From NCBI RefSeq assembly GCF_014250675.1, contig NZ_JACHTG010000004.1, forward strand, positions 372,001-436,000: DNA of 64,000 nucleotides, written 5' to 3'. The notes under the pieces were generated by a model that was not told the DNA's origin, did not search any database, and saw only the letters and a list, made by a program, of their open reading frames with translations. This document shows positions 1 to 64,000 of the stretch, one piece after another (within the stretch, counting starts at the first letter, position 1; the number at the start of each line of letters is the position of its first letter). The DNA comes from Cetobacterium sp. 8H (lineage in GTDB: Bacteria > Fusobacteriota > Fusobacteriia > Fusobacteriales > Fusobacteriaceae). The position numbers and the translations under genes are program-made.

Positions 1-16
1 CAGCCCCCATTTATTT

Positions 17-982
17 TTATTTATCGCTAACTTTTATTTCACCTGACATAAGTTTTGCTTTTATTTCTTCAAACTTTTGAAGTTTTTCTGCACCTATTAT
101 ATCTTTTGTGAATTCAAACTCAGTTACCCCAACTCCATTTTCTTGTGCTCCGTAAACTGTTAACCCAGGAACAAACTCTCCTTTAGTTAGGTTTTTAACA
201 ACATCATAAACTGCAACGTCTACATTTTTTAACATAGATGTTAAAACAGTACCTGGTTCAACACCATCTTGATTCGAGTCAACACCTATAGCGAAAACCC
301 CTTTTTCTTTTGCTGCTGCAATAACTCCCATTCCTGTTCCACCAGCTGCATGGTATATTACGTCTGCACCTTGGTTAATTTCAGATATTGCATTTTCTTT
401 TCCTCTAACTGGATCGTTAAACGGATTTGGTCCTGTTGTATAAACTGAGAAGAATTTAACTTTAGGGTTTACATATTCCGCACCTTGCTTAAATCCTACT
501 TCAAATTTCTTTATTAAAGGATTTTCCATTCCTCCAACAAATCCAACAGCGTTATTTTTTGTCATTAATCCTGCAATTACTCCAACTAAGAAAGACCCCT
601 CTTCCTCTTTAAATACAACTGATTTTACGTTAGGTAAATCAACAACATCATCGATCATTAAAAATTTAACATCTGAGTAATCTGCTGCTACAGTTCTAGC
701 TGATTCTGTCATTTGGAATCCAGTTGCAACAACTAAATCATATCCAGCTTCTGCATACTCTCTTAAAAACTCCTCATCCTCAGCTGGTGATGCTGGTTCA
801 ACATACTTAAACTCAATTCCTAAATCTTTTTTAGCCTGCTCTAATCCTCTATAAGCTGCATCATTAAAAGACTTATCTCCTAATCCTCCAGTTGAAAGAA
901 CTATTCCAACTTTAAGTTGCTTTGCCGCAAATAATCCAACAGCTAACATCATAGACATTACAAAAGTAACTATCTTTCTCAT
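17..982 (-). CDS. BMP-family (PnrA-like) ABC transporter substrate-binding protein
   Basis: Periplasmic solute-binding protein of the basic membrane protein family, which in characterised members binds purine nucleosides for an ABC importer. Residues 1-20 form a hydrophobic signal peptide ending in a run of Ala; there is no lipobox Cys, so it is probably a soluble periplasmic protein. The ligand-pocket segment GLGDKSFND lies at residues 33-41 and the GVDSNQDG loop near residue 236, both typical of the family. Length (321 aa) is normal. It is the last gene before the left edge; permease and ATPase partners, if adjacent, lie outside the window. Nucleoside specificity is inferred from the family only. 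Confidence 0.9.
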   Translation of the reverse strand: MRKIVTFVMSMMLAVGLFAAKQLKVGIVLSTGGLGDKSFNDAAYRGLEQAKKDLGIEFKYVEPASPAEDEEFLREYAEAGYDLVVATGFQMTESARTVAADYSDVKFLMIDDVVDLPNVKSVVFKEEEGSFLVGVIAGLMTKNNAVGFVGGMENPLIKKFEVGFKQGAEYVNPKVKFFSVYTTGPNPFNDPVRGKENAISEINQGADVIYHAAGGTGMGVIAAAKEKGVFAIGVDSNQDGVEPGTVLTSMLKNVDVAVYDVVKNLTKGEFVPGLTVYGAQENGVGVTEFEFTKDIIGAEKLQKFEEIKAKLMSGEIKVSDK

Positions 983-1058
983 TTAACACCCTCCCTAAAA
1001 ACTTTATACTACTAGAATTTTAACATATTATTAGTTTAATTTAAAGAAAAATTTAGAG

Positions 1059-1346
1059 TTATTTCATCATTTTTCCCAATGTGTATATAAGCTCATCGAT
1101 TACTTTGTTCTCTTCATTATTTTTTATACCTGATACAACACACTTTCTTAAATGATTTTCTAATATCACTTTTGCCACACCGTTCAATGCTGCTTTTGCT
1201 GATGAAATTTGATTTAAAACATCATCACAATATGAATCTTCTTCAATCATTCTTTTTATTCCCCTAATCTGACCTTCAACTCTATTAACTCTAGTTATTA
1301 ACTTCTTTTTATCCCCACAAATTTTCTTAGAACAATTCTCGTCCAT
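1059..1346 (-). CDS. csoR: CsoR-family copper-sensing transcriptional repressor
   Basis: Four-helix DUF156 repressor of 95 residues. The Cu(I) ligand set is present with canonical spacing: Cys40, His65 and Cys69 (the H-x3-C pair). Two extra Cys (5 and 10) sit in the N-terminal extension. It lies 11 bp downstream of copA in the same operon. A CsoR-like palindrome sits in the copA leader, so the pair is expected to be autoregulated: copper releases the repressor and induces the efflux ATPase. A formaldehyde or persulfide sensor (FrmR/CstR) is the alternative, but the copA linkage argues for copper. Confidence 0.93.
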   Translation of the reverse strand: MDENCSKKICGDKKKLITRVNRVEGQIRGIKRMIEEDSYCDDVLNQISSAKAALNGVAKVILENHLRKCVVSGIKNNEENKVIDELIYTLGKMMK

Positions 1347-1357
1347 TTTTCCTCCTA

Positions 1358-3838
1358 CTATTTAAACCATTTCAATCTTAATGCATTTGAAACTACTGAA
1401 ACTGAACTCATTGCCATTGCAGCTCCAGCTATCATTGGATTTAAAAGATGCCCTGTAAATGGGTATAATAACCCTGCTGCAACCGGTATCCCTAAGCCGT
1501 TATAAATAAATGCCCAAAATAGATTTTGTTTTATATTCTTCATAGTTGCTCTACTCAACTCTATAGCTTTTGGAACATCTTTTATATTTTTACTCATCAA
1601 TACAATATCAGCACTTTCTAGAGCTATATCTGCTCCTCCACCCACAGCAATACCTATATCTGCTTGTGTTAAAGCTGGCGAATCATTTATTCCATCTCCT
1701 ACCATAGCCACTTTCTTTCCTGAGATTTGAAGTTTCTTTATTTGAGAATACTTTTGTTCTGGTGACACCTCTGCTATTACTCTATCCACTCCAACCTCTT
1801 TAGCTATGGCTTTAGCAGTTCTTTCATTATCACCAGTTAACATTATTACATTTATCCCTATACTTTTCAGCTCGTCTATAACTTCTTTCGAATTTTCTCT
1901 AACCTTATCTGCGATTGCAATCAAACCTAAATATCTCTTTTGAGTTGCAACATAAATAACTGTTTTCCCTTCATCAAATAGCTTTTCACTCTCTTTTAAG
2001 TGTTCATCTATATCTATTGAGTATTTATCCATCATTTTTTTATTACCAATTATAACCTCTACATCTCCTACCGGAGTATTTTCTAAAATTCCAACAATCC
2101 CTTTTCCAGTTTTAGAATTAAAGTTTCTCACTTCATATAAAGGTAAATTTCTTATATTAACTTCCCTCATAATTGCATCAGCTAAAGGATGCTCTGAGTT
2201 TTGTTCTAAACTTCCAACAACTTTAAGAAGTATATTCTTTTCTAATTGAGTTGTCTCTATATCTGTTACAGTTGGTTTTCCTACTGTTATTGTTCCTGTT
2301 TTATCAAATACAACAGTATCAACTTTACAAGCTTTTTCAAGTGCTTCACCTGATTTTATTAATATTCCTAACTCTGCTCCTCTACCAGTTCCTACCATTA
2401 TTGCTGTTGGAGTTGCAAGACCTAATGAACATGGACAAGCTATAACCAATACTGAAATTAATATTTTTAAAGCAAAAACACTTGGTCTAGAATCTAAAGT
2501 AACCCATCCCATAGTACCTATAAAATACCATAATAAGCTCGATAGAACTGCTATTATCATAACTGCTGGAACAAAATACCCCGATATTAAATCTGCCATT
2601 TTTGCTATTGGAGCCTTTGATCCCTGTGCATTTTCAACAAGTTTAATTATTTTATAAAGAGTTGTATTCTCTCCCGTTTCTGTAACTTCCATTTTTAAGC
2701 TACCAGTTCCATTTATTGTTGCTCCATAAAGCTTTGATTTTACTATTTTTTTTACGGGTATACTTTCCCCCGTTAGCATAGCTTCATCTACACTCGAAAT
2801 CCCTTCTACTACAACTCCATCTGTCGGTATTGATTCTCCAGGTTTTATTAATAGCACATCTCCTACTTCAACCTCTTCAATGTCAACAGTTACAACCTTT
2901 CCACCTCTATACAGATTTGCTCTTTTACTTTGTAAATTCATCAACTTCTTGATTGCCTCTGAAGTTTTTCCTTTACTTAATTTCTCTAAATACTTTCCTA
3001 AAGAGATCAAAGCAATAATAACTACTCCAGATTCATAATAAAGGTTATGAACATACTGAATATTTCCCTCGTAAATTTCCATAGTACTATATAAGCTATA
3101 TCCAAAGGCTGCCCCTGTTCCTAAAGCAATTAAAGAATCCATACTTGGTGCTCCTGCTTTTATTTTCTGGAATCCTGATGTATAAAAATGTCTTCCTACA
3201 TAGACAACTGGAATTGATAATACCAACTGAATCATTGCAAATAAAAATGGATTTGTATCATAATGAATAAAATTAGGTATAGGTAATCCTACCATACTTC
3301 CCATTGAGATATAAAAAATTATTGCCCCAAAACATATTGCAACTAAAAATTCATTGAACTCTCTTTTTAATTGCTTTTGATTTTCTTGCTCTTTTTTATC
3401 TATTGTTTCTTCTGTTATTCTTTCAGCGGTGTATCCAAATTTCTTAATATTATGAAAAATTTCAGATAATTTAATTAAGCTTGAATCATATGTCACTGTT
3501 GCTTTTTCTGTTGCTAGATTAACATTGATTGAATCAACACCCTTCATTTCAGAAACAACTTTCTCAACTTTAGCAACACAACTTTGACAACTTAGTCCCT
3601 TAATTAAAAATGTTACTGTTTTTAAATCTTTAATCTCATCAACACCATAACCTAACACAGTTATTTTATTTTTAAAACTATCTTCAGATATAATTTTTTC
3701 ATCGAAATTTACAAATAATTCTTCTGTTGCTAAATTTACCCGTGCTTCATTAATCCCTTCAGTAGAGTTTAATATTTTTTCAATAAGTGCTACACAACTT
3801 TGACAAGTTACATTTCCTAATTTATATTTTTTATTCAT
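1358..3838 (-). CDS. copA: Copper-exporting P1B-type ATPase CopA
   Basis: Pumps Cu(I) out of the cytoplasm using ATP. Two N-terminal HMA metal-binding domains each carry CxxC (Cys12/Cys15 and Cys84/Cys87). They are followed by the membrane domain with the CPC ion-binding motif in VIACPCSLGLATP, the phosphorylated Asp in DKTGT, the SEHP nucleotide-domain motif and the GDGIND hinge motif. Length 826 aa fits a two-HMA CopA. The Shine-Dalgarno GGAGGTG at 3842-3848 fixes the start. It is first gene of copA-csoR. The CPC motif supports Cu(I)/Ag(I) rather than Zn/Cd. Confidence 0.96.
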   Translation of the reverse strand: MNKKYKLGNVTCQSCVALIEKILNSTEGINEARVNLATEELFVNFDEKIISEDSFKNKITVLGYGVDEIKDLKTVTFLIKGLSCQSCVAKVEKVVSEMKGVDSINVNLATEKATVTYDSSLIKLSEIFHNIKKFGYTAERITEETIDKKEQENQKQLKREFNEFLVAICFGAIIFYISMGSMVGLPIPNFIHYDTNPFLFAMIQLVLSIPVVYVGRHFYTSGFQKIKAGAPSMDSLIALGTGAAFGYSLYSTMEIYEGNIQYVHNLYYESGVVIIALISLGKYLEKLSKGKTSEAIKKLMNLQSKRANLYRGGKVVTVDIEEVEVGDVLLIKPGESIPTDGVVVEGISSVDEAMLTGESIPVKKIVKSKLYGATINGTGSLKMEVTETGENTTLYKIIKLVENAQGSKAPIAKMADLISGYFVPAVMIIAVLSSLLWYFIGTMGWVTLDSRPSVFALKILISVLVIACPCSLGLATPTAIMVGTGRGAELGILIKSGEALEKACKVDTVVFDKTGTITVGKPTVTDIETTQLEKNILLKVVGSLEQNSEHPLADAIMREVNIRNLPLYEVRNFNSKTGKGIVGILENTPVGDVEVIIGNKKMMDKYSIDIDEHLKESEKLFDEGKTVIYVATQKRYLGLIAIADKVRENSKEVIDELKSIGINVIMLTGDNERTAKAIAKEVGVDRVIAEVSPEQKYSQIKKLQISGKKVAMVGDGINDSPALTQADIGIAVGGGADIALESADIVLMSKNIKDVPKAIELSRATMKNIKQNLFWAFIYNGLGIPVAAGLLYPFTGHLLNPMIAGAAMAMSSVSVVSNALRLKWFK

Positions 3839-3855
3839 TTTACACCTCCAACTAT

Positions 3856-3872
3856 ATAGGGTACACCCCTAT
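3856..3872 (-). promoter_or_regulatory. CsoR-type operator in the copA leader
   Basis: Perfect interrupted palindrome ATAGGG-N5-CCCTAT located 18 bp upstream of the copA start codon. G/C tracts in an AT-rich surround match known CsoR boxes. Its position close to the ribosome-binding site suggests steric repression. Binding by the adjacent CsoR is inferred. Confidence 0.7.
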
Positions 3873-3896
3873 GGCATAATATATCATAAATAAATA

Positions 3897-3924
3897 AAAA
3901 AATCTACTTAAAAAAAGTAGATTT
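3897..3924 (-). terminator. Rho-independent terminator after disA
   Basis: Ten-bp stem AAATCTACTT/AAGTAGATTT with a 5-nt A loop; on the minus strand it is followed by a U-rich tract. It ends the long plsX-to-disA transcript just before the copA promoter region. Confidence 0.8.
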
Positions 3925-3925
3925 T

Positions 3926-4987
3926 TTATTTCTCCAATTCAACAGTAACTTTAAGTCTTTTTAGGCCTGTTTGAATAGCTTTTATTTTGAATTTACTGAT
4001 CCCTTTTATTTCTAAAAGTTCTTCTGTTGAAGCCTCTTGAATTTTCGAAAGATTTCCATAGGTATTAACTATTTTATCTATATCCCTTTTCGTAAGCTTT
4101 GTAATTTTATCTAAAATTCTATACCCTTTAGGTGTTACTCTATTTCCTAAAGCAGAATATGTTTTTCCATAATCCAAAATAGATGATAATTTTTCTAATT
4201 CTTTCAATTCATCATCTGTTAATTTCGATAGTCTATCAGTTATTTCATCCATATCAAAATTAGAGTTTACATCATTCCAGTAATCTTTTAAGAAGTCCTC
4301 TTTTTCATTTTCAATATCTTGAATTAAATCGTTTAAATGAAGTTTTACCAATCTTCCATCAACACCTAGTTCAGTCATATAAGTACTCATCTCTTGGAAT
4401 ATTCTTGTGACTTTTTCAAATCTCTGTAAAACTACTGTTACCTCATATAAAGTTACTAGATCATCTAGCTCTAATATCGTTAGATTTCCTAAAGCTCTAT
4501 CTAGTACAAAACGATAACGTTCTAAAGTGTTTAATCCTTGTGAAGCTTCTCCCATAAGATCTGGTGTACTTCTCAATCTATGCTTCATTTCACCTTTATA
4601 TATTGTTACTACTTTTTTTCTTTCAGATATAGCTATGACAAGTTTATCTGTTTGTTTTGCTACTCTTTGAGCTGTTCTGTGTCTTGTCCCACTCTCGTTT
4701 GTTGAAAATCTCATACTCGGTTGAAGATGTACATTCGCTGAATGGATTCTAGTTATATCAGAATCAATTATTATTGCTCCATCCATCTTACATAATTCAA
4801 ATAATTTTTCAGGAGTATATTCACAATTAATTTCAAATCCCCCATCCATTATCTTTTGAACTTCTGAATCTAGTCCGACAACTATTAAAGCTCCCATCTC
4901 TCCATCTAAAACATTGTATATCCCCTCTCTCAACTTTGTCCCTGGAGCCAAAAGAGAAAGGATATCTAAGAATTGTGTATTATTCAT
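3926..4987 (-). CDS. disA: DNA integrity scanning diadenylate cyclase DisA
   Basis: Condenses two ATP into cyclic di-AMP. The N-terminal DAC domain carries the DGA motif (residues 69-71) and the RHR motif in GTRHRTA (100-106). A helical linker and a C-terminal helix-hairpin-helix DNA-binding region (roughly 300-345) follow, the full DisA architecture rather than CdaA. Length 353 aa is typical. Its start overlaps the end of radA by 8 bp, so the two are translationally coupled; RadA is a known functional partner of DisA in Bacillus. Confidence 0.96.
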   Translation of the reverse strand: MNNTQFLDILSLLAPGTKLREGIYNVLDGEMGALIVVGLDSEVQKIMDGGFEINCEYTPEKLFELCKMDGAIIIDSDITRIHSANVHLQPSMRFSTNESGTRHRTAQRVAKQTDKLVIAISERKKVVTIYKGEMKHRLRSTPDLMGEASQGLNTLERYRFVLDRALGNLTILELDDLVTLYEVTVVLQRFEKVTRIFQEMSTYMTELGVDGRLVKLHLNDLIQDIENEKEDFLKDYWNDVNSNFDMDEITDRLSKLTDDELKELEKLSSILDYGKTYSALGNRVTPKGYRILDKITKLTKRDIDKIVNTYGNLSKIQEASTEELLEIKGISKFKIKAIQTGLKRLKVTVELEK

Positions 4988-6365
4988 CTTTACTCATCCT
5001 TTCTAAAAATTCTTCTAAATTTTTTAAATATATTATTTTCAGTTTATAACTGTTTTTTTCAATCTCTTTTCTGTTGGCTTCAGGAACATAAACACCTTTA
5101 AATCCAAGCTTTTCAAGCTCTCTTAATCTTCTATCTACAAAAAAGGCTTTTCTTATCTCTCCCCTCAGTCCAAGTTCACCGATAGCTGCTATCTTTTGAC
5201 TTATAGCAACATTCTTATACAAGGAAACTATCGATATGAGTGCTCCTAAATCTGCTGCTGGGTCATTGATTGATAAACCACCTGGGATATTTATAAATAA
5301 ATCTTTCATCCCCAAATGAAGTCCCATTCTTTTTTCAGCAATAGCAGTTAATATTTGCATTCTATTTCTATCAAATCCCTGAACAATTCTTTTCGGTATC
5401 CCTATTGTACAGTCTGTCAAAAGTGTTTGTATCTCTAATAGAAAAACTTTGGTTCCTTCTAAAACAGGTACAACCATACTTCCTATATTTTTTTCATCTC
5501 TTTCACTTAAAAAAAACTCAGACGAATTTTTAACTTCATGAATCCCCGTATCCTCCATGCTAAATACCGCTAATTCATTTGTTGAACCAAATCTATTTTT
5601 TAAACTTCTCAAAATTCTATAAAATAACCCCTCTTCACCTTCAAAATGAAAAACAGCATCAACCATGTGCTCTAAAAGTTTTGGCCCTGCAACTTTCCCA
5701 TCTTTTGTAATATGACCAACTATAAAAAATGAAACTTCATTTTTCTTAGCCAATTCAATAATTTTTAAAGTGCACTCTCTTATTTGAGTTGGAGTTCCTG
5801 GAATTGAATCCACTTCTGAATTATAAAGTGTTTGAATTGAATCTACAATAACTATTTTGGGTTTTCTTGTTATTACATATTCATATATGCCTTGAATATC
5901 AGTTTCTGACATAAGATAAAGATCTTTTGAATCTATTCCTAATCTTTCACCTCTAGACTTTATTTGAGCAGGTGATTCCTCTCCAGAGACGTATAAAACA
6001 TCCCCATAAACAGTATACTCTTTAGCTGTCTGTAAAAGAAGTGTAGATTTTCCAATCCCAGGACTTCCTGTTATTAAAACAACCTCACCTTTTACCAATC
6101 CTCCACCTAAAAGCCTATCAAATTCCGATATCGTAGTTTTGTATCTAAAGTTTTTTTCTAATTGAACATTAGCAAAAGAGACAACCTTTTCCTGAAGATT
6201 TACCATTGAAGTCGATGATGACTTTATTGATTTTGCTGAACTTGCAGGAATCTCTATCTCTTCTTCAAAAGTTCCCCACTCACCACAATTATCACACTTA
6301 CCCATCCACTTTATTGTCTTATATCCACATTCTCCACAAACGTAAAAACTCTTTGCCTTGGCCAT
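4980..6365 (-). CDS. radA: DNA repair protein RadA
   Basis: RecA-like ATPase that promotes branch migration in recombination. N-terminal C4 zinc finger (Cys10, 13, 24, 27), Walker A GSPGIGKST (100-108), the RadA-specific KNRFG motif near residue 255, and a C-terminal Lon-protease-like domain. Length 461 aa is standard. It lies 4 bp downstream of coaD and overlaps disA by 8 bp, within the tail of the long leftward operon. Confidence 0.96.
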   Translation of the reverse strand: MAKAKSFYVCGECGYKTIKWMGKCDNCGEWGTFEEEIEIPASSAKSIKSSSTSMVNLQEKVVSFANVQLEKNFRYKTTISEFDRLLGGGLVKGEVVLITGSPGIGKSTLLLQTAKEYTVYGDVLYVSGEESPAQIKSRGERLGIDSKDLYLMSETDIQGIYEYVITRKPKIVIVDSIQTLYNSEVDSIPGTPTQIRECTLKIIELAKKNEVSFFIVGHITKDGKVAGPKLLEHMVDAVFHFEGEEGLFYRILRSLKNRFGSTNELAVFSMEDTGIHEVKNSSEFFLSERDEKNIGSMVVPVLEGTKVFLLEIQTLLTDCTIGIPKRIVQGFDRNRMQILTAIAEKRMGLHLGMKDLFINIPGGLSINDPAADLGALISIVSLYKNVAISQKIAAIGELGLRGEIRKAFFVDRRLRELEKLGFKGVYVPEANRKEIEKNSYKLKIIYLKNLEEFLERMSKDE

Positions 6366-6369
6366 TTAG

Positions 6370-6852
6370 TTACTCCTTAACTTTATGTCTAACTTTTTCA
6401 ATTATATAATCATCTAAATAGTTATCTAACTTACCATTGTAAATTGCTAGCTCTCTAACTATACTCGAACTAACATATAAAAATTCTTTTGACGCTGGAA
6501 TAAAAACTGTTTCTATCTCTCTATCAGAAATATCAAAATTTCCATAAGCTAATGACAGCTCATATTCGTAGTCCACTACAGCTCTAAGTCCTCTTATTAT
6601 ATATTTACACTCTCTTTGTTTCATGTAATCAGCTAACAATCCACTATATTCGATAACTTCCACATTTGGAATATCCTCTAAACTCTTCTCCACCATATTT
6701 TTTCTTTCATCTAAAGTGAATAAAGTTTTTTTAGAAGCATTATTTAAAACTGCAACAATTAATCTATCGCACATTTTACTAGCTCTTTTTATAATATCTT
6801 TATGCCCTTTAGTTATAGGGTCAAACGTTCCAGAATATAAGGCTAATCTCAC
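6370..6852 (-). CDS. coaD: Phosphopantetheine adenylyltransferase
   Basis: Penultimate step of coenzyme A synthesis: ATP plus 4'-phosphopantetheine gives dephospho-CoA. The nucleotidyltransferase motif GTFDPITKGH (8-17) and the C-terminal SSSIVRE motif are present. Length 160 aa is normal. It is 8 bp downstream of rng. Placement in a transcript with acpP links CoA supply to acyl carrier protein, whose prosthetic group derives from CoA. Confidence 0.96.
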   Translation of the reverse strand: MRLALYSGTFDPITKGHKDIIKRASKMCDRLIVAVLNNASKKTLFTLDERKNMVEKSLEDIPNVEVIEYSGLLADYMKQRECKYIIRGLRAVVDYEYELSLAYGNFDISDREIETVFIPASKEFLYVSSSIVRELAIYNGKLDNYLDDYIIEKVRHKVKE

Positions 6853-6860
6853 TTTTCCAC

Positions 6861-8327
6861 CTATCTTTCCATCAATATTTCGTAATCTTTTACTATCTCT
6901 TTTCCTTGAGCTAAAATTTCTATTGTTTTTCCATGCTGAGCTAATAAAGATTTTATAAAATCTAAATATATCTTTTCTATTTTTTCTTTTACAGAATTTT
7001 TTGTGATTATTTTTATCTTTCTAATATCTTTTTCTTCAACTACTTCTCTTAACTCTTTTATAATATTTTCTACAATAGCTCTGCTACCCTTAACTTTTCC
7101 AGTCCCTTTACACATAGGGCACTCATCTTGAAAGTAATAACTCAATGGTTTCCCTATTCTTTTTCTAGTCATTTCAACTAATCCTAAGTCTGTAAAATGG
7201 ATAATATTTGTTTTTACTCTATCTTTCTCTAAATTCTCATCAAGAACTTTTAATACCTTTTCCTTGTCCTCTTCAACTTTCATGTCTATAAAATCAATTA
7301 TTATTATTCCACTTAAATTTCTTATACGAAGTTGTCTGGCTATTTCCTCGGCAGCTTCCATGTTAGTTTTTACAACTGTTTCTTCTAAATTCATACTACC
7401 TATATTTTTTCCAGTGTTTACATCTATACTAACTAGTGCTTCTGTCTTTTGAATAACTATCGATCCACCACAATCTAGCCACACTGTTTCTTCTAATGAA
7501 TTTTCTATCTCTTGTTGTATTCCATAGTTATCAAATATATCTTTTTTATCACTATATAACTTTATTTTTGTTTTTAATTTCCCATCACTAAAAGCCATAG
7601 TATAATCTATTATTTCCCAATAGACATTCTCATCATCCACAATTATTTCATCTATTTCATTATTTATGATATCTCTTAAAACTTTGCTGACAATTCCATT
7701 ATCTTTATATAAAAGTTCGCCTACTTTAGCTTTTTTTATCTTTACTTCAATCTCTTCCCATTTTTTTATTAAGTATTGTAACTCTTTTTCAAAATGGTAT
7801 ATACTCTTACCTTCAGCGGCAGTCCTAATAATAACTCCCATTCCTTCAGGTACTATCTCAGAAAAAATTTTTTCTAGTCTTTCTCTTTCAATATCATCTT
7901 TTATTTTTTTTGATATTGCTATATGTGTATTGTTTGGCATAAGTACCAAAAATTTTCCAGGTATTGTATAGTGAGTTGTTACTCTTGCACCCTTGCTTCC
8001 TCTTGGATCACTTAAAACTTGAACTACAACATCGTCCCCAACAGTTAATAAGTCCTCAATTGGCTTTACACTATTTGCTATTCCTGTTAGATACTTTTCC
8101 TCAAAGTCTCTTAAATCTTTCACATATAAAAACCCATTTTTTTCTAATCCTATTTTTACAAAAGCTGATTCCATACCAGGCAAAACATTTGCAACTTTAC
8201 CTTTATATATATTTCCGTTTAAAGTTCCCTCTCCTGCTCTTTCAATATGAACTTCCATTACTTTCCCATTCTCTAATATTGCTGCTCTAGTTTTAAATTT
8301 ATTCGTATTTATTATTATCTGGTTCAT
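6861..8327 (-). CDS. rng: Ribonuclease G (RNase E/G family)
   Basis: Endoribonuclease for rRNA and mRNA processing. An S1 RNA-binding domain lies at about residues 35-120. The catalytic DNase I-like region has the conserved Asp residues in SIDVNTGKN and IIIDFIDM, and the Zn-link CPMCKGTGKV follows. At 488 aa it matches RNase G and lacks the long C-terminal scaffold of RNase E. Its start lies inside the last 29 bp of the upstream radical SAM gene, implying translational coupling; the Shine-Dalgarno GGGGAGAG precedes ATG. Confidence 0.94.
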   Translation of the reverse strand: MNQIIINTNKFKTRAAILENGKVMEVHIERAGEGTLNGNIYKGKVANVLPGMESAFVKIGLEKNGFLYVKDLRDFEEKYLTGIANSVKPIEDLLTVGDDVVVQVLSDPRGSKGARVTTHYTIPGKFLVLMPNNTHIAISKKIKDDIERERLEKIFSEIVPEGMGVIIRTAAEGKSIYHFEKELQYLIKKWEEIEVKIKKAKVGELLYKDNGIVSKVLRDIINNEIDEIIVDDENVYWEIIDYTMAFSDGKLKTKIKLYSDKKDIFDNYGIQQEIENSLEETVWLDCGGSIVIQKTEALVSIDVNTGKNIGSMNLEETVVKTNMEAAEEIARQLRIRNLSGIIIIDFIDMKVEEDKEKVLKVLDENLEKDRVKTNIIHFTDLGLVEMTRKRIGKPLSYYFQDECPMCKGTGKVKGSRAIVENIIKELREVVEEKDIRKIKIITKNSVKEKIEKIYLDFIKSLLAQHGKTIEILAQGKEIVKDYEILMER

Positions 8328-9348
8328 CTATCTCTCCCCTAAGAACCTGTTTCCATAAATAGTTTTTTCCATTTACCATAATTGCGTCTAAACTTAATGA
8401 GTTGTTTATCTTTATAGTTAATCTCTTTCCAAACCTCACTCTATTAATTTTTTTATTTCCTACAACTTTGGAAACATTCTTTTCGTTGATTTCTATACTA
8501 ATTTCACCATCTAAAGAATCAATTTTTTTAAGAAAATCATAATATATCTCTCCTACAACTAGCTCTCTAAAAGCTGGATGGAAAGGTCCCCCAAGTACAT
8601 TTTCATTATCATTTAATTCTTCTGTCGGCTGAAGTCCAACTCTTACAATATTTATATCATAATATTCTAATAACGAATATATTTTTTTACACCTTTGAAC
8701 GGCTTCTTCTATAGAGAGTGGTATATAGCTACCTTTTTTAAACATCTCTGCCATCTCAGTCTCTTTTATAACAAGAGTTGGATATATTCTTGCTATATCT
8801 GGCTTTATTTCCACTGTTTTTAATGCACTCATATAATCGCTTTCTTCAGTTGCACCAGGAAGTCCTAGCATCAACTGTATTCCTAGCTCTATTTTTGCAT
8901 CTTTTATTAGTTTTGAAGCACTATAAACTTTCTCTAAAGGATAAAATCTATGTGTCTTTTTCAAAACGTTTTCATCTAAAGATTGTACTCCTAATTCTAC
9001 TGTTGTTACTCCGTAGCTTACAAGCATATCAACTATTTTTTTATCTATATAATCAGGTCTTGTTGAAAGTCTTATCCCATCAATTAATCCCTTTTTTATA
9101 TATTCATGAACTGTTGATAAATATTGTTTTTGTAAGTCAAAAGAAATTCCTGTAAAAGTTCCACCAAAAAAAGCCACCTCTTTCTTGGATTTTTTTGGAA
9201 GAGTTTTTAAGTATGTTTCTATAATGTTTTTAACATCTTCTAAACTTACATCTGTTTCTCTACCATTTATTTTTTTTTGATTACAAAACACACAATCATT
9301 TGGGCATCCAAAATGACTTATAAATATTGGAATATTATAGTGTTTCAT
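8299..9348 (-). CDS. Radical SAM protein, Elp3-like
   Basis: Radical SAM enzyme with the [4Fe-4S] motif C-x3-C-x2-C in GCPNDCVFCNQ near the N-terminus. SAM-domain landmarks GGTFTG and the later LGVQSLDE follow. It resembles the Elp3-like radical SAM proteins often encoded beside rnc or rng, without an acetyltransferase domain. Substrate is unknown; tRNA modification is plausible from the family resemblance but unproven. It overlaps rnc by 14 bp and rng by 29 bp, a tightly packed block. Confidence 0.85.
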   Translation of the reverse strand: MKHYNIPIFISHFGCPNDCVFCNQKKINGRETDVSLEDVKNIIETYLKTLPKKSKKEVAFFGGTFTGISFDLQKQYLSTVHEYIKKGLIDGIRLSTRPDYIDKKIVDMLVSYGVTTVELGVQSLDENVLKKTHRFYPLEKVYSASKLIKDAKIELGIQLMLGLPGATEESDYMSALKTVEIKPDIARIYPTLVIKETEMAEMFKKGSYIPLSIEEAVQRCKKIYSLLEYYDINIVRVGLQPTEELNDNENVLGGPFHPAFRELVVGEIYYDFLKKIDSLDGEISIEINEKNVSKVVGNKKINRVRFGKRLTIKINNSLSLDAIMVNGKNYLWKQVLRGEIDEPDNNKYE

Positions 9349-10045
9349 AGAGTTTAACTCCTAGTTTTTTACAGATATCTTTGGCTGCTGACTGTTCGGC
9401 ACCTTTTTTATTTTTTCCTTTTCCATAACCTTTTAAATCATCTTTTATCACAGCAACAACTTCAAATATTTTTAGATGATCAGGACCATTTTCACTTATA
9501 ACTTGATAAGTTGGAATAATTTTATACTCTTTTTGACTATACTCTTGTAAGATTGTTTTGAAGTCTAAAATATCTTCATTCTCGTTTATATGTTCTATTG
9601 GATGCTTTAAATACTCCATTGCAATATTTTTTACAGTCATGAAATCTGAATCTAAATATATAGCTCCTAGTATCGCTTCAAAAACGTCTCCTAGTATTGA
9701 GTTTCTTTCTCTTCCACCAGTTAATTCCTCACCTTTACTTAACATTAAATACTGTCCGAAGCCTAAACCTTTTGATATCTTTGCAAGTACAGGTTCACTA
9801 ACTACCATAGCTTTTAGTTTTGCTAAATCTCCTTCTAATGCGTTGGGATAGCTTTTATATAGATACTCGGTAACAATTAGATCTAGAACTGCGTCACCTA
9901 GCAGCTCTAGTCTTTCATTGTTTAACTTTTTATATCTTATATGTTCATTACCAAAAGATCTATGGATAAGTGCATTTTTCAATAAGTCTTTATTTTTAAA
10001 TACATAACCTATTTTTTTTTCTAATTCTAGATATGATTTTTTCAC
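9335..10045 (-). CDS. rnc: Ribonuclease III
   Basis: Cleaves double-stranded RNA in rRNA maturation and regulation. The signature ERLELLGDAVLDL contains Asp51 and the second metal-binding pair is Asp120/Glu123. A dsRNA-binding domain occupies about 160-236. The start codon is GTG with GGGAGAG upstream. It follows fabF by 18 bp; a fab-acpP-rnc order is common in many bacteria. Confidence 0.96.
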   Translation of the reverse strand: MKKSYLELEKKIGYVFKNKDLLKNALIHRSFGNEHIRYKKLNNERLELLGDAVLDLIVTEYLYKSYPNALEGDLAKLKAMVVSEPVLAKISKGLGFGQYLMLSKGEELTGGRERNSILGDVFEAILGAIYLDSDFMTVKNIAMEYLKHPIEHINENEDILDFKTILQEYSQKEYKIIPTYQVISENGPDHLKIFEVVAVIKDDLKGYGKGKNKKGAEQSAAKDICKKLGVKLYETL

Positions 10046-10063
10046 TTATCTCTCCCTTAAATC

Positions 10064-11302
10064 TTATTTATATTTTCTCATTGCTATAACAGCGTTGTGT
10101 CCACCAAATCCTAATGAACTTGACATTCCTACTTCTATATCTCTTTCAACTGTAACATTTGGAGTATAGTTTAAATCTAAGTTTTCATCTGGATTATCCT
10201 GATTTATTGTTGGTGGTATTACTCCTTCAGCTATTGAAAGTGCTAATAAAACTCCTTCAATTCCTCCTGCTGCCCCAAGACCGTGTCCTGTTGCTCCTTT
10301 TGTTGAAGATATGTTCATTTTATAAGCCGAATCACCAAAAGCTACTTTTATAGCTGCAGTTTCGTTTCTATCGTTTGCAGGTGTTGAAGTTCCGTGTGCA
10401 TTTATGTATCCTACTTCTTCAGGCTTTATATTTCCCTCTTCCATAGCCATCTCAAATGCTCTTACTGCTCCTTCTCCACCTTCTGCTGGAGATGTTATAT
10501 GATATGCATCACAAGTTTCACCATATCCTACAACTTCAGCATATATTTTAGCTCCTCTTGCTTTAGCAGACTCAAGCTCTTCTAATATTAAGATTCCAGC
10601 TCCTTCTCCCATTACAAACCCGTCTCTATCAGCAGTGAAAGGTCTTGATGCCTTCTGCGGATCATCATTTCTTGTAGATAAAGCTTTCATATTAGCAAAA
10701 GCATTTATAGCGAACTTTGTTATACAAGCTTCTGTTCCACCTGCTATCATAGCATCTGTTCTACCTGATTTGATCATCTCATAAGAATCTCCTATTGAGT
10801 GTGTTCCTGCAGCACATGCTGTTACAACGGCTTTATTTGGCCCTTTTGCTCCAAAATATATCCCTACATTTCCAGATGCCATATTATTTATCATAGCTGG
10901 TATAGTAAATGGAGATATTCTTCTAGCTCCCTTTTCTAACATGTTTTGATACTGCTCTTCAAATACCTCAATTCCACCTATTCCTGAAGAAACTATTGTT
11001 CCAACTTTTGTAGCATTTGTTTCGTCAATAACAAGACCTGAATCCTCTAATGCCATTTTTGTAGCTGCTATTGCAAACTGTGTATTTCTAGCTAATTTTT
11101 TAACTTCTTTCTTTTCTATTCCAAACTCTGTAGGATCAAAATCAGTAACTTCTCCTGCTATTTTTACAGCACTATCTGTCGTGTCAAAAGATTTTATTTC
11201 TTTTATTCCACACTCTCCAGCTTTTATAGCTTCCCAAGATTTTTTTGTCCCAGTTCCTAGCGAAGTTATTAAACCTACTCCCGTTACAACTACTCTTCTC
11301 AT
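10064..11302 (-). CDS. fabF: 3-oxoacyl-ACP synthase II
   Basis: Elongating ketoacyl synthase of type II fatty-acid synthesis. Catalytic Cys163 in TACAAGTHS, His in NAHGTSTP (about 303) and His in GATGHGLGAAGG (about 340). Length 412 aa is standard. It is separated from acpP by a stem-loop that could lower its expression relative to acyl carrier protein. Confidence 0.97.
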   Translation of the reverse strand: MRRVVVTGVGLITSLGTGTKKSWEAIKAGECGIKEIKSFDTTDSAVKIAGEVTDFDPTEFGIEKKEVKKLARNTQFAIAATKMALEDSGLVIDETNATKVGTIVSSGIGGIEVFEEQYQNMLEKGARRISPFTIPAMINNMASGNVGIYFGAKGPNKAVVTACAAGTHSIGDSYEMIKSGRTDAMIAGGTEACITKFAINAFANMKALSTRNDDPQKASRPFTADRDGFVMGEGAGILILEELESAKARGAKIYAEVVGYGETCDAYHITSPAEGGEGAVRAFEMAMEEGNIKPEEVGYINAHGTSTPANDRNETAAIKVAFGDSAYKMNISSTKGATGHGLGAAGGIEGVLLALSIAEGVIPPTINQDNPDENLDLNYTPNVTVERDIEVGMSSSLGFGGHNAVIAMRKYK

Positions 11303-11341
11303 TATATATTCACCTCTTTTATTTTTCCAAAAAATATAACT

Positions 11342-11365
11342 AAAGGGGTACTTTCATACCCCTTT
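11342..11365 (-). terminator. Stem-loop between acpP and fabF (partial terminator or attenuator)
   Basis: Nine-bp stem AAAGGGGTA/TACCCCTTT with a 6-nt loop. The T tract on the minus strand is displaced (AGTTATATTTTTT), so termination is probably incomplete. Readthrough is needed for fabF and rnc unless another promoter exists. Confidence 0.5.
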
Positions 11366-11374
11366 GATTTTATC

Positions 11375-11599
11375 TTACTTATTTGACTCAATGTAGTCTA
11401 CAACATCTTTTACAGTTTTTATTTTTTCTGCATCTGTATCAGGTATTTCGATATCGAACTCTTCTTCAAAAGCCATTATTAACTCAACTGTATCTAATGA
11501 ATCTGCTCCTAAATCCTCTACGAAATTTGACTCTAAAGTTACTTGATCAGCGTCTACTCCTAATTGCTCTACAACTATTTCTCTTATTTTATCTAACAT
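11375..11599 (-). CDS. acpP: Acyl carrier protein
   Basis: Small acidic carrier that holds growing acyl chains on a phosphopantetheine arm. The attachment motif [10 protein letters not shown] is present with Ser34. The frame is open 48 bp further upstream, but AGGAGG at 11607-11612 lies 7 bp before the ATG at 11599, giving the standard 74-aa protein. It has its own promoter in the fabD-acpP spacer, fitting the high ACP demand. Confidence 0.97.
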
Positions 11600-11637
11600 T
11601 TGTTTTCCTCCTAAATATTTTAATAATTTATATAAAT

Positions 11638-11666
11638 ATATTAGCAAATTTAATATATTTTTTCAA
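11638..11666 (-). promoter_or_regulatory. Promoter of acpP
   Basis: TTGAAA, 17-bp spacer, TAATAT in the fabD-acpP intergenic region, leaving a leader of about 30 nt before the acpP Shine-Dalgarno. Confidence 0.6.
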
Positions 11667-11681
11667 GTTTTATCACTCAGA

Positions 11682-12587
11682 TTAATCTAAATCTGTAAGT
11701 TTTTCTATATTTACAACTTCTAACTCTTTATCTATCTTTTTGATTAACCCATTTAATACTTTTCCTGGTCCAATCTCATAAATTTTAGTTACACCAGCTT
11801 CTTTCAAAGTATTTATTGTATCTACCCACTTAACTGGTCCAAAGCTTTGTCTATATAGCTCTTCTTTTAATGAATCTACATCTGTTATTTCTTTTGCAGT
11901 TGTATTTCCTATTAGAGGTGTTGTTGCTGAGTTGAAATTAAACTCTTCTAAGGCAGTTTTTAATATCTCACCTGCTGGTTTCATCAGTGATGAGTGGAAT
12001 GGTCCTGATACCGCTAATTCCATAGCTCTTCTTGCTCCAGCTTCTTTAAGAGTTATACAAGCTTTCCCTATCGCTTCCTTTTCTCCTGCTATAACAGTTT
12101 GCTTTGGCTCATTGAAATTAACTGCCTCTACAATACCATCTACATTTTTTAACGCCTCTTCAATCTTATCAGATTCTAAACCTATTATTGCAGCCATTGA
12201 ACCTTCAACTTGAGCTGAAACCTCACTCATAGCTTTTCCTCTTAAAGATGTTAATTTAACTGCATCTTCTACAGTTAAAAAACCTGCTGACCCTACCGCT
12301 GCATATTCTCCAACAGAGTGCCCTGCCACATAATTTGGAACTATACCTTTTTCTCTTAAAAGTTTTTCTAAAACTAAGCTCATTGCAACTATTGCTGGCT
12401 GAGTATTTTTAGTATCTTTAAGCTCCTCTTCAGACCCTTCAAACATTACAGCTTTAAGATCCATATCTAGATTAGAAAATATTTTATCAAACTCTTTTCT
12501 AGCAATTTCATTATTTTCATAAAGTTCTTTTCCCATTCCAACATATTGAGTTCCTTGGCCTGGAAAAACAAAAGCTATTTTACTCAT
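11682..12587 (-). CDS. fabD: Malonyl-CoA:ACP transacylase
   Basis: Loads malonyl groups onto ACP. FPGQGTQ at 8-14 forms the oxyanion-hole region and the nucleophile Ser91 sits in GHSVGEY. The frame extends 24 bp further, but AGAAGGAG just upstream of the ATG at 12587 decides the start, giving 301 aa. It lies between fabH and acpP. No fabG or enoyl reductase gene is in the cluster. Confidence 0.96.
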   Translation of the reverse strand: MSKIAFVFPGQGTQYVGMGKELYENNEIARKEFDKIFSNLDMDLKAVMFEGSEEELKDTKNTQPAIVAMSLVLEKLLREKGIVPNYVAGHSVGEYAAVGSAGFLTVEDAVKLTSLRGKAMSEVSAQVEGSMAAIIGLESDKIEEALKNVDGIVEAVNFNEPKQTVIAGEKEAIGKACITLKEAGARRAMELAVSGPFHSSLMKPAGEILKTALEEFNFNSATTPLIGNTTAKEITDVDSLKEELYRQSFGPVKWVDTINTLKEAGVTKIYEIGPGKVLNGLIKKIDKELEVVNIEKLTDLD

Positions 12588-12620
12588 ATTAACTCCTTCT
12601 ATAAATAACATGTGTTTTTT

Positions 12621-12649
12621 AATATAACATAATATTTTTTAGCTGTCAA
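12621..12649 (-). promoter_or_regulatory. Promoter upstream of fabD
   Basis: Consensus TTGACA, 17-bp spacer, TATATT in the fabH-fabD gap. It gives an internal entry point for fabD-acpP-fabF-rnc. Confidence 0.7.
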
Positions 12650-12659
12650 TTTTTTTTAT

Positions 12660-13652
12660 TTAGTAACTCCATTTAATAATCATTGAAGCATAAGTAAGAC
12701 CCGCTCCAAATCCAGTTAATGCTATCGTGTCACCTTTTTTAACTAGACCTTTTTCAAGGGCTTCTCCAAGAGCAATTCCTATTGATGCAGACGATGTATT
12801 TCCATATCTGTTTAAATTTAAATAGAACTTCTCCATAGGAATTCCTAATCTTTTTGATGCCGCTTCTATTATTCTAACATTTGCTTGATGAGGGAATACC
12901 ATATCTATATCATCCGCTGTTAAATTAGCTCCATTTAAAGCCTCTAAAGTAGCCTTTGGTAATGCTTTTACAGCAAATTTAAATACATCTTGCCCCTTCA
13001 TTTGTAAGAAGTTTAATCTTTCATCTAAAACCTTTTGACTCAGTGGAAGTCTTGTTCCTCCTGCAGGAGTTCTAAGAGATCCTTTAACGTCTGCTTCCGC
13101 TCCTAGGAATTGAGATAATATTCCTTCTCCAGCTTCAACTTCAGATACTACTGCTGCTGCTGCTCCATCTCCGAATAGAACACAAGTATTTCTATCTTGC
13201 ATATCTACACATTTAGATAGAACTTCTGCTCCTATAACTAAGACATTTTTATTCATTCCAGATGAGATTAGTGCTTTAGCCATAGTTAAAGCATATACAA
13301 AACCACTACACGCTGCATTTACATCTACTGCTGCTGCGTTTACAGCTCCTATTAACTCTTGTACAACACAAGCTGTACTTTGAATAGGGTAATCTGGCGT
13401 TGTTGTCGCTAAAATTATCATATCTATATCTTCTGCTGTTAAGCCTGCTTTTTCAAGAGCCTTTATTGAAGCTGCCGCTCCTAAATCAGATGTTGCTTGA
13501 GTCTCATCAGCAAATCTTCTTTCCTCTATTCCAGTTCTAGTTCTAATCCACTCATCCGATGTATCTATAATTTTTTCAAAATCAAAATTTGTCATTATTC
13601 TTTCTGGAACATAAGTTCCTAATCCAATTATTCCTACATTTTTAAGCTTCAT
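12660..13652 (-). CDS. fabH: 3-oxoacyl-ACP synthase III
   Basis: Starts fatty-acid synthesis by condensing acetyl-CoA (or another short acyl-CoA) with malonyl-ACP. Catalytic Cys115 in NAACSGFVYAL, His in FPHQANVRI and Asn in RYGNTSSAS. Length 330 aa is typical. Its start overlaps the end of plsX by 11 bp. Confidence 0.97.
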   Translation of the reverse strand: MKLKNVGIIGLGTYVPERIMTNFDFEKIIDTSDEWIRTRTGIEERRFADETQATSDLGAAASIKALEKAGLTAEDIDMIILATTTPDYPIQSTACVVQELIGAVNAAAVDVNAACSGFVYALTMAKALISSGMNKNVLVIGAEVLSKCVDMQDRNTCVLFGDGAAAAVVSEVEAGEGILSQFLGAEADVKGSLRTPAGGTRLPLSQKVLDERLNFLQMKGQDVFKFAVKALPKATLEALNGANLTADDIDMVFPHQANVRIIEAASKRLGIPMEKFYLNLNRYGNTSSASIGIALGEALEKGLVKKGDTIALTGFGAGLTYASMIIKWSY

Positions 13653-14658
13653 TACTTCCTCCTTGATCTTGTTTCATAACCTCAGTTAACTTTTCAATAA
13701 ATTTATCTTCAGCAAATTTATTTGCAACTTTTATTGCATTTTTAATACCATTAGCTGTTGAATTTCCATGTGCTTTTATTGATATACCATTTATTCCTAA
13801 AAATAAAGCTCCTCCATACTCTGAAGAGTCCAATTTATTTTTCAAACTTTTAAAAACAGGCTTTAAAAATAAAGCTCCTATTTTTCCTAAAAAACTTTTC
13901 ATAATCTCTTCTTTTAAAAGTGTAAATATATATTTAGATACCCCTTCTGCAGTCTTTAACACCATGTTTCCTGTAAAACCATCCGTTACAACTACGTCTA
14001 CATCTATATCCATTATATCTCTGCTTTCAATATTTCCTATAAAATTAATCTTATCATTTGCCTTTAAAAGCTCAAAAGATTCTCTTGTTAGTTCGTTTCC
14101 TTTTCCTTCTTCCGTTCCTATATTTAAAAGCCCAACTTTAGGATTTTTAACTCCGAATAGCTCCTCAAAATAAAGTGAGCCCATTACTGCAAATTGGTCT
14201 ATAAACTCTGGTCTAGAGTCCGAATTAGCTCCCACATCCATTAGAACAATATCTCTTTTTTTAGCTGGAAATATTGTAGTTATTGCAGGTCTTAAAACAC
14301 CTTTTATTCTTCTTAATTTAAGCTGACTACCACTTATAAGTGCCCCAGTATTCCCTGCTGAAACAGAAGCATCTGCCGCACCATTTTTCACAAGCTCTAA
14401 GGTTCTATTCATAGAAGAATCTTTTTTTGTTTTGATAGCAGTTATAGGATCATCTGTCATTTCAATGATCTCTCTCGCATCAACTATTTCTATTTTTTCT
14501 TTATTATAACTATATTTTTTTAATTCTTTCTCAATTTCTTCTTTTTTTCCTACTAATATTATTGTAATATCAGTTAACTCTTGCAAGGCTTGAACTGCAC
14601 CTTTTACTGTTTCTAAAGGAGCATAATCTCCACCCATGGCATCTAATGCAATTTTCAT
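13642..14658 (-). CDS. plsX: Phosphate acyltransferase PlsX
   Basis: Converts acyl-ACP to acyl-phosphate for phospholipid synthesis. The N-terminal MKIALDAMGGDYAP signature is characteristic and the 338-aa length fits. It is the first gene of the leftward fab cluster; the preceding rpmF terminator separates it from rpmF, unlike bacteria where rpmF-plsX are co-transcribed. Shine-Dalgarno GAGGAGAA lies just upstream. Confidence 0.96.
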   Translation of the reverse strand: MKIALDAMGGDYAPLETVKGAVQALQELTDITIILVGKKEEIEKELKKYSYNKEKIEIVDAREIIEMTDDPITAIKTKKDSSMNRTLELVKNGAADASVSAGNTGALISGSQLKLRRIKGVLRPAITTIFPAKKRDIVLMDVGANSDSRPEFIDQFAVMGSLYFEELFGVKNPKVGLLNIGTEEGKGNELTRESFELLKANDKINFIGNIESRDIMDIDVDVVVTDGFTGNMVLKTAEGVSKYIFTLLKEEIMKSFLGKIGALFLKPVFKSLKNKLDSSEYGGALFLGINGISIKAHGNSTANGIKNAIKVANKFAEDKFIEKLTEVMKQDQGGSNEA

Positions 14659-14707
14659 AACTTCTCCTCAATATAATCATCATTAATTAATTTTATTGTT
14701 ATTAACT

Positions 14708-14716
14708 ATTATATCA
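14708..14716 (-). promoter_or_regulatory. Extended -10 promoter of plsX
   Basis: TGATATAAT (TG-N-TATAAT) directly downstream of the rpmF terminator U-tract. No good -35 hexamer is visible. The same TGATAWAAT motif recurs upstream of several genes here. Confidence 0.6.
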
Positions 14717-14730
14717 TATTTTTGAAAATA

Positions 14731-14764
14731 AAAAAAAGCAAGATTTAACTATCCCGCTTTTTTT
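14731..14764 (-). terminator. Terminator after rpmF
   Basis: Stem GCGGGAT/ATCTTGC on the minus strand (two G-U pairs, extended by A/U runs) with a 6-nt loop and a 7-nt U tract. The G-U pairs form only in the leftward RNA, so it acts on yceD-rpmF. Confidence 0.75.
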
Positions 14765-14773
14765 TATAAGCTA

Positions 14774-14956
14774 TTACTCTGCTTCTGTAGCTAGAACTTG
14801 CTTTCCGTTGTAATCTCCACATGCAAGACAAATTCTGTGAGGTCTTCTTGGAGCTCCACACTTATCACAAGTTGCTAATGTAGAACCTTTTAATGCGTGG
14901 TGAGATCTTCTCATATTTTTCTTAGCTTTCGAAGTTTTCTTCTTAGGTACTGCCAT
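14774..14956 (-). CDS. rpmF: 50S ribosomal protein L32
   Basis: Small basic ribosomal protein of 60 aa. N-terminal [10 protein letters not shown] motif and a C4 zinc ribbon (Cys30, 33, 43, 46), so it is the zinc-binding form rather than the Cys-less paralogue used under zinc limitation. It follows yceD by 36 bp; this pairing is very common. Confidence 0.97.
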
Positions 14957-14992
14957 CTTAGTTTCCCTCCTAATACATTCATATTTTAAAAT

Positions 14993-15475
14993 TTAAAATT
15001 TTATGTCTAATAATTGCTGCCACCTAGGGTCGACATCATCCTTTAAGTACTTCTCAACTTCAGAAGCGTCCGTACATTCAGGAAGACATGTCTCATATTG
15101 TGACAAATCAAGTATTATATATTCTCTTACCAGATTAGATATATTGATTTCGCTGTCAACAGCCTCTTCAAAATGGTTATCACCAAACTCTTCCTCCGGT
15201 TTTAGGCTCGATATATATTTAGAATACTCTTTTGGATCTAAATAAAACCCTTTAAAATCCTCTTGGATTAATGGTTCTATCTCCGTTAAACATCTAACAC
15301 ACTCTAACCTCAGTACTGCTCTATAAGAACCTTCAACTATATATTGATCTCCCTCTTTGTAGGCTCTTCCTTTTATTGCTATTCCTTCAGGAATATCTAA
15401 AGAATCCATAGTTTGTTCAACATAATCAAAGACAATCTCTGACTCGTTAATTATTTCATTAAGCTTTATTATCAA
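14993..15475 (-). CDS. YceD/DUF177-family protein
   Basis: Conserved 160-aa protein encoded immediately before rpmF in many bacteria and implicated in 23S rRNA accumulation in some. The family centre is visible as LECVRCLTEIEPL around residues 55-70, followed by an acidic C-terminal half. A third Cys occurs in ETCLPEC near the C-terminus. Function in this organism is not known beyond the linkage to L32. Confidence 0.87.
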   Translation of the reverse strand: MIIKLNEIINESEIVFDYVEQTMDSLDIPEGIAIKGRAYKEGDQYIVEGSYRAVLRLECVRCLTEIEPLIQEDFKGFYLDPKEYSKYISSLKPEEEFGDNHFEEAVDSEINISNLVREYIILDLSQYETCLPECTDASEVEKYLKDDVDPRWQQLLDIKF

Positions 15476-15507
15476 AGTTATCCTCCTTATAATTACAATA
15501 CCTTAAT

Positions 15508-15536
15508 ATTTTACTAGTTTTTTTAAAGGTTGTCAA
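15508..15536 (-). promoter_or_regulatory. Promoter of yceD-rpmF
   Basis: TTGACA, 17-bp spacer, TAAAAT upstream of the GGAGG site of the DUF177 gene. Confidence 0.65.
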
Positions 15537-15566
15537 GTAATTTTTCTTAACAACCAGTTTTATATT

Positions 15567-16661
15567 TTACACGTTAAATAAAAACTCCATTAGGTCGCCA
15601 TCTTTAACAATATATTCTTTTCCTTCTAGTCTTAGCACACCAGCTTCTTGTGCTCCTTTCCAACCAGAATACTTTATAAAATCATCATATGCTACAACTT
15701 TTGCTCTGATAAATCCTCTTTCAAAATCTGTATGGATCTCTCCTGCAGCTTTTGGAGCTGTATCCCCTATTTTTATAGTCCAAGCTCTAACTTCTTTAAC
15801 TCCAGCTGTGAAGTATGTTTGAAGTCCTAAAAGTTTAAATCCTGCTCTTATTAATCTATTTAGTCCAGGCTCTTCTACACCTAAAGATTCTAAAAACTCT
15901 TTCTTATCTTCATCTTCCATCTCTTGAAGTTCTGACTCAACTCTTGCTGAAACAACAACAACTTCTGCTCCTAAAGTAGATGCATATTCTTTTACTCTTT
16001 CTACAAACTCATTTCCTGTTGCTAAATCGTCTTCTGAAACGTTAGCTGCAAACATCATTGGTTTTTGAGTTAGTAACTGATATGTTCTCATTAACTCTTG
16101 CTCTTCTGCTGTCAATGATAATGTTCTTAACATTTTGTACTCATCTAAGTGAGCTTTACATTTTTCTAAAGCTGGCATTATAGCCATTGCTTCTTTATTT
16201 TTAGCTTTGAATAACTTAGATTGTTTCTCTATAGCTTTCTCTACTGTTTCCATATCTGCTAAGATTAACTCTCCGTTGATTATTTCAATATCTCTTATTG
16301 GATCAACACTTCCACTAACGTGAATAATGTTCTCATCTTCAAAACATCTTACAACTTGACAAATTGCCGCTGTTGTTCTAATGTTTGAAAGAAATTTATT
16401 TCCTAATCCTTCACCTTTAGCTGCTCCTTCAACAAGTCCAGCTATATCTACGAATTCTACTGTTGCATTTTGAACTCTTTGAGGATTGATTATTTTTGAT
16501 AACTCATCTAGTCTTGGATCTGGAACAGTAACCATTCCTACGTTAGGTTCTATCGTACAAAATGGATAGTTTGCTGCTTCCGCTGCTCCTGCTTTTGTTA
16601 TTGCATTAAAAAGTGTTGACTTTCCAACATTTGGAAGTCCTACAATTCCTATACCTATCAT
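15567..16661 (-). CDS. ychF: Redox-regulated ATPase YchF (OLA1 family)
   Basis: Obg-related P-loop NTPase that prefers ATP and associates with ribosomes. P-loop GLPNVGKS (8-15), switch region [14 protein letters not shown] and a C-terminal TGS domain (about 280-364). Length 364 aa is standard. It is monocistronic between two recognisable control regions. Start fixed by GGAGGAAT upstream. Confidence 0.96.
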
Positions 16662-16695
16662 TAGAGATTCCTCCTGAAATTTTATTTTACTTTAG

Positions 16696-16724
16696 ATTTT
16701 ATCATATATAAAAACTTTTGTAAA
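16696..16724 (-). promoter_or_regulatory. Promoter of ychF
   Basis: TTTACA, 17-bp spacer, TAAAAT, with TG one base before the -10 (TGATAAAAT). Confidence 0.65.
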
Positions 16725-16758
16725 TAAAAAAACCCTCACTTTAGAAAGTGAAGGTTTT
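16725..16758 (-). terminator. Terminator after the NhaC-family transporter gene
   Basis: Stem with core TCACTTT/AAAGTGA extended by CC/GG pairs, then a run of seven U in the leftward RNA. Confidence 0.75.
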
Positions 16759-16763
16759 GTATT

Positions 16764-18248
16764 TTATATTGTTTCTTTAACTACTGAGTCTTTTACAGTC
16801 TTTTTTAATCTTACCTTTGGTTCTCTAGGTAATCCAAATCTTGGAATAAATCTATCTAGTCCAGTCAATGTAGCTATTAAAATTGTTGATACAGCAATCA
16901 TTGCTAAGAAGTTGTATCTTATTATGTCAATAGCCCTAAATGTATATAGAGGATATACCGCTTGGATAATACCTAAATAGAAACCTATATACACATGCCA
17001 TGGAATAAGTTGTGATCCAAAAACTCCTAAAGCATCACTGAACGTTGCATTTCTAAGTCTTAATACTTCTATGTCTTCAGGTGAACCTTCTACATTTTTC
17101 TCTACAATCTCTCTTATGATAGGTCCTATAGTAACTATTTGAGCCATCTCATCAGCTAATCCTGCATTTCCTAATATTGATAACATTCCATTACAAAACA
17201 TAAGTTGTCTTACATTTCTAGAAATTCTAACAACTATATTTGATAGTGGTCTAAATGCATCCATCAGTTTCATAATTCCACCAAAAGCTGCTACCCACAT
17301 CATCATAACAATAACCCATGAACCTGCTCCTGCAAATCCAGACATAACCATATTTAAAAATTCTGAAGTATCTGTTACAGTTCCTGCTACAAGACCTAAT
17401 CCATATGCTGAGAATATTCCTATAAACAGACAAAGTAATGTCGTTAACCCTCTAAATGCTGCTATTAAAACAAGAATTAAAGGAACAATCATGTATGTTG
17501 GAACTCCATTTTTTACTTGATTTAACAGAGTTACAGCAGACTCTCTTTTTTCTGCTAAAACTGCCCAAACACCCTCTGGTATTTGCGTTATTGCTGTTGC
17601 TGCATCCCCTGTTGTAGTAGGTAAATCCATAACTATTCCAGCTACATAAAATGCTACAATTCCTAATACCAATACTAATAAAGACCAAAACCCTTGATGT
17701 CTTATTCTTTTTAAAACCTCTACCTTTTGAATTCCAGAACTTACTATTGTCGTATCTGAAATAAGCCCTATATTATCTCCAAAACATGCTCCTCCAGCTA
17801 TAGCTCCAACCGTTAGATCGATATTTCCACCTACGATATGATTTAGCCATAAAAATATCGGTGCACATGCTGCAAATGTTCCCCAACTAGTTCCTGTTGC
17901 AATTGATAGAACCGATGTAACAACTATTCCTACCACCGCTACTGTTCTTCCTGTCAGACCAACATTTAATGCTAAGTTAATTATCGAAGCTCCTACACCT
18001 GTTGCCATAAATACCTCAGCCATAGCATAAGCTACCATAAGAATAAAGAAAGCAATCTGCATCTCTTTAGCATTATTTATAACCGCATCCATAATATCAT
18101 TTATTTTCTTTTTTTCTATAACCACCGCTACTAAAGCTGCATATATTGTTGCTAGTGGTGCAGCTATTAAAGCATCATAACCCATAAACATCAGCATTGC
18201 TAACACTGCTACTGGACTTAATTTTAATAATTCTGAAATTCTGTTCAT
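16764..18248 (-). CDS. NhaC-family transporter, probable lysine permease (LysW-like)
   Basis: Integral membrane protein of 494 aa with about 12 hydrophobic segments, of the NhaC Na+/H+ antiporter superfamily. The GGTxxGDNxxxISDTT-like region in ACFGDNIGLISDTT is a superfamily hallmark. The leader holds an L-box lysine riboswitch with its own terminator. Lysine-repressed NhaC-like proteins have been proposed as lysine transporters (LysW), so lysine uptake or exchange is the best guess rather than pH homeostasis. The frame is open 36 bp further, but GGAGG eight bases before the ATG at 18248 sets the start. Confidence 0.85.
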   Translation of the reverse strand: MNRISELLKLSPVAVLAMLMFMGYDALIAAPLATIYAALVAVVIEKKKINDIMDAVINNAKEMQIAFFILMVAYAMAEVFMATGVGASIINLALNVGLTGRTVAVVGIVVTSVLSIATGTSWGTFAACAPIFLWLNHIVGGNIDLTVGAIAGGACFGDNIGLISDTTIVSSGIQKVEVLKRIRHQGFWSLLVLVLGIVAFYVAGIVMDLPTTTGDAATAITQIPEGVWAVLAEKRESAVTLLNQVKNGVPTYMIVPLILVLIAAFRGLTTLLCLFIGIFSAYGLGLVAGTVTDTSEFLNMVMSGFAGAGSWVIVMMMWVAAFGGIMKLMDAFRPLSNIVVRISRNVRQLMFCNGMLSILGNAGLADEMAQIVTIGPIIREIVEKNVEGSPEDIEVLRLRNATFSDALGVFGSQLIPWHVYIGFYLGIIQAVYPLYTFRAIDIIRYNFLAMIAVSTILIATLTGLDRFIPRFGLPREPKVRLKKTVKDSVVKETI

Positions 18249-18303
18249 TCCTAAAACCTCCATTTTTTTATATTTTAGCTTCATCGAAATTTTAGGTAAA
18301 AAA

Positions 18304-18527
18304 AACTACCGTATAAAAATACGGTAGTTAATCTGCAATTATATTACAAATTTTGGATAGCACAACACTAGAAACCTCTTTCTAATGACAGTCATATAGA
18401 TATTCTCTATATGCCCAACAAGAATCTTGACTCAATCCCTGTTTCGGCAAACTCCCCTTTCATTTAAGTTCAACGTTTTGTCTAACTCACCTAAATTACT
18501 CTTGTTATTTGCAACCTCTACCTAAAT
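18304..18527 (-). ncRNA. Lysine riboswitch (L-box) with intrinsic terminator
   Basis: In the leftward leader the RNA contains L-box landmarks in order: GGTAGAGGTTGC, AAGAGTA, TGAAAGGGGAGTTTGCCGAA, TTGTTGGGCATAT, GACTGTCA and GTGTTGTGCTATCC. It ends in a strong hairpin AACTACCGTAT/ATACGGTAGTT (18304-18329) followed by U7. Lysine binding would favour the terminator and switch off the transporter gene. Ligand is assigned from motif recognition. Confidence 0.92.
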
Positions 18528-18550
18528 ATTATTTTTTCGAAACTTGTGTT

Positions 18551-18579
18551 ATGATAACATTATTATTTTCAAATGTCAA
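18551..18579 (-). promoter_or_regulatory. Promoter of the lysine riboswitch transcript
   Basis: TTGACA, 17-bp spacer, TATCAT with TG before the -10. The -35 abuts the gpmI stop codon, giving transcription start just before the aptamer. Confidence 0.75.
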
Positions 18580-20100
18580 TTATTTTTTTATAAGAGAAAC
18601 CCCGTTCATTTCAGCAGGTTTATCTATATTTAAAATTTCTAACATTGTTGGAGCTATATCAGCTAACTTTCCTTTATTTAATTCTCCGTGGAAATTATTA
18701 GATACATAGATTAATGGTACATCGTAAATTGTATGAGCTGTGAATGCTCCTTGAGTTTCTGGGTCTTCCATCTTCTCAGCGTTTCCATGATCTGCAGTTA
18801 TAAGAACTGTTCCATCTAATTCTAAAACTTTATCCACAATTTGTGCCATTCCACTGTCTACAGCTTTAATCGCTTTAACAGCTGCATCAAATATTCCTGT
18901 ATGTCCTACCATATCTGCATTTGCAAAGTTCATTATGATAACATCATACTTATCCTCATTTAATGCTTCTAATACAGCTTTAGTTAACTCTGGAGCTGAC
19001 ATCTCAGGTTGAAGATCATAAGTTGCAACTTTTGGTGAAGCTACTAATTTTCTTCCCTCTCCTACAAATTCAGCTTCTTTTCCTCCGTTAAAGAAGAAAG
19101 TAACATGAGCATACTTTTCAGTTTCAGCTGTTCTTAATTGAGTTAATCCATGAGCCGAAACAACTTCTCCAAATGTGTTGTTGATATCTTTATCCTCATA
19201 TATAACTTCAGCATCTATAGTTGAGTCATACTGTCTCATACAATAGTATTTTGGAGCTAGATATTTTCTTTCAAATCCTTTAAATTCCTTATCATTTAAA
19301 GCTCTAGTTATTTGTCTTGCTCTATCTGGTCTGAAGTTAAAGTTAACAATTACATCTCCTTCACTAACAACACCATCTTTTAATAATAACGTTGGAGCAA
19401 TAAATTCATCTGTTATTTTATTAGCATATGACTCTTCTATAATTTCATCTACAGTTTTTGAAACTACTTCTACATTTCCAACCATAGCATCATAAGCTTT
19501 TTTCGTTCTTTCCCAGTTAGTATCTCTATCCATAGCATAATATCTTCCAGATACAGTTGCAATTTGCCCTACTCCTAATTCTGCTATTTTAGCTTCAAGT
19601 TGCTTCATAAATCCAAGACCTGAATTTGGAGCAGTGTCTCTTCCATCCATAAATGCATGAATATAAACTTTTGTTAGCCCTGTTCTTTTAGCCATCTCTA
19701 AAAGTCCAAACAGGTGATTTATGTGAGAGTGAACTCCTCCATCAGAAAGAAGACCAATAAAGTGGATAGCCTTGTCATTTTGTTTAGCAAAGTTGAATGC
19801 TTCTACAACTTTTGATTTTTCAAAAAATTCTCCATCTCTGATCTCTTTTGAAATTTCTACAAGTGGTTGATATACAACTCTACCAGCTCCTAAGTTCAAA
19901 TGTCCAACTTCAGAGTTTCCCATTTGTCCTTCAGGTAATCCTACAGCCTCTCCAGAAGCTTTTATTGCTGTATGTGGATATTTTTCATATAATCTTTTAA
20001 AATTTTCAGGATTTGCTGCTGTGATAGCATTTCTCTCATTCGAATTAGGGTTAGATCCCCAACCATCCAGTATCATTAACATCAAAGGTTTTTTAGCCAT
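18580..20100 (-). CDS. gpmI: 2,3-bisphosphoglycerate-independent phosphoglycerate mutase
   Basis: Glycolytic interconversion of 3- and 2-phosphoglycerate; Mn-dependent alkaline-phosphatase-superfamily enzyme. Asp12 in MILDGWG and catalytic Ser63 in GNSEVGHLNLG, with metal ligands in TADHGNAEKM near the C-terminus. Length 506 aa is normal. It follows tpiA by 27 bp, so the two glycolytic genes form an operon. Confidence 0.97.
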   Translation of the reverse strand: MAKKPLMLMILDGWGSNPNSNERNAITAANPENFKRLYEKYPHTAIKASGEAVGLPEGQMGNSEVGHLNLGAGRVVYQPLVEISKEIRDGEFFEKSKVVEAFNFAKQNDKAIHFIGLLSDGGVHSHINHLFGLLEMAKRTGLTKVYIHAFMDGRDTAPNSGLGFMKQLEAKIAELGVGQIATVSGRYYAMDRDTNWERTKKAYDAMVGNVEVVSKTVDEIIEESYANKITDEFIAPTLLLKDGVVSEGDVIVNFNFRPDRARQITRALNDKEFKGFERKYLAPKYYCMRQYDSTIDAEVIYEDKDINNTFGEVVSAHGLTQLRTAETEKYAHVTFFFNGGKEAEFVGEGRKLVASPKVATYDLQPEMSAPELTKAVLEALNEDKYDVIIMNFANADMVGHTGIFDAAVKAIKAVDSGMAQIVDKVLELDGTVLITADHGNAEKMEDPETQGAFTAHTIYDVPLIYVSNNFHGELNKGKLADIAPTMLEILNIDKPAEMNGVSLIKK

Positions 20101-20127
20101 TTTAAAGCCTCCTATTTTTTCTTAAAT

Positions 20128-20886
20128 TTATCTTGCTCCTGCTTTAATAACTTGAATGAATGTTTCTGCCTCTAATGAAGCTCCTCCAACAAGTCCACCA
20201 TCTATATTTTCCATAGCTAATAACTCAGCAGCGTTTTTTGCATTCATAGATCCACCATATTGAATTGTAATTTCTGCAGCTGATTCTGCACCAAACATTG
20301 ATACTAAAACATCTCTGATCTCTTTATGAGTCTCTTCTGCCATTTCTGGAGTAGCTGTTTTACCTGTTCCTATAGCCCATACTGGCTCATAAGCAACTAC
20401 AACTTTAACTGCTTCTTCTGCTGTTAACCCTGCCATTCCTTCTCTAACTTGCTTTTCGTTTACTTCCATTGTCTTTCCAGACTCTCTCTCTTCTAACTTC
20501 TCTCCAATACATAGAATTGGTGTAATTCCATGAGCTAAAGCTGATTTTACTTTTTCGTTTATAAATAAATTTGATTCATGGAAGTATTCTCTTCTCTCTG
20601 AATGTCCTAAAATTACATACTTAACTCCTAATTCTTTTAGCATAACTGGTGAAATTTCTCCAGTATAAGCTCCTGAATCTTTAGGATACATATTTTGAGC
20701 TGCGATTGCAATATTTGATCCTTCTACTGTTTTAACTGCTGATTCTAACGCTGTAAATGGAGCTCCAATTACAACCTCTACACCTTCTACTTCTTTTGTT
20801 AACTCTTTTAATTCAGATAACATAGCTTTTGTTTCAGATACAGTTTTATTCATTTTCCAGTTTCCTGCAATTATTGTCTTTCTCAT
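20128..20886 (-). CDS. tpiA: Triosephosphate isomerase
   Basis: Interconverts dihydroxyacetone phosphate and glyceraldehyde 3-phosphate. GNWKMN at 8-13 with Asn and Lys, catalytic His in ILGHSERREYF and Glu in AYEPVWAIGTG. Length 252 aa. First gene of tpiA-gpmI; GGAGG lies upstream of the ATG. Confidence 0.98.
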   Translation of the reverse strand: MRKTIIAGNWKMNKTVSETKAMLSELKELTKEVEGVEVVIGAPFTALESAVKTVEGSNIAIAAQNMYPKDSGAYTGEISPVMLKELGVKYVILGHSERREYFHESNLFINEKVKSALAHGITPILCIGEKLEERESGKTMEVNEKQVREGMAGLTAEEAVKVVVAYEPVWAIGTGKTATPEMAEETHKEIRDVLVSMFGAESAAEITIQYGGSMNAKNAAELLAMENIDGGLVGGASLEAETFIQVIKAGAR

Positions 20887-20919
20887 TATTGTTTCCTCCC
20901 AAAATATTTTTTTATTTTA

Positions 20920-20949
20920 ATAATAACACAGTTTTTTATTTTTTAACAA
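20920..20949 (-). promoter_or_regulatory. Probable promoter of tpiA-gpmI
   Basis: TTGTTA, 18-bp spacer, TATTAT upstream of tpiA. The -35 is a weak match. Confidence 0.4.
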
Positions 20950-20995
20950 GATGCATTGTGTCTATATTTTCATCCAAATATGAGTATTTTTTTCT

Positions 20996-21586
20996 CTAAT
21001 TCAAAAGATTTTTTCTACCCTCTTCTTTTATAATTTCTTTTAAGTAATCCTTGCAGTTCACTCTTAAATCTTCTACTAAATCAAATATTGCTCCATCTAA
21101 TATTTCAACTACTTCAGTATAATCCTCTTTTTTAAATGCTTCTATCATCTCTTGAGCATACTTTTTAAACTCTAGTACATATTCATCAAAATCAGAGTAT
21201 ATCATATCTATTTTTGTAGCCTCTTTAATTGACAAAACTATTCCTAGAGCCCATTCAACAAAGCTTACTAATTCAAAAATCTTAGTTATATCTTCTGGAT
21301 TTTCCTCTAACTCTTCAAAAGATTTATGAAACTTTTCCGTATATATCTCAAGTAGATATAATGATTCTATTAAAATTTCTCTGTGTGAACGCGTTTTTAA
21401 CTCTAAAACTTTAACTTTTTTATTTAATGGAAGCTCTCTTCCATCTACGTTTTCACCGTCTAATCTTAACTCAACTATAACCTCACCATGCTTCATAATA
21501 CGAGACTCTATTCTTTCTAAAACAGTTACAAGTTTTCCACTCTTTATTCCTATATCTACTTTTTCTCCATTTATAAAAATGTCCAT
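20996..21586 (-). CDS. Hypothetical protein, mostly alpha-helical
   Basis: I do not recognise this 196-aa protein. The first 65 residues look beta-rich (FINGEKVDIGIKSGKL, then VIVELRLDGENVDGRELPLN), resembling a small ubiquitin-like or sulfur-carrier-like fold. The remainder is strongly helical, charged and without membrane segments. It sits 15 bp after comF, at the end of the rnhB-yraN-Zn ribbon-comF block, so it may be co-expressed with these DNA/RNA functions. A GTG two codons upstream could also start it; the ATG at 21586 has better spacing from AAAGGG. Confidence 0.7.
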   Translation of the reverse strand: MDIFINGEKVDIGIKSGKLVTVLERIESRIMKHGEVIVELRLDGENVDGRELPLNKKVKVLELKTRSHREILIESLYLLEIYTEKFHKSFEELEENPEDITKIFELVSFVEWALGIVLSIKEATKIDMIYSDFDEYVLEFKKYAQEMIEAFKKEDYTEVVEILDGAIFDLVEDLRVNCKDYLKEIIKEEGRKNLLN

Positions 21587-21601
21587 TTTCACTCATCCCT
21601 T

Positions 21602-22228
21602 TTATTTTTTAAAGTACTTTCTGACTACTGTTAATGTGAATAGAATCACTTCCGTAATATTTTGTGTAGATTCTAATTCATTTTTTAACTCCATCATAGT
21701 GGCACCACTCGTAACTATATCATCTACTATCAATATTCTTTTCCCTGAATAATCTTCCTTTATTGTAAAAGCTCCTCTTACATTTTCACATCTTTTCTCT
21801 ATATCATTTAAATGATACATATGTTCTGTATTTTTGATCCTTTCAATATTTTCAAATTTTATTTCACAAGCTTGAAGTATCTCTTCAACTTGATTGTAAC
21901 CTCTTTCTATTCTTCTTTGATCACTTACTGGAACAGGTATTACTATATCTATATTTTTTTCTTTTATAAGATCTTCAATCGGTTTTTTAATATACAATTT
22001 TATATTTTCAGACAACAGCTTACGATTTTTAAATTTAAAATCCCAAATAACACTTTTAAAATCTGAATATAGAAAGAGATAATATAGTCCATCTCTTTTT
22101 TTTAAAAAACTCATCTCTTTTAATTTTAAGTCACACTTCTTACAAATATAGCCCTTATCTACTCTATTCACTCCACACATTGAACATTTATTGTCAAACA
22201 CTACCTTTTTAAGTAGTTGCCTTAGCAT
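21602..22228 (-). CDS. ComF-family phosphoribosyltransferase-like protein
   Basis: ComF/GntX family protein of 208 aa. An N-terminal C4 zinc finger (CSMC and CKKC, about residues 16-34) is followed by a type I phosphoribosyltransferase domain with the PRPP loop ILIVDDIVTSGATMMEL near residue 172. ComF homologues act in DNA uptake in competent bacteria, but many species keep them without known competence. Its start overlaps the upstream Zn-ribbon gene by 20 bp. Confidence 0.88.
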   Translation of the reverse strand: MLRQLLKKVVFDNKCSMCGVNRVDKGYICKKCDLKLKEMSFLKKRDGLYYLFLYSDFKSVIWDFKFKNRKLLSENIKLYIKKPIEDLIKEKNIDIVIPVPVSDQRRIERGYNQVEEILQACEIKFENIERIKNTEHMYHLNDIEKRCENVRGAFTIKEDYSGKRILIVDDIVTSGATMMELKNELESTQNITEVILFTLTVVRKYFKK

Positions 22229-22430
22229 ATTTTCTCACTTTTTTATTTTTTTCGAACTCTCTATCTACCACTTTAGCTGAATAAAACTCTGTATATCCAC
22301 ACTCCACACAAGTTTTTATGTAGTAAGTTCCTATTTCAATCTTTAGACCAGGGCTTTTTTCTGGTATTATTGCAGTTTTCACTGTATATCTATCTCCTCC
22401 ACACTTCAAACATTTATATTCCAAGATCAT
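22209..22430 (-). CDS. Small zinc-ribbon protein
   Basis: A 73-aa protein with two zinc knuckles, CLKCGG near the start and CVECGY about 25 residues later, typical of a nucleic-acid-binding zinc ribbon (the family often labelled Zn-ribbon protein). It overlaps comF and yraN by about 20 bp each, so expression is translationally coupled. Cellular role unknown. A GTG one codon upstream of the chosen ATG is also possible. Confidence 0.8.
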   Translation of the reverse strand: MILEYKCLKCGGDRYTVKTAIIPEKSPGLKIEIGTYYIKTCVECGYTEFYSAKVVDREFEKNKKVRKYAKATT

Positions 22431-22773
22431 CACCCCAAAAAATATTTTTCAGCCATTGAAACTCCTCATCTAAAAATACAACTGCATCAAACCTAACCTT
22501 TTCATTCTCTAGTCTATTTTTTTTTATGAACTCTCTTGCAGTTTTATATATTTTTACTTGTTTTCTTTTGTGTATAGCTTCTTGTGGCATTCCAAAAAAA
22601 TTGTTTTTTCTATATTTAACCTCAAAAAAAACAAGGGTACTATTCTCATATCCAATAATATCTATCTCTCCTAGAGCTCCTTGGTAATTCATATCCAAGA
22701 TTTTCACTCCATTTCTTTCTAAATATTCTCTTGCTTTAACTTCATATATATGACCCTTGCTTCTATTGTTCAT
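22414..22773 (-). CDS. YraN/UPF0102-family nuclease-like protein
   Basis: Restriction-endonuclease-fold protein of 119 aa. The expected active-site pattern is present: G-E-I-D-I-I around residue 50 and FFEVKYR about a dozen residues on, equivalent to the D-ExK motif. Family function is poorly defined but linked to recombination or repair through genomic association. It lies 2 bp from rnhB, the conserved neighbour. Confidence 0.88.
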   Translation of the reverse strand: MNNRSKGHIYEVKAREYLERNGVKILDMNYQGALGEIDIIGYENSTLVFFEVKYRKNNFFGMPQEAIHKRKQVKIYKTAREFIKKNRLENEKVRFDAVVFLDEEFQWLKNIFWGDDLGI

Positions 22774-22775
22774 AA

Positions 22776-23402
22776 TTACTCTCCTAAAATCTTTTTTAAG
22801 AAACTTTTCCTATGAATCTTTTTTACACCTTTTTCTAAAATTGCTTCTCTATGAGCTTTTGTTCCATATCCTTTGTGCTTTCCTAATCCATACCCAGGAT
22901 ATTCTTTGTCGCACTCCATCATAATTCTATCTCTTGTAACTTTAGCTATTATTGAAGCTGCTGCTATAGATAAACTTTTAGAGTCTCCTTTTATCACTGG
23001 CTCTTGCTCTAACGAACACTCTCTTATTTTATGGTTTCCATCAACCAAAACTTTTTCAAAATGAGTTTCTTCTGAAATCTCTGCTATCGCTCTTCTCATA
23101 GCTAAAAAAGTTGCATTTAAAATATTTACTTCATCTATTTCTTCTACAGTCGCTATCCCAACACCTATCTCAAAATTTGCAAGAATCACATCAAATAGTT
23201 CTTCTCTTACTTTTTCAGATAACTTTTTAGAGTCATTAATTTTTTCTAATTTTTCATCATATTTCTTTAACTTAGCAGCGGCTGCAACTACCGGCCCTGC
23301 TAATGGCCCTCTTCCAGCTTCATCTACACCTATTATATCGCCTTTTTCTAAATCAAATAAATATAACTCATTTTTTATTTCCATATAAATTTTCAACTCC
23401 AT
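22776..23402 (-). CDS. rnhB: Ribonuclease HII
   Basis: Removes ribonucleotides from DNA-RNA hybrids. The HII signature GVDEAGRGPLAGPVVAAA is near residue 24 and the remaining acidic ligands are seen in VLVDGN and further on. Length 208 aa is normal. Start is ambiguous: the ATG at 23402 lacks a strong Shine-Dalgarno, while the ATG at 23384 has GGAG 12 bases upstream; the N-terminus may be six residues shorter. Confidence 0.94.
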   Translation of the reverse strand: MELKIYMEIKNELYLFDLEKGDIIGVDEAGRGPLAGPVVAAAAKLKKYDEKLEKINDSKKLSEKVREELFDVILANFEIGVGIATVEEIDEVNILNATFLAMRRAIAEISEETHFEKVLVDGNHKIRECSLEQEPVIKGDSKSLSIAAASIIAKVTRDRIMMECDKEYPGYGLGKHKGYGTKAHREAILEKGVKKIHRKSFLKKILGE

Positions 23403-23441
23403 ATTCTACAGATTTTACCTACAAAAAAGATTTTTTCCTTT

Positions 23442-24392
23442 TTATTTATTTAGTCTTGAAACTTTTTTAATATCTAATTTTAATCTTTTAGCTACACTTT
23501 TAAAATCCTCTTTTAAATCTCCAACTATAATAAGCTCTTCATTTGTTATCGGGTGATTAAATTTTAAATAATATGAGTGTAACATCTGTCTTTTTGCTAT
23601 ATTGTCTGAATTTCCATAAGTTGAATCACCCAATATTGGATGATTTAAACTTTTCATATGAACTCTTATTTGATGAGTTCTTCCAGTTTCTATTCCAACT
23701 TCTACTAAAGAAAAATTATCAACACTATCCACAACTTCATAATTAGTTATCGCAATTTTACCATTTTCCGTTACAACAGCCATTTTTTTTCTATCTTTTG
23801 GGTCCCTTCCTATCAAGGTCTCTATTCTTCCTTTAATATTTCTAAAATTCCCTTTACATATACATAAGTAACGTTTTTCTATAGTTTTATCTTTAAACAT
23901 CTCAGTTAATTTAACATGTGCCATATCGTTTTTAGCAACCACTATCAGTCCACTTGTATCCTTATCTAATCTATGAACAATTCCTGGTCTTATAACTCCA
24001 TTTATTGTTGATAAATCTTTTATATGATACAAAACTGCATTTACTAATGTTCCTGTATAAAATCCTTGAGCTGGGTGTACAATCACTCCTGGATCTTTAT
24101 TTATTATAACCATATCTTTATCTTCATAAACAATATCTATCGGTAAATCTTCTGGCAAAACTTCTAAAATTTCATCCTCTGGAATTCTAATAATTATGAA
24201 TTCATTACCTTTTAATTTTGTTCCATTTTTTACTTTTTCTTTTCCATCTACTGTCACATTTTGATTATCTATTAATTTTTGAATATAATTTCTTGTAGTA
24301 TTTTCAAAAAATTCACTCAAAAAAGCATCTAATCTCTTTCCTCTATCATCTTGGGAAACTTTTACTTCTATTATATCTTTAAACCCTTCCAT
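23442..24392 (-). CDS. RluD-family 23S rRNA pseudouridine synthase
   Basis: Isomerises uridines in large-subunit rRNA or related RNA. An N-terminal S4 RNA-binding domain (about 10-70) precedes the RluA-type catalytic domain with GIVHRLDKDTSGL; the Asp is the nucleophile. GRTHQIRVH is also present. The ATG at 24392 is chosen because GGAAGTG lies just upstream; the frame is open 18 bp more. A second RluA-type gene is at 50.2 kb, so specificity cannot be assigned. Confidence 0.93.
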   Translation of the reverse strand: MEGFKDIIEVKVSQDDRGKRLDAFLSEFFENTTRNYIQKLIDNQNVTVDGKEKVKNGTKLKGNEFIIIRIPEDEILEVLPEDLPIDIVYEDKDMVIINKDPGVIVHPAQGFYTGTLVNAVLYHIKDLSTINGVIRPGIVHRLDKDTSGLIVVAKNDMAHVKLTEMFKDKTIEKRYLCICKGNFRNIKGRIETLIGRDPKDRKKMAVVTENGKIAITNYEVVDSVDNFSLVEVGIETGRTHQIRVHMKSLNHPILGDSTYGNSDNIAKRQMLHSYYLKFNHPITNEELIIVGDLKEDFKSVAKRLKLDIKKVSRLNK

Positions 24393-24433
24393 CCATTCAC
24401 TTCCTAACATTTAAAACTTTTTTCTTATTAAAA

Positions 24434-24462
24434 ATTATATCACAACTTATTTTGCTTTACAA
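24434..24462 (-). promoter_or_regulatory. Promoter of the RluD-family gene
   Basis: TTGTAA, 17-bp spacer, TATAAT with an upstream TG (TGTGATATAAT). Confidence 0.65.
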
Positions 24463-24583
24463 AAATATTCACTCAAAAAAAAAGAAATTTACTTTTTTCT
24501 CGTATATCATATTCAGAATGGTCATTTTGCTATTCTATATTAAGATTTTCTAAATAAGCATTTATAACGAGGAGGTTTATTTT

Positions 24584-25372
24584 ATGAAAAAATTAACATT
24601 ATTAGCATGTTCTTTATTTGCTTTTGCTGCAGTAGCACAAGCTAAAGAGACAGTAGCTCCTGTAACTAGTTCTAAAGAGGTTATGTCAGCACCTGTTAGT
24701 TCTAAAGAAGTTATTGTTGAACCTGTAGTTGTAGAAGAGGTTGTTGTTGCTCCTGTTGTTGAAGATCCTTGGGGATATATCAACTTAAGAGCTGGATGGG
24801 ATTTTTGGAGTGAATATGGAAACTTTACTGGAAACGGAGACGAATACCCTGTAGGTCTATCTAAAAAGACTAAAGATTTTGGTGGGGAATTAGCTATCGA
24901 AGGTTATAAGCACTGGGATTATTTTGATTTAGGTCTTGGAGTTGCATATCAACATCATATGAAGAGAAAATCTTCTAATGATAGTTTTGACCATGGTGCC
25001 GCTGGTGTTTTAAGTGGTGACGTATCTGGTGCTGAATACAAATCTGTACCTATTTATGTAACTGGTAGATATAATATAAATTATTGGGATTGGCCAGCTA
25101 CTCCTTATTTAAAAGCTAACATTGGATACTCTTTCAACTTTGATTCAAAAGATTTAGACTACGGTCCACATTCTACTGGAACTAGTGTTGATGACGGTTT
25201 ATACTGGGCTGCTGGATTTGGTGTTCAATATGAAGACTTTAACGTAGATGTTCTTTATGGAGCTAACTATGCTAAAACTAAAGTTGACCTACCTGCAGGA
25301 GGTAACGAGAAATTTGACAATGACTACGAGAGAGTTACTCTTTCTGTAGGTTATAGATTTAATATCTGGTAA
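24584..25372 (+). CDS. Outer-membrane beta-barrel protein, paralogue 1
   Basis: Exported 262-aa protein. A signal peptide occupies residues 1-20 (cleavage after AQA). A low-complexity Val/Pro/Glu spacer containing two SSKEV copies follows (about 21-60). The rest alternates aromatic and polar residues in amphipathic strands, ending with YRFNIW, an aromatic C-terminus typical of outer-membrane barrels. About eight strands seem likely. Strong GGAGG Shine-Dalgarno. It pairs with the next gene, clearly a duplication. Function unknown; a porin-like or structural role is inferred. Confidence 0.83.
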   Translation: MKKLTLLACSLFAFAAVAQAKETVAPVTSSKEVMSAPVSSKEVIVEPVVVEEVVVAPVVEDPWGYINLRAGWDFWSEYGNFTGNGDEYPVGLSKKTKDFGGELAIEGYKHWDYFDLGLGVAYQHHMKRKSSNDSFDHGAAGVLSGDVSGAEYKSVPIYVTGRYNINYWDWPATPYLKANIGYSFNFDSKDLDYGPHSTGTSVDDGLYWAAGFGVQYEDFNVDVLYGANYAKTKVDLPAGGNEKFDNDYERVTLSVGYRFNIW

Positions 25373-25394
25373 AAAGTAATATAAAATCAATTTT

Positions 25395-25425
25395 GTCGAG
25401 AGTTCTTTACTCTCGACTTTTTTTA
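25395..25425 (+). terminator. Terminator between the two barrel genes
   Basis: Nine-bp perfect stem GTCGAGAGT/ACTCTCGAC, 5-nt loop, T7. The paralogues are therefore separate transcription units. Confidence 0.85.
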
Positions 25426-25506
25426 TTTCCTCTCTGTATTATACTTTTTACATTTTCCTTCTTTTTTTTAAAAAAACCGTTATAAAACAGTTTATCCAAA
25501 CTTTTA

Positions 25507-25536
25507 TTGACTTCCATACGTATTCCGTTGTATTAT
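25507..25536 (+). promoter_or_regulatory. Promoter of barrel paralogue 2
   Basis: TTGACT, 18-bp spacer, TATTAT, leaving a leader of roughly 80 nt. Confidence 0.55.
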
Positions 25537-25542
25537 ACGCTC

Positions 25543-25602
25543 GTGGTTCGAAAAAAAACCACCACTTTGTTTTAACATCCTTTTTTCAAACGATAGGATG
25601 TT
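25543..25602 (+). other. Two stem-loops in the 5' leader of barrel paralogue 2
   Basis: First hairpin GTGGTT/AACCAC (25543-25562), second AACATCCT/AGGATGTT (25574-25602). The second ends 8 bp before the AGGAGGG site. They could stabilise the mRNA or be the target of a small RNA or protein; no known riboswitch motif is seen. Confidence 0.5.
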
Positions 25603-25623
25603 CATTTTTAGGAGGGAATTAAA

Positions 25624-26322
25624 ATGAAAAAATTAGCACTACTTACTTGTGCATTACTTTCTATCGGAAGCATCGCTCAAGCTAAAGAAATTATTCAACA
25701 ACCTGTTATTACTAGTTCTAAAGAAGTTGTAACTGAGCCTGTTGCTGTTGTAGAAGAGGTAACTGTTGTTACTGAAACTCCTGCTCCTGTTATCGTTCAA
25801 CAAGATCCTGCATACATCAATTTAAGAGTTGGAGGAGATGTTTGGTCTAGATATAGCAAACATGAGTTTTTAAATAAAGACACAAAAGATTTAGGATATG
25901 AAATTGCAGTTGAAGCATATAAACCTTATGATTATGCTGACTTAGGATTAGGAGTAGCTTATCAAGATCACGCTAAAAGAGATGGAAGTGCTGATGGTGG
26001 AGAATACAAATCTATACCAGTTTATTTAACTGCTAGACACAATATGGATTATTTCAATCTTCCATTCACACCTTATTTAAAAGCTAATGCTGGATATTCT
26101 TTCAACTTTGATCAAAAGGATATCAACACAGGTATAAACAAAGGTCCTGCATCAATTGATGATGGTGCTTACTGGGCTGCTGGTTTAGGAGCAGAATACC
26201 AAAACCTTAACGTAGATGTTCTTTATGGAACTAACTATGCTAAATTAAAAACTAACAATGAAAAAATCGATAACAACTACCAAAGAGTTACTCTTTCTGT
26301 AGGTTATAAATTCGATTTATAA
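25624..26322 (+). CDS. Outer-membrane beta-barrel protein, paralogue 2
   Basis: Exported 232-aa paralogue of the preceding barrel. Signal peptide 1-20 (AQA end), then a Val/Pro/Thr/Glu-rich spacer with SSKEV (about 21-60) and a barrel ending in YKFDL. Conserved blocks shared with paralogue 1 include SIPVYLTARHN, TPYLKANAGYSFNFD, YWAAGLG and NVDVLYGTNYAK. The two differ mainly in loop lengths, consistent with surface-exposed loops under diversifying pressure. It has its own promoter, structured leader and terminator. Confidence 0.83.
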   Translation: MKKLALLTCALLSIGSIAQAKEIIQQPVITSSKEVVTEPVAVVEEVTVVTETPAPVIVQQDPAYINLRVGGDVWSRYSKHEFLNKDTKDLGYEIAVEAYKPYDYADLGLGVAYQDHAKRDGSADGGEYKSIPVYLTARHNMDYFNLPFTPYLKANAGYSFNFDQKDINTGINKGPASIDDGAYWAAGLGAEYQNLNVDVLYGTNYAKLKTNNEKIDNNYQRVTLSVGYKFDL

Positions 26323-26330
26323 AAATAAAA

Positions 26331-26365
26331 GGGCTAACTTCTTAAGAAGTTAGCCCAATTTTTTT
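26331..26365. terminator. Bidirectional terminator (barrel 2 / encapsulin)
   Basis: Perfect 13-bp inverted repeat starting GGGCTAACTT, flanked by A-rich sequence on the left and a T run on the right, so it can terminate converging transcripts. Confidence 0.85.
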
Positions 26366-27149
26366 ATTTATATGTTATCACTTTTGTCTCGTCTGTAACT
26401 CTAAATGTAAATGTTTCTGTTACAAATAATTCAATCTCTTTTTTATCATGACCTTGATATCCTAGAGAAAAATCCTCGCCTAAAATCAATTCAATATTCT
26501 CATCATCAAAAGGTACTAATATAGCTTCACTAATGTTATTTGAAACTATTATTGGCATACCTAATATTTTTTCTAATCTTTTTGCTAAAGAATCATTTAA
26601 ATTAATCATATTTAAATATATGAATTTTTCAAGACTTACAACCAAAGCATATGGGCCTTTAGTAAATCCTGTATTTCTTAGTTTTGAAACTCCATACATC
26701 AAATTTTTTATAGTTTCTGCCTCTGTATTTCCAAACTCCAATCTTTCCTTCTCATCTTTTAAGATACCCACTATACATGCTTCATCTAAACCATTAAATA
26801 TAGCTCTTTCTTCAAACTTAGCTGCTTTTTTTACAGCTTCATCCAGATTTTTATAATCTATATCTTTGGCTCCTCTTTCAACATTATCTAACTCCCATCT
26901 ATTAAGAGTAAACGTTATTCTATTCTCTACAAATGGTTGAACTTGGTGGATTCCATAAGATAATCCTTCTTGAGTTTTAATTAACAATCTACCAGAATTA
27001 ACTCCACCTCTTTCTTTTCCAATAGGTCCTGTTACTCTTACAAATCTTCTAGCTGAAAGTTGCGTTGCTAAAATTTCTTTAGCTCTCTCTTCTATCTCTT
27101 CCCAAACTTTTCCACTTATTGGAGCTAACTCCTTTTTTAAAAAATCCAT
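26364..27149 (-). CDS. Family 1 encapsulin shell protein
   Basis: HK97-fold protein that self-assembles into a protein nanocompartment. Diagnostic N-terminal features are MDFLKKELAPIS, the SARRFV segment and GPIGKERGGVNSG; 261 aa is the normal family 1 size. It lies 23 bp downstream of an encapsulated-ferritin gene whose C-terminus carries a cargo-loading peptide, so it is expected to hold an iron store. It is unrelated to a prophage: no other phage genes are nearby. Confidence 0.95.
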   Translation of the reverse strand: MDFLKKELAPISGKVWEEIEERAKEILATQLSARRFVRVTGPIGKERGGVNSGRLLIKTQEGLSYGIHQVQPFVENRITFTLNRWELDNVERGAKDIDYKNLDEAVKKAAKFEERAIFNGLDEACIVGILKDEKERLEFGNTEAETIKNLMYGVSKLRNTGFTKGPYALVVSLEKFIYLNMINLNDSLAKRLEKILGMPIIVSNNISEAILVPFDDENIELILGEDFSLGYQGHDKKEIELFVTETFTFRVTDETKVITYK

Positions 27150-27172
27150 ATATATACCTCCTGTATATTTAT

Positions 27173-27526
27173 CTACTTTAATGAACCAATATTTAAAGAT
27201 GAATTAGATGTTTTAGATGTACCTTGACTTTCAGCACCTGAATCTCTTCCCATAATTTGGCTTTCTACACCTATTATTTTGCCTTGAGTAAATAGATAGT
27301 CCTCTATTTCTCCTCCAAATTCAAGTTGATTTCTACGAATCCATTCAACTATCATAGCTGCATGTTCCATCTCTTCATTTCTGTTGTGCAACATAATCTC
27401 TTTCAATTCAGGATCAACAGACATCTCAGCTCTTTGATTGTAATCATCTACAGCTTGTAATTCCTCTTTTAAACTTTGTATTGCAAAATCTAAATCTGCT
27501 GCCTTTTTACTAATTCCATCCAACAT
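27173..27526 (-). CDS. Encapsulated ferritin-like protein (EncFtn) cargo
   Basis: Ferroxidase that is loaded into the encapsulin shell. The iron ligands Glu22, Glu52 and His55 keep the spacing of characterised EncFtn proteins, within EELQAVDDY and NEEMEHAAM. The C-terminus ends in SSLNIGSLK, a near-perfect encapsulin targeting peptide on a flexible Ser/Thr-rich linker. GGAGGTG seven bases before ATG at 27526 fixes the start (117 aa); the longer frame would start inside the Shine-Dalgarno. First gene of the two-gene operon. Confidence 0.94.
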   Translation of the reverse strand: MLDGISKKAADLDFAIQSLKEELQAVDDYNQRAEMSVDPELKEIMLHNRNEEMEHAAMIVEWIRRNQLEFGGEIEDYLFTQGKIIGVESQIMGRDSGAESQGTSKTSNSSLNIGSLK

Positions 27527-27541
27527 ATAAAGCACCTCCAC

Positions 27542-27801
27542 TTTTTAACTTATCTATTAATGTTTATATTGGCAAAAGCAAGTTTTTCCTTTTTTTTTAT
27601 TTTCCTTTTTTATTATATAAAATATATATCAAATAATATTGTATTCTAAGAAAATTTGGAATATAGATAATTCTTTCTTTAAGTGATATTATTATTTTAT
27701 CAAAAGTGTGTTTAGATTTATTTTTAGGTATGTGGTGTTTAAAATTTCAGCTAATTTATAACTATTTTATTTTAATTTCTGAGAAGTCGGGGGACTGAAC
27801 T
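27542..27801. other. Divergent intergenic region between encapsulated ferritin and sigma gene
   Basis: About 260 bp of very AT-rich DNA carrying the outward promoters of both genes. I cannot assign either promoter firmly. A 15-bp palindrome TTTTATTATATAAAA-like element near 27610 is suggestive of a Fur/PerR-type operator, but such AT palindromes are expected by chance here. Confidence 0.35.
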
Positions 27802-28392
27802 ATGATTGAAAAAGAAGATATTATTTTAGCACAAAATGGAAATGAAGAATCTATCGAAAAAATCATCAGAGAATATCAAGGAACTATTTATAGAAACAAT
27901 AGATCCTTTTTCTTAAAAGGTGGTGACAGCGATGATTTAATGCAAGAGGGATTTATAGGGCTTATAAAAGCTATTAAATCCTACGACGAAACAAGAAATG
28001 CTTGTTTTAGTACTTTTGCTAACTTATGTATTAGACGACAAATGATTACTGCCGTAAAGAATTACAATTCAGATAAGTATAAAAATCTGAATTTAGCTAT
28101 GCAAGGAGACGGTTATTCAAACCACGAAGAAAGTGTAAGGTATAACTCTCCATCACTAGGGTTTTACTCTCCTGAAGATATTTTTTTAGGAAAAGAGTTA
28201 GTTAATCTTTTAACAGATTTTCTTAGTGAAAATTTAAGTGAACTTGAAAAGAAAGTTTTCAAACACCTTTGTCAAGAATACTCTTACATTGAAATAGCTG
28301 AACTTTTAAATGAACCACCAAAAAAAATAGACAACACTATTCAAAGAATTAAGAAAAAAATCTTATTGTACCTAAGTTCTTACACACACTAA
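27802..28392 (+). CDS. Sigma-70 family RNA polymerase sigma factor (SigH-like)
   Basis: Small alternative sigma factor of 196 aa. Region 2 is clear (DDLMQEGFIGLIKAIKSYD, then FSTFANLCIRRQM for -10 recognition). A variable acidic linker leads to region 4 with a helix-turn-helix (YSYIEIAELLNEPPKKIDN). Layout is closest to the Bacillus SigH/Clostridial type; no anti-sigma gene is adjacent. It has its own leader and a terminator. Its regulon is unknown. Confidence 0.87.
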   Translation: MIEKEDIILAQNGNEESIEKIIREYQGTIYRNNRSFFLKGGDSDDLMQEGFIGLIKAIKSYDETRNACFSTFANLCIRRQMITAVKNYNSDKYKNLNLAMQGDGYSNHEESVRYNSPSLGFYSPEDIFLGKELVNLLTDFLSENLSELEKKVFKHLCQEYSYIEIAELLNEPPKKIDNTIQRIKKKILLYLSSYTH

Positions 28393-28401
28393 AATAAAAA
28401 A

Positions 28402-28434
28402 GAGAGATTGAATAAAACAATCTCTCCTTTTTTT
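28402..28434. terminator. Bidirectional terminator (sigma factor / proS)
   Basis: Nine-bp stem GAGAGATTG/CAATCTCTC with 7-nt loop, T run on the right and A run on the left. Confidence 0.85.
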
Positions 28435-28443
28435 ATTTTAAAA

Positions 28444-30153
28444 TTAATATTGCTTCATTAACTCTTTAACTTTAGAAACAACTTCTTCTTTTGAAATTTC
28501 TAATGTTTCATTAGTTCTTCTTATCTTTAACTCAACTATTCCTTCAGCAGCTTTCTTTCCACAAACAACTTTAAACGGATAACCAATTAGATCTCCATCT
28601 TTAAATTTAAATCCAATTCTTTCATCTCTATCATCTAAAGCTACATCAATATTTGATTCTTGGAAAGCCTTGTATAGCTCTTCAGCTAACTGTACTTGAT
28701 CTTCAGCTTTCATATTAGCAGGAATAACTTCTACTACAAATGGAGCTATTGCAGACGGCCAAATGATACCATTCTCATCATTATTTTGCTCTATTGCAGC
28801 TGCCATAGTTCTAGAAACTCCTATTCCGTAACATCCCATTTCCATAACTTGGCTTTTCCCATTAACATCTAAGAAAGTTGCATTTAAAGCCTTTGAATAC
28901 TTATCTCCTAATTTGAAAATGTGTCCACTTTCAATTCCTCTAGCACTAGCTAGTTCTCCTCCACACTTAGGACACTTCTCTCCTACTATAACAGTTCTTA
29001 CATCAGCTACAAATGAAGCTTCATAATCTCTACCATAGTTTACATTAACAAAGTGTGTATCTAATTTGTTTCCACCAGCAGTGTGGTTAGAAATTCCTAC
29101 AATACTCTTATCTGCAATAATCTTAACTTTTGATAAATCTGTTCCTACTGGTCCGATGAATCCTTTAACAAGTCCTAAATCCTCTAACTCATTATCAGTT
29201 AACATAACTACATCTATTGTATCTATTATATTTTTTAATTTAACTTCATTTACTTCAAAGTCTCCTCTTATAAGAACCATGTAAACCTCATCAGTTACAA
29301 CATCTTTATACATCATAGCTTTAACTGTCTGCTCAACTGGTACATTTAAGAATTCAACTACATCAACTATTTTAGAAACATTAGGAGTATCTACTAACTC
29401 TTTTTCTAACATCTCCACCTTTGGTAAATCTGTTATTACACTTGTTGCAGTCTCTACGTTTGCAGCGTAATCACATGATGTACAGTATATGATTTCGTCC
29501 TCTCCAGACTCTGCCAGTACATGGAACTCTTGAGAACCGCTTCCTCCGATAGCTCCAGAGTCAGCTTCAACAGCTCTGAATTTAAGTCCACATCTTTCAA
29601 AAACTCTTGTGTAAGCTGCTTTCATATTTTCAAACTCGTCATCTAGAGATTCTCTATTTGCATGGAATGAGTAAGCATCTTTCATAAGAAACTCTCTTCC
29701 TCTCATAAGTCCAAATCTTGGTCTTCTTTCATCTCTAAATTTAGTTTGAATTTGATATAAACTTAAAGGTAATGATTTATAAGATGAAATATCATTTCTT
29801 ATAATATCTGTTATAACCTCTTCATGAGTTGGTCCTAATGCGAACTCTCTTGAATGTCTGTCTTGAATTCTCATCATTTCAGCACCCATTACATCCCATC
29901 TTCCACTCTCTTTCCAAAGCTCAGCTGGTTGTAGAACTGGCATGAAAATCTCTTGTGATCCTGCTCTATCCATCTCTTCTCTAACAATTCCTTCAACCTT
30001 TTTTAAAGCTTTAAGACCTAAAGGAAGATAAGTATATACTCCACTTGCCAATCTTTTGATCATACCAGATCTAAGTAATAATTTGTGACTTATTACTTCT
30101 GCCTCTTTAGGAGTTTCCTTAAGAGTTTTAACATAATATTTACTTAATCTCAT
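28444..30153 (-). CDS. proS: Prolyl-tRNA synthetase
   Basis: Class II synthetase charging tRNA-Pro. Motif 2 (TKFRDERRPRFGLMRGREF) is present. The long insertion between motifs 2 and 3 is the bacterial editing domain that clears Ala-tRNA-Pro. Length 569 aa. GGAGG six bases before the ATG at 30153 sets the start; an upstream GTG overlaps the Shine-Dalgarno. A tRNA-Pro(UGG) gene lies at 41.25 kb. No T-box is seen in the short leader. Confidence 0.97.
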   Translation of the reverse strand: MRLSKYYVKTLKETPKEAEVISHKLLLRSGMIKRLASGVYTYLPLGLKALKKVEGIVREEMDRAGSQEIFMPVLQPAELWKESGRWDVMGAEMMRIQDRHSREFALGPTHEEVITDIIRNDISSYKSLPLSLYQIQTKFRDERRPRFGLMRGREFLMKDAYSFHANRESLDDEFENMKAAYTRVFERCGLKFRAVEADSGAIGGSGSQEFHVLAESGEDEIIYCTSCDYAANVETATSVITDLPKVEMLEKELVDTPNVSKIVDVVEFLNVPVEQTVKAMMYKDVVTDEVYMVLIRGDFEVNEVKLKNIIDTIDVVMLTDNELEDLGLVKGFIGPVGTDLSKVKIIADKSIVGISNHTAGGNKLDTHFVNVNYGRDYEASFVADVRTVIVGEKCPKCGGELASARGIESGHIFKLGDKYSKALNATFLDVNGKSQVMEMGCYGIGVSRTMAAAIEQNNDENGIIWPSAIAPFVVEVIPANMKAEDQVQLAEELYKAFQESNIDVALDDRDERIGFKFKDGDLIGYPFKVVCGKKAAEGIVELKIRRTNETLEISKEEVVSKVKELMKQY

Positions 30154-30186
30154 TTTTTCCTCCACTTCAATTTAATTTTACCTCAT

Positions 30187-30195
30187 ATTTTATCA
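30187..30195 (-). promoter_or_regulatory. Extended -10 promoter of proS
   Basis: TGATAAAAT immediately downstream of recG. A clear -35 is not visible. Confidence 0.5.
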
Positions 30196-30204
30196 TAACT
30201 TCTT

Positions 30205-32256
30205 TTAAGAGGTCAAACTTTTGTTAAACTTTTCCTCTATATCCCATTCTAAAATATTATTTTTTATTTTCCCATTATGAGTTTTTAAATATTCTACACA
30301 AATATCTTTAACTAAACGAATCGTTTTTACATCATGAACTATATCAACGAATTTAAGGTCACTCAATCCACTTTGCTTTACACCGAAAATTTCCCCTGCC
30401 TTACGAAGTTTTAAATCCTCTTCAGCAATTTTAAACCCATCCTCCGTACTTTCTAAAACTTTAAGTCTTGCACCAGAACTATCATTTTCAGTTGTCGAAA
30501 TTAAAAAGCAATATGACTGATGCTCGCCTCTTCCTACCCTTCCCCTCAGTTGATGAAGAGTTGAAAGACCAAAACGTTCAGAGTTTGTTATCACCATAAC
30601 ACTTGAGTTTGGAACGTTCACTCCCACTTCTATTACGAGTGTTGAAACCAGTATATCCAATTGATGAGCTTTAAAAAGATGCATAACTTCATCTTTTTCT
30701 TTATTTTTCATTCTTCCATGTAAAATTCCTACTCTATAATTTGGCAATTTACTCATAACTTCACTATATAATTCCTCTGTAGATTTTGCTGATAATTTTT
30801 CGCTCTCATCTATAAGGGATGCCACAAAATATGCTTGTCTTCCCTCTTTTAATTTTTTATCTATAAAATTATACATTTTATCTTCATCCTCATTTGAAGA
30901 TATCCACTTTGTTTTTATAGGTTTTCGTCCCGGAGGAAGCTCATCTATTATAGCTACATCTAAATCTCCATAGATACTAAGTGCTAAAGATCTTGGAATA
31001 GGAGTTGCACTCATTACAATTAAATTTGCTAAAACCCCTTTATCCCTAAGTCTTTTTCTTTGAAGCACACCAAAACGATGCTGCTCATCAATAACAATCA
31101 ATCCTAACTTATTAAACTCAACACTATCCTCTATAATAGCGTGTGTTCCTATAACTATTTTAATTTCACCTGAAGCTAAATCTTTTAAAAGTTCTGTTCT
31201 TTTCTTTCCTTTTACGCTTCCTGTTAAAAGTTCTACTCTCACACCTAATTTTTCTAAAGTTTCATATATTGAAAGATAGTGTTGAGTTGCAAGTATCTCT
31301 GTAGGGGCCATCATAACACCTTGATATCCATTCTCTACCATATATAAAAGAAGAAGTACCGCAACTATAGTTTTTCCACTTCCAACATCTCCTTGAATCA
31401 AGTAATTTATAAGCTTTCCATCATTTAATCCCTTATATATCTCTGTTATAACTTTTTTTTGTGCTGTAGTCAGATCAAAAGGTAGTGAACCTACAAATTT
31501 TGACACAAGTTTTTTATGACCTTGCAAAGAATATGCTCCTCTATTTGATAGATCTATTTCAAATCTTTTCTGTAGAATTCCCATCTCTAAAACAAGCAAC
31601 TCTTCTATAGCAAACCTTCTTTTAGCTTCCTCTAACATCCTAGGATTACTTGGAAAATGTATCTCTTTCAAAGCTTCTTCTCTTCCAATAATTTTGTATT
31701 TCTCCATAATCTCTCTGGGAATATTTTCCTGGAATGAACCACCATACTCCTGCATAGCAGATTTTATTATCCTTCTCAAAGTATTTTGGTTCATCTCTTT
31801 AATAGAGCTATATATAGGTAATATCTCACCACTATTTTGTTGACCTTTATAGAGTTTAAATTCTGGATTTACCATCTGAAATGTATAACCTCTTTTTACA
31901 TTTCCTATAAATATATACTCTTCACCTATTTCTAAACTTTTTCTTAAATATGGTCTTTGGAACCAAACAACTTCAAGCATCCCTGTTCCATCATTGACTG
32001 TTGCTTTTACCATCTTTAGTCCCGTTCTTGTTGGAGGAGCTGTGACACTCATTATATTTGCTTTCAATACAACGTATTCATCACCTCTTAGTTCTCCTAT
32101 CTTTTTTAAATTTGTTCTATCATCATAGGCTCTCGGGAAGTAATAGATTAAATCATATAAACTAGTTATTCCTAATTTTCTTAACTTAGCATATGTTGAT
32201 GCTGCAACGCCTTTTATATTAAAAATTTCTATATCTTTATAAATATCTTTATACAT
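30205..32256 (-). CDS. recG: ATP-dependent DNA helicase RecG
   Basis: Branch-migration helicase that reverses stalled forks and processes Holliday junctions. N-terminal OB-fold wedge domain (about 55-150), Walker A GDVGSGKT, DEQH box, and SATPIPRSLA motif III, then GRVGRGEHQSYCFL motif VI. Length 683 aa is typical. Confidence 0.97.
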   Translation of the reverse strand: MYKDIYKDIEIFNIKGVAASTYAKLRKLGITSLYDLIYYFPRAYDDRTNLKKIGELRGDEYVVLKANIMSVTAPPTRTGLKMVKATVNDGTGMLEVVWFQRPYLRKSLEIGEEYIFIGNVKRGYTFQMVNPEFKLYKGQQNSGEILPIYSSIKEMNQNTLRRIIKSAMQEYGGSFQENIPREIMEKYKIIGREEALKEIHFPSNPRMLEEAKRRFAIEELLVLEMGILQKRFEIDLSNRGAYSLQGHKKLVSKFVGSLPFDLTTAQKKVITEIYKGLNDGKLINYLIQGDVGSGKTIVAVLLLLYMVENGYQGVMMAPTEILATQHYLSIYETLEKLGVRVELLTGSVKGKKRTELLKDLASGEIKIVIGTHAIIEDSVEFNKLGLIVIDEQHRFGVLQRKRLRDKGVLANLIVMSATPIPRSLALSIYGDLDVAIIDELPPGRKPIKTKWISSNEDEDKMYNFIDKKLKEGRQAYFVASLIDESEKLSAKSTEELYSEVMSKLPNYRVGILHGRMKNKEKDEVMHLFKAHQLDILVSTLVIEVGVNVPNSSVMVITNSERFGLSTLHQLRGRVGRGEHQSYCFLISTTENDSSGARLKVLESTEDGFKIAEEDLKLRKAGEIFGVKQSGLSDLKFVDIVHDVKTIRLVKDICVEYLKTHNGKIKNNILEWDIEEKFNKSLTS

Positions 32257-32282
32257 CCGATTCCACCTTTCATTTTTTATTT

Positions 32283-32291
32283 ATTATATCA
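32283..32291 (-). promoter_or_regulatory. Extended -10 promoter of recG
   Basis: TGATATAAT on the minus strand, back-to-back with the rightward promoter of the riboswitch unit. Confidence 0.55.
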
Positions 32292-32301
32292 TATTTTTTT
32301 G

Positions 32302-32330
32302 TTGACATTCTCCTCTTTTTAATATATTAT
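32302..32330 (+). promoter_or_regulatory. Promoter of the GEMM riboswitch transcript
   Basis: TTGACA, 17-bp spacer, TATTAT. Predicted start about 32337, at the very beginning of the aptamer. Confidence 0.75.
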
Positions 32331-32340
32331 TATTGTATAA

Positions 32341-32412
32341 ATCACATATGGCAAAGTAGAGGAAACTCTATGACGCAAAGCTATAGGGTCTTTAAAATGA
32401 CAGCCAGCTGCA
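32341..32412 (+). ncRNA. GEMM-I riboswitch aptamer (c-di-GMP-I class)
   Basis: Carries the conserved GEMM core in order: GGCAAAG, helix P2 with a GAAA tetraloop (GTAGAG-GAAA-CTCTAT), the invariant GACGCAAAGC, then P3 with GGGTCT and ATGACAGCCAGC. These match the c-di-GMP-I class; a cGAMP-sensing GEMM-Ib variant is not excluded. The 3' arm overlaps the 5' arm of the following terminator, so folding of the aptamer should block termination (ON switch). Ligand and direction are inference. Confidence 0.87.
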
Positions 32413-32450
32413 CTTACTTTTTTTTGAAGTAGTTGCAGCTGGCTTTTTTA
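32402..32450 (+). terminator. Expression-platform terminator of the GEMM riboswitch
   Basis: Eleven-bp perfect outer stem AGCCAGCTGCA/TGCAGCTGGCT with a partly paired loop, then T6. The left arm is shared with the aptamer 3' side. Confidence 0.85.
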
Positions 32451-32511
32451 CTTGTATTCAAAAAATTTAATTATATATAAAAATTCTTAAAAATCAGGGG
32501 AGGAAAAAATT

Positions 32512-32961
32512 ATGAAAAAACTAATTACACTTTTATCTTTAACTATGGCTATGACAGCTTTTGGAGCACCTCAAGGAAATACTGAAAAAACTGGGGATAT
32601 GAAGATTACAGCTACAGTTATCACACCTTTAACAGTTGTAGCTCAACCTATGCAATTCAACAAAATTATTAAAGGAACTACTACTCCTGTTACTGCTACT
32701 GCTACTGCTAACTTTTCTATTACAGGGGAACAGGGTGAAACTGTAACTGTTACTATTCCTAACACAGTAACTTTAATTAATAAAGCCAACAATCAAAATC
32801 AACTAGCTGTTGCCATTAGTGGAACTACTGGTGAGCCTACAGCTATGAACTTAGAAACTAGTACAATTAGCATCCCTGTAACTGGGACAATTACAACAAA
32901 CAGCTCTACTGCTACTGGAGAATACGAAGGAAATTTAACAGCTAGAGTTACATATAACTAA
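32512..32961 (+). CDS. Secreted DUF4402-like protein 1
   Basis: Exported 149-aa protein with a signal peptide (residues 1-19, ending AFGAP). The mature part is rich in Thr/Val/Ala and beta-strands. It has the DUF4402-like layout: an opening ITATVITPLTVV, a FNKIIKGTT segment, an FSITGEQGETVTVTIP core, and a closing GEYEGNLTARVTYN strand. Such proteins are fimbrial-subunit-like or surface proteins. It has no Cys. Strong GGGGAGG Shine-Dalgarno. It is directly controlled by the upstream GEMM riboswitch. Role in adhesion or matrix is inference. Confidence 0.8.
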   Translation: MKKLITLLSLTMAMTAFGAPQGNTEKTGDMKITATVITPLTVVAQPMQFNKIIKGTTTPVTATATANFSITGEQGETVTVTIPNTVTLINKANNQNQLAVAISGTTGEPTAMNLETSTISIPVTGTITTNSSTATGEYEGNLTARVTYN

Positions 32962-32983
32962 TTCTTACTAAATATTGATAACA

Positions 32984-33016
32984 AAAGCTGAGAACACAAT
33001 TCTCAGCTTTTTTAAA
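32984..33016 (+). terminator. Attenuator between the two DUF4402-like genes
   Basis: Eleven-bp stem AAAGCTGAGAA/TTCTCAGCTTT with 5-nt loop, then T tract. The second gene has no visible promoter, so partial readthrough probably sets a lower level for it. Confidence 0.75.
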
Positions 33017-33049
33017 TCTTTTAAAACAAATCAAAAGGGGGAGAAATTT

Positions 33050-33514
33050 ATGAAAAATAAAATTCTTATTTTAGCTATACTTTCATCTTTAATATCATTT
33101 TCTAAAGATATCAACACTTCTAACCACGATATGAACATTACTGCTCAAGTTATAAAACCTTTAGCTATTACAAATAGTGGTGATATAAACTTTGGTAAAG
33201 TTATTCAAGGAACTACTGCTACTGCTGCTGACAATCATTTTTTAATCTCTGGAGAACCAAAACAAAATATTAAAATCGATATCAATGGTAGTAATATGAA
33301 TTCTTTTAGTAAAACAGTGACATTAACCCATGATAAACTAAAAACTAAAACTTTAGATGTTAAGTTAACTAATGTTAGTCACGATGGTAACGATACTAAA
33401 CTTGATGAAGATGGAAAGTTTAAATACAAATTTGATGCATCAGTATCACCAACTACTTTAACAGAACCTGGACTTTATAGTGGTATTCTTTCTGTCAAAG
33501 TTACTTTCAATTAA
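33050..33514 (+). CDS. Secreted DUF4402-like protein 2
   Basis: Exported 154-aa paralogue. Signal peptide about 1-18 (ISFSK end). It shares with protein 1 the opening NITAQVIKPLAI, INFGKVIQGTTAT, FLISGEPKQNIKI and a closing GLYSGILSVKVTFN strand. The start at 33050 is chosen because GGGGGAGA lies just upstream and the signal peptide then begins correctly; the frame is open 75 bp more. Same operon as protein 1, after an attenuator. Function unknown. Confidence 0.8.
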   Translation: MKNKILILAILSSLISFSKDINTSNHDMNITAQVIKPLAITNSGDINFGKVIQGTTATAADNHFLISGEPKQNIKIDINGSNMNSFSKTVTLTHDKLKTKTLDVKLTNVSHDGNDTKLDEDGKFKYKFDASVSPTTLTEPGLYSGILSVKVTFN

Positions 33515-33522
33515 ATATAACT

Positions 33523-33567
33523 AAAAAAAGACTGTTTTATCACATGATGATAAAACAGTCTTTTTTT
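33523..33567. terminator. Bidirectional terminator (DUF4402 unit / NCS2 permease)
   Basis: Thirteen-bp stem with core GACTGTTTTATCA and its complement, 5-nt loop, A run on the left and T run on the right. Confidence 0.85.
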
Positions 33568-33571
33568 AATT

Positions 33572-34921
33572 TTAAGCTATCTCTTTACTCAACTCTTTTG
33601 AAATATTTTTCAGATCTATTTCAACATCATCCTTCTTAGGTAAAATTAGATTTAGTAATACTGCAATTGTTCCCGCAACAACGAATCCTGAATCAGTAAA
33701 TACATATCTAATATTTTCTGGGAATGCCTCTATCACTGCTGGCACTAAACCTACCCCGTACCCTAATCCTAAAGAAACCGCTAATATTACAGCATTACGC
33801 CCCTCTAAAGGCTCTTGATTTATTAAGTTTATCCCACTTATAGCTATCATCGAAAAAATCATAACTAAACTTCCTCCTATAACACTTTGAGGAACTAAAG
33901 TAAATGCTGCTGCAACTTTTGGAATAAACGCACTCGCTACTAAAAACATAGCTCCTATACCTACTACAAATCTACTCATAACCCCTGTCATTGCAATTAT
34001 TCCTGTATTTTGACTAAATGATGTTGTCGGCAGCACAGAGAACATTGTTGCAAAAGCACTTCCAACTCCATCACTTATAATTCCACCTTTAAGCTCTTTA
34101 TCCTCTAATTGTCTACCAGCTCCACCTACAGTTATTCCCGACATATCTCCCATAGTTTCTATCGCTGAAACTATAAACATCAATATCATAGGTATTATCG
34201 CTTCTAAATGGAAGCTATATCCAAAACTAAATGGCTTTGGAATACTTATATAATCTGCATTTAAAAGTGGAGCAACATCTATTTTCCCCATGAAAAAGGC
34301 AATTATTGTTCCCACTATTGTTCCTATAAAAATAGCTCCTGAACTTGTAATTCCTTTAGTAAACTCTTTAAAAAATATAACAACTGCTAAAACTAATGTT
34401 CCCAAAATAAGATTTTCTGTCGATGCAAAGTCTGGAGCTCCAAATCCTCCAGCAAAACTATTTATTCCAACTGGTAAAAGATAAAGACCTATAGCTAATA
34501 TAACAGTTCCTGTTACAATTGGTGGGAAAAACTTTCTAATTTTTTTCATATGAAATCCTAAAAAAGCTTCAAAGATACCACCTATAAGAGCAGCTCCTAA
34601 AACCCCTTCATACCCAAACTTACTAGCTATAGAAATCGCTACTGGAGCAAAAGAAAAGTTTGTTCCAACAACAACTGGTAATTTTGCACCCATAGGTCCT
34701 AAAGTATAAACTTGAACAAGAGTGTTTAAACCTGCAACAAGTATAGTTGCTTGTATAAGATTGATCTTCATATCTTGAGCAAATCCAAGTACATTCGCCA
34801 CTATTATTATCGGTGTGATATTCCCCATAAACATCGCCATTATATGTTGTAAACCTAAAGGTATTGCTTTCCCTAACTCTGGTACTCCATTTAAATAATA
34901 AGGTGATCTGTTCTTTTGCAT
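33572..34921 (-). CDS. NCS2-family purine permease
   Basis: Membrane symporter of the nucleobase:cation symporter-2 family, 449 aa with about 14 hydrophobic segments. The opening GLQHIMAMFMGNITP and VVGTNFSFAPVA are family landmarks (the xanthine/uracil permease signature region). A guanine-type riboswitch in its leader indicates a purine substrate (guanine, hypoxanthine or xanthine) rather than uracil. GGAGG eleven bases before the ATG at 34921 decides the start; the frame is open 54 bp more. Confidence 0.92.
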   Translation of the reverse strand: MQKNRSPYYLNGVPELGKAIPLGLQHIMAMFMGNITPIIIVANVLGFAQDMKINLIQATILVAGLNTLVQVYTLGPMGAKLPVVVGTNFSFAPVAISIASKFGYEGVLGAALIGGIFEAFLGFHMKKIRKFFPPIVTGTVILAIGLYLLPVGINSFAGGFGAPDFASTENLILGTLVLAVVIFFKEFTKGITSSGAIFIGTIVGTIIAFFMGKIDVAPLLNADYISIPKPFSFGYSFHLEAIIPMILMFIVSAIETMGDMSGITVGGAGRQLEDKELKGGIISDGVGSAFATMFSVLPTTSFSQNTGIIAMTGVMSRFVVGIGAMFLVASAFIPKVAAAFTLVPQSVIGGSLVMIFSMIAISGINLINQEPLEGRNAVILAVSLGLGYGVGLVPAVIEAFPENIRYVFTDSGFVVAGTIAVLLNLILPKKDDVEIDLKNISKELSKEIA

Positions 34922-34954
34922 TTTAAAATTTCCTCCATTGTTTTTTATTTTTTT

Positions 34955-35100
34955 ATAAAAAAAGCGTAGACTCATGGATAGAATCTACGCTTAAAAAACA
35001 TATTTTTGAGTATGTTTAAAATGCTATTCTACCCATAGCGTCTTCATTTACGGTGAAGACGTAGAAACTATTGGACCATATTTCCAAAAATATATGAGTA
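34955..35100 (-). ncRNA. Guanine-class purine riboswitch with terminator
   Basis: Aptamer at 35030-35100: P1 pairs TACTCATA with TATGGGTA. The junctions contain ATATGGTCC, GTTTCTACG and ACCGTAAAT, and the 3' junction reads GCTATGGG. The C preceding TATGGG is the specificity base of guanine rather than adenine riboswitches. A terminator AAGCGTAGA/TCTACGCTT with U7 follows (34962-34992), so purine should repress. It begins 12 bp after the yebC stop. Confidence 0.93.
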
Positions 35101-35111
35101 TGCTTATTTTT

Positions 35112-35858
35112 TTATAATTGCTCTAAAAGCTCATCTGAAATATCAAAGTTTGAGTAAACATCATTTACGTCATCTAAATCATCTAAAGCTTCATATAGCG
35201 CCATTACTTTTTTAGCTGTATCTAAATCTGTAATTGCCACTTTATTGTCTGGTATCATCGCAACTTCAGCTTCAGTTACAGTGAATCCAGCTTTTTTTAA
35301 TTCTTCAGCCACATTGTTACACTCTGTATATTCAGTGTACACTGTGAACTCTCCATCCTCTTCTATAACGTCATCCGCTCCTGCTTCAAGAGCTGCCATC
35401 ATAAACTCATCATAGTCGATTCCTTCAGAAGGTACTATTATCTCTCCCTTTTTCTGGAACATCCAAGCTACTGCTCCATCAGTTCCTAGATTTCCTCCTC
35501 TTTTAGAGAATGCTGCTCTTACTTCAGAAGCTGATCTATTTTTATTATCTGTTACAACCTCTACTATGAAAGCTGTTCCTGCCGGACCATATCCTTCATA
35601 TCTAATCTCCATATAGTCAACACCTTCAAGCTCTCCAGTTCCTTTCTTGATAGCTCTTTCTAGGTTATCTTTTGGCATGTTAGCTGCTTTTGCTTTCTCT
35701 ATTGCTAATCTAAGTCTTGGATTGAAACCAGGGTCTCCTCCAGCCTCTTTAGCTGCGATTGTCAATTCTTTTCCTAATCTTGTAAAAACTTTTGCTCTTT
35801 TAGCATCTTGAGCACCTTTTCTATGCTTTATATTAGACCATTTACTATGTCCTGCCAC
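35112..35858 (-). CDS. YebC/PmpR/TACO1-family protein
   Basis: Conserved 248-aa protein with MAGHSKWSNIKHRKGAQDAKR at its start. Family members act as transcription regulators or, by recent work, relieve ribosome stalling at proline-rich stretches. Three-domain acidic protein of normal length. It has its own promoter near the end of the GT9 gene. Confidence 0.95.
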   Translation of the reverse strand: MAGHSKWSNIKHRKGAQDAKRAKVFTRLGKELTIAAKEAGGDPGFNPRLRLAIEKAKAANMPKDNLERAIKKGTGELEGVDYMEIRYEGYGPAGTAFIVEVVTDNKNRSASEVRAAFSKRGGNLGTDGAVAWMFQKKGEIIVPSEGIDYDEFMMAALEAGADDVIEEDGEFTVYTEYTECNNVAEELKKAGFTVTEAEVAMIPDNKVAITDLDTAKKVMALYEALDDLDDVNDVYSNFDISDELLEQL

Positions 35859-35893
35859 AAAAATTCCTCCTATTTTCTTAAATTACTATATAA

Positions 35894-35902
35894 ATTTTAT
35901 CA
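35894..35902 (-). promoter_or_regulatory. Extended -10 promoter of yebC
   Basis: TGATAAAAT with upstream TG (ATGTGATAAAAT), overlapping the stop codon of the upstream glycosyltransferase gene. Confidence 0.5.
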
Positions 35903-36958
35903 CATTAAGTTTTTTTTTTCAATATATTTGGATACTAAGCTCATCTTTTTCTCTATCTCTTCTAAGATTCTTTCTGGCTTCATAAGTCTATATTTTTCCT
36001 CACTAGATAACTTATCATAGTCTGGAGTTCTCACATCTCTTGGTTCTATTCCTTCATGTCTTTTATTTCCTCTAGAAAGCCAATCATTTTTATTAGACCC
36101 CGGACTAAATATAGCAAAGCTTGGAATATCTAAGGCCTGAGCCAGATGACGTGGTCCTCCCTCATTTCCTACAAATATATCGCAATTTGATAAAAGAGCT
36201 CCTAACTCTCTTATACTTTCTGTATGGATGGTAGAAATTATTCTTTTATCCCAGCCCAACTCTTCATGAAATTTTTTAGCAAACTCTTTTTCATTTGGAG
36301 AATAATACAATATAATTTGAGAATCATATTTTTCTAAAAGACCTTCTGCTACTTTCTTCATTAAATCAATTGGATAAACCTTTTCTGGTCTTCTAGAATT
36401 TATAGCTAAAGGTATTATTATCTTATTGAAATCTACACCTTCTTCTTCCATTCTTTTATGTAGCTTAGTTTTTTCTTCATCCAAAAATTCAAGTGAATAG
36501 TTTGGGTTTAACTTTACATCCACTCCATCTTTAATCAATGGATCTAGCATCTTTAAGAATTTTTCAGCTTTATCAAACTCACTCGAAGGTTCTAATATAC
36601 TATGTGTATATGTATAGCCTCTTTTTGGCTTATAACGACCTATCTTATATTTTGCTTTTCTTGAGAAAAGAGTGAACAGTTCACTTTTAGGAGTAGACAT
36701 GATATCTATTACAATATCATAGTCATTTCTTGTAACTTTCCATACTTTCTTTATATATTTAAATGGATTCTTTTGCTCCTCTTTTGTGATAGTTATCACA
36801 TTGTTTATATATGGTTGATTTTTAAAAAGCGGAGCTACATTTTCATATAAAACATAATCTATTTTAGCTTCTGGATAAGTTTCTTTTAAACTTTTACAAA
36901 TAACAGAAGATAATATAGCATCACCAATCTGTTTGAATCTAACAACTAATATTTTCAT
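35900..36958 (-). CDS. Glycosyltransferase family 9 (heptosyltransferase-like)
   Basis: GT9 enzyme of 352 aa, likely adding heptose or a related sugar to the lipopolysaccharide core. N-terminal VVRFKQIGDAILSSVI and the donor-site GNEGGPRHLAQALDIPSFAIF near residue 270 are family hallmarks. No membrane segment. Follows the UDG-like gene by 18 bp in an apparent operon. A second GT9 gene is at 57.9 kb. Confidence 0.92.
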   Translation of the reverse strand: MKILVVRFKQIGDAILSSVICKSLKETYPEAKIDYVLYENVAPLFKNQPYINNVITITKEEQKNPFKYIKKVWKVTRNDYDIVIDIMSTPKSELFTLFSRKAKYKIGRYKPKRGYTYTHSILEPSSEFDKAEKFLKMLDPLIKDGVDVKLNPNYSLEFLDEEKTKLHKRMEEEGVDFNKIIIPLAINSRRPEKVYPIDLMKKVAEGLLEKYDSQIILYYSPNEKEFAKKFHEELGWDKRIISTIHTESIRELGALLSNCDIFVGNEGGPRHLAQALDIPSFAIFSPGSNKNDWLSRGNKRHEGIEPRDVRTPDYDKLSSEEKYRLMKPERILEEIEKKMSLVSKYIEKKNLM

Positions 36959-36976
36959 TTTTAACTCTCCCGAATT

Positions 36977-37555
36977 CTAGCTCTCCTGAATTATATTTTT
37001 TACGCTTTTCAAATCTCCCCAAAAATCTACAGCTACTTTCGATCTTTTTCCACCATCATCTCTAGATTTTTTAGCAAAATTTGCATCGTAAGTTAAAATA
37101 GTTTTTATTTCCCCTCTCCACTGTTTAATCTCCCCTCTTTCTTGAAGGAATTTTATCTCTCTTTCATTTAAAATCTCTGCAACATCTTGCCCCAGAGCCA
37201 CTATAACTTTAGGATTCATAAGTGCTATCTGCATATATAAATATTCTTTTAAATCTCTTTTATCTTTCTCTTCTAACTCTCTATACTTTTTTGGAGATTT
37301 CGTCAATGTTGTTATATAGTAATCTTCTGGTAATAACCCCACTATATCACAAAGTTTTATTAAAAATTCTCCACTTGAACTAGTCTTAACCTTCAATCCT
37401 TCATCCTCATAAAGAAATGGATCATCCCCTATAAAAAGAACTTTCCCTTTAAAATTACCTGTTCCTAAAACTATTTTTTCTTTACTATCTTTTAAAACAT
37501 CTGTTGTTCCAACTTCAAACTTCAACTCTTCTAAAAGTTTTTCAATCTCTTCCAT
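36977..37555 (-). CDS. Uracil-DNA glycosylase superfamily protein, divergent
   Basis: 192-aa protein with the UDG family 4/5-type fold pattern: GDDPFLYEDEG where active enzymes have GEAPGxxEDxxG, then YYITTLTKSP, an NPKVIVALGQDVAEIL core, and TYDANF in place of the usual HP-containing motif. It has only one Cys, so the [4Fe-4S] cluster of family 4 enzymes cannot form. Catalysis may be altered or lost. It lies 8 bp after the MBL gene. Confidence 0.75.
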   Translation of the reverse strand: MEEIEKLLEELKFEVGTTDVLKDSKEKIVLGTGNFKGKVLFIGDDPFLYEDEGLKVKTSSSGEFLIKLCDIVGLLPEDYYITTLTKSPKKYRELEEKDKRDLKEYLYMQIALMNPKVIVALGQDVAEILNEREIKFLQERGEIKQWRGEIKTILTYDANFAKKSRDDGGKRSKVAVDFWGDLKSVKNIIQES

Positions 37556-37563
37556 CTATCCTC

Positions 37564-38337
37564 CTAGAATTCAATTACTTTTGTTGTAATCTCTTGATGT
37601 GCTACCTCTAAAGGTATATCTATCCCGTGTCTTAACAGTTCATCTAAAACAGCATCCAATGCTAATTTAGGGTCATTACTATCCTTGCTCATATGAACTA
37701 AATAGACTTTTTTTAATTTTGAATGATAATTTTCTCTAACAAATCTAGCACAATCATTATTTGAAAGATGCCCATTTCTGCTTTTTACTCTGGCTTTTAA
37801 ATCCCATGGATATGAGCAATCCATCAATTTCTGATAGTCATAGTTACATTCTATCACCATGACATCTACATCTTTAAATGCTTCTCTCACTCCGTTGTCT
37901 ATATATCCCACATCCGTTGCTACAGCTAATTTAGCTCCGCCACTTTCCTCAAATCTAAACCCTATAGTTCTTTCAGCATCATGCATAACATCAAATGGGT
38001 ATACCATAGTATCTCCTAGCCAAAACTGGTTTTCTATAAATCTTAAATTGGACTCTTTTATTTTTCCAATTTTTAATATTCCTGCCTCATAACTTTCTTT
38101 TGTAATATAGATTGGAATATCATATTTTCTAGAGATTATTCCTGCCCCTTGAATATGATCTCCATGCTCATGTGTTATTAAAATCCCATCTATACCACAA
38201 ATATCTACACCTATCTGCTTCAGCTGCTCCTCTATTTTTTTCCCACTAAATCCTGCATCTATCAATAATTTTATGGAATCTGTTTCTAAAAAAATAGAAT
38301 TTCCTCTACTTCCACTTCCCAGCACTGATAACCTCAT
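37564..38337 (-). CDS. MBL-fold metallohydrolase (WalJ/YycJ-like)
   Basis: Metallo-beta-lactamase-fold hydrolase of 257 aa. The metal-binding motif THEHGDH is near residue 55 and further ligands are seen at VMHD and in the NCDY and HLSNND segments. Opening SVLGSGSRGNS is typical of the YycJ/WalJ group, double-strand-specific exonuclease-like proteins linked to DNA mismatch repair in Bacillus relatives. First gene of a leftward run with the UDG-like gene and GT9. Confidence 0.9.
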   Translation of the reverse strand: MRLSVLGSGSRGNSIFLETDSIKLLIDAGFSGKKIEEQLKQIGVDICGIDGILITHEHGDHIQGAGIISRKYDIPIYITKESYEAGILKIGKIKESNLRFIENQFWLGDTMVYPFDVMHDAERTIGFRFEESGGAKLAVATDVGYIDNGVREAFKDVDVMVIECNYDYQKLMDCSYPWDLKARVKSRNGHLSNNDCARFVRENYHSKLKKVYLVHMSKDSNDPKLALDAVLDELLRHGIDIPLEVAHQEITTKVIEF

Positions 38338-38371
38338 GACACATCCTTTCTTTTTTCTTATTGTATGTTAT

Positions 38372-38380
38372 ATTATATCA
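38372..38380 (-). promoter_or_regulatory. Extended -10 promoter of the MBL gene
   Basis: TGATATAAT directly after the U-tract of the rubredoxin terminator, same arrangement as at plsX. Confidence 0.55.
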
Positions 38381-38387
38381 TAAAAAA

Positions 38388-38412
38388 ACCTCTTAGCAAA
38401 CTGCTAAGAGGT
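38388..38412 (-). terminator. Terminator after rubredoxin
   Basis: Eleven-bp perfect stem ACCTCTTAGCA/TGCTAAGAGGT, 3-nt loop, U7 on the leftward RNA. Ends perR-SOR-rubredoxin. Confidence 0.85.
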
Positions 38413-38425
38413 CCTATACGTCTCA

Positions 38426-38587
38426 TTAAACTTCTTCGAATTGATCCTTACCTACATAACATAATGGACAAACCCAATCTTCAGGAACATTTTCCCATGT
38501 AGTTCCTGGAGCTACGCCATTTTCAGGATCTCCTATACTTTCATCATAAACATAATCACATATAACACATCTCATTTGTTTTGCCAT
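38426..38587 (-). CDS. Rubredoxin
   Basis: Small 53-aa one-iron electron carrier. Cys7 and Cys10 in CVIC and Cys40 and Cys43 in CPLC bind the iron; Tyr12 and the PEDWVCPLC block are conserved. Start at ATG 38587 with GGGGG upstream; an ATG four codons later is also possible. It follows the superoxide reductase gene, for which rubredoxin is the usual electron donor. Confidence 0.95.
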
Positions 38588-38615
38588 TTTAATACCCCCT
38601 TATATTATAAAATAC

Positions 38616-38987
38616 TTAGTTCGACCATAATCCATGAATATTACAATATTCTCTAGCACAAACACTTTCCCCTTTAGGAACTTTAAAATATGCTTCTGGA
38701 GCTTCACCAGGTTTTAAATATTTTCTATATAAAAATTCTCCTACGCAGATCTCAATCATTTGAATATAGTGCTCTGCTGTCATCGGATGAGCAGTCTCTT
38801 TTCCAACCTTAACTAAATAACCGTCCTCTTTTTCTTCTACATAAGGAACATGTTTCTCAGTAGCAGCATCTTGACTCTTTTCTTTAAGCAACTCTAAACC
38901 AGGAACTTCAACTCCCTCTTTATCAGCCACAAGAACCTCTACAATAACAGGATTATCTTTTACTTTTAAAATATCATATACTTTCAT
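38616..38987 (-). CDS. Superoxide reductase (desulfoferrodoxin family)
   Basis: Reduces superoxide to peroxide without releasing oxygen, suiting an anaerobe. The Fe(His)4Cys ligands are visible: His in KHVPYV, His in TAHPMTAEHYIQ (two), and the C-terminal CNIHGLW (Cys and His). The N-terminal domain lacks the four Cys of desulforedoxin, so it is class III-like (single iron centre). Length 123 aa. Operon perR-SOR-rubredoxin. Confidence 0.93.
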   Translation of the reverse strand: MKVYDILKVKDNPVIVEVLVADKEGVEVPGLELLKEKSQDAATEKHVPYVEEKEDGYLVKVGKETAHPMTAEHYIQMIEICVGEFLYRKYLKPGEAPEAYFKVPKGESVCAREYCNIHGLWSN

Positions 38988-39020
38988 AGCTACCTCCTAA
39001 AAATATGTTTAAAAATTGGT

Positions 39021-39434
39021 CTATAGTTTATTCTGACATTTTGAACAAATTCCTTTAAAATAAACATGATATTCATTTATTTTAAAATTTTCCATTCCCT
39101 CTACAAGTAATTGATCTATTTTTACAGGTATATCATAAACCTTTTTGCATTCTTCACATTTAAAATGTCCATGAATATCCATATCTGCATCATATCTCGT
39201 TTCATTTTCCTCTATTGTTATTACTCTTGCTATACCTTCTTTTATGAATAAATTCAAAGTGTTATAAACTGTTGTCTTCGATAGTGTTGGTATCTCTTTG
39301 CAAAGTGCTTTATATATTTCATCAACAGTTGGATGAGTTTTATTTTCTAATAAATATTGGAATATTTTGATTCTCTGATATGAAGGTTTTATATCATGTA
39401 TCTTTAGGTGATCTCCCACATTTTCTATATACAT
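39021..39434 (-). CDS. perR: PerR-type peroxide-responsive Fur-family repressor
   Basis: Fur-superfamily regulator of 137 aa. N-terminal winged helix (about 10-80), then the metal region TRYDADMDIHGHFKCEEC with the Asp/His pattern of PerR, and two CxxC zinc pairs (CEEC and CSKC). It is transcribed ahead of superoxide reductase and rubredoxin. An inverted repeat overlaps its leader, consistent with autoregulation. Fur or Zur is possible but the context favours PerR. Confidence 0.88.
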   Translation of the reverse strand: MYIENVGDHLKIHDIKPSYQRIKIFQYLLENKTHPTVDEIYKALCKEIPTLSKTTVYNTLNLFIKEGIARVITIEENETRYDADMDIHGHFKCEECKKVYDIPVKIDQLLVEGMENFKINEYHVYFKGICSKCQNKL

Positions 39435-39444
39435 TTTTTCCTCC

Positions 39445-39459
39445 TTGTAATCGTTACAA
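39445..39459 (-). promoter_or_regulatory. Probable PerR operator
   Basis: Perfect 15-bp inverted repeat TTGTAATCGTTACAA between the -10 element and the Shine-Dalgarno of perR. Similar in size to Per/Fur boxes though not the exact consensus. Confidence 0.55.
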
Positions 39460-39484
39460 TTTTATAACAATTCTCTTTTAATAA

Positions 39485-39513
39485 AATATACACTTTTTTA
39501 GTATTTTTGTCAA
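39485..39513 (-). promoter_or_regulatory. Promoter of perR-SOR-rubredoxin
   Basis: TTGACA, 17-bp spacer, TATATT, just beyond the end of the GNAT gene. Confidence 0.75.
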
Positions 39514-39517
39514 GAAA

Positions 39518-39967
39518 TTACAACAACTCTTTAACCATTAAGTATCTATCTATTCCCTTTCCATATTCATCTTTTTGCAACTCCACTATCGTATACCCCA
39601 TCTTTTGGTACATATTTATAGCTATCAGATTTTTTGGATCAACTGTTAAATAAATTTTTTGTATTCCATTTTTTTTTATCTCGTCATGAGTTTTAATTAA
39701 AAGTTCTATCGCATATCCCTTCCCTCTTTGAGATGGAACGGTTGAAAATCCATAAAGAAAAACAGATTTTTCAGAAAGAATAGCTTGGTATTGAGCCACT
39801 GATAAAAGTTCATTTCCATTCATAAGAACATATAGTTTCCCATATCTTATAAAGCTCATAATCATCCACATATCAGCTCCACCCATCACACCAAAACTTT
39901 CTAACTCATTATTATATATTTTTTCTATCAACTCTCTATTCTCTGCCTTAACCTCAACAAAATCCAT
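39518..39967 (-). CDS. GNAT-family N-acetyltransferase
   Basis: Acetyltransferase of 149 aa. The acetyl-CoA loop is seen as VPSQRGKGYAIELL near residue 80 and a C-terminal NLIAINMYQKMGY block. Substrate unknown. It follows truA by 9 bp and is probably co-transcribed with it. Confidence 0.85.
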   Translation of the reverse strand: MDFVEVKAENRELIEKIYNNELESFGVMGGADMWMIMSFIRYGKLYVLMNGNELLSVAQYQAILSEKSVFLYGFSTVPSQRGKGYAIELLIKTHDEIKKNGIQKIYLTVDPKNLIAINMYQKMGYTIVELQKDEYGKGIDRYLMVKELL

Positions 39968-39976
39968 AAACTCCTC

Positions 39977-40711
39977 CTAATACTCAATCTCACAAAGATG
40001 TAATCCAAAAGGTTCTGCAACCATTTTTACATATTTTTTTGTAGGATTTGTAAGCATCTCTTTCAAATAATTTTCAGGCTTATGTTTTAAATATATACTC
40101 AAAATAGTTCCAACTATTATACGAATTTGAGATTTCAAGAAAGAATTTCCTTTTACGTAAAGCCTCACTGTTTTCTCATCAATTCTTTTAAACTCAGCGA
40201 CATAAATCTCTCTAACTGTCGTTTTGCTACTACAATCAGCAAGTCTAAAATTTGAAAAATCATGTACACCCACAAGTGGTGCTACAATTTTGTTCAGTTC
40301 ATCCACATCCATTTTTTTAGATATAAATGTTGTATATCTAGAATTAAAAGGGGTTTTCTCCTCAGTTATAAAATATTCATATCCTCTATGTTTTGCTGAA
40401 AAACGAGAATTAAAATCTAAAGGTACTTCCTCTACATTAGTTATTACTATATCTTTTGGTAGACGTGAATTCAGTATTCTCTCCATTCTTTCACATGGAA
40501 TTGTTGAATCTATTATAAAATTTGAAACTTGAACCTTCCCGTGTACCCCTCTATCGGTTCTTCCAGCTGAAACTAAATCTATATCTTCTTTAAAAACCAG
40601 TTTTAAAACTTTTTCTAACTCACCTTGAACAGTTCTAAGTCCTGGTTGTCTTTGAAATCCAAAAAATTCACTTCCATCATAACTATAAGTCAACTTAATA
40701 TTTTTTCCCAA
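39977..40711 (-). CDS. truA: tRNA pseudouridine(38-40) synthase
   Basis: Makes pseudouridine in the anticodon arm at positions 38-40. The catalytic Asp sits in AGRTDRGVHG near residue 53; 244 aa is normal. It lies just downstream of the tRNA cluster and its terminator. Confidence 0.95.
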   Translation of the reverse strand: MGKNIKLTYSYDGSEFFGFQRQPGLRTVQGELEKVLKLVFKEDIDLVSAGRTDRGVHGKVQVSNFIIDSTIPCERMERILNSRLPKDIVITNVEEVPLDFNSRFSAKHRGYEYFITEEKTPFNSRYTTFISKKMDVDELNKIVAPLVGVHDFSNFRLADCSSKTTVREIYVAEFKRIDEKTVRLYVKGNSFLKSQIRIIVGTILSIYLKHKPENYLKEMLTNPTKKYVKMVAEPFGLHLCEIEY

Positions 40712-40762
40712 AATTTTGCTCCTTTCCTTTTTTACAGCTTTTTTTTATCATATATATAAAAA

Positions 40763-40786
40763 AAAGTCTTGAATAATCAAGACTTT
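40763..40786 (-). terminator. Terminator of the tRNA cluster
   Basis: Ten-bp stem AAAGTCTTGA/TCAAGACTTT, 4-nt loop, then a U run in the leftward RNA. Confidence 0.85.
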
Positions 40787-40798
40787 GAATTTCTTATG

Positions 40799-40881
40799 TG
40801 GTGCGAGAGGAGGGACTTGAACCCTCACGTCGAAACGCCAGATCCTAAGTCTGGTGCGTCTGCCAATTCCGCCACCCTCGC
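40799..40881 (-). tRNA. tRNA-Leu(UAG)
   Basis: Acceptor GCGAGGG pairs with its 3' strand, anticodon loop CTTAGGA gives UAG, long variable arm as expected for class II tRNA-Leu, GTTCAAGTCC T-loop, encoded CCA. Confidence 0.96.
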
Positions 40882-40888
40882 AAAAAGA

Positions 40889-40964
40889 TGGTGCGTCATA
40901 CTGGGCTCGAACCAGTGACAACACGATTAAAAGTCGTGTGCTCTACCATCTGAGCTAATGACGC
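40889..40964 (-). tRNA. tRNA-Lys(UUU)
   Basis: Acceptor GCGTCAT/ATGACGC, anticodon loop CTTTTAA gives UUU, GGTTCGAGCC T-loop, encoded CCA; 76 nt. Confidence 0.96.
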
Positions 40965-40993
40965 ATTTTTTATGTATATTTTTAAAATATATA

Positions 40994-41070
40994 TGGGGTG
41001 ACCGACGGGGCTCGAACCCGCGACAACCAGATCCACAAACTGGCGCTCTACCAACTGAACTACGGTCACC
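40994..41070 (-). tRNA. tRNA-His(GUG)
   Basis: Anticodon loop TTGTGGA gives GUG. The extra 5' G opposite C73, diagnostic of tRNA-His, is present; encoded CCA. Confidence 0.96.
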
Positions 41071-41073
41071 ATA

Positions 41074-41150
<77 letters not shown>

Positions 41151-41170
41151 ATTTTAAATATATTAAATTT

Positions 41171-41246
41171 TGGAGCGGGAGACGAGGGTCGAACTCGCGA
41201 CATTCAGCTTGGAAGGCTGACGCTCTACCAACTGAGCTACTCCCGC
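41171..41246 (-). tRNA. tRNA-Gly(UCC)
   Basis: Acceptor GCGGGAG/CTCCCGC, anticodon loop CTTCCAA gives UCC, encoded CCA; 76 nt. Confidence 0.96.
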
Positions 41247-41249
41247 AGA

Positions 41250-41326
41250 TGGTCGGAATAGCAAGATTCGAACTTGCGGCCCCCTGCTCCCAAGGCAGGT
41301 GCGCTACCGGACTGCGCTATATTCCG
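41250..41326 (-). tRNA. tRNA-Pro(UGG)
   Basis: Acceptor CGGAATA/TATTCCG, anticodon loop CTTGGGA gives UGG, encoded CCA. First tRNA of the cluster transcript. Confidence 0.96.
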
Positions 41327-41373
41327 ACTATTTAATTTCGTGTTGTGAACTGCTGTCCCTCAACACAAGAATG

Positions 41374-41402
41374 ATTATATCACTTATAATATTTTTTGTC
41401 AA
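41374..41402 (-). promoter_or_regulatory. Promoter of the tRNA cluster
   Basis: Full-consensus TTGACA, 17-bp spacer, TATAAT with a TG extension (GTGATATAAT). The strongest sigma-70-type match seen in the window, as expected for stable RNA. Confidence 0.9.
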
Positions 41403-41480
41403 CAAGTTTTTTTTATTTTTTTTATTTTTTTTTATTATGCAAAAGAAGGATTGATTTTACTTAGAAAGAAGAATAAATTA

Positions 41481-41509
41481 TAGACTTATTGAAAAACTTT
41501 TTCTATAAT
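41481..41509 (+). promoter_or_regulatory. Probable promoter of the OmpA-like lipoprotein gene
   Basis: TAGACT, 17-bp spacer, TATAAT. An alternative TTGATT-17-TAAATT lies about 30 bp upstream. Confidence 0.5.
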
Positions 41510-41559
41510 ACTATTACTTATTTAAAATTATTTTTTATCATGTTTTAGGAGGTTTTTAA

Positions 41560-42207
41560 ATGAAAAATCAAAAAACTATTTGTACACTTCTTTTAGCTGG
41601 GTCTTTACTTACAGCATGTACAGCTACTAACGGTGGTTATGGATTGAATGACAAAACTACTGGTACCGCTGGTGGAGCTGCTCTTGGAGCTTTACTTGGT
41701 CAGGCTATCGGTCAAGATACAAAAGGAACTCTTATAGGAGCTGGAATTGGTGCTCTTGCAGGTTTAGGATGGGGTGCTTACAAAGATCAACAAACTAAAG
41801 AACTTAGACAAAAGTTACAAAATACTCAAGTTCAAGTTACTGACGAAGGTAATTATATTAACCTTAATCTTCCTGGAGGAGTTACATTCCCTACTAACGG
41901 TTATATTATAGGATCTGGATTCTACGGTCCTCTTAATGATATTGCATCTGTTTTAAATCAATATCCTGAAACTAGAATTCAAATCTCTGGAAATACAGAT
42001 AACACTGGATCTTATTCTTATAATGAAAATCTGTCGTTTAGAAGAGCTAGAAGTGTTGCTGATTATTTAGCAAGCAGAGGAGTAGCTCCTAACAGAATTA
42101 CTATCAATGGATATGGACCTAATAGACCTATCGCTAGTAACTCTACTGCTGCTGGTAGAGCTCAAAACAGAAGGGTTGAAATCCAAATATTCCCTGCATA
42201 TCAATAA
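41560..42207 (+). CDS. OmpA-family lipoprotein with glycine-zipper segment
   Basis: Outer-membrane lipoprotein of 215 aa anchored to peptidoglycan. Signal peptide with lipobox LLTAC (Cys20), then a glycine-zipper region (about 35-70, GGAALGALLGQAIG and GAGIGALAGLGWG). The C-terminal OmpA domain carries the peptidoglycan-binding pattern ISGNTDNTGS, NLSFRRARSVADYL and NRRVEI. Monocistronic with strong AGGAGG. Probably helps tether the outer membrane. Confidence 0.93.
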   Translation: MKNQKTICTLLLAGSLLTACTATNGGYGLNDKTTGTAGGAALGALLGQAIGQDTKGTLIGAGIGALAGLGWGAYKDQQTKELRQKLQNTQVQVTDEGNYINLNLPGGVTFPTNGYIIGSGFYGPLNDIASVLNQYPETRIQISGNTDNTGSYSYNENLSFRRARSVADYLASRGVAPNRITINGYGPNRPIASNSTAAGRAQNRRVEIQIFPAYQ

Positions 42208-42232
42208 AAATTTAATTTGAATATAGTTAAAA

Positions 42233-42262
42233 AAATACTGGAATTTTTCAATTCCAGTATTT
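42233..42262. terminator. Bidirectional terminator (OmpA lipoprotein / FMN-binding gene)
   Basis: Stem AAATACTGGAATT/AATTCCAGTATTT with a 4-nt loop, flanked by A and T runs. Confidence 0.85.
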
Positions 42263-42269
42263 TTATTTT

Positions 42270-42629
42270 TTATTTTTTTAAATTATCTAAAGCTTTTTGA
42301 GTAGCTTCTTTAAATCCTTGAGATGTATAAGTTGCTCCTGAGATAATATCTAATTCTGACACTTGCTTTTTTAAAAGCTCAGCTTTTAAAGTTTCTAATG
42401 CAGGATCAGCTATCGGTGGAGTATCTTGATGATTTACATCAACTCCTATAATTTTAAATCCTTCCCCTTTAGATTTAACTTTTAAACTCACCACTAAATC
42501 TCCATTATAACCAGTTCCAACACCTTCTACAACCATTGGTCCTGGTCTATTTGCTTCTACAACAGCTAAGCCAAGCCCTAAAACTATAAAAGCAATTATC
42601 CCCTTTTTTCTTAAACTTTCTTTATTCAT
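42270..42629 (-). CDS. Membrane-anchored FMN-binding domain protein
   Basis: 119-aa protein with one N-terminal membrane segment (about 10-26) and an extracytoplasmic FMN-binding domain (NqrC/RnfG type). The flavinylation motif is seen in DIISGATYTSQG; the second Thr of this motif is the usual attachment site for FMN delivered by ApbE. No electron-transfer partner is adjacent; it follows a 5'-nucleotidase gene by 27 bp. Role in extracytosolic electron transfer is inferred. Confidence 0.87.
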   Translation of the reverse strand: MNKESLRKKGIIAFIVLGLGLAVVEANRPGPMVVEGVGTGYNGDLVVSLKVKSKGEGFKIIGVDVNHQDTPPIADPALETLKAELLKKQVSELDIISGATYTSQGFKEATQKALDNLKK

Positions 42630-42656
42630 TTATAAATCCCCTTTTCATTTTACTCT

Positions 42657-44210
42657 TTATTTTTTTGGTAATAATCTTGGTGTTACTTCATCTCTTCCTT
42701 CTAATCCTACTTTTTGAATATACTCAATTAAAATCTCATCAAGTCCAGGATAGTGTGCTAACTCTTTTCCTTTAGCTAAAGATGAGTATCCATCTCCTCC
42801 TGCTGCCATGAAATCATTTGTTGCCACAACATAATTTTTATTAAGATCTAATTTTTCATTTCCTACTCTTATTTCTAAAACTTTTCTGTAAGCTGGATTT
42901 TTCACATTAAACTTAACTGTCATTCCAGCAACTTGTGTCATAGCTCCTAAAGACTCTGGATATGATCTAAGTCCATTTTCTACTGCCTTTTGAAGATCTG
43001 ATCCTTTTACCTCTTTAGTTACAACATAGTTTCCAAAAGGTAGAACACTTATTATATCCCCTACTGTAACTTCTCCAGGATTGATAGAGGCTCTAATTCC
43101 TCCACCGTTTGTTATAGCTACATCTGCTCCTGTTTTCCAAAGCATAGAATCTGTTATAAGTTGTGATAGATTAGTTTCTCCAGTTCTTACAAAATCTCTA
43201 TTTCCTTGAAGCAAAATAGGTGATTCTCCAACTTTAACACTTGTTATCATCTCTTGTTTTCTAGAAATTTCATCTATTTTTTCTTTTACAGCTGCATCTT
43301 CGACAACTGGATTATCTCCATTTAAAATTATATCTTTAGTATAAAGTGTATAATCTATTGATGTATTTCTATCTTTCAACTTATCTAAATCAACCTTTAC
43401 TACTCCAACATTTTTACTATATTCTCCAGTTTGAACTATAGTTACACCGTTTACCATTTTCTTTTCTTTTAATTCAGTATGACTATGTCCATCAATTATT
43501 AGGTTAATTTCAGGTACTGCTTCTGCAAGTCCAATACTTTGTAAATTTCTTGCTGTACTCTCATCATCACCTAAGTGAGCGATTACAACTATAAACTTAA
43601 CTTTATCTTTTTTCATTTGAGCTACAACTGATTTTGCTGTTGCTATTGGATCTTCTATTGTTATATTCTCCACATTTTTTGGATTTGTTTTAAAATATGT
43701 TTCTGGTGTTGCTAATCCAAAAAATCCAACTTTAACTCCATCTATTTTTCTAACTTCATAAGTTCCAGCTATTGGTTTTCCAGTAGTTTTATCTATAACG
43801 TTAGCAGCTAATGTTTTATATTTTTGCATTGATAATAACTCTTCAAGTCTTTCTTGTCCATAGTTAAAATCATGGTTTCCTAATGTAGCAAAATCAAATC
43901 CTGCTTCATTTAATGCTTCAACCATAGATTCACCTTTTGTTAATGTAGCAAAAGTTGTCCCATGCATAGTGTCTCCTGCATCAACTAATAATACTTTTCC
44001 ATTATTTTTATCTTGATCTAAAGCTTTAGCTATCGTTGCTACTCTAGCTAATCCTACTCCATCATATTTTCCTTCTTTTGCTCTTCCATGAACATCATTT
44101 ACATGTACTAGAGTAAGCTCATACTCTCCATCCTTAGGTTTTAGAACACTACAAGCTGAAAGCGTTAAAACTAATCCCATTAATCCAAATGCTTTTAAAT
44201 TCTTCTTCAT
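42657..44210 (-). CDS. 5'-nucleotidase / 2',3'-cyclic phosphodiesterase lipoprotein
   Basis: Exported metallophosphoesterase of 517 aa that hydrolyses nucleotides outside the cytoplasm. Signal peptide with lipobox LTLSAC (Cys20). Dinuclear metal site motifs VNDVHGR, GDTMHG, GNHDFNYG, and GHSHTEL, then a C-terminal nucleotide-binding domain with ITNGGGIRASI and NDFMAAGGDGY. UshA/YfkN family. Co-transcribed with the FMN-binding gene; a link to FAD/FMN breakdown is speculative. Confidence 0.93.
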   Translation of the reverse strand: MKKNLKAFGLMGLVLTLSACSVLKPKDGEYELTLVHVNDVHGRAKEGKYDGVGLARVATIAKALDQDKNNGKVLLVDAGDTMHGTTFATLTKGESMVEALNEAGFDFATLGNHDFNYGQERLEELLSMQKYKTLAANVIDKTTGKPIAGTYEVRKIDGVKVGFFGLATPETYFKTNPKNVENITIEDPIATAKSVVAQMKKDKVKFIVVIAHLGDDESTARNLQSIGLAEAVPEINLIIDGHSHTELKEKKMVNGVTIVQTGEYSKNVGVVKVDLDKLKDRNTSIDYTLYTKDIILNGDNPVVEDAAVKEKIDEISRKQEMITSVKVGESPILLQGNRDFVRTGETNLSQLITDSMLWKTGADVAITNGGGIRASINPGEVTVGDIISVLPFGNYVVTKEVKGSDLQKAVENGLRSYPESLGAMTQVAGMTVKFNVKNPAYRKVLEIRVGNEKLDLNKNYVVATNDFMAAGGDGYSSLAKGKELAHYPGLDEILIEYIQKVGLEGRDEVTPRLLPKK

Positions 44211-44285
44211 TTTTCCTCCCTGATTCCCTCTAGTTTACAATTAAATTCGAACATATTTTATCATATTTAGACAAAATTGTAAAAG

Positions 44286-44313
44286 AAAAAACTGCATACA
44301 AATGCAGTTTTTT
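44286..44313 (-). terminator. Terminator of the YeiH-like operon
   Basis: Twelve-bp stem AAAAAACTGCAT/ATGCAGTTTTTT, 4-nt loop, A/T-rich flanks. Confidence 0.8.
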
Positions 44314-44320
44314 CAATAAT

Positions 44321-44797
44321 TCATTTAGATTTTAGCTCTAATATTTTTTTTAATTTTAAACTAAGTTCTAAAGCTTCATCTTTTAAATTTAATATTTCAA
44401 TTGTCTTTTCTAGAGTGAAAATCTCTTTTTTTCTCATCTCTTTTTCTTTAACTCTTTCTAAAAAAAACTGCAATGTACAAATTGCTTCTTCGTATTGACA
44501 CTTATAAAGCTCTTCATGGACATTATTTTTAGATATTTTTATTCTTATATTTTTTTCTATATTAATATAGTCCCATCCATTTTTCAACTCTTCAAAAACT
44601 ATATTTTTTATATACATATACTCTTTTAAAAAAAGCTCTCTTTTTAATTTATAGGCTCTCATTTCTTGAATAAAAGGCATGAGTACAAATGGAAATATAA
44701 ACATTAATATCGATGGTTTTGGTTTTTCAATTAGCTCTTTTGATATCTCATTAGCTCTTTCCCACTCTTGACTCTCTATACTTTTAAGGTTTAACAT
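44321..44797 (-). CDS. Hypothetical protein with a membrane segment
   Basis: I do not recognise this 158-aa protein. One hydrophobic segment (about 29-43, ILMFIFPFVLMPFI) is followed by a long helical, Lys/Glu-rich region likely to be cytoplasmic coiled coil. Its start overlaps the upstream small gene by 14 bp, and both follow the YeiH-like transporter, suggesting accessory subunits of it. Confidence 0.7.
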   Translation of the reverse strand: MLNLKSIESQEWERANEISKELIEKPKPSILMFIFPFVLMPFIQEMRAYKLKRELFLKEYMYIKNIVFEELKNGWDYINIEKNIRIKISKNNVHEELYKCQYEEAICTLQFFLERVKEKEMRKKEIFTLEKTIEILNLKDEALELSLKLKKILELKSK

Positions 44798-45029
44798 CTT
44801 TTTTTACTCCTTTATTGGAATATTTTAAAGTATGTCTAACATTTTCAGAACTAGGCTCCACTTTTTTTACAAATATATAATACCAAGCTCCTGACTCTAT
44901 ATCTTCTTCAGCTAATTTATAATGAGCTTCTTTAAATCCCAAAACTTCATCTAAAAAAGGAAGAACTGAGTAACAAAAAATATATATACAGATAAAACTT
45001 CCTAAAAATGCGCTCCATTTTTTTAACAT
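44784..45029 (-). CDS. Hypothetical small membrane protein
   Basis: 81-aa protein with one N-terminal membrane helix (about 6-25, FLGSFICIYIFCYSVLPF) and a short polar tail. GGAGGGG seven bases before ATG 45029 fixes the start. It lies 21 bp downstream of the YeiH-like gene. No family recognised. Confidence 0.7.
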   Translation of the reverse strand: MLKKWSAFLGSFICIYIFCYSVLPFLDEVLGFKEAHYKLAEEDIESGAWYYIFVKKVEPSSENVRHTLKYSNKGVKKDVKP

Positions 45030-45050
45030 CTCTAGCCCCTCCACTATTTT

Positions 45051-46808
45051 TTATAAACTCATTAATGAAGCTGTAATCTCAGGGAAAACAACATGGAACA
45101 TCAAATAAGCTGCACCGAATGTCACACTAAGATTTATTACTTTACCTACTAAATAAAGTGTTATTGGTTTTCCACCTTTAAACAATTTACTTAGTTCAGC
45201 AAAGTTAGTCGAAAGACCAATACTTGTAAATGCTAAACAGAACAACCACCCTTGTAACGGAGATATCAATCCACTTACCATCCCTTTATCCACTATTATC
45301 TTTGATCCATCTACTCCTAAAGCTCCGTAAATTGCCGAAAATACAAGTGATGCTCCAATAAATCCTAAGATAAATTTAGGGAATCTATCCCATATCTCTT
45401 TTAAAGACCCTTTTAATGAGAAATCTTTCTCTGCTGCCATAGATGTATCCACTTTTAAAGACCAGTATGCAGCTACTCCTAGAGCCATAACTCCTATTAT
45501 TATATTTTGAATCATTTTTATTGTAGCAGCAACGTCTCTTGCCACTGGTCCTAAATATTCCCCTGCAGCAACAACTGCTCCTGTTGAATCAACCGTTCCA
45601 CCAATCCAAGCTCCACCTAAAACAGGATCCATATTTAAAGCTTTTATAAACATTGGCATAGCTATCATCATGAATGCTGTAAACATTATTGAAATACTTA
45701 CAGAAAGAGTTAACTCCTCTTTCTTTGCCTTACATGCTGCTGCCGCTGCAATCGCTGCAGAAACTCCACTTACAGACATATCTGCTGACATAACCATATT
45801 TAAACTTTTAGATTCCATTTTTAAAATCTTATCTCCAAATAGGAATGTTAAAACTAAAACTACTGGAGTTACAAACCAAGTTACGAATATTCCAGGAATT
45901 CCAATTAAAAGTACTTTATTAACCAAAACTGTTGACCCTAAAAGAATAAGTCCCGTTTTTATAAAGTACTCTGTTTGAGCGGCTTGTAAAAGTTTTTTAG
46001 GAGTTCCAACTGTGTTACTTACAATAAGTCCTAACACCAATCCCCAGAATACATATCCTAATCCCCAAGCTTTTAAAGTTACCTGCTCACCTAATAAATA
46101 TGCTCCTGCTGCAAGTAAAAATACTGCCGGAAATCCTTGTAAAAATCCATCTCTTGATCTTCCCATTTTCTTCATTCCAACACTAAAATATAACCCTATA
46201 AATACAAGAAGAAGTACCAAATTAGGAATTATATTATAAGGTTTTACTATAGCTTTTGCTTTTAGTTTCCCCTCGTTATCTCTAGCAGATAGCCATCTAT
46301 CTACTAAATCATTTGCCTCAGTATTTAATTTTGTATCTCCAAAAGCTTTTGTTTGTGCTAAAGCTGTAGCTGCTAAAGCTTTATTTTTAGCTAGAATAGA
46401 TTCTTTTTTAGCATCTTCGTATTGATCTATAAAAGGTGCTCCTTTTATTTTTGCTCCAGCCTCACTTAAATAAAATGACTCAACTGGATTTGTACTCCAC
46501 TTTTTAGGTTTTCCTAAAATATCTTTAACTTTTGAACTTAAAGAACTCTTTACTACTAAACTATTTTTATCGAACTGTGCTTCATGCCACTCAACTGTTT
46601 TAAACGGAGCTCTCTCAGCTTGAGCTGTCATCACACTATTATATACCTCTGCTTTTCCAACTAACCCTTCAGAACTTGGTCCCATATACATAAACACACA
46701 AAATATTAATATCAGTGTTGCTAAAAGTATTGCCCAGTAATCTTCAAACTTAAATAAATCCAATATTGTTTCTTTTAAACTTTTTCTACTCTCTCTTGTT
46801 GCTTCCAT
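45051..46808 (-). CDS. YeiH/UPF0324-family putative sulfur-anion transporter with large extra domain
   Basis: Membrane protein of 585 aa. The YeiH-type core (about 200-585, ten or so helices, MSADMSVSGVSAAIAAAAA motif) is annotated in the family as a putative sulfate exporter. Unusually, an N-terminal helix (about 20-42) is followed by about 120 residues of extracytoplasmic sequence before the core; common YeiH is near 350 aa. It follows asrABC, so a role in sulfite, sulfate or sulfide traffic is likely but unproven. GGGGGT precedes the ATG at 46808; the frame is open 93 bp more. Confidence 0.85.
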   Translation of the reverse strand: MEATRESRKSLKETILDLFKFEDYWAILLATLILIFCVFMYMGPSSEGLVGKAEVYNSVMTAQAERAPFKTVEWHEAQFDKNSLVVKSSLSSKVKDILGKPKKWSTNPVESFYLSEAGAKIKGAPFIDQYEDAKKESILAKNKALAATALAQTKAFGDTKLNTEANDLVDRWLSARDNEGKLKAKAIVKPYNIIPNLVLLLVFIGLYFSVGMKKMGRSRDGFLQGFPAVFLLAAGAYLLGEQVTLKAWGLGYVFWGLVLGLIVSNTVGTPKKLLQAAQTEYFIKTGLILLGSTVLVNKVLLIGIPGIFVTWFVTPVVLVLTFLFGDKILKMESKSLNMVMSADMSVSGVSAAIAAAAACKAKKEELTLSVSISIMFTAFMMIAMPMFIKALNMDPVLGGAWIGGTVDSTGAVVAAGEYLGPVARDVAATIKMIQNIIIGVMALGVAAYWSLKVDTSMAAEKDFSLKGSLKEIWDRFPKFILGFIGASLVFSAIYGALGVDGSKIIVDKGMVSGLISPLQGWLFCLAFTSIGLSTNFAELSKLFKGGKPITLYLVGKVINLSVTFGAAYLMFHVVFPEITASLMSL

Positions 46809-46877
46809 TCTTTCACTACCCCCGTAAATTTTATATAACAAGATTTTTGAATCGTTATTCAAAGTTCCAAACATGAC

Positions 46878-46903
46878 GAATGGGAACCTAAAGGTTCCCA
46901 TTC
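46878..46903 (-). other. Strong stem-loop between asrC and the YeiH-like gene
   Basis: Twelve-bp perfect inverted repeat GAATGGGAACCT/AGGTTCCCATTC with a 2-nt loop. No U-tract follows in the leftward RNA, so it looks like an mRNA-stabilising or processing structure rather than a terminator. Confidence 0.55.
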
Positions 46904-46940
46904 TAGACTATATTTAATTGTAGTTGTTGATTTGATCTTT

Positions 46941-48011
46941 TTAGTGTCCTCCACCATAATTAAATGGCTTTTCAAGAGTATAACTCTCTCCTGGACTTGG
47001 ATGATCAGCGATAGGTTTAACGTTGATGTTAGCTCTATACTCTGTCTCTGCCCAAAGAATTCTTTGTGCTACTTGTGCTTCTGGATTTAATTCTACTCCA
47101 TCAAGGATTAGCTCTTTAAACTTCTGATATCCAGCTCTGTCAATTAAATGCCCTCCATGGATATACATAGGTTTGTGATGTAGTACATTTGCTGAGAACT
47201 TTTGCCAGTTTTCGATAACACCAAGAATTACATCTTCAGTTACCCAGTTTAAAAACATTTTACCCATTCTTGGATATTGTTTTCCTGTTCTTCCTCCGAT
47301 TGTCATTCTATATAGCTTTTGCTCAGGTCTTACCCATGCTGATGATGGACAAGCTTCAACACATTCTCCACATCCAACACAACAGCAAGAATCCTTCACA
47401 ATTCTATGATTTTCTAATTTTAAAACTCTAGTTGCAGCATGGTCACAAACTTTAACACATCTTCCACAACCGATACATCTATCCTTTACGTATATAGGTT
47501 TTGTTACACCTATAATTCCAAAATCATTGAAGTGCCCTTTTGCACAGTCATTTGGACATCCAGCGATAGCTGTTTTTATATGATAATGACTTGGGAATAT
47601 TCTTTTTTCAATTTTTCTAGCTAGCTCCCAAGTATTGATATTTGCTTTTACACAGTGAGAGTTTCCGATACAAGCCATGATATTTCTAGCTCCAATAGTT
47701 GGATATCCAGCTTGATTTACATCCATTTCAACTCCACACATCTCAACATCTACTTCTTTAATGTAGTTCTCTAAATATTCATTAACAGCATCTACATTTT
47801 CAAATTTTATTCCTGGAGCATTCAGAGTTTGTCTCATTCCCATATGGAAAGTTCCGTCTCCCCATCTCTCAGCAATCTCTTGAATTACTCTTAAATATTT
47901 AGCCTCAATTAGTCCACCAGGTACACGAAGTTGGATCATAAACTCTCCAGGTACTTTAGATTGACGGAAGCAGTTTAGTTTCATTTTAGTTATATTAATA
48001 TCGTGATTCAC
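46941..48011 (-). CDS. asrC: Anaerobic sulfite reductase subunit C
   Basis: Siroheme-containing subunit of dissimilatory-type sulfite reductase (sulfite to sulfide). The siroheme-[4Fe-4S] ligands are in CIGNSHC and GCPNDCAKGH. Two ferredoxin-type clusters follow (CIGCGRCVKVC, CCVGCGECVEAC). Length 356 aa. Third gene of asrABC, 13 bp from asrB. Confidence 0.97.
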   Translation of the reverse strand: MNHDINITKMKLNCFRQSKVPGEFMIQLRVPGGLIEAKYLRVIQEIAERWGDGTFHMGMRQTLNAPGIKFENVDAVNEYLENYIKEVDVEMCGVEMDVNQAGYPTIGARNIMACIGNSHCVKANINTWELARKIEKRIFPSHYHIKTAIAGCPNDCAKGHFNDFGIIGVTKPIYVKDRCIGCGRCVKVCDHAATRVLKLENHRIVKDSCCCVGCGECVEACPSSAWVRPEQKLYRMTIGGRTGKQYPRMGKMFLNWVTEDVILGVIENWQKFSANVLHHKPMYIHGGHLIDRAGYQKFKELILDGVELNPEAQVAQRILWAETEYRANINVKPIADHPSPGESYTLEKPFNYGGGH

Positions 48012-48024
48012 TTTTTTTACCCCC

Positions 48025-48834
48025 TTAGTCGATTAAATATTTTGCTTGAGAATAGTTAAATACAGGACCTTCTAAACATACATAAACCTCATCGATTCTG
48101 CAGTGTCCACATTTTCCAATAGCACACGACATCTTTCTTTCAAAAGATACCCAAATTTTCTCAGCTGGTACTCCAAGCTTTTCAAACTCTAAAGCTGTAT
48201 ATTTCATCATGTTAGGTGGTCCAACAATAACAACCTCTAGATCTTCAAATCCATCAGTAGTCATTTTTAGCTGAGGTACATACTCTGTTACAAGTCCTAC
48301 ACACTCTCCATCTAATCCACAACCTTTATCCACTGTTAAGATCATAGGGTGCTTTTTTCTCCAAGCAATAACTTCATCTCTGAAAAGAATTGATGAATCA
48401 TCTTTAAATCCAAATAACAGTTCCATCTCTTTTACTGATTCAGGATTTTTATATATATGATTGATTAAAGATCTAACCGGAGCAAGACCTGATCCACCTG
48501 TTGCTATAACCACTTTTTTATTTTCAAAATTTTTCATATCGAAGCCTTTTCCATAAGGTCCTCTTAAAGGCATTAAATCTCCTGCATGAAGATTGAATAA
48601 CTCATCTGTTACAATTCCAACTTTTCTAATTAAAAACTCTATCCATCCCTCTTCAGCTGAAAAATCTGTAACTGATATTGGGCACTCACCTATTTTAGGT
48701 AAAGATATTTGCATAAATTGTCCAAATTGAATATTTTTAGCTTCTGGATACTCTATTCTAAATAGATACTCTATCTCAGTAACTTTTTTAATATCTAAAA
48801 TTCTGTATGGTGTTGGCATAATTAAATTTTGCAT
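48025..48834 (-). CDS. asrB: Anaerobic sulfite reductase subunit B
   Basis: FAD and NAD(P)H-binding electron-transfer subunit related to dihydroorotate dehydrogenase PyrK. NAD-site GGSGLAPVR near residue 95 and a C-terminal [2Fe-2S] Cys cluster in SCAIGKCGHC. Length 269 aa. Its ATG is contiguous with the asrA stop codon. Confidence 0.97.
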   Translation of the reverse strand: MQNLIMPTPYRILDIKKVTEIEYLFRIEYPEAKNIQFGQFMQISLPKIGECPISVTDFSAEEGWIEFLIRKVGIVTDELFNLHAGDLMPLRGPYGKGFDMKNFENKKVVIATGGSGLAPVRSLINHIYKNPESVKEMELLFGFKDDSSILFRDEVIAWRKKHPMILTVDKGCGLDGECVGLVTEYVPQLKMTTDGFEDLEVVIVGPPNMMKYTALEFEKLGVPAEKIWVSFERKMSCAIGKCGHCRIDEVYVCLEGPVFNYSQAKYLID

Positions 48835-49871
48835 TATTTAGCACCTCCATTTAGCTTATCAACCTCTGCTGCTAGTTTATTTACTGTTGTTGAGAAAGAT
48901 ATAAATACAGGACATTTATCGTCACATCTTCCACAACCTACACACATATGGTGCTCTTTGAATCTCTTCATATGATCATGAACTTTATGCATAACTTTAA
49001 ATCTCATTCTCTCTCCACCAGCTTTTCTAAATGAGTGGTTTCCAGCCATATCAGTATATCCATCTACATGACAAGATGCATTTATTCTTCTTCTCTCTCC
49101 TGCATTTGAATCCGATGTATAGTTCATATCATAAGTTGTGAAGCAAGTACAAGTTGAGCAAGATACAGTACAACTTCCACACATTAAACATCTCTTATCA
49201 AACTCTTTCCACATCTCTAATGATTTAACTGCATTCTGAGTTTCTTTATCTTTAATTTCTGGTATTCTTACCACTCTTTCATTTTCTACTACAGGAGAAA
49301 CCATGAACTCTAACTCTTCATTTCCTGCAAAGTGTGGTACAAATTCAGAATCTTTAACTTCTACTAAAACTCCATCTTCAGTAAACTTTACTCCAAAAGC
49401 ATACTCATCTGTTGAACCTGTTCCCATAGAAGCACAGAAACATGTGTCCCAACCTTTAGATGGACATTCCATTAATATAAATCTTGTTTTCTCTCTCATT
49501 CTCTTATAGTATGAATCCTCGAAACCACCATTTTTTAGGAAAATATCATCATATCTTTTTATAGAGTGAACATCACAAGCTCTTGCAAAAACAAGCATCG
49601 GTCTTTCATCTACAACTTTTGACTCTCTGTAATCTGCATCTGTAAAATATAAAACTGTTTCAGTTATTGGACTTAATGCTTCTTTAGCTGCATAATCAGA
49701 TTTTTCATTATGAACAACCTCATTTGCTGAATAAACTCTGTCATATCTCACGATATCTGTGTCTGAATATCTTCCCTGCTTTGGAAATCTCTTTGGAGCA
49801 TAAATTTTATATGCTTTACTAAGGTCTTTTAACAGGTTATCAAAATTTTCTGCTGTTACTTTGTATCCCAT
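48834..49871 (-). CDS. asrA: Anaerobic sulfite reductase subunit A
   Basis: Iron-sulfur electron-transfer subunit, 345 aa. Two [4Fe-4S] motifs: CLMCGSCTVSCSTCTC at about residue 227 and CVGCGRCDDKCP near 305. First gene of the asr operon; the leader carries a promoter and a perfect FNR-type site, indicating anaerobic control. Confidence 0.97.
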   Translation of the reverse strand: MGYKVTAENFDNLLKDLSKAYKIYAPKRFPKQGRYSDTDIVRYDRVYSANEVVHNEKSDYAAKEALSPITETVLYFTDADYRESKVVDERPMLVFARACDVHSIKRYDDIFLKNGGFEDSYYKRMREKTRFILMECPSKGWDTCFCASMGTGSTDEYAFGVKFTEDGVLVEVKDSEFVPHFAGNEELEFMVSPVVENERVVRIPEIKDKETQNAVKSLEMWKEFDKRCLMCGSCTVSCSTCTCFTTYDMNYTSDSNAGERRRINASCHVDGYTDMAGNHSFRKAGGERMRFKVMHKVHDHMKRFKEHHMCVGCGRCDDKCPVFISFSTTVNKLAAEVDKLNGGAK

Positions 49872-49919
49872 AGTACTTTTCCTCCTATTTTTGAATCTAA
49901 ATTCAATTTATATGTGTTT

Positions 49920-49948
49920 ATATTACAACCTTTTTGTTTTTTTGTAAA
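49920..49948 (-). promoter_or_regulatory. Promoter of asrABC
   Basis: TTTACA, 17-bp spacer, TAATAT upstream of asrA. Predicted start about 49913. Confidence 0.65.
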
Positions 49949-49967
49949 CCATTTTTGTGCTATAAAA

Positions 49968-49981
49968 TTGATTTTGATCAA
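49968..49981 (-). promoter_or_regulatory. FNR-type binding site upstream of asrA
   Basis: TTGATTTTGATCAA matches the FNR consensus TTGAT-N4-ATCAA at all ten positions. Its centre lies about 61.5 bp upstream of the predicted start, the classic class I activation position for CRP/FNR proteins. The regulator is not in the window. Confidence 0.8.
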
Positions 49982-50209
49982 ATTTGACTTTTCAGTCGAA
50001 AAATATTTGGGCATATTTTAATTTCTTTATTTTAGCGGTAAAGAATGTTCACCTTGAACACCTAGTCAATACTCATTCCCCACTACACTAGTATACTTAT
50101 ATTCTAGTATTGAATCGGTCACTTTTTAAACATAAAAAAATCAATAAGTTGTATTTTTTTTGATATCGTTATAAAATATAAGAAAATATTTAATTCGAAA
50201 GGGAAAAAA
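49982..50209. other. Intergenic region between asr promoter and RluA gene with two inverted repeats
   Basis: The asrA-RluA gap is 338 bp. Apart from the asr promoter it holds a perfect 15-bp repeat TGTTCACCTTGAACA at 50046-50060 and a 22-bp near-perfect repeat ACTAG-TATA...TATTCTAGT at 50087-50108. A weak rightward promoter (TTGTAT near 50149, TATAAA at 50170) may serve the RluA gene. No ORF or known RNA seen. Confidence 0.4.
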
Positions 50210-51082
50210 ATGAAAAAATTTACTATTGAACCTGAATTTCATAATCTGAAAATCTCTCAATATTTAAAAGAAAAAGGATATTCTGGTAGAGGTATCAGAA
50301 ATGTAGAAGTTTATTTAAATGGAAAAAGAGTAAAAACTACAAGACAAGTTAAAAAAAATGCCAAACTTTTAGTTAAAGAAAAAGAAAAAGAAGTTGGAAT
50401 AAAACCTATACAAATGGATTTAAGAATTATGTATGAGGATAAAAATCTTCTTATAATCGATAAAGACCCATACTTAGTTGTTCATCCAACTACAAAAAAA
50501 ACAGATCTTACTCTTGCTAATGGAGTTATTTATTATCTTCAAGAGCAGACTGGGAAAATTCAACCCCCTAGATTTTTTAACCGTCTAGATATGAATACTT
50601 CTGGGCTTATTGTTGTTGCAAAAAATGCTTTTGCTCAGGCTTTTTTACAAGGAGATAAAGAAAGAGTTTCAAAACACTATCAAGCAATAGTTAAAGGTAT
50701 TGTTAAAGAGGATGAGATGATGATTGAAATTCCTATAGGAAAAGAGGGCGATGAATTAAGACGTAAAGAGATGAGTATTGAAGAGGGTGGACAAGATGCT
50801 AAAACTCACATGAAAGTTTTAGAGCGTTTCCCTGAAGAGGATTTAACTCTTATCGAATTAGAACTTTTCACAGGTAGAACTCATCAAATCCGTGCTCATA
50901 TGTCTCTTAATGGTCATCCAATTTTAGGGGATGATCTTTATGGAGGTGGGGACACAAGAGCAAAAAGACAACTACTACACGCTTTCAAACTTATTTTTAC
51001 AGAAGTAGACGGCGGTAAGAAAGTTGAAGTTACAGCTCCACTGCCTCATGATTTCAAAGAGATTTTACATAAAATAGGATAA
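50210..51082 (+). CDS. RluA-family pseudouridine synthase
   Basis: RNA pseudouridine synthase of 290 aa. An S4-like N-terminal domain (about 10-65) precedes the catalytic domain with FFNRLDMNTSGL (nucleophilic Asp) and GRTHQIRAHM. Target RNA unknown. It is a single-gene unit. Confidence 0.92.
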   Translation: MKKFTIEPEFHNLKISQYLKEKGYSGRGIRNVEVYLNGKRVKTTRQVKKNAKLLVKEKEKEVGIKPIQMDLRIMYEDKNLLIIDKDPYLVVHPTTKKTDLTLANGVIYYLQEQTGKIQPPRFFNRLDMNTSGLIVVAKNAFAQAFLQGDKERVSKHYQAIVKGIVKEDEMMIEIPIGKEGDELRRKEMSIEEGGQDAKTHMKVLERFPEEDLTLIELELFTGRTHQIRAHMSLNGHPILGDDLYGGGDTRAKRQLLHAFKLIFTEVDGGKKVEVTAPLPHDFKEILHKIG

Positions 51083-51092
51083 TGTCAAATAA

Positions 51093-51118
51093 AAAGAGGC
51101 CTCTAATGAGACCTCTTT
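51093..51118. terminator. Bidirectional terminator (RluA gene / glsA)
   Basis: Stem AAAGAGG-CTC/GAG-CCTCTTT with one mismatch and a 4-nt loop; U-tract best on the leftward RNA. Confidence 0.75.
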
Positions 51119-51123
51119 AATTT

Positions 51124-52044
51124 TTAAAACATATCTAAATCTAGCTCTTTTGATACATCTTTCATTATTCCTATTCCTGCTACACTATTTCCCTCTTCAT
51201 CTAAAGCTGGACCAAATACTGCAACACCTATCTTCTTACCAGATACAGGTGAAATTATTCCACCACCCACTCCAGATTTTCCTGGAATTCCTATATTATC
51301 TAAATATTCTCCACTCTGGTCATACATACCACATGTTGCTATAAGACCATTTACTATCTGAGCATATTTTTTAGGAATAACTCTCTCTCCTGTTGAAAGC
51401 ACTCCTCCAGTTGCAAAGAATCTTGCAATTTTAGCTAAGCTTTCCGCAGTTACATATATTGAGCACTGTTTAAAGTACACATCCAGAATCTCTTCTACAT
51501 TTCCACTTAAAACTCCTTGCCCTTTCATATAATAAGCAAGTCCTCTATTTGTATCTCCAGTAGCTTTCTCACTTAAATAGATATCTGTAGCTAACTCTAG
51601 AGAGTCATCTTCACTTATTTTTTTCATGAATTCTAGAATTCTATTAAATTTATCTTCTGGATCTTTTCCCTTTATTAAAGAAGCTGTCATTATTGCACCA
51701 GCATTTATAAATGGATTTCTAGGTAAGTGATCTGGTTCTGTTTCAAGTTTTTTTATTGAATTGAATGCATCTCCAGATGGCTCTTTGTGCACATGCTTAA
51801 AAACCCCTTCCTCTCCATTATCCAATAGAGCAAGTGCTAAAACAACTGTTTTAGATATACTTTCTATTGCAAATCTAACTTTTGTATCTCCTGCTGATAG
51901 CATTGTTCCATCTTCAAATGCAATTACTACACCTAAGTAGTCTTTATTTACTTTAGCAAGTTCTGGAATATATGTTGCTACAGCTCCTTGAGATATTAAA
52001 TTTTTGTTATTTTCAACTATCTTGTTCAATATATCTTGATTCAT
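51124..52044 (-). CDS. glsA: Glutaminase GlsA
   Basis: Hydrolyses glutamine to glutamate and ammonia; serine-dependent beta-lactamase-like fold. The catalytic S-x-x-K is in ESISKTV near residue 63. Length 306 aa fits. Last gene of aguA-aguB-gadC-glsA, 35 bp after gadC. Together with GadC it can form the glutamine-driven acid-resistance route known in E. coli (ammonia consumes protons). Confidence 0.95.
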   Translation of the reverse strand: MNQDILNKIVENNKNLISQGAVATYIPELAKVNKDYLGVVIAFEDGTMLSAGDTKVRFAIESISKTVVLALALLDNGEEGVFKHVHKEPSGDAFNSIKKLETEPDHLPRNPFINAGAIMTASLIKGKDPEDKFNRILEFMKKISEDDSLELATDIYLSEKATGDTNRGLAYYMKGQGVLSGNVEEILDVYFKQCSIYVTAESLAKIARFFATGGVLSTGERVIPKKYAQIVNGLIATCGMYDQSGEYLDNIGIPGKSGVGGGIISPVSGKKIGVAVFGPALDEEGNSVAGIGIMKDVSKELDLDMF

Positions 52045-52079
52045 CTCTGCCTCCTAAATAATTCTACTAAAAACTAAAA

Positions 52080-53693
52080 CTATTCTGATTTTTTCTGATC
52101 ATCAGTAGAATCCACTTTTTCTTCAACTTTCGGTTCTTCTTTTGGTTCAGCTTTTGGCTCATCCTGCTGCATTACATCATCTGGATGTGGAGTTATATGG
52201 AACTCTCCTCTAGCTTTAGGGTGTCCAAAGAAGTGATGTTCAGGTGCATTTCCTGTTGTTATTCTTGTAGGTTCAATTCCTGTTGCATTTCTTTTATCTC
52301 TAAATTCATAGATTATAAATGGTAGTATTAAAACAACTATGAAACCAACTGTTAATATTGTTTCGTACTCTCCTGTACTTCCACCTGGAATATTGCTTGG
52401 TGGGAAGAATGAAATAATGAATGCAAATAATGAAACTAAAAGTCCAACTGCTCCAACGATACATTTTACAACTACACCACCTGGAATTTGATATCCAGCT
52501 TGGCTATCTGTAGATTTTCTTTTTAAAACTAATACTAAGTATCCAATGAATAATAAGAAATATGTCATTAAATATATTACAACAGTTAAAGACATAGCTG
52601 TCATAAACGACATATTATTTCCTCCACCTCCAAGAGTTAAAATAATTGCCCAAATTGTAACAATTATTCCTTGGAACATTACTAATGGAACTGGTACATC
52701 GTTTTTATTAACTTTTTTAAATACTGCTGGTAAAATACCTTTTTGAGCTGCAACATACATAGCTCTTGAAGGCCCTACTATCCACGCACTTACCTCTGCT
52801 AAAACTCCTAGCCCTATAAATGCAGCTATTATTCTAACTATCCAATCTAAATGACTTCCATAGTGATTTATTAATATTGCAAATGTTTGGTTAACACCAG
52901 CACTTAAGTTTATCTCATTTACTGGGATAACTGTAGCTATTGATAATCCTCCTGCAGAACTTATAACAATAGCTATAATAACTAACATAAGTATAGCTAT
53001 CGGATATTGTTTCTTAGGGTTAGCCATTTCATTGGCATGCGAAGCCGAAGCTTCTACACCCATGTAACTCAAAATAAATGACACCAGTATTACCAAGGAA
53101 TTGACTTTTGTAAAATCTGGGAAGAACGCATTCCAACTAATTTCCATATTAACTTTATTTCCAGCAACAACATAAGCTATTGCTAGAACTATTAAAATTA
53201 TTGCCGGTATTACAATACCAAATATAAATCCAATTCTTGCTATTTTAGCTGTATATTTTGTTCCTCCAAGTTGTGAGAATGTCAATAACCAAAATACAAT
53301 AAGTATTGATATCAATTTCAAATGTGGATTTACATTAAGTCCTGGCCAATCAAAAAGATATGATAACGAACCATTTATAAAGTAAAGCATTGGAATATAT
53401 CCCACTGTAATTTCAAAGAACTGGTAGAATATTGCTGCAAATCCCCAACGTTCTCCAAGAGATTCAGATACCCAAGTAAAAACTCCTCCTGTTTCCCATC
53501 CCGGAATTGTTGCCATTTCTGCCGCACAAAGTGCTACTGGAATGAACCAAAAGAATCCACCAAATAATAAGAAAAATAGTAAAGAAAATCCTGATGTTGC
53601 GAAACTCGGATATTCATAGACAGCCATAACCATTGAAGCTGTTATTGTAAAAAATCCAAATAAGGTCAACTGTTTTTTTGTATTGTCTTCCAT
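52080..53693 (-). CDS. gadC: Glutamate/GABA antiporter GadC
   Basis: APC-family exchanger of 537 aa, strongly resembling E. coli GadC through its 12 membrane segments (for example FFTITASMVMAVYEYP, SYMGVEASASHANEM, GGGNNMSFMTA). It swaps external glutamate or glutamine for internal GABA or glutamate. The C-terminal plug region that closes the pore at neutral pH is recognisable (HHFFGHPKARGEFHITP), followed by an extra charged tail of about 35 residues. The ATG at 53693 is chosen over a GTG one codon upstream because of the GGAGG spacing. Confidence 0.94.
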   Translation of the reverse strand: MEDNTKKQLTLFGFFTITASMVMAVYEYPSFATSGFSLLFFLLFGGFFWFIPVALCAAEMATIPGWETGGVFTWVSESLGERWGFAAIFYQFFEITVGYIPMLYFINGSLSYLFDWPGLNVNPHLKLISILIVFWLLTFSQLGGTKYTAKIARIGFIFGIVIPAIILIVLAIAYVVAGNKVNMEISWNAFFPDFTKVNSLVILVSFILSYMGVEASASHANEMANPKKQYPIAILMLVIIAIVISSAGGLSIATVIPVNEINLSAGVNQTFAILINHYGSHLDWIVRIIAAFIGLGVLAEVSAWIVGPSRAMYVAAQKGILPAVFKKVNKNDVPVPLVMFQGIIVTIWAIILTLGGGGNNMSFMTAMSLTVVIYLMTYFLLFIGYLVLVLKRKSTDSQAGYQIPGGVVVKCIVGAVGLLVSLFAFIISFFPPSNIPGGSTGEYETILTVGFIVVLILPFIIYEFRDKRNATGIEPTRITTGNAPEHHFFGHPKARGEFHITPHPDDVMQQDEPKAEPKEEPKVEEKVDSTDDQKKSE

Positions 53694-53750
53694 CACAAAA
53701 CCTCCTTGTAAATTTACTACTAAACATTTTTCAAAAACTACATAACAATA

Positions 53751-54629
53751 TTATTGAAACTTACTAACTCCATCTAAAGTTGAAATTACCCCATATAAAT
53801 CTGGTCTTCTATCTCTAAATAGTCCCCAAAATGATCTATAGTCATCTATTGCTTTTAAATCTAAATCAGCTATTACATATCCTTCTGAATCTCTATCCAT
53901 CTCTGATATTTTAGCTCCTGTATGGTCCGCTATGAAAGATGACCCATAGAATTTAACACCTATCTCATCTACATACTCTTGTCCTATTCTGTTTGCACAA
54001 ACTACCGGAACTAAGTTAGCTCCTGCGTGTCCTTGCATAACTCTTTGCCAGTGATCTTTTGTATCTATTTCTGAATCACTAGGTTCCGATCCTATTGCTG
54101 TTGGATAAAATAGTATTTCAGCTCCCATTAATGCCATGCATCTTGCTGCTTCTGGGAACCACTGGTCCCAACATATAGCAACACCAATTTTAGCATACTT
54201 TGTTTTCCAAACCTTAAAACCAGTATCTCCAATATTGAAATAAAACTTCTCTTGATAACCACTTACATCATGTGGAATATGACTTTTTCTATATACTCCT
54301 AATACTTCTCCATCAGCATCTATGATTGCTATAGAGTTATATCTTGCTGTATTTTTTCTCTCATAAAAACTTATAGGAAGAACAACTTCTAACTCTTTTG
54401 CTATACCTCTAAAATGATTTACAGCTCTGTTTAGCTCTAATTCCTCCGCAAATTGCATGTACTCGGCTTTTTCTTTAGCACAGAAATAAACTCTTTCAAA
54501 CAATTCAGATATAAGTATAATTTTAGCTCCAGCTGCTGCTGCTGCCCTTACATGTTTTTCTGCCTTTTGTATGTTTTCATCAACATTCCAACCCATACTC
54601 ATTTGTACAGCTGCTACCTTAACTTCCAT
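53751..54629 (-). CDS. aguB: N-carbamoylputrescine amidase
   Basis: Nitrilase-superfamily enzyme converting N-carbamoylputrescine to putrescine, CO2 and ammonia. The Glu-Lys-Cys triad is seen in LISELFE, YRKSHIPH and VAICWDQWFPEA. GGAGGAG upstream of ATG 54629 gives 292 aa; the frame is open 15 bp more from a TTG. Second step after AguA, 25 bp from it. Confidence 0.95.
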   Translation of the reverse strand: MEVKVAAVQMSMGWNVDENIQKAEKHVRAAAAAGAKIILISELFERVYFCAKEKAEYMQFAEELELNRAVNHFRGIAKELEVVLPISFYERKNTARYNSIAIIDADGEVLGVYRKSHIPHDVSGYQEKFYFNIGDTGFKVWKTKYAKIGVAICWDQWFPEAARCMALMGAEILFYPTAIGSEPSDSEIDTKDHWQRVMQGHAGANLVPVVCANRIGQEYVDEIGVKFYGSSFIADHTGAKISEMDRDSEGYVIADLDLKAIDDYRSFWGLFRDRRPDLYGVISTLDGVSKFQ

Positions 54630-54654
54630 CGATATCTCCTCCAATTAACTTAAA

Positions 54655-55722
54655 TTAAATACTTTTTCCATATGGCATCTGTTGTGTTATACAATGAACA
54701 CATCCACCACCTACAATTATTGGCATTCCATCAACAGCGACCACCCTTCTATCTGGGTATAACTTTTGGATTACCTCTAAGGCTTTTCTATCCGTTTCTT
54801 GTGCATCCCCACCAAAAACAGGAACTATTACTCCTCCCGTTACAGGTAGATAATTTATATAACTCAATGTCAACAGTTGGTCTTTATAGTATCTAATTGG
54901 TGGTTTTTCTATCTCTACTATTTCAAACGGTAATCCACTTGCTCTATCTTTAAACTCTTTTAAAATTTTTAAATTTTCCTGAAATATTTTATAATCAGGG
55001 TCATTTTTATCATAACAAGCTTGAATAACAATAACTCCAGGTTCTACAAAACAAGCTGTATTATCTATATGTCCATCAGTTAAATCTCCATATAGACCCG
55101 ATTTTAACCAAATAACTTGTTCTCCTCCAAGATATTGCTTCAACAATTTTGTAACTTCTTCTTTTGAAAACTTCGAGTTCCTACTATCAGTTAATATTGC
55201 TGATTCTGTTGTAAGAATTGTTCCTTGTCCATCCGAATGTATTCCTCCACCCTCTAATGATAATGGTGATTTAAAAATAGGAAGATCATATATCACTGCT
55301 AAGTGATATGGTATTTTACTATCATTATAATGAGTTTGATATTTCTCACCATATGAATTAAATCTCCACTTTACAGCCGCTATATCTTGATTTCCATCCA
55401 ACAAAAATGTCGGTCCATTATCTCTTACCCAAGAATCATCTATTGGTAAACATAAAACTTGAACTTTTTCTCCACACATATCTTTGACCTCTTGTAAGAG
55501 CTCGGCTGGTGCAATCATCACTACCTCTTCAAATTCAGCTATAGCTTTAGCTACTTGGGCATAACCTTTCTTAGCTTCTTTAACTCCATCTGGCCAAATT
55601 GGAGTTTTGCTAAATCTCCCATCTCTTGTAGGCCACTGCATAAAAGTTCGCTTTCTTTTCTCCCACTCAGCTGGCATTCGATAACCGTATTCTCTAGGAT
55701 TACCATTTTTAATATCAAACAT
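54655..55722 (-). CDS. aguA: Agmatine deiminase
   Basis: Converts agmatine to N-carbamoylputrescine and ammonia; guanidino-modifying fold. The catalytic Cys is in GGGCVHCITQQMP at the C-terminus, with His in GHIDNTACF. Length 355 aa. First gene of the operon. With AguB it makes putrescine while releasing two ammonia per agmatine. Confidence 0.96.
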   Translation of the reverse strand: MFDIKNGNPREYGYRMPAEWEKRKRTFMQWPTRDGRFSKTPIWPDGVKEAKKGYAQVAKAIAEFEEVVMIAPAELLQEVKDMCGEKVQVLCLPIDDSWVRDNGPTFLLDGNQDIAAVKWRFNSYGEKYQTHYNDSKIPYHLAVIYDLPIFKSPLSLEGGGIHSDGQGTILTTESAILTDSRNSKFSKEEVTKLLKQYLGGEQVIWLKSGLYGDLTDGHIDNTACFVEPGVIVIQACYDKNDPDYKIFQENLKILKEFKDRASGLPFEIVEIEKPPIRYYKDQLLTLSYINYLPVTGGVIVPVFGGDAQETDRKALEVIQKLYPDRRVVAVDGMPIIVGGGCVHCITQQMPYGKSI

Positions 55723-55752
55723 GTATGCCTCCTTACTCTACTTCAATATTAA

Positions 55753-55783
55753 TCTTTACTATTGCCTATTATTCTTTACTATT
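55753..55783 (-). repeat. Direct repeat upstream of aguA
   Basis: TCTTTACTATT occurs twice, 20 bp apart (AATAGTAAAGA in the transcribed direction), about two helical turns, in the aguA leader. Possible binding site for a dimeric activator. No promoter could be placed with confidence in this leader. Confidence 0.45.
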
Positions 55784-55804
55784 TTGTATTTCCTTTAAAA
55801 AAAT

Positions 55805-55840
55805 AAAAAAAAAGAATTAGACTAATCTAATCCTTTTTTT
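55805..55840 (-). terminator. Terminator of the dicarboxylate symporter gene
   Basis: Stem GGATTAGA/TCTAATTC (one G-U) with TTAG loop and a long U-tract in the leftward RNA. Confidence 0.8.
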
Positions 55841-55857
55841 TAAAAAGTTATACAAAT

Positions 55858-57114
55858 TTAAACATATTTTTTCTTTACCTCTGCCTTTATCTCTTCCCCC
55901 TCAGTTTTAGCTACAATCAGAGTACAAACAGCATCTCCTGTTATGTTTACAACAGTTCTAAACATATCTACAAATCTATCTATTCCCATAACTAGTGCCA
56001 TCCCTTCTAAAGGTAATCCCACTTGTTGTAAAACCATTCCCAACATTATAACTCCCACACCTGGAACGCCTGCTGTTCCAATAGAAGCTAATGTTGCTGT
56101 TAAAATAACTGTCACAAAGTCTCCCATAGTCAAATTAACTCCATATATTTGAGCTATAAAAATTGTTGCTACTCCTTGCATTATAGCTGTTCCATCCATA
56201 TTTATTGTACTTCCTAAAGGTAGTGTAAAAGATGAAATTCCTTTTGATACTCCAAACTCATCTTGAAGAGTTTCCATCGATGCTGGAAGTGTTGCACTAC
56301 TAGATGATGTTGAAAATGCAATCATCATAGGACCAGAGAACTTTTTTATGAAATCAATTGGACTATATTTTGCTATAAACATTAGTAAGCTTTGGTAAGT
56401 TATTAAATAATGAAGTAGTAGAACTACAACTACAGCTATAAAATATTTTAATAGCGGTAACATCGCTACATATCCAAGTGTTGCAAATGTTTTTCCAATC
56501 AATCCAAACACTCCTAAAGGAGCAAGTTTCATTACAAGATCTACAATTTTTAATATTATATTATTTAACTCATCCATACCTTTTCTAACGGTTGATACTT
56601 TATCTCCTAGAATAGCCATTGTTACTCCACATAAAATTGCGAAGACGATTATCTGTAACATATCTCCTTTTGCTAAAGCTTCTATAGGGTTAATTGGAAT
56701 CATTCCTAAAAGTATATCTACAAAAGGTTTACTTTGGTTTACAGTAACATCTCCAACCGCTATTTCAGATAGGTTTATTCCTTTTCCTGGGTTCATTAAA
56801 GATCCCACTCCTAAAGCCAATGTTATAGCTATAGCTGTTGTTCCTAAATAAAATACTATTGTTTTTATCCCAACTCTTCCAAGTTTTTTTATATCTTCTA
56901 TTCCTGCCGCTCCAACAGTTAAAGAACAGAATACAAGAGGTACAACAATCATTCTAATCGCTCTTATAAAACCTGTTCCTAAGAAATTAAATAAGAAGTC
57001 TATAACATAATTCTTTACAAAAAAGGCCTCCCTAAATGGGTGTAGCGCTAGACCACTAACCACTCCTAAGATTAATGCCAAAAATATTTTACTCGTTAAA
57101 CTTAGTTTTTTCAT
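55858..57114 (-). CDS. Dicarboxylate/amino-acid:cation symporter (GltP family)
   Basis: DAACS-family sodium or proton symporter of 418 aa, about eight membrane helices plus two re-entrant loops. The serine-rich re-entrant motif STSSSSATLPASM and the TINMDGTAIMQGVATIFIAQ region bind substrate. Probably imports glutamate, aspartate or C4-dicarboxylates. Monocistronic with a good promoter. Confidence 0.93.
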   Translation of the reverse strand: MKKLSLTSKIFLALILGVVSGLALHPFREAFFVKNYVIDFLFNFLGTGFIRAIRMIVVPLVFCSLTVGAAGIEDIKKLGRVGIKTIVFYLGTTAIAITLALGVGSLMNPGKGINLSEIAVGDVTVNQSKPFVDILLGMIPINPIEALAKGDMLQIIVFAILCGVTMAILGDKVSTVRKGMDELNNIILKIVDLVMKLAPLGVFGLIGKTFATLGYVAMLPLLKYFIAVVVVLLLHYLITYQSLLMFIAKYSPIDFIKKFSGPMMIAFSTSSSSATLPASMETLQDEFGVSKGISSFTLPLGSTINMDGTAIMQGVATIFIAQIYGVNLTMGDFVTVILTATLASIGTAGVPGVGVIMLGMVLQQVGLPLEGMALVMGIDRFVDMFRTVVNITGDAVCTLIVAKTEGEEIKAEVKKKYV

Positions 57115-57147
57115 AATCGACTCCTTTTATTTTTTATTTACGAGCTG

Positions 57148-57176
57148 ATTATATACCTAAAATAAAAAAAAATCAA
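57148..57176 (-). promoter_or_regulatory. Promoter of the symporter gene
   Basis: TTGATT, 17-bp spacer, TATAAT. Confidence 0.75.
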
Positions 57177-57234
57177 GAAAAAAGTAAAATATTTTTTCAA
57201 AAATATTTAATTTGAAAATTAAATTCCAATATTG

Positions 57235-57843
57235 TTAGGATTTTTTATTTTTTCCCTTATAGTAATTTCTAATTTTATAGATTGCATAAACAACTAAAAT
57301 AGCAACTACAGAGTATTTAAATCTAGTTACGTAGTAATTTATCATCTTTTCATGATTTTCATAAAAATACCCGACACTAACTAAAAAAGCCACATAGATT
57401 CCAGATGCTATACCAGTAAATAATAAAAACTTTTTAAAATCCATTTTTACAACTCCCGGTGGAAAAGATATATATTGTCTTATCACTGGTACAAACCTAC
57501 CAAAAAATACAATCATATCCCCTTTCCTTCTAAATAGTAGCTCCATTTGATGAAACTTTTTTTTGTCCATAAACAGATACTTTCCATATTTTATCAATAG
57601 CTCTCTTCCCAAAGTAAATCCTAAAATATAGTTTAAACTTGCTCCTCCCATACTTCCAAATGTTCCTGCTATTAAAACTAAAAAAGGATCCATCTTTCCA
57701 GAAGCCACCAAATATCCTGCTGGTAAAAGTGCAACCTCTGATGGAAATGGTATAAATGATGCCTCTAAAAACATCATTATAAAGATGCCTATATATCCTA
57801 AACTTAAAAAAAACTCCGCTGATTTATGAATTATCTCTTCCAA
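57235..57843 (-). CDS. DedA-family membrane protein
   Basis: DedA/SNARE-associated (VTT-fold) protein of 202 aa. Motifs FGRFVPVIRQYISFPPG and GSMGGASLNYILG are typical. The family includes lipid scramblases/flippases (UptA/PetA-type). Start codon is TTG at 57843 preceded by AGGAGG. Function in lipid recycling is inferred. Confidence 0.9.
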   Translation of the reverse strand: MEEIIHKSAEFFLSLGYIGIFIMMFLEASFIPFPSEVALLPAGYLVASGKMDPFLVLIAGTFGSMGGASLNYILGFTLGRELLIKYGKYLFMDKKKFHQMELLFRRKGDMIVFFGRFVPVIRQYISFPPGVVKMDFKKFLLFTGIASGIYVAFLVSVGYFYENHEKMINYYVTRFKYSVVAILVVYAIYKIRNYYKGKNKKS

Positions 57844-57931
57844 TTTTTCCTCCTAAAAATAAAAATATTATTAATCTTTTTACCAAATTTTTATCTTCTT
57901 CCTTTAGAATAATTCTAAGGAGCGTGAAACT

Positions 57932-58864
57932 ATGAAATTAATGAAGAGATTAAGTTTTGCTATTTCAAAATTATTGATTGATAAAAAGAGAAATTTCAAA
58001 ACTGTTGGGAATAAAATTCTTGTAAATGATTGTCAAAAAATTGGAAATTATCTTTTTAAAACTCCTATGATTAAAGGACTGGCTTTAAAAGGATATGAAG
58101 TTTATATATTGGGAAGTAAATCCACTTTGGAAATGGCTAATGAAAATCCATACATCAAAGAGGTTATAATTGATAATAGTTATAGAAAAAAATCTTCTGA
58201 TATTTTTAGAAATATTAAGACTGCTTTAAAATATAGAGATTTTTTCGACTACTACATTGAATCGGTAGGAAGCATGTACATAAGAGAAACTCTTTTGATG
58301 AGACTTCTGAGACCAAAAAAAATTATAGGAATAGAACGAAAATATAATAACACTTTAAAACTTATTGATATCGTTATAAAAAAGCAGGAACACCTTAGAG
58401 AAAATGGAATAGAGATATTAAAATACTTTAAAATTTCTGAACCAAACTGTATCTATGATATCCATTTAAATAAACATGACAAATATAAAAACTTTATTAA
58501 AAAGAAACCTTTAATCCTATATAATGGTCTCGCATCTACTAAATCAAGAAGTATTAGCCCAGATGATGAAAAAATGATTTTGGATAACCTTTCAAATATA
58601 CGTTGGGCTGATATTAAAAAAATTGAACATGAAAATTCTATTTTAGATCTTTGTAGTCTCATTAAAAAAGCTGATTTAGTTATAACTGTAGACACTGGAA
58701 TTACACATATCGCCTCAGCTTTTGATATTCCTATTATTGTTCACAAAAGTAATAGCAGCGTTTTTCCTAAGAGTTCTCTTGCTATTGAACAAAGTTTTTA
58801 TGACAAAGATTTAAATAAGACTGTAGAAGAGATGTTGGAATATATCCATACTATCTCAGCATAA
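57932..58864 (+). CDS. Glycosyltransferase family 9 protein
   Basis: 310-aa GT9-type transferase: VGNKILVNDCQKIGNYLFKTP at the N-terminus and a donor site TVDTGITHIASAFDIPIIV near 255. It likely builds lipopolysaccharide. Only 12 bp separate it from the response-regulator gene, suggesting co-transcription with the two-component system. Confidence 0.85.
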   Translation: MKLMKRLSFAISKLLIDKKRNFKTVGNKILVNDCQKIGNYLFKTPMIKGLALKGYEVYILGSKSTLEMANENPYIKEVIIDNSYRKKSSDIFRNIKTALKYRDFFDYYIESVGSMYIRETLLMRLLRPKKIIGIERKYNNTLKLIDIVIKKQEHLRENGIEILKYFKISEPNCIYDIHLNKHDKYKNFIKKKPLILYNGLASTKSRSISPDDEKMILDNLSNIRWADIKKIEHENSILDLCSLIKKADLVITVDTGITHIASAFDIPIIVHKSNSSVFPKSSLAIEQSFYDKDLNKTVEEMLEYIHTISA

Positions 58865-58876
58865 GGAGTGATTTTA

Positions 58877-59566
58877 ATGAGTACAGAAAAGAAAAATATT
58901 CTTATTATAGAAGATGATCCTAAAATCAGACGATATCTAGAGTTAGAACTAATCCATGAAGGGTATAATGTCGAACTTGCACCAAATGGCAAGGTTGGGC
59001 TAACTCTTTTTAGAGAAAACTCTTATTCTTTAATACTTTTAGACCTGATGATGCCTGAAATTAGTGGAGAAGAAGTGTGCAAAATAATAAGAACTGAGTC
59101 TAATATCCCTATTTTGATTTTAACTGCAAAAGATGAAACTTTTAGTAAAATTGAACTTTTGGATTTGGGAGCTGATGACTATATCACAAAACCCTTCATC
59201 ATTGGAGAACTTCTAGCTAGAATGAGGGTTATCTTTAGAAATAAAAATATTTTTTACGATAAAAAAATAATTAAATTTGGAGAAATCTCTCTTAATTTAA
59301 ATTCAAAAGAGGTCTTTTTACATGATGTAGCTGTTCCTCTAACGAAAACTGAATATAATCTTTTACACTATCTTCTGTTAAATAAAGGTCTTGTTCTATC
59401 TAGAGAACAGATTCTTGAAAACGTTTGGGGACACGATTATTTTGGAGAAGGAAAAATTGTTGATATGTATATCAAATCTCTTCGAAAAAAATTAGACCCA
59501 GAAAATAGCTACATAAAGACTATCCGTGGATTTGGTTATACTATAAAAAAGGAGGCTGAAAATTGA
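58877..59566 (+). CDS. OmpR-family response regulator
   Basis: 229-aa DNA-binding regulator. The receiver domain carries the phospho-accepting Asp in ILLDLMMPE near residue 50 and the DD pair in IIEDD. The winged-helix output domain is at about 130-229. AAGGAG before ATG 58877 sets the start (a frame starting 9 bp earlier is also open). Its stop overlaps the histidine-kinase start by 4 bp. Targets unknown. Confidence 0.95.
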   Translation: MSTEKKNILIIEDDPKIRRYLELELIHEGYNVELAPNGKVGLTLFRENSYSLILLDLMMPEISGEEVCKIIRTESNIPILILTAKDETFSKIELLDLGADDYITKPFIIGELLARMRVIFRNKNIFYDKKIIKFGEISLNLNSKEVFLHDVAVPLTKTEYNLLHYLLLNKGLVLSREQILENVWGHDYFGEGKIVDMYIKSLRKKLDPENSYIKTIRGFGYTIKKEAEN

Positions 59567-60909
59567 TAAGTTTATCGAGCACTTTGAAAAAAAATTACAT
59601 CAAACTTATAATTCTTTTTACTATTCTACTTATTGTTTCACTTGCTGTAACCGGAAAGTACTTAATAAATACTTCCAAGCTACACCTGCGTAATGCCATG
59701 AGTTTCTTAACCTATGAAATTGGTGATGAACCTAGTTCTAACACTTTAAAAATTTTTACAGATAACTTAGTTAATAATGATTTTAAAGTTGAAAATCCAA
59801 TTCTAAATGATTTAAAAGTTGTAATTAAGTATAAAGATTACATCTATTCTGAGAATGAAAATAAAGAAATATTAGATATTGCTAAAGATAATAAGGTTGA
59901 AAATTTTAACTTTTATGAATACCTTATCCTTTCAAATAATATAAAAAATAAAGATGGTGAAATATATAAGGTTATGTTGATTAAAGATTTAAAACCTGAA
60001 AAAAAATTCTTCTTTAATATTGTTAAAATTTTTATGGGTGGGCTTATCCTTTGTATTATTATATCTGCTATTATAGTTGAACATCTGTTAAAAAAAATAA
60101 GCAAACAACTTATAACTTTGGAAAATATCAATTCAAATATAACTTTAGAAAATTTAGAGATTCTCAAACCGGTGAATCAGTTCAAAGAGTTTGACAATAT
60201 ATGGGGTTCATATGAACGAATGCTAAAAAGACTAGATGAACAGAACAAAAAACAGATTGAATTTGTACACAACGCCTCTCACGAATTAAAAACACCTATT
60301 TTTATAATCGGTGGTTATATAGATATGATAAAACGTTGGGGACAAAACGACCCTGACATTTTAAATGAAGCTTTAAATTCTATTGGTGAAGAAACTAAAG
60401 CTATGGCTACACTTATTGAAAAGCTTCTTTTTATAGCTAAGGAAGGAGATATCAAATCCGAAAAAAGTGAAATAGAACTCTCTGAAATAATAGTCAATAC
60501 CATCTCTTCTTTAAGAATACTATATCCTAAATCTACAATAAATTTTGAACCTAACTATACTATTATTAAATCTGATGAAGGGCTTGTTAAACTACTGATT
60601 AGAAATATCTTAGAAAATGCTATAAAATATGGTGATAACAAACCTATTGATATCACTTTAAACTGCAATAATATTAAAAATAGAACTACTTTATGTATTC
60701 AAGACCATGGTATTGGAATGTCATCTGAAGAACTTATACATATATATGATCGTTTTTATAGAGTAAATAAATCTCGTAGTAAAGAGATTTCAGGGCACGG
60801 CTTAGGAATGACTATTGTTAAAAGAATTTTAAATCTTATCGATGCAGATATTACTATTGATAGCCAACTAAATATTGGAACTAGTGTCACTATATTTTTT
60901 CAAAACTAA
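59563..60909 (+). CDS. Sensor histidine kinase
   Basis: 448-aa membrane kinase. Two membrane segments (about 14-32 and 153-173) flank a sensor region of about 120 residues. A HAMP-like linker, HisKA with phospho-His in HNASHELKTP, and an HATPase domain with NILENAIKYG, DHGIGMS and GHGLGMTIVK follow. Start is TTG in the TTGA overlap with the regulator gene. Signal unknown; gadB lies next downstream, so acid stress is a possibility only. Confidence 0.93.
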   Translation: MISLSSTLKKNYIKLIILFTILLIVSLAVTGKYLINTSKLHLRNAMSFLTYEIGDEPSSNTLKIFTDNLVNNDFKVENPILNDLKVVIKYKDYIYSENENKEILDIAKDNKVENFNFYEYLILSNNIKNKDGEIYKVMLIKDLKPEKKFFFNIVKIFMGGLILCIIISAIIVEHLLKKISKQLITLENINSNITLENLEILKPVNQFKEFDNIWGSYERMLKRLDEQNKKQIEFVHNASHELKTPIFIIGGYIDMIKRWGQNDPDILNEALNSIGEETKAMATLIEKLLFIAKEGDIKSEKSEIELSEIIVNTISSLRILYPKSTINFEPNYTIIKSDEGLVKLLIRNILENAIKYGDNKPIDITLNCNNIKNRTTLCIQDHGIGMSSEELIHIYDRFYRVNKSRSKEISGHGLGMTIVKRILNLIDADITIDSQLNIGTSVTIFFQN

Positions 60910-61022
60910 ATAAACAAAAATTTTAAAAGGATTTCTTTAATTTTAATCGAATAACAGGACTGTAATTTAAAATTACACAAGCTTTTAAGAAATTTTTCAA
61001 TTAAAGCGTAGGAGGTTTTATT

Positions 61023-62480
61023 ATGTTACACAGAAGAAAAAATGGAGAAGAGAAAGAAAAGGAGTATATGTTTACCCCAGATAATTCAACGACACCATTA
61101 TTTGGAAGTTCTGAAGCGAGCCATATTTTACCGAGGGAAACTATAAATGAAAAGGCTATCAATCCCAACATTGCATACCAATTAATATCTGATGAAATGA
61201 TGCATGATGGAAATCCTAGATACAATCTTTGTACTTTTGTTCAAACATATATGGAACCTGAAGCAAAACAAGTTATGGTAGATGCAATTGCTACAAATGC
61301 CATTGATAAAGCTGAATATCCACAGACAACAGAAGTAGAAAAAAGATGCGTAAATATTATTTCAGATTTATGGAATGCTCCTAAAGATGAAGAATATATG
61401 GGTACATCAACAGTTGGTTCATCTGAAGCATGTATGCTTGGTGGAATGGCTATGAAATTTAGATGGAGAAAAAGAGCTCAAGCTTTAGGAATAGACATAA
61501 ATGCAAAAAAACCAAATCTTATCGTGAGTTCAGGATTCCAAGTTGTTTGGGAAAAATTCTGTGTATATTGGGATGTTGAAATAAGAGAAATTCCTATGAA
61601 ATCTTTAGATGAGTTATACTTAGATCCTAAGGCTGCTGTAGCTGCGTGTGACGAGTATACAATCGGTATCGTTCCTATTATGGGTATAACATATACTGGT
61701 ACTTTTGATGATATTGTAGCTCTTGATAAAGAGGTAGAAGAATATAATAAAACAGCTAAAATATCGGTACCAATTCACGTGGATGCTGCATCTGGAGGAT
61801 TATACTTACCATTTGTAAATCCTGAATTGGTTTGGGACTTTAGACTTAAAAACGTTATTTCGATAAGTACATCAGGACATAAATTTGGATTAGTATATCC
61901 TGGACTTGGTTGGGTAATGTGGAGAGATAAACAATATCTACCTGAAGAATTACTATTCAAAGTAGCATATTTAGGTGCATTTGAACCTACATTCCAAATT
62001 AACTTCTCAAGACCTGGAAGTCAAATCTGGGCTCAATACTACAACTTCGTAAGATGGGGTAGAGAGGGTTATAAAGCTGTACATGAAAAATCAAGAGATG
62101 TAGGATTATTCCTAACAAAAGGATTAGAAAAATTAGAAATATTTAAAATATTAAACTCTGGAGAGAATATTCCAATAGTATGTTGGATGTTAAAAGCTGA
62201 TGAAAAAAGAGCATGGACAGAGTATGATTTAGCAGATAGATTAAGATACTACGGTTGGCAACTACCTGCTTATCCACTTCCTAAAAATCTGGAAGATGTA
62301 TCTATAATGAGAGTTGTAGTAAGAGCTGACCAAAGTATGGAACAGATATCATTACTACTTAAAGACATGAAAGATTCAATCGATTATCTAAATGAACATG
62401 TGACAGTTAAAAAAGATATTCAAAAAACAGAAGATACTGTAGTTGGATACTCTCATAATGAAAAAAGATATAAAAAATAA
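61023..62480 (+). CDS. gadB: Glutamate decarboxylase
   Basis: PLP-dependent enzyme converting glutamate to GABA and CO2, consuming a proton. PLP lysine in ISTSGHKFGLVYPGLGW near residue 278 and the HVDAASGG motif upstream. Length 485 aa. AGGAGG precedes the ATG. Physically separate from gadC (about 7 kb away, opposite strand). It partners GadC and GlsA functionally. Confidence 0.96.
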   Translation: MLHRRKNGEEKEKEYMFTPDNSTTPLFGSSEASHILPRETINEKAINPNIAYQLISDEMMHDGNPRYNLCTFVQTYMEPEAKQVMVDAIATNAIDKAEYPQTTEVEKRCVNIISDLWNAPKDEEYMGTSTVGSSEACMLGGMAMKFRWRKRAQALGIDINAKKPNLIVSSGFQVVWEKFCVYWDVEIREIPMKSLDELYLDPKAAVAACDEYTIGIVPIMGITYTGTFDDIVALDKEVEEYNKTAKISVPIHVDAASGGLYLPFVNPELVWDFRLKNVISISTSGHKFGLVYPGLGWVMWRDKQYLPEELLFKVAYLGAFEPTFQINFSRPGSQIWAQYYNFVRWGREGYKAVHEKSRDVGLFLTKGLEKLEIFKILNSGENIPIVCWMLKADEKRAWTEYDLADRLRYYGWQLPAYPLPKNLEDVSIMRVVVRADQSMEQISLLLKDMKDSIDYLNEHVTVKKDIQKTEDTVVGYSHNEKRYKK

Positions 62481-62512
62481 TAGTTGTTTATACTAAATAA
62501 TTTTTAGTATGG

Positions 62513-62557
62513 CCCCCTCTTAAATGTAAATTATTTACAATAAAAGAGGGGGTTTTT
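62513..62557 (+). terminator. Terminator of gadB
   Basis: Nine-bp GC-rich stem CCCCCTCTT/AAGAGGGGG enclosing an inner GTAAAT/ATTTAC hairpin, then T5. Confidence 0.85.
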
Positions 62558-62640
62558 ATTATAAATAAAAAGGACAGACAATTTACTTCTTGTAGAATAT
62601 CTTGTAAAAGCAATTAAAATATTTATACGAGGTGATTTTT

Positions 62641-63933
62641 ATGACGGAAACATCCGCTAACAAACTCGGCTTTTGGAGCATATTTTTTTTGGGGATAAAT
62701 TCAATTATTGGATCTGGAATTTTTCTTCTTCCAAGTAAAGCTTATGCTGACGTTGGAGTTGCAAGTATTGTTGTAATTATTATCAACGCCATTTTAGCTC
62801 TCTGTTTAGCTCTTTGTTTTGCTGAAACTTCAAGCATTTTTGATAAAAATGGTTCTTCCTTTGTCTATGCTAAAGAAGCTTTTGGAAATTTTGTCGGATT
62901 TGAGATTGGTATGTTTGCTTGGTTTATTGGGATTGTTAGTTGGGCTGCAGAAATCCAAGGTTTCCTGACCACATTAGGCGGTTTATATCCCAGTTTTTTA
63001 GATCCCTATTACAATAAATTAGCCGTTATTGGAATTGGAATCTTTTTAGGTCTTTTGAATTATTTAGGTATAAAATTCTCTAAGATATTAAATAATGTGA
63101 TTACGGTTAGTAAGTTAGTTCCGTTATTTCTTTTTATTTTAATTGGGATTTTCTTCATTAATTTTTCCGATTTCACACCTTTAATCCCAAAAATAAGTCA
63201 GGGTCTTTCAACTGGAAATTTAGGTGTTGCAACCCTAGTTATATTCTATGCTTTTACTGGATTTGATCTTTTAGCTGTAGCTGCTGAAGACATGGATAAT
63301 CCTACCAAAAACCTACCTAAGGCTATTATTTCGGTTATGATCTTTTGTTCTGTTTTTTACCTTCTAATTATGGTGCTATGCATTGGCCTTTTAGGCGATA
63401 AACTTGCTACAAGTACTCTTCCTATTGCTGCTGCTACAGCTTCTGTATTTGGTAAATCAGGATTTTTATTTATAATTTTTGCGACTCTAATCTCTATTGG
63501 AGGTATTACTATCGCTCTATCTTTTATTGCTCCTAGATCAGTTCAAGCTCTTGCAGACAATAATTATCTACCTTCAATTTTTAATAAAAAAGGAAGATTT
63601 GGAACTGCTGGTTTTGCAATTCTTATAACAACTGCTATCACTGTTTCTCTTGCACTTTATGGAAACTTTATATTTCTTGCTAGTTTAACAGTTATTGCTC
63701 GTTTAATTGAATTTATCTCCACAGCTATGTCTGTTTTAGTTTTTAGAAAAAGAAAAATGAAAGCACTATATAAAATTCCACTAGGACCAATCATTCCATT
63801 GACAGCAATTGTTTTATCTATCTGGCTACTATATCAGTCATCTTTAGAAAAAATAATTTTTATTCTTATCGGTTTTTTCATTGGATATCTTTTTTATATT
63901 TTTTATGCAAAAAAACAATTAAAAAAGGAGTAA
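62641..63933 (+). CDS. APC-family amino-acid permease
   Basis: Twelve-helix amino acid transporter of 430 aa. The first-helix signature GINSIIGSGIFLLPSKAY binds substrate carboxyl and amine groups; YAFTGFDLLAVAAEDMDNPTKNLPKA is a conserved loop. Substrate not assignable. GAGGTG before ATG 62641 sets the start; an upstream GTG is also open. It follows gadB but beyond a terminator, so it has its own transcript. Confidence 0.9.
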   Translation: MTETSANKLGFWSIFFLGINSIIGSGIFLLPSKAYADVGVASIVVIIINAILALCLALCFAETSSIFDKNGSSFVYAKEAFGNFVGFEIGMFAWFIGIVSWAAEIQGFLTTLGGLYPSFLDPYYNKLAVIGIGIFLGLLNYLGIKFSKILNNVITVSKLVPLFLFILIGIFFINFSDFTPLIPKISQGLSTGNLGVATLVIFYAFTGFDLLAVAAEDMDNPTKNLPKAIISVMIFCSVFYLLIMVLCIGLLGDKLATSTLPIAAATASVFGKSGFLFIIFATLISIGGITIALSFIAPRSVQALADNNYLPSIFNKKGRFGTAGFAILITTAITVSLALYGNFIFLASLTVIARLIEFISTAMSVLVFRKRKMKALYKIPLGPIIPLTAIVLSIWLLYQSSLEKIIFILIGFFIGYLFYIFYAKKQLKKE

Positions 63934-63950
63934 AGCTTTACTCCTTTTTA
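63923..63950 (+). terminator. Terminator of the APC permease gene
   Basis: Perfect palindrome with arm AAAAGGAGTAAAG that includes the stop codon, followed by T5. Confidence 0.8.
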
Positions 63951-64000
63951 CTATTTATATTAAATAATCTTTCAAATTTAAATTCGTTCTCTAAAAAAAC

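Follow-up and report, generated by a model that had tools for sequence, protein, structure and literature searches.

Cetobacterium is a common fish-gut fusobacterium. In the 64,000-nucleotide stretch of the Cetobacterium sp. 8H genome analysed here (the window), a structured leader RNA precedes two short genes for exported proteins, which raises the question of what signal this RNA senses, in which direction it switches, and what its two genes build at the cell surface. An initial annotation had proposed that a second messenger switches on a fimbria-like surface structure in this fusobacterium. The proposal is supported by the present analysis and can be refined: the messenger is probably c-di-GMP, the structure looks chaperone-usher-like, and the leader is one of four such riboswitches in the genome. 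We hold it to be quite probable that the leader is a c-di-GMP-sensing ON switch placed before two pilin-subunit genes, whose products are most likely chaperone-usher fimbrial subunits assembled in trans. Two of the outcomes named at the outset as refuting the proposal, a failed covariance-model search and a genome devoid of cyclase genes, did not occur. The annotation was thus right on the RNA and near the mark on the proteins. The elements of the locus are listed below, in window coordinates.

32302-32330, + strand: promoter-like element of the sigma-70 type, TTGACA-17-TATTAT (11/12 consensus matches)
32340-32415, + strand: c-di-GMP-I (GEMM-I) riboswitch aptamer (RF01051 covariance model)
32350 (G), 32377 (A) and 32411 (C), + strand: pocket positions of the aptamer, respectively the G20-equivalent, the A47-equivalent and the ligand-pairing C92-equivalent
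32402-32450, + strand: intrinsic terminator, with a stem at 32402-32444 followed by a T run; its left arm is the aptamer 3' strand
32496-32503, + strand: ribosome-binding site AGGGGAGG of gene 1 (direct reading)
32512-32961, + strand: gene 1, secreted DUF4402 protein of 149 aa, chaperone-usher pilin-like (PF14352, modelled fold)
32983-33011, + strand: hairpin and T run between genes 1 and 2 (about -14.7 kcal/mol)
33050-33514, + strand: gene 2, secreted DUF4402-like protein of 154 aa, second pilin-like subunit (PF14352 below cut-off, homology)
33522-33568: terminator-like hairpin separating gene 2 from a convergent permease-like gene, with a T run on each strand

The GEMM-I aptamer recognised in the initial annotation is confirmed by the covariance model: it scores 58.3 bits, well above the gathering score of 35, with E 8e-9 in a search of the whole window. 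It sits in the 5' leader, and the overlapping terminator lies between the promoter and gene 1. The consensus promoter claimed earlier is also found, a match of 11/12 being frequent by chance in the A+T-rich DNA of the window; orthologous leaders from other genomes of the genus carry a similar promoter element at the same place. The pocket residues (G20, A47 and C92 equivalents) are of the c-di-GMP type. This numbering is used by analogy with Vc2, and C32411 is taken to correspond to the ligand-pairing C of that RNA.

Both open reading frames begin with a signal-peptide-like N-terminus and have a good ribosome-binding site. Gene 1 passes the DUF4402 profile (PF14352) with 37.8 bits for a cut-off of 25.2, and gene 2 remains just under it with 22.2 bits. 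Gene 2 is a clear homologue of gene 1 and of the pilin-like proteins of relatives and is thus related to DUF4402 proteins, though no formal family member. The two exported DUF4402-like proteins announced earlier were thus recovered. The hairpin between the two genes, a detail missed in the first reading, has counterparts in some orthologous loci (G005, G008, G010). It is a possible attenuator that would lower gene 2 expression, perhaps setting a major-to-minor subunit ratio. On the other side of the convergent hairpin, the permease-like gene (33572-34975) has a purine riboswitch upstream (35016-35117, - strand), and a lysine riboswitch is found at 18350-18528 (- strand) of the window.

What these proteins build was addressed through an AlphaFold model of the mature gene 1 protein alone, with 34 homologues in the alignment (pLDDT 94). 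The structure prediction proposed earlier as a check gave a pilin-like fold: the best Foldseek matches in the PDB are CfaB, CsuA/B, CS17, Caf1 and Fim/Pap subunits, and the first 48 matches are nearly all chaperone-usher subunits, with TM-scores that are moderate, mostly about 0.4-0.6, for a type of fold (Ig-like) that is widespread. Searches of the PDB with pilin and usher sequence profiles yielded no significant match; CsuE and the F1 antigen were among the weak pilin matches. The earlier comparison with chaperone-independent pilins does not stand, given the fold of gene 1 and the presence of chaperone and usher genes in the genome. A conserved segment, MxIxAxVIxPL, lies ahead of the first modelled strand and is a possible counterpart of the N-terminal donor-strand extension of chaperone-usher pilins, with its alternating hydrophobic residues. 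In chaperone-usher pilins, the chaperone-contact pattern combines an aromatic residue in the penultimate position with a Gly roughly 14 residues before the C-terminus; the gene 1 protein, which ends in GEYEGNLTARVTYN, has Tyr in the penultimate position and Gly 14 residues before its C-terminus, and the pattern recurs in 54/79 homologues. Across the pilin-like homologues, conservation peaks in the N-terminal segment and in the C-terminal strand and is lowest in the middle, the pattern expected of proteins whose ends are used in assembly and whose middle lies exposed. A narrower pilin alignment matched only Cetobacterium records in the sequence collection. Adjoining pilin-like paralogues at another locus (L059:7994-8419 and 8467-8919) share nearly identical first 40 residues and have divergent middle parts, which suggests a recent duplication followed by diversification of the exposed part.

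The moderate TM-scores and the wide distribution of Ig-like folds also leave room for another reading, in which the riboswitch is a real ON switch and the proteins serve as matrix proteins or as Ig-like adhesins, either free or anchored, without assembly by an usher. The genomic setting bears on this point in both directions. The genome contains four RF01051 copies, namely the one in the window and three more, at the following loci.

L014: lone DUF4402-like gene, L014:9217-9705, - strand
L015: chaperone, pilin-like protein, chaperone, 890-aa usher-like protein, and further genes
L016, genes 1-3: HD-GYP phosphodiesterase with a solute-binding domain, solute-binding protein, DUF4402 protein
L016, genes 4-6: 866-aa usher-like protein, MORN protein, PapD-like chaperone

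The PapD_N profile matches three proteins of the genome, one of them above cut-off. There are three usher homologues; the third, at C4:457029-459578 (- strand), has no RF01051 nearby. The usher-like proteins of 866-890 aa have no usher family among their Pfam or NCBIfam matches and are recognised by fold: the model (pLDDT 79) has only FimD or PapC among its first 18 structural matches (best E 9e-24). No chaperone or usher gene adjoins the gene 1/gene 2 pair, so that assembly would have to take place in trans, the chaperones and ushers of the other loci presumably acting on the two proteins. That the pair, like the lone DUF4402 gene behind another riboswitch of this genome, stands apart from such genes speaks for adhesins or matrix proteins. 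However, nearly all the best structural matches are chaperone-usher subunits, the conserved ends and variable middle are as would be expected of subunits joined end to end, and homologous pilin-like proteins do occur in operons that begin with the riboswitch and include usher and chaperone genes. Moreover, in the family, DUF4402 never occurs without an usher homologue (28/28 genomes, compared with 12/33 of those lacking DUF4402, a count that treats related genomes as independent and so overstates significance, like the other co-occurrence statistics given below). Assembly without an usher is thus unlikely, and fimbrial subunits of the chaperone-usher type remain the preferred reading.

The association between riboswitch and pilin-like genes extends well beyond this locus. 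In the genus, 27/29 DUF4402 matches have an RF01051 riboswitch on the same strand no more than 6.5 kb upstream of them, for 0.7% expected; this count rests on Pfam matches, since our own iterative pilin profiles merged classes and were left out of the counts. Tandem DUF4402-like genes behind the same riboswitch are present in four other genomes of the genus (G005, G008, G009, G010). Judged by sequence, the proteins encoded behind other riboswitches of the genus presumably include a small helix-turn-helix protein, large surface proteins and proteins of the solute-binding/GGDEF kind. RF01051 is found above cut-off in 36/61 genomes of the family, all 36 having GGDEF proteins, and in 0/17 of the family genomes that lack GGDEF; one further family genome combines a sub-threshold match with GGDEF. 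In the other families of the order, RF01051 was found in 0/35 genomes.

The direction of switching can be predicted from the overlap between aptamer and terminator, which the initial annotation had rightly pointed out: the stem 32402-32444 begins within the aptamer (32340-32415), its left arm starting at AGCCAGCUGC on the aptamer 3' side, and C32411, the ligand-pairing C, pairs with a G in the terminator. Since both structures use the same strand, they are mutually exclusive. Their competition was assessed by pairing energies and not by co-transcriptional measurement: the terminator stem reaches -27.3 kcal/mol, and the hairpin that remains once the aptamer holds the bases up to 32411 only -3.9 kcal/mol. 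The design is that of an ON switch, because bound ligand keeps the shared strand from the terminator; binding of c-di-GMP is thus predicted to block termination. The same arrangement is widespread. The terminator starts inside the aptamer in 53/58 riboswitches of the genus and 36/73 elsewhere in the family (89/131 in total), compared with 5% when the downstream sequence is shuffled, and in 86/89 overlapping riboswitches the terminator includes the ligand C in one of its base pairs. Where the overlapped pair involves the variable pyrimidine of AGYUGC, C is paired with G in 13 cases and U with A in 25; between the window copy and its L073 orthologue, two terminator pairs show double changes, in a comparison of two sequences only. 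In the pilM ON switch of Geobacter, the terminator likewise shares an aptamer strand and sequesters the ligand-pairing C (PMC9262584). An OFF switch, in which ligand binding would favour termination as in Cd1 of Clostridioides difficile, is known for other c-di-GMP-I riboswitches (PMC9262584) and was rejected here as highly improbable, because the common strand makes terminator and aptamer exclude each other and the leader has no separate antiterminator between them.

The ligand of this ON switch is most likely c-di-GMP, as predicted from the G at the G20-equivalent position and from the enzymes encoded in the genome. An A at position 20 (G20A) lets GEMM-I RNAs bind cGAMP (PMC6274999), and the window aptamer does not have it. 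In agreement with the earlier statement that no GGDEF or EAL gene lies in the window, neither domain has a match there; both are present elsewhere. The genome search for GGDEF proteins suggested with the annotation returned five matches, and the genome also has three matches to EAL and four to HD-GYP. One HD-GYP domain, a candidate c-di-GMP phosphodiesterase, lies just past the window end (C4:436007-436474, - strand), at a distance of about 31.6 kb from the riboswitch. In the five GGDEF proteins the motif reads GGDEI, GGDEF, GGDEF, SGDEF and SGDEF, and the Asp of the substrate site GHxxGD is kept in 5/5. The published rule for c-di-GMP synthases combines [G/A/S]G[D/E]E[F/Y] with Asp at the substrate position, a Ser there denoting the Hypr type (PMC6456294). 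By this rule, 4/5 of these proteins look like c-di-GMP synthases and 0/5 like Hypr cGAMP synthases; the SMODS profile, which covers one CD-NTase family, has no match in the genome. The initial annotation had allowed c-di-GMP or cGAMP, of which the former is retained. Sensing of 3',3'-cGAMP, as by GEMM-Ib RNAs, is very hard to sustain and was rejected: these RNAs are close kin of GEMM-I, undivided from it in Rfam, and another riboswitch of this genome (C4:213232) does have A at the G20-equivalent, but the window aptamer has G, none of the five GGDEF proteins has the Ser that takes the place of this Asp in Hypr enzymes (PMC6456294), and a SMODS match is absent.

The riboswitch with A (L016:9733-9808, i.e., C4:213232-213307, - strand) precedes the HD-GYP/usher operon; orthologues of this operon elsewhere in the genus carry G at the same position, and no Hypr enzyme was found in its own genome. 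Among the 131 riboswitches of the family, the G20-equivalent is G in 114, A in 13 and, unexpectedly, C in four (L048, L069, L094, L139). A search for c-di-GMP-II riboswitches gave ten matches, treated as false since all were below cut-off and the one that was inspected lies in what we take to be 23S rRNA.

The computations show the aptamer, a terminator that overlaps it and is conserved in doing so, genes for cyclases, modelled folds of the pilin and usher types, and the co-occurrence of these elements. How the RNA responds to its ligand, which way it switches, and that the subunits are assembled in trans into fibres is what we infer, as follows. RNA polymerase would start at about 32337. When c-di-GMP is scarce, the aptamer 3' strand AGCCAGCUGCA would pair with the downstream UGCAGCUGGCU, and the terminator would form before gene 1. 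With c-di-GMP bound, the 3' strand and the ligand-pairing C would stay in the aptamer, leaving a weak hairpin through which the genes could be transcribed. Both proteins would then be exported and, most likely, assembled at the surface as chaperone-usher fimbrial subunits, with chaperones and ushers supplied by the other c-di-GMP riboswitch operons of the genome. Since subunits and assembly machinery both stand behind c-di-GMP riboswitches, the messenger is expected to raise them together; as the same wiring recurs among relatives, a full set of fibres for attachment is probably turned on by a single signal.

A broader proposal, which we put forward tentatively and at somewhat less than even confidence, is that in Fusobacteriaceae c-di-GMP riboswitches act as a main control over a chaperone-usher system that is divergent and had gone unrecognised. 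Pilin cassettes that stand alone, like the one in the window, would supply alternative, fast-diverging subunits to machinery encoded elsewhere, one signal would co-induce them all, and the ligand specificity of single aptamers would drift (17/131 have A or C at the G20-equivalent). On the main reading, DUF4402, a domain of unknown function, gains a concrete and testable role as a chaperone-usher-type subunit in Fusobacteriaceae, c-di-GMP sensing by a riboswitch is tied directly to chaperone-usher fimbriae, and a surface-attachment regulon is predicted in Cetobacterium. The titles and abstracts on which our literature survey largely relied contained no report of a c-di-GMP riboswitch directly controlling chaperone-usher fimbriae, no mention of DUF4402 and no c-di-GMP work on Cetobacterium. 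Neither the riboswitch class nor the ON layout is new; the proposed direct control by such a riboswitch of a chaperone-usher system that is divergent and includes stand-alone pilin cassettes, in Fusobacteriaceae, appears undescribed, as does a role for DUF4402.

How this locus relates to known systems can be stated as follows. The window RNA shares with the RF01051 c-di-GMP-I (GEMM-I) class its aptamer sequence and structure, pocket positions and place in the 5' leader, without essential difference, and in this genus most copies have the terminator built on the aptamer 3' strand. The Cd1 riboswitch of C. difficile belongs to the same aptamer class and has the same ligand but differs from the window leader in that it acts as an OFF switch, can form its aptamer and terminator at the same time, and has flagella under its control (PMC9262584). 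The pilM riboswitch of Geobacter metallireducens has the same ON layout, a sequestered ligand C and pilus genes under control (PMC9262584). It senses cGAMP, however, and serves another kind of pilus locus, whereas here G20 points to c-di-GMP and the subunits are chaperone-usher-like. The archaic and alpha-type chaperone-usher pili, such as Csu of Acinetobacter and CFA/I of enterotoxigenic E. coli, resemble the present system in the modelled subunit fold, the PapD-like chaperones and the usher fold found in the same regulon. Compared with Csu and CFA/I, the usher homologues here are missed by Pfam and NCBIfam, the subunits are DUF4402 proteins, control is exerted by a riboswitch, and the pilin genes also stand alone.
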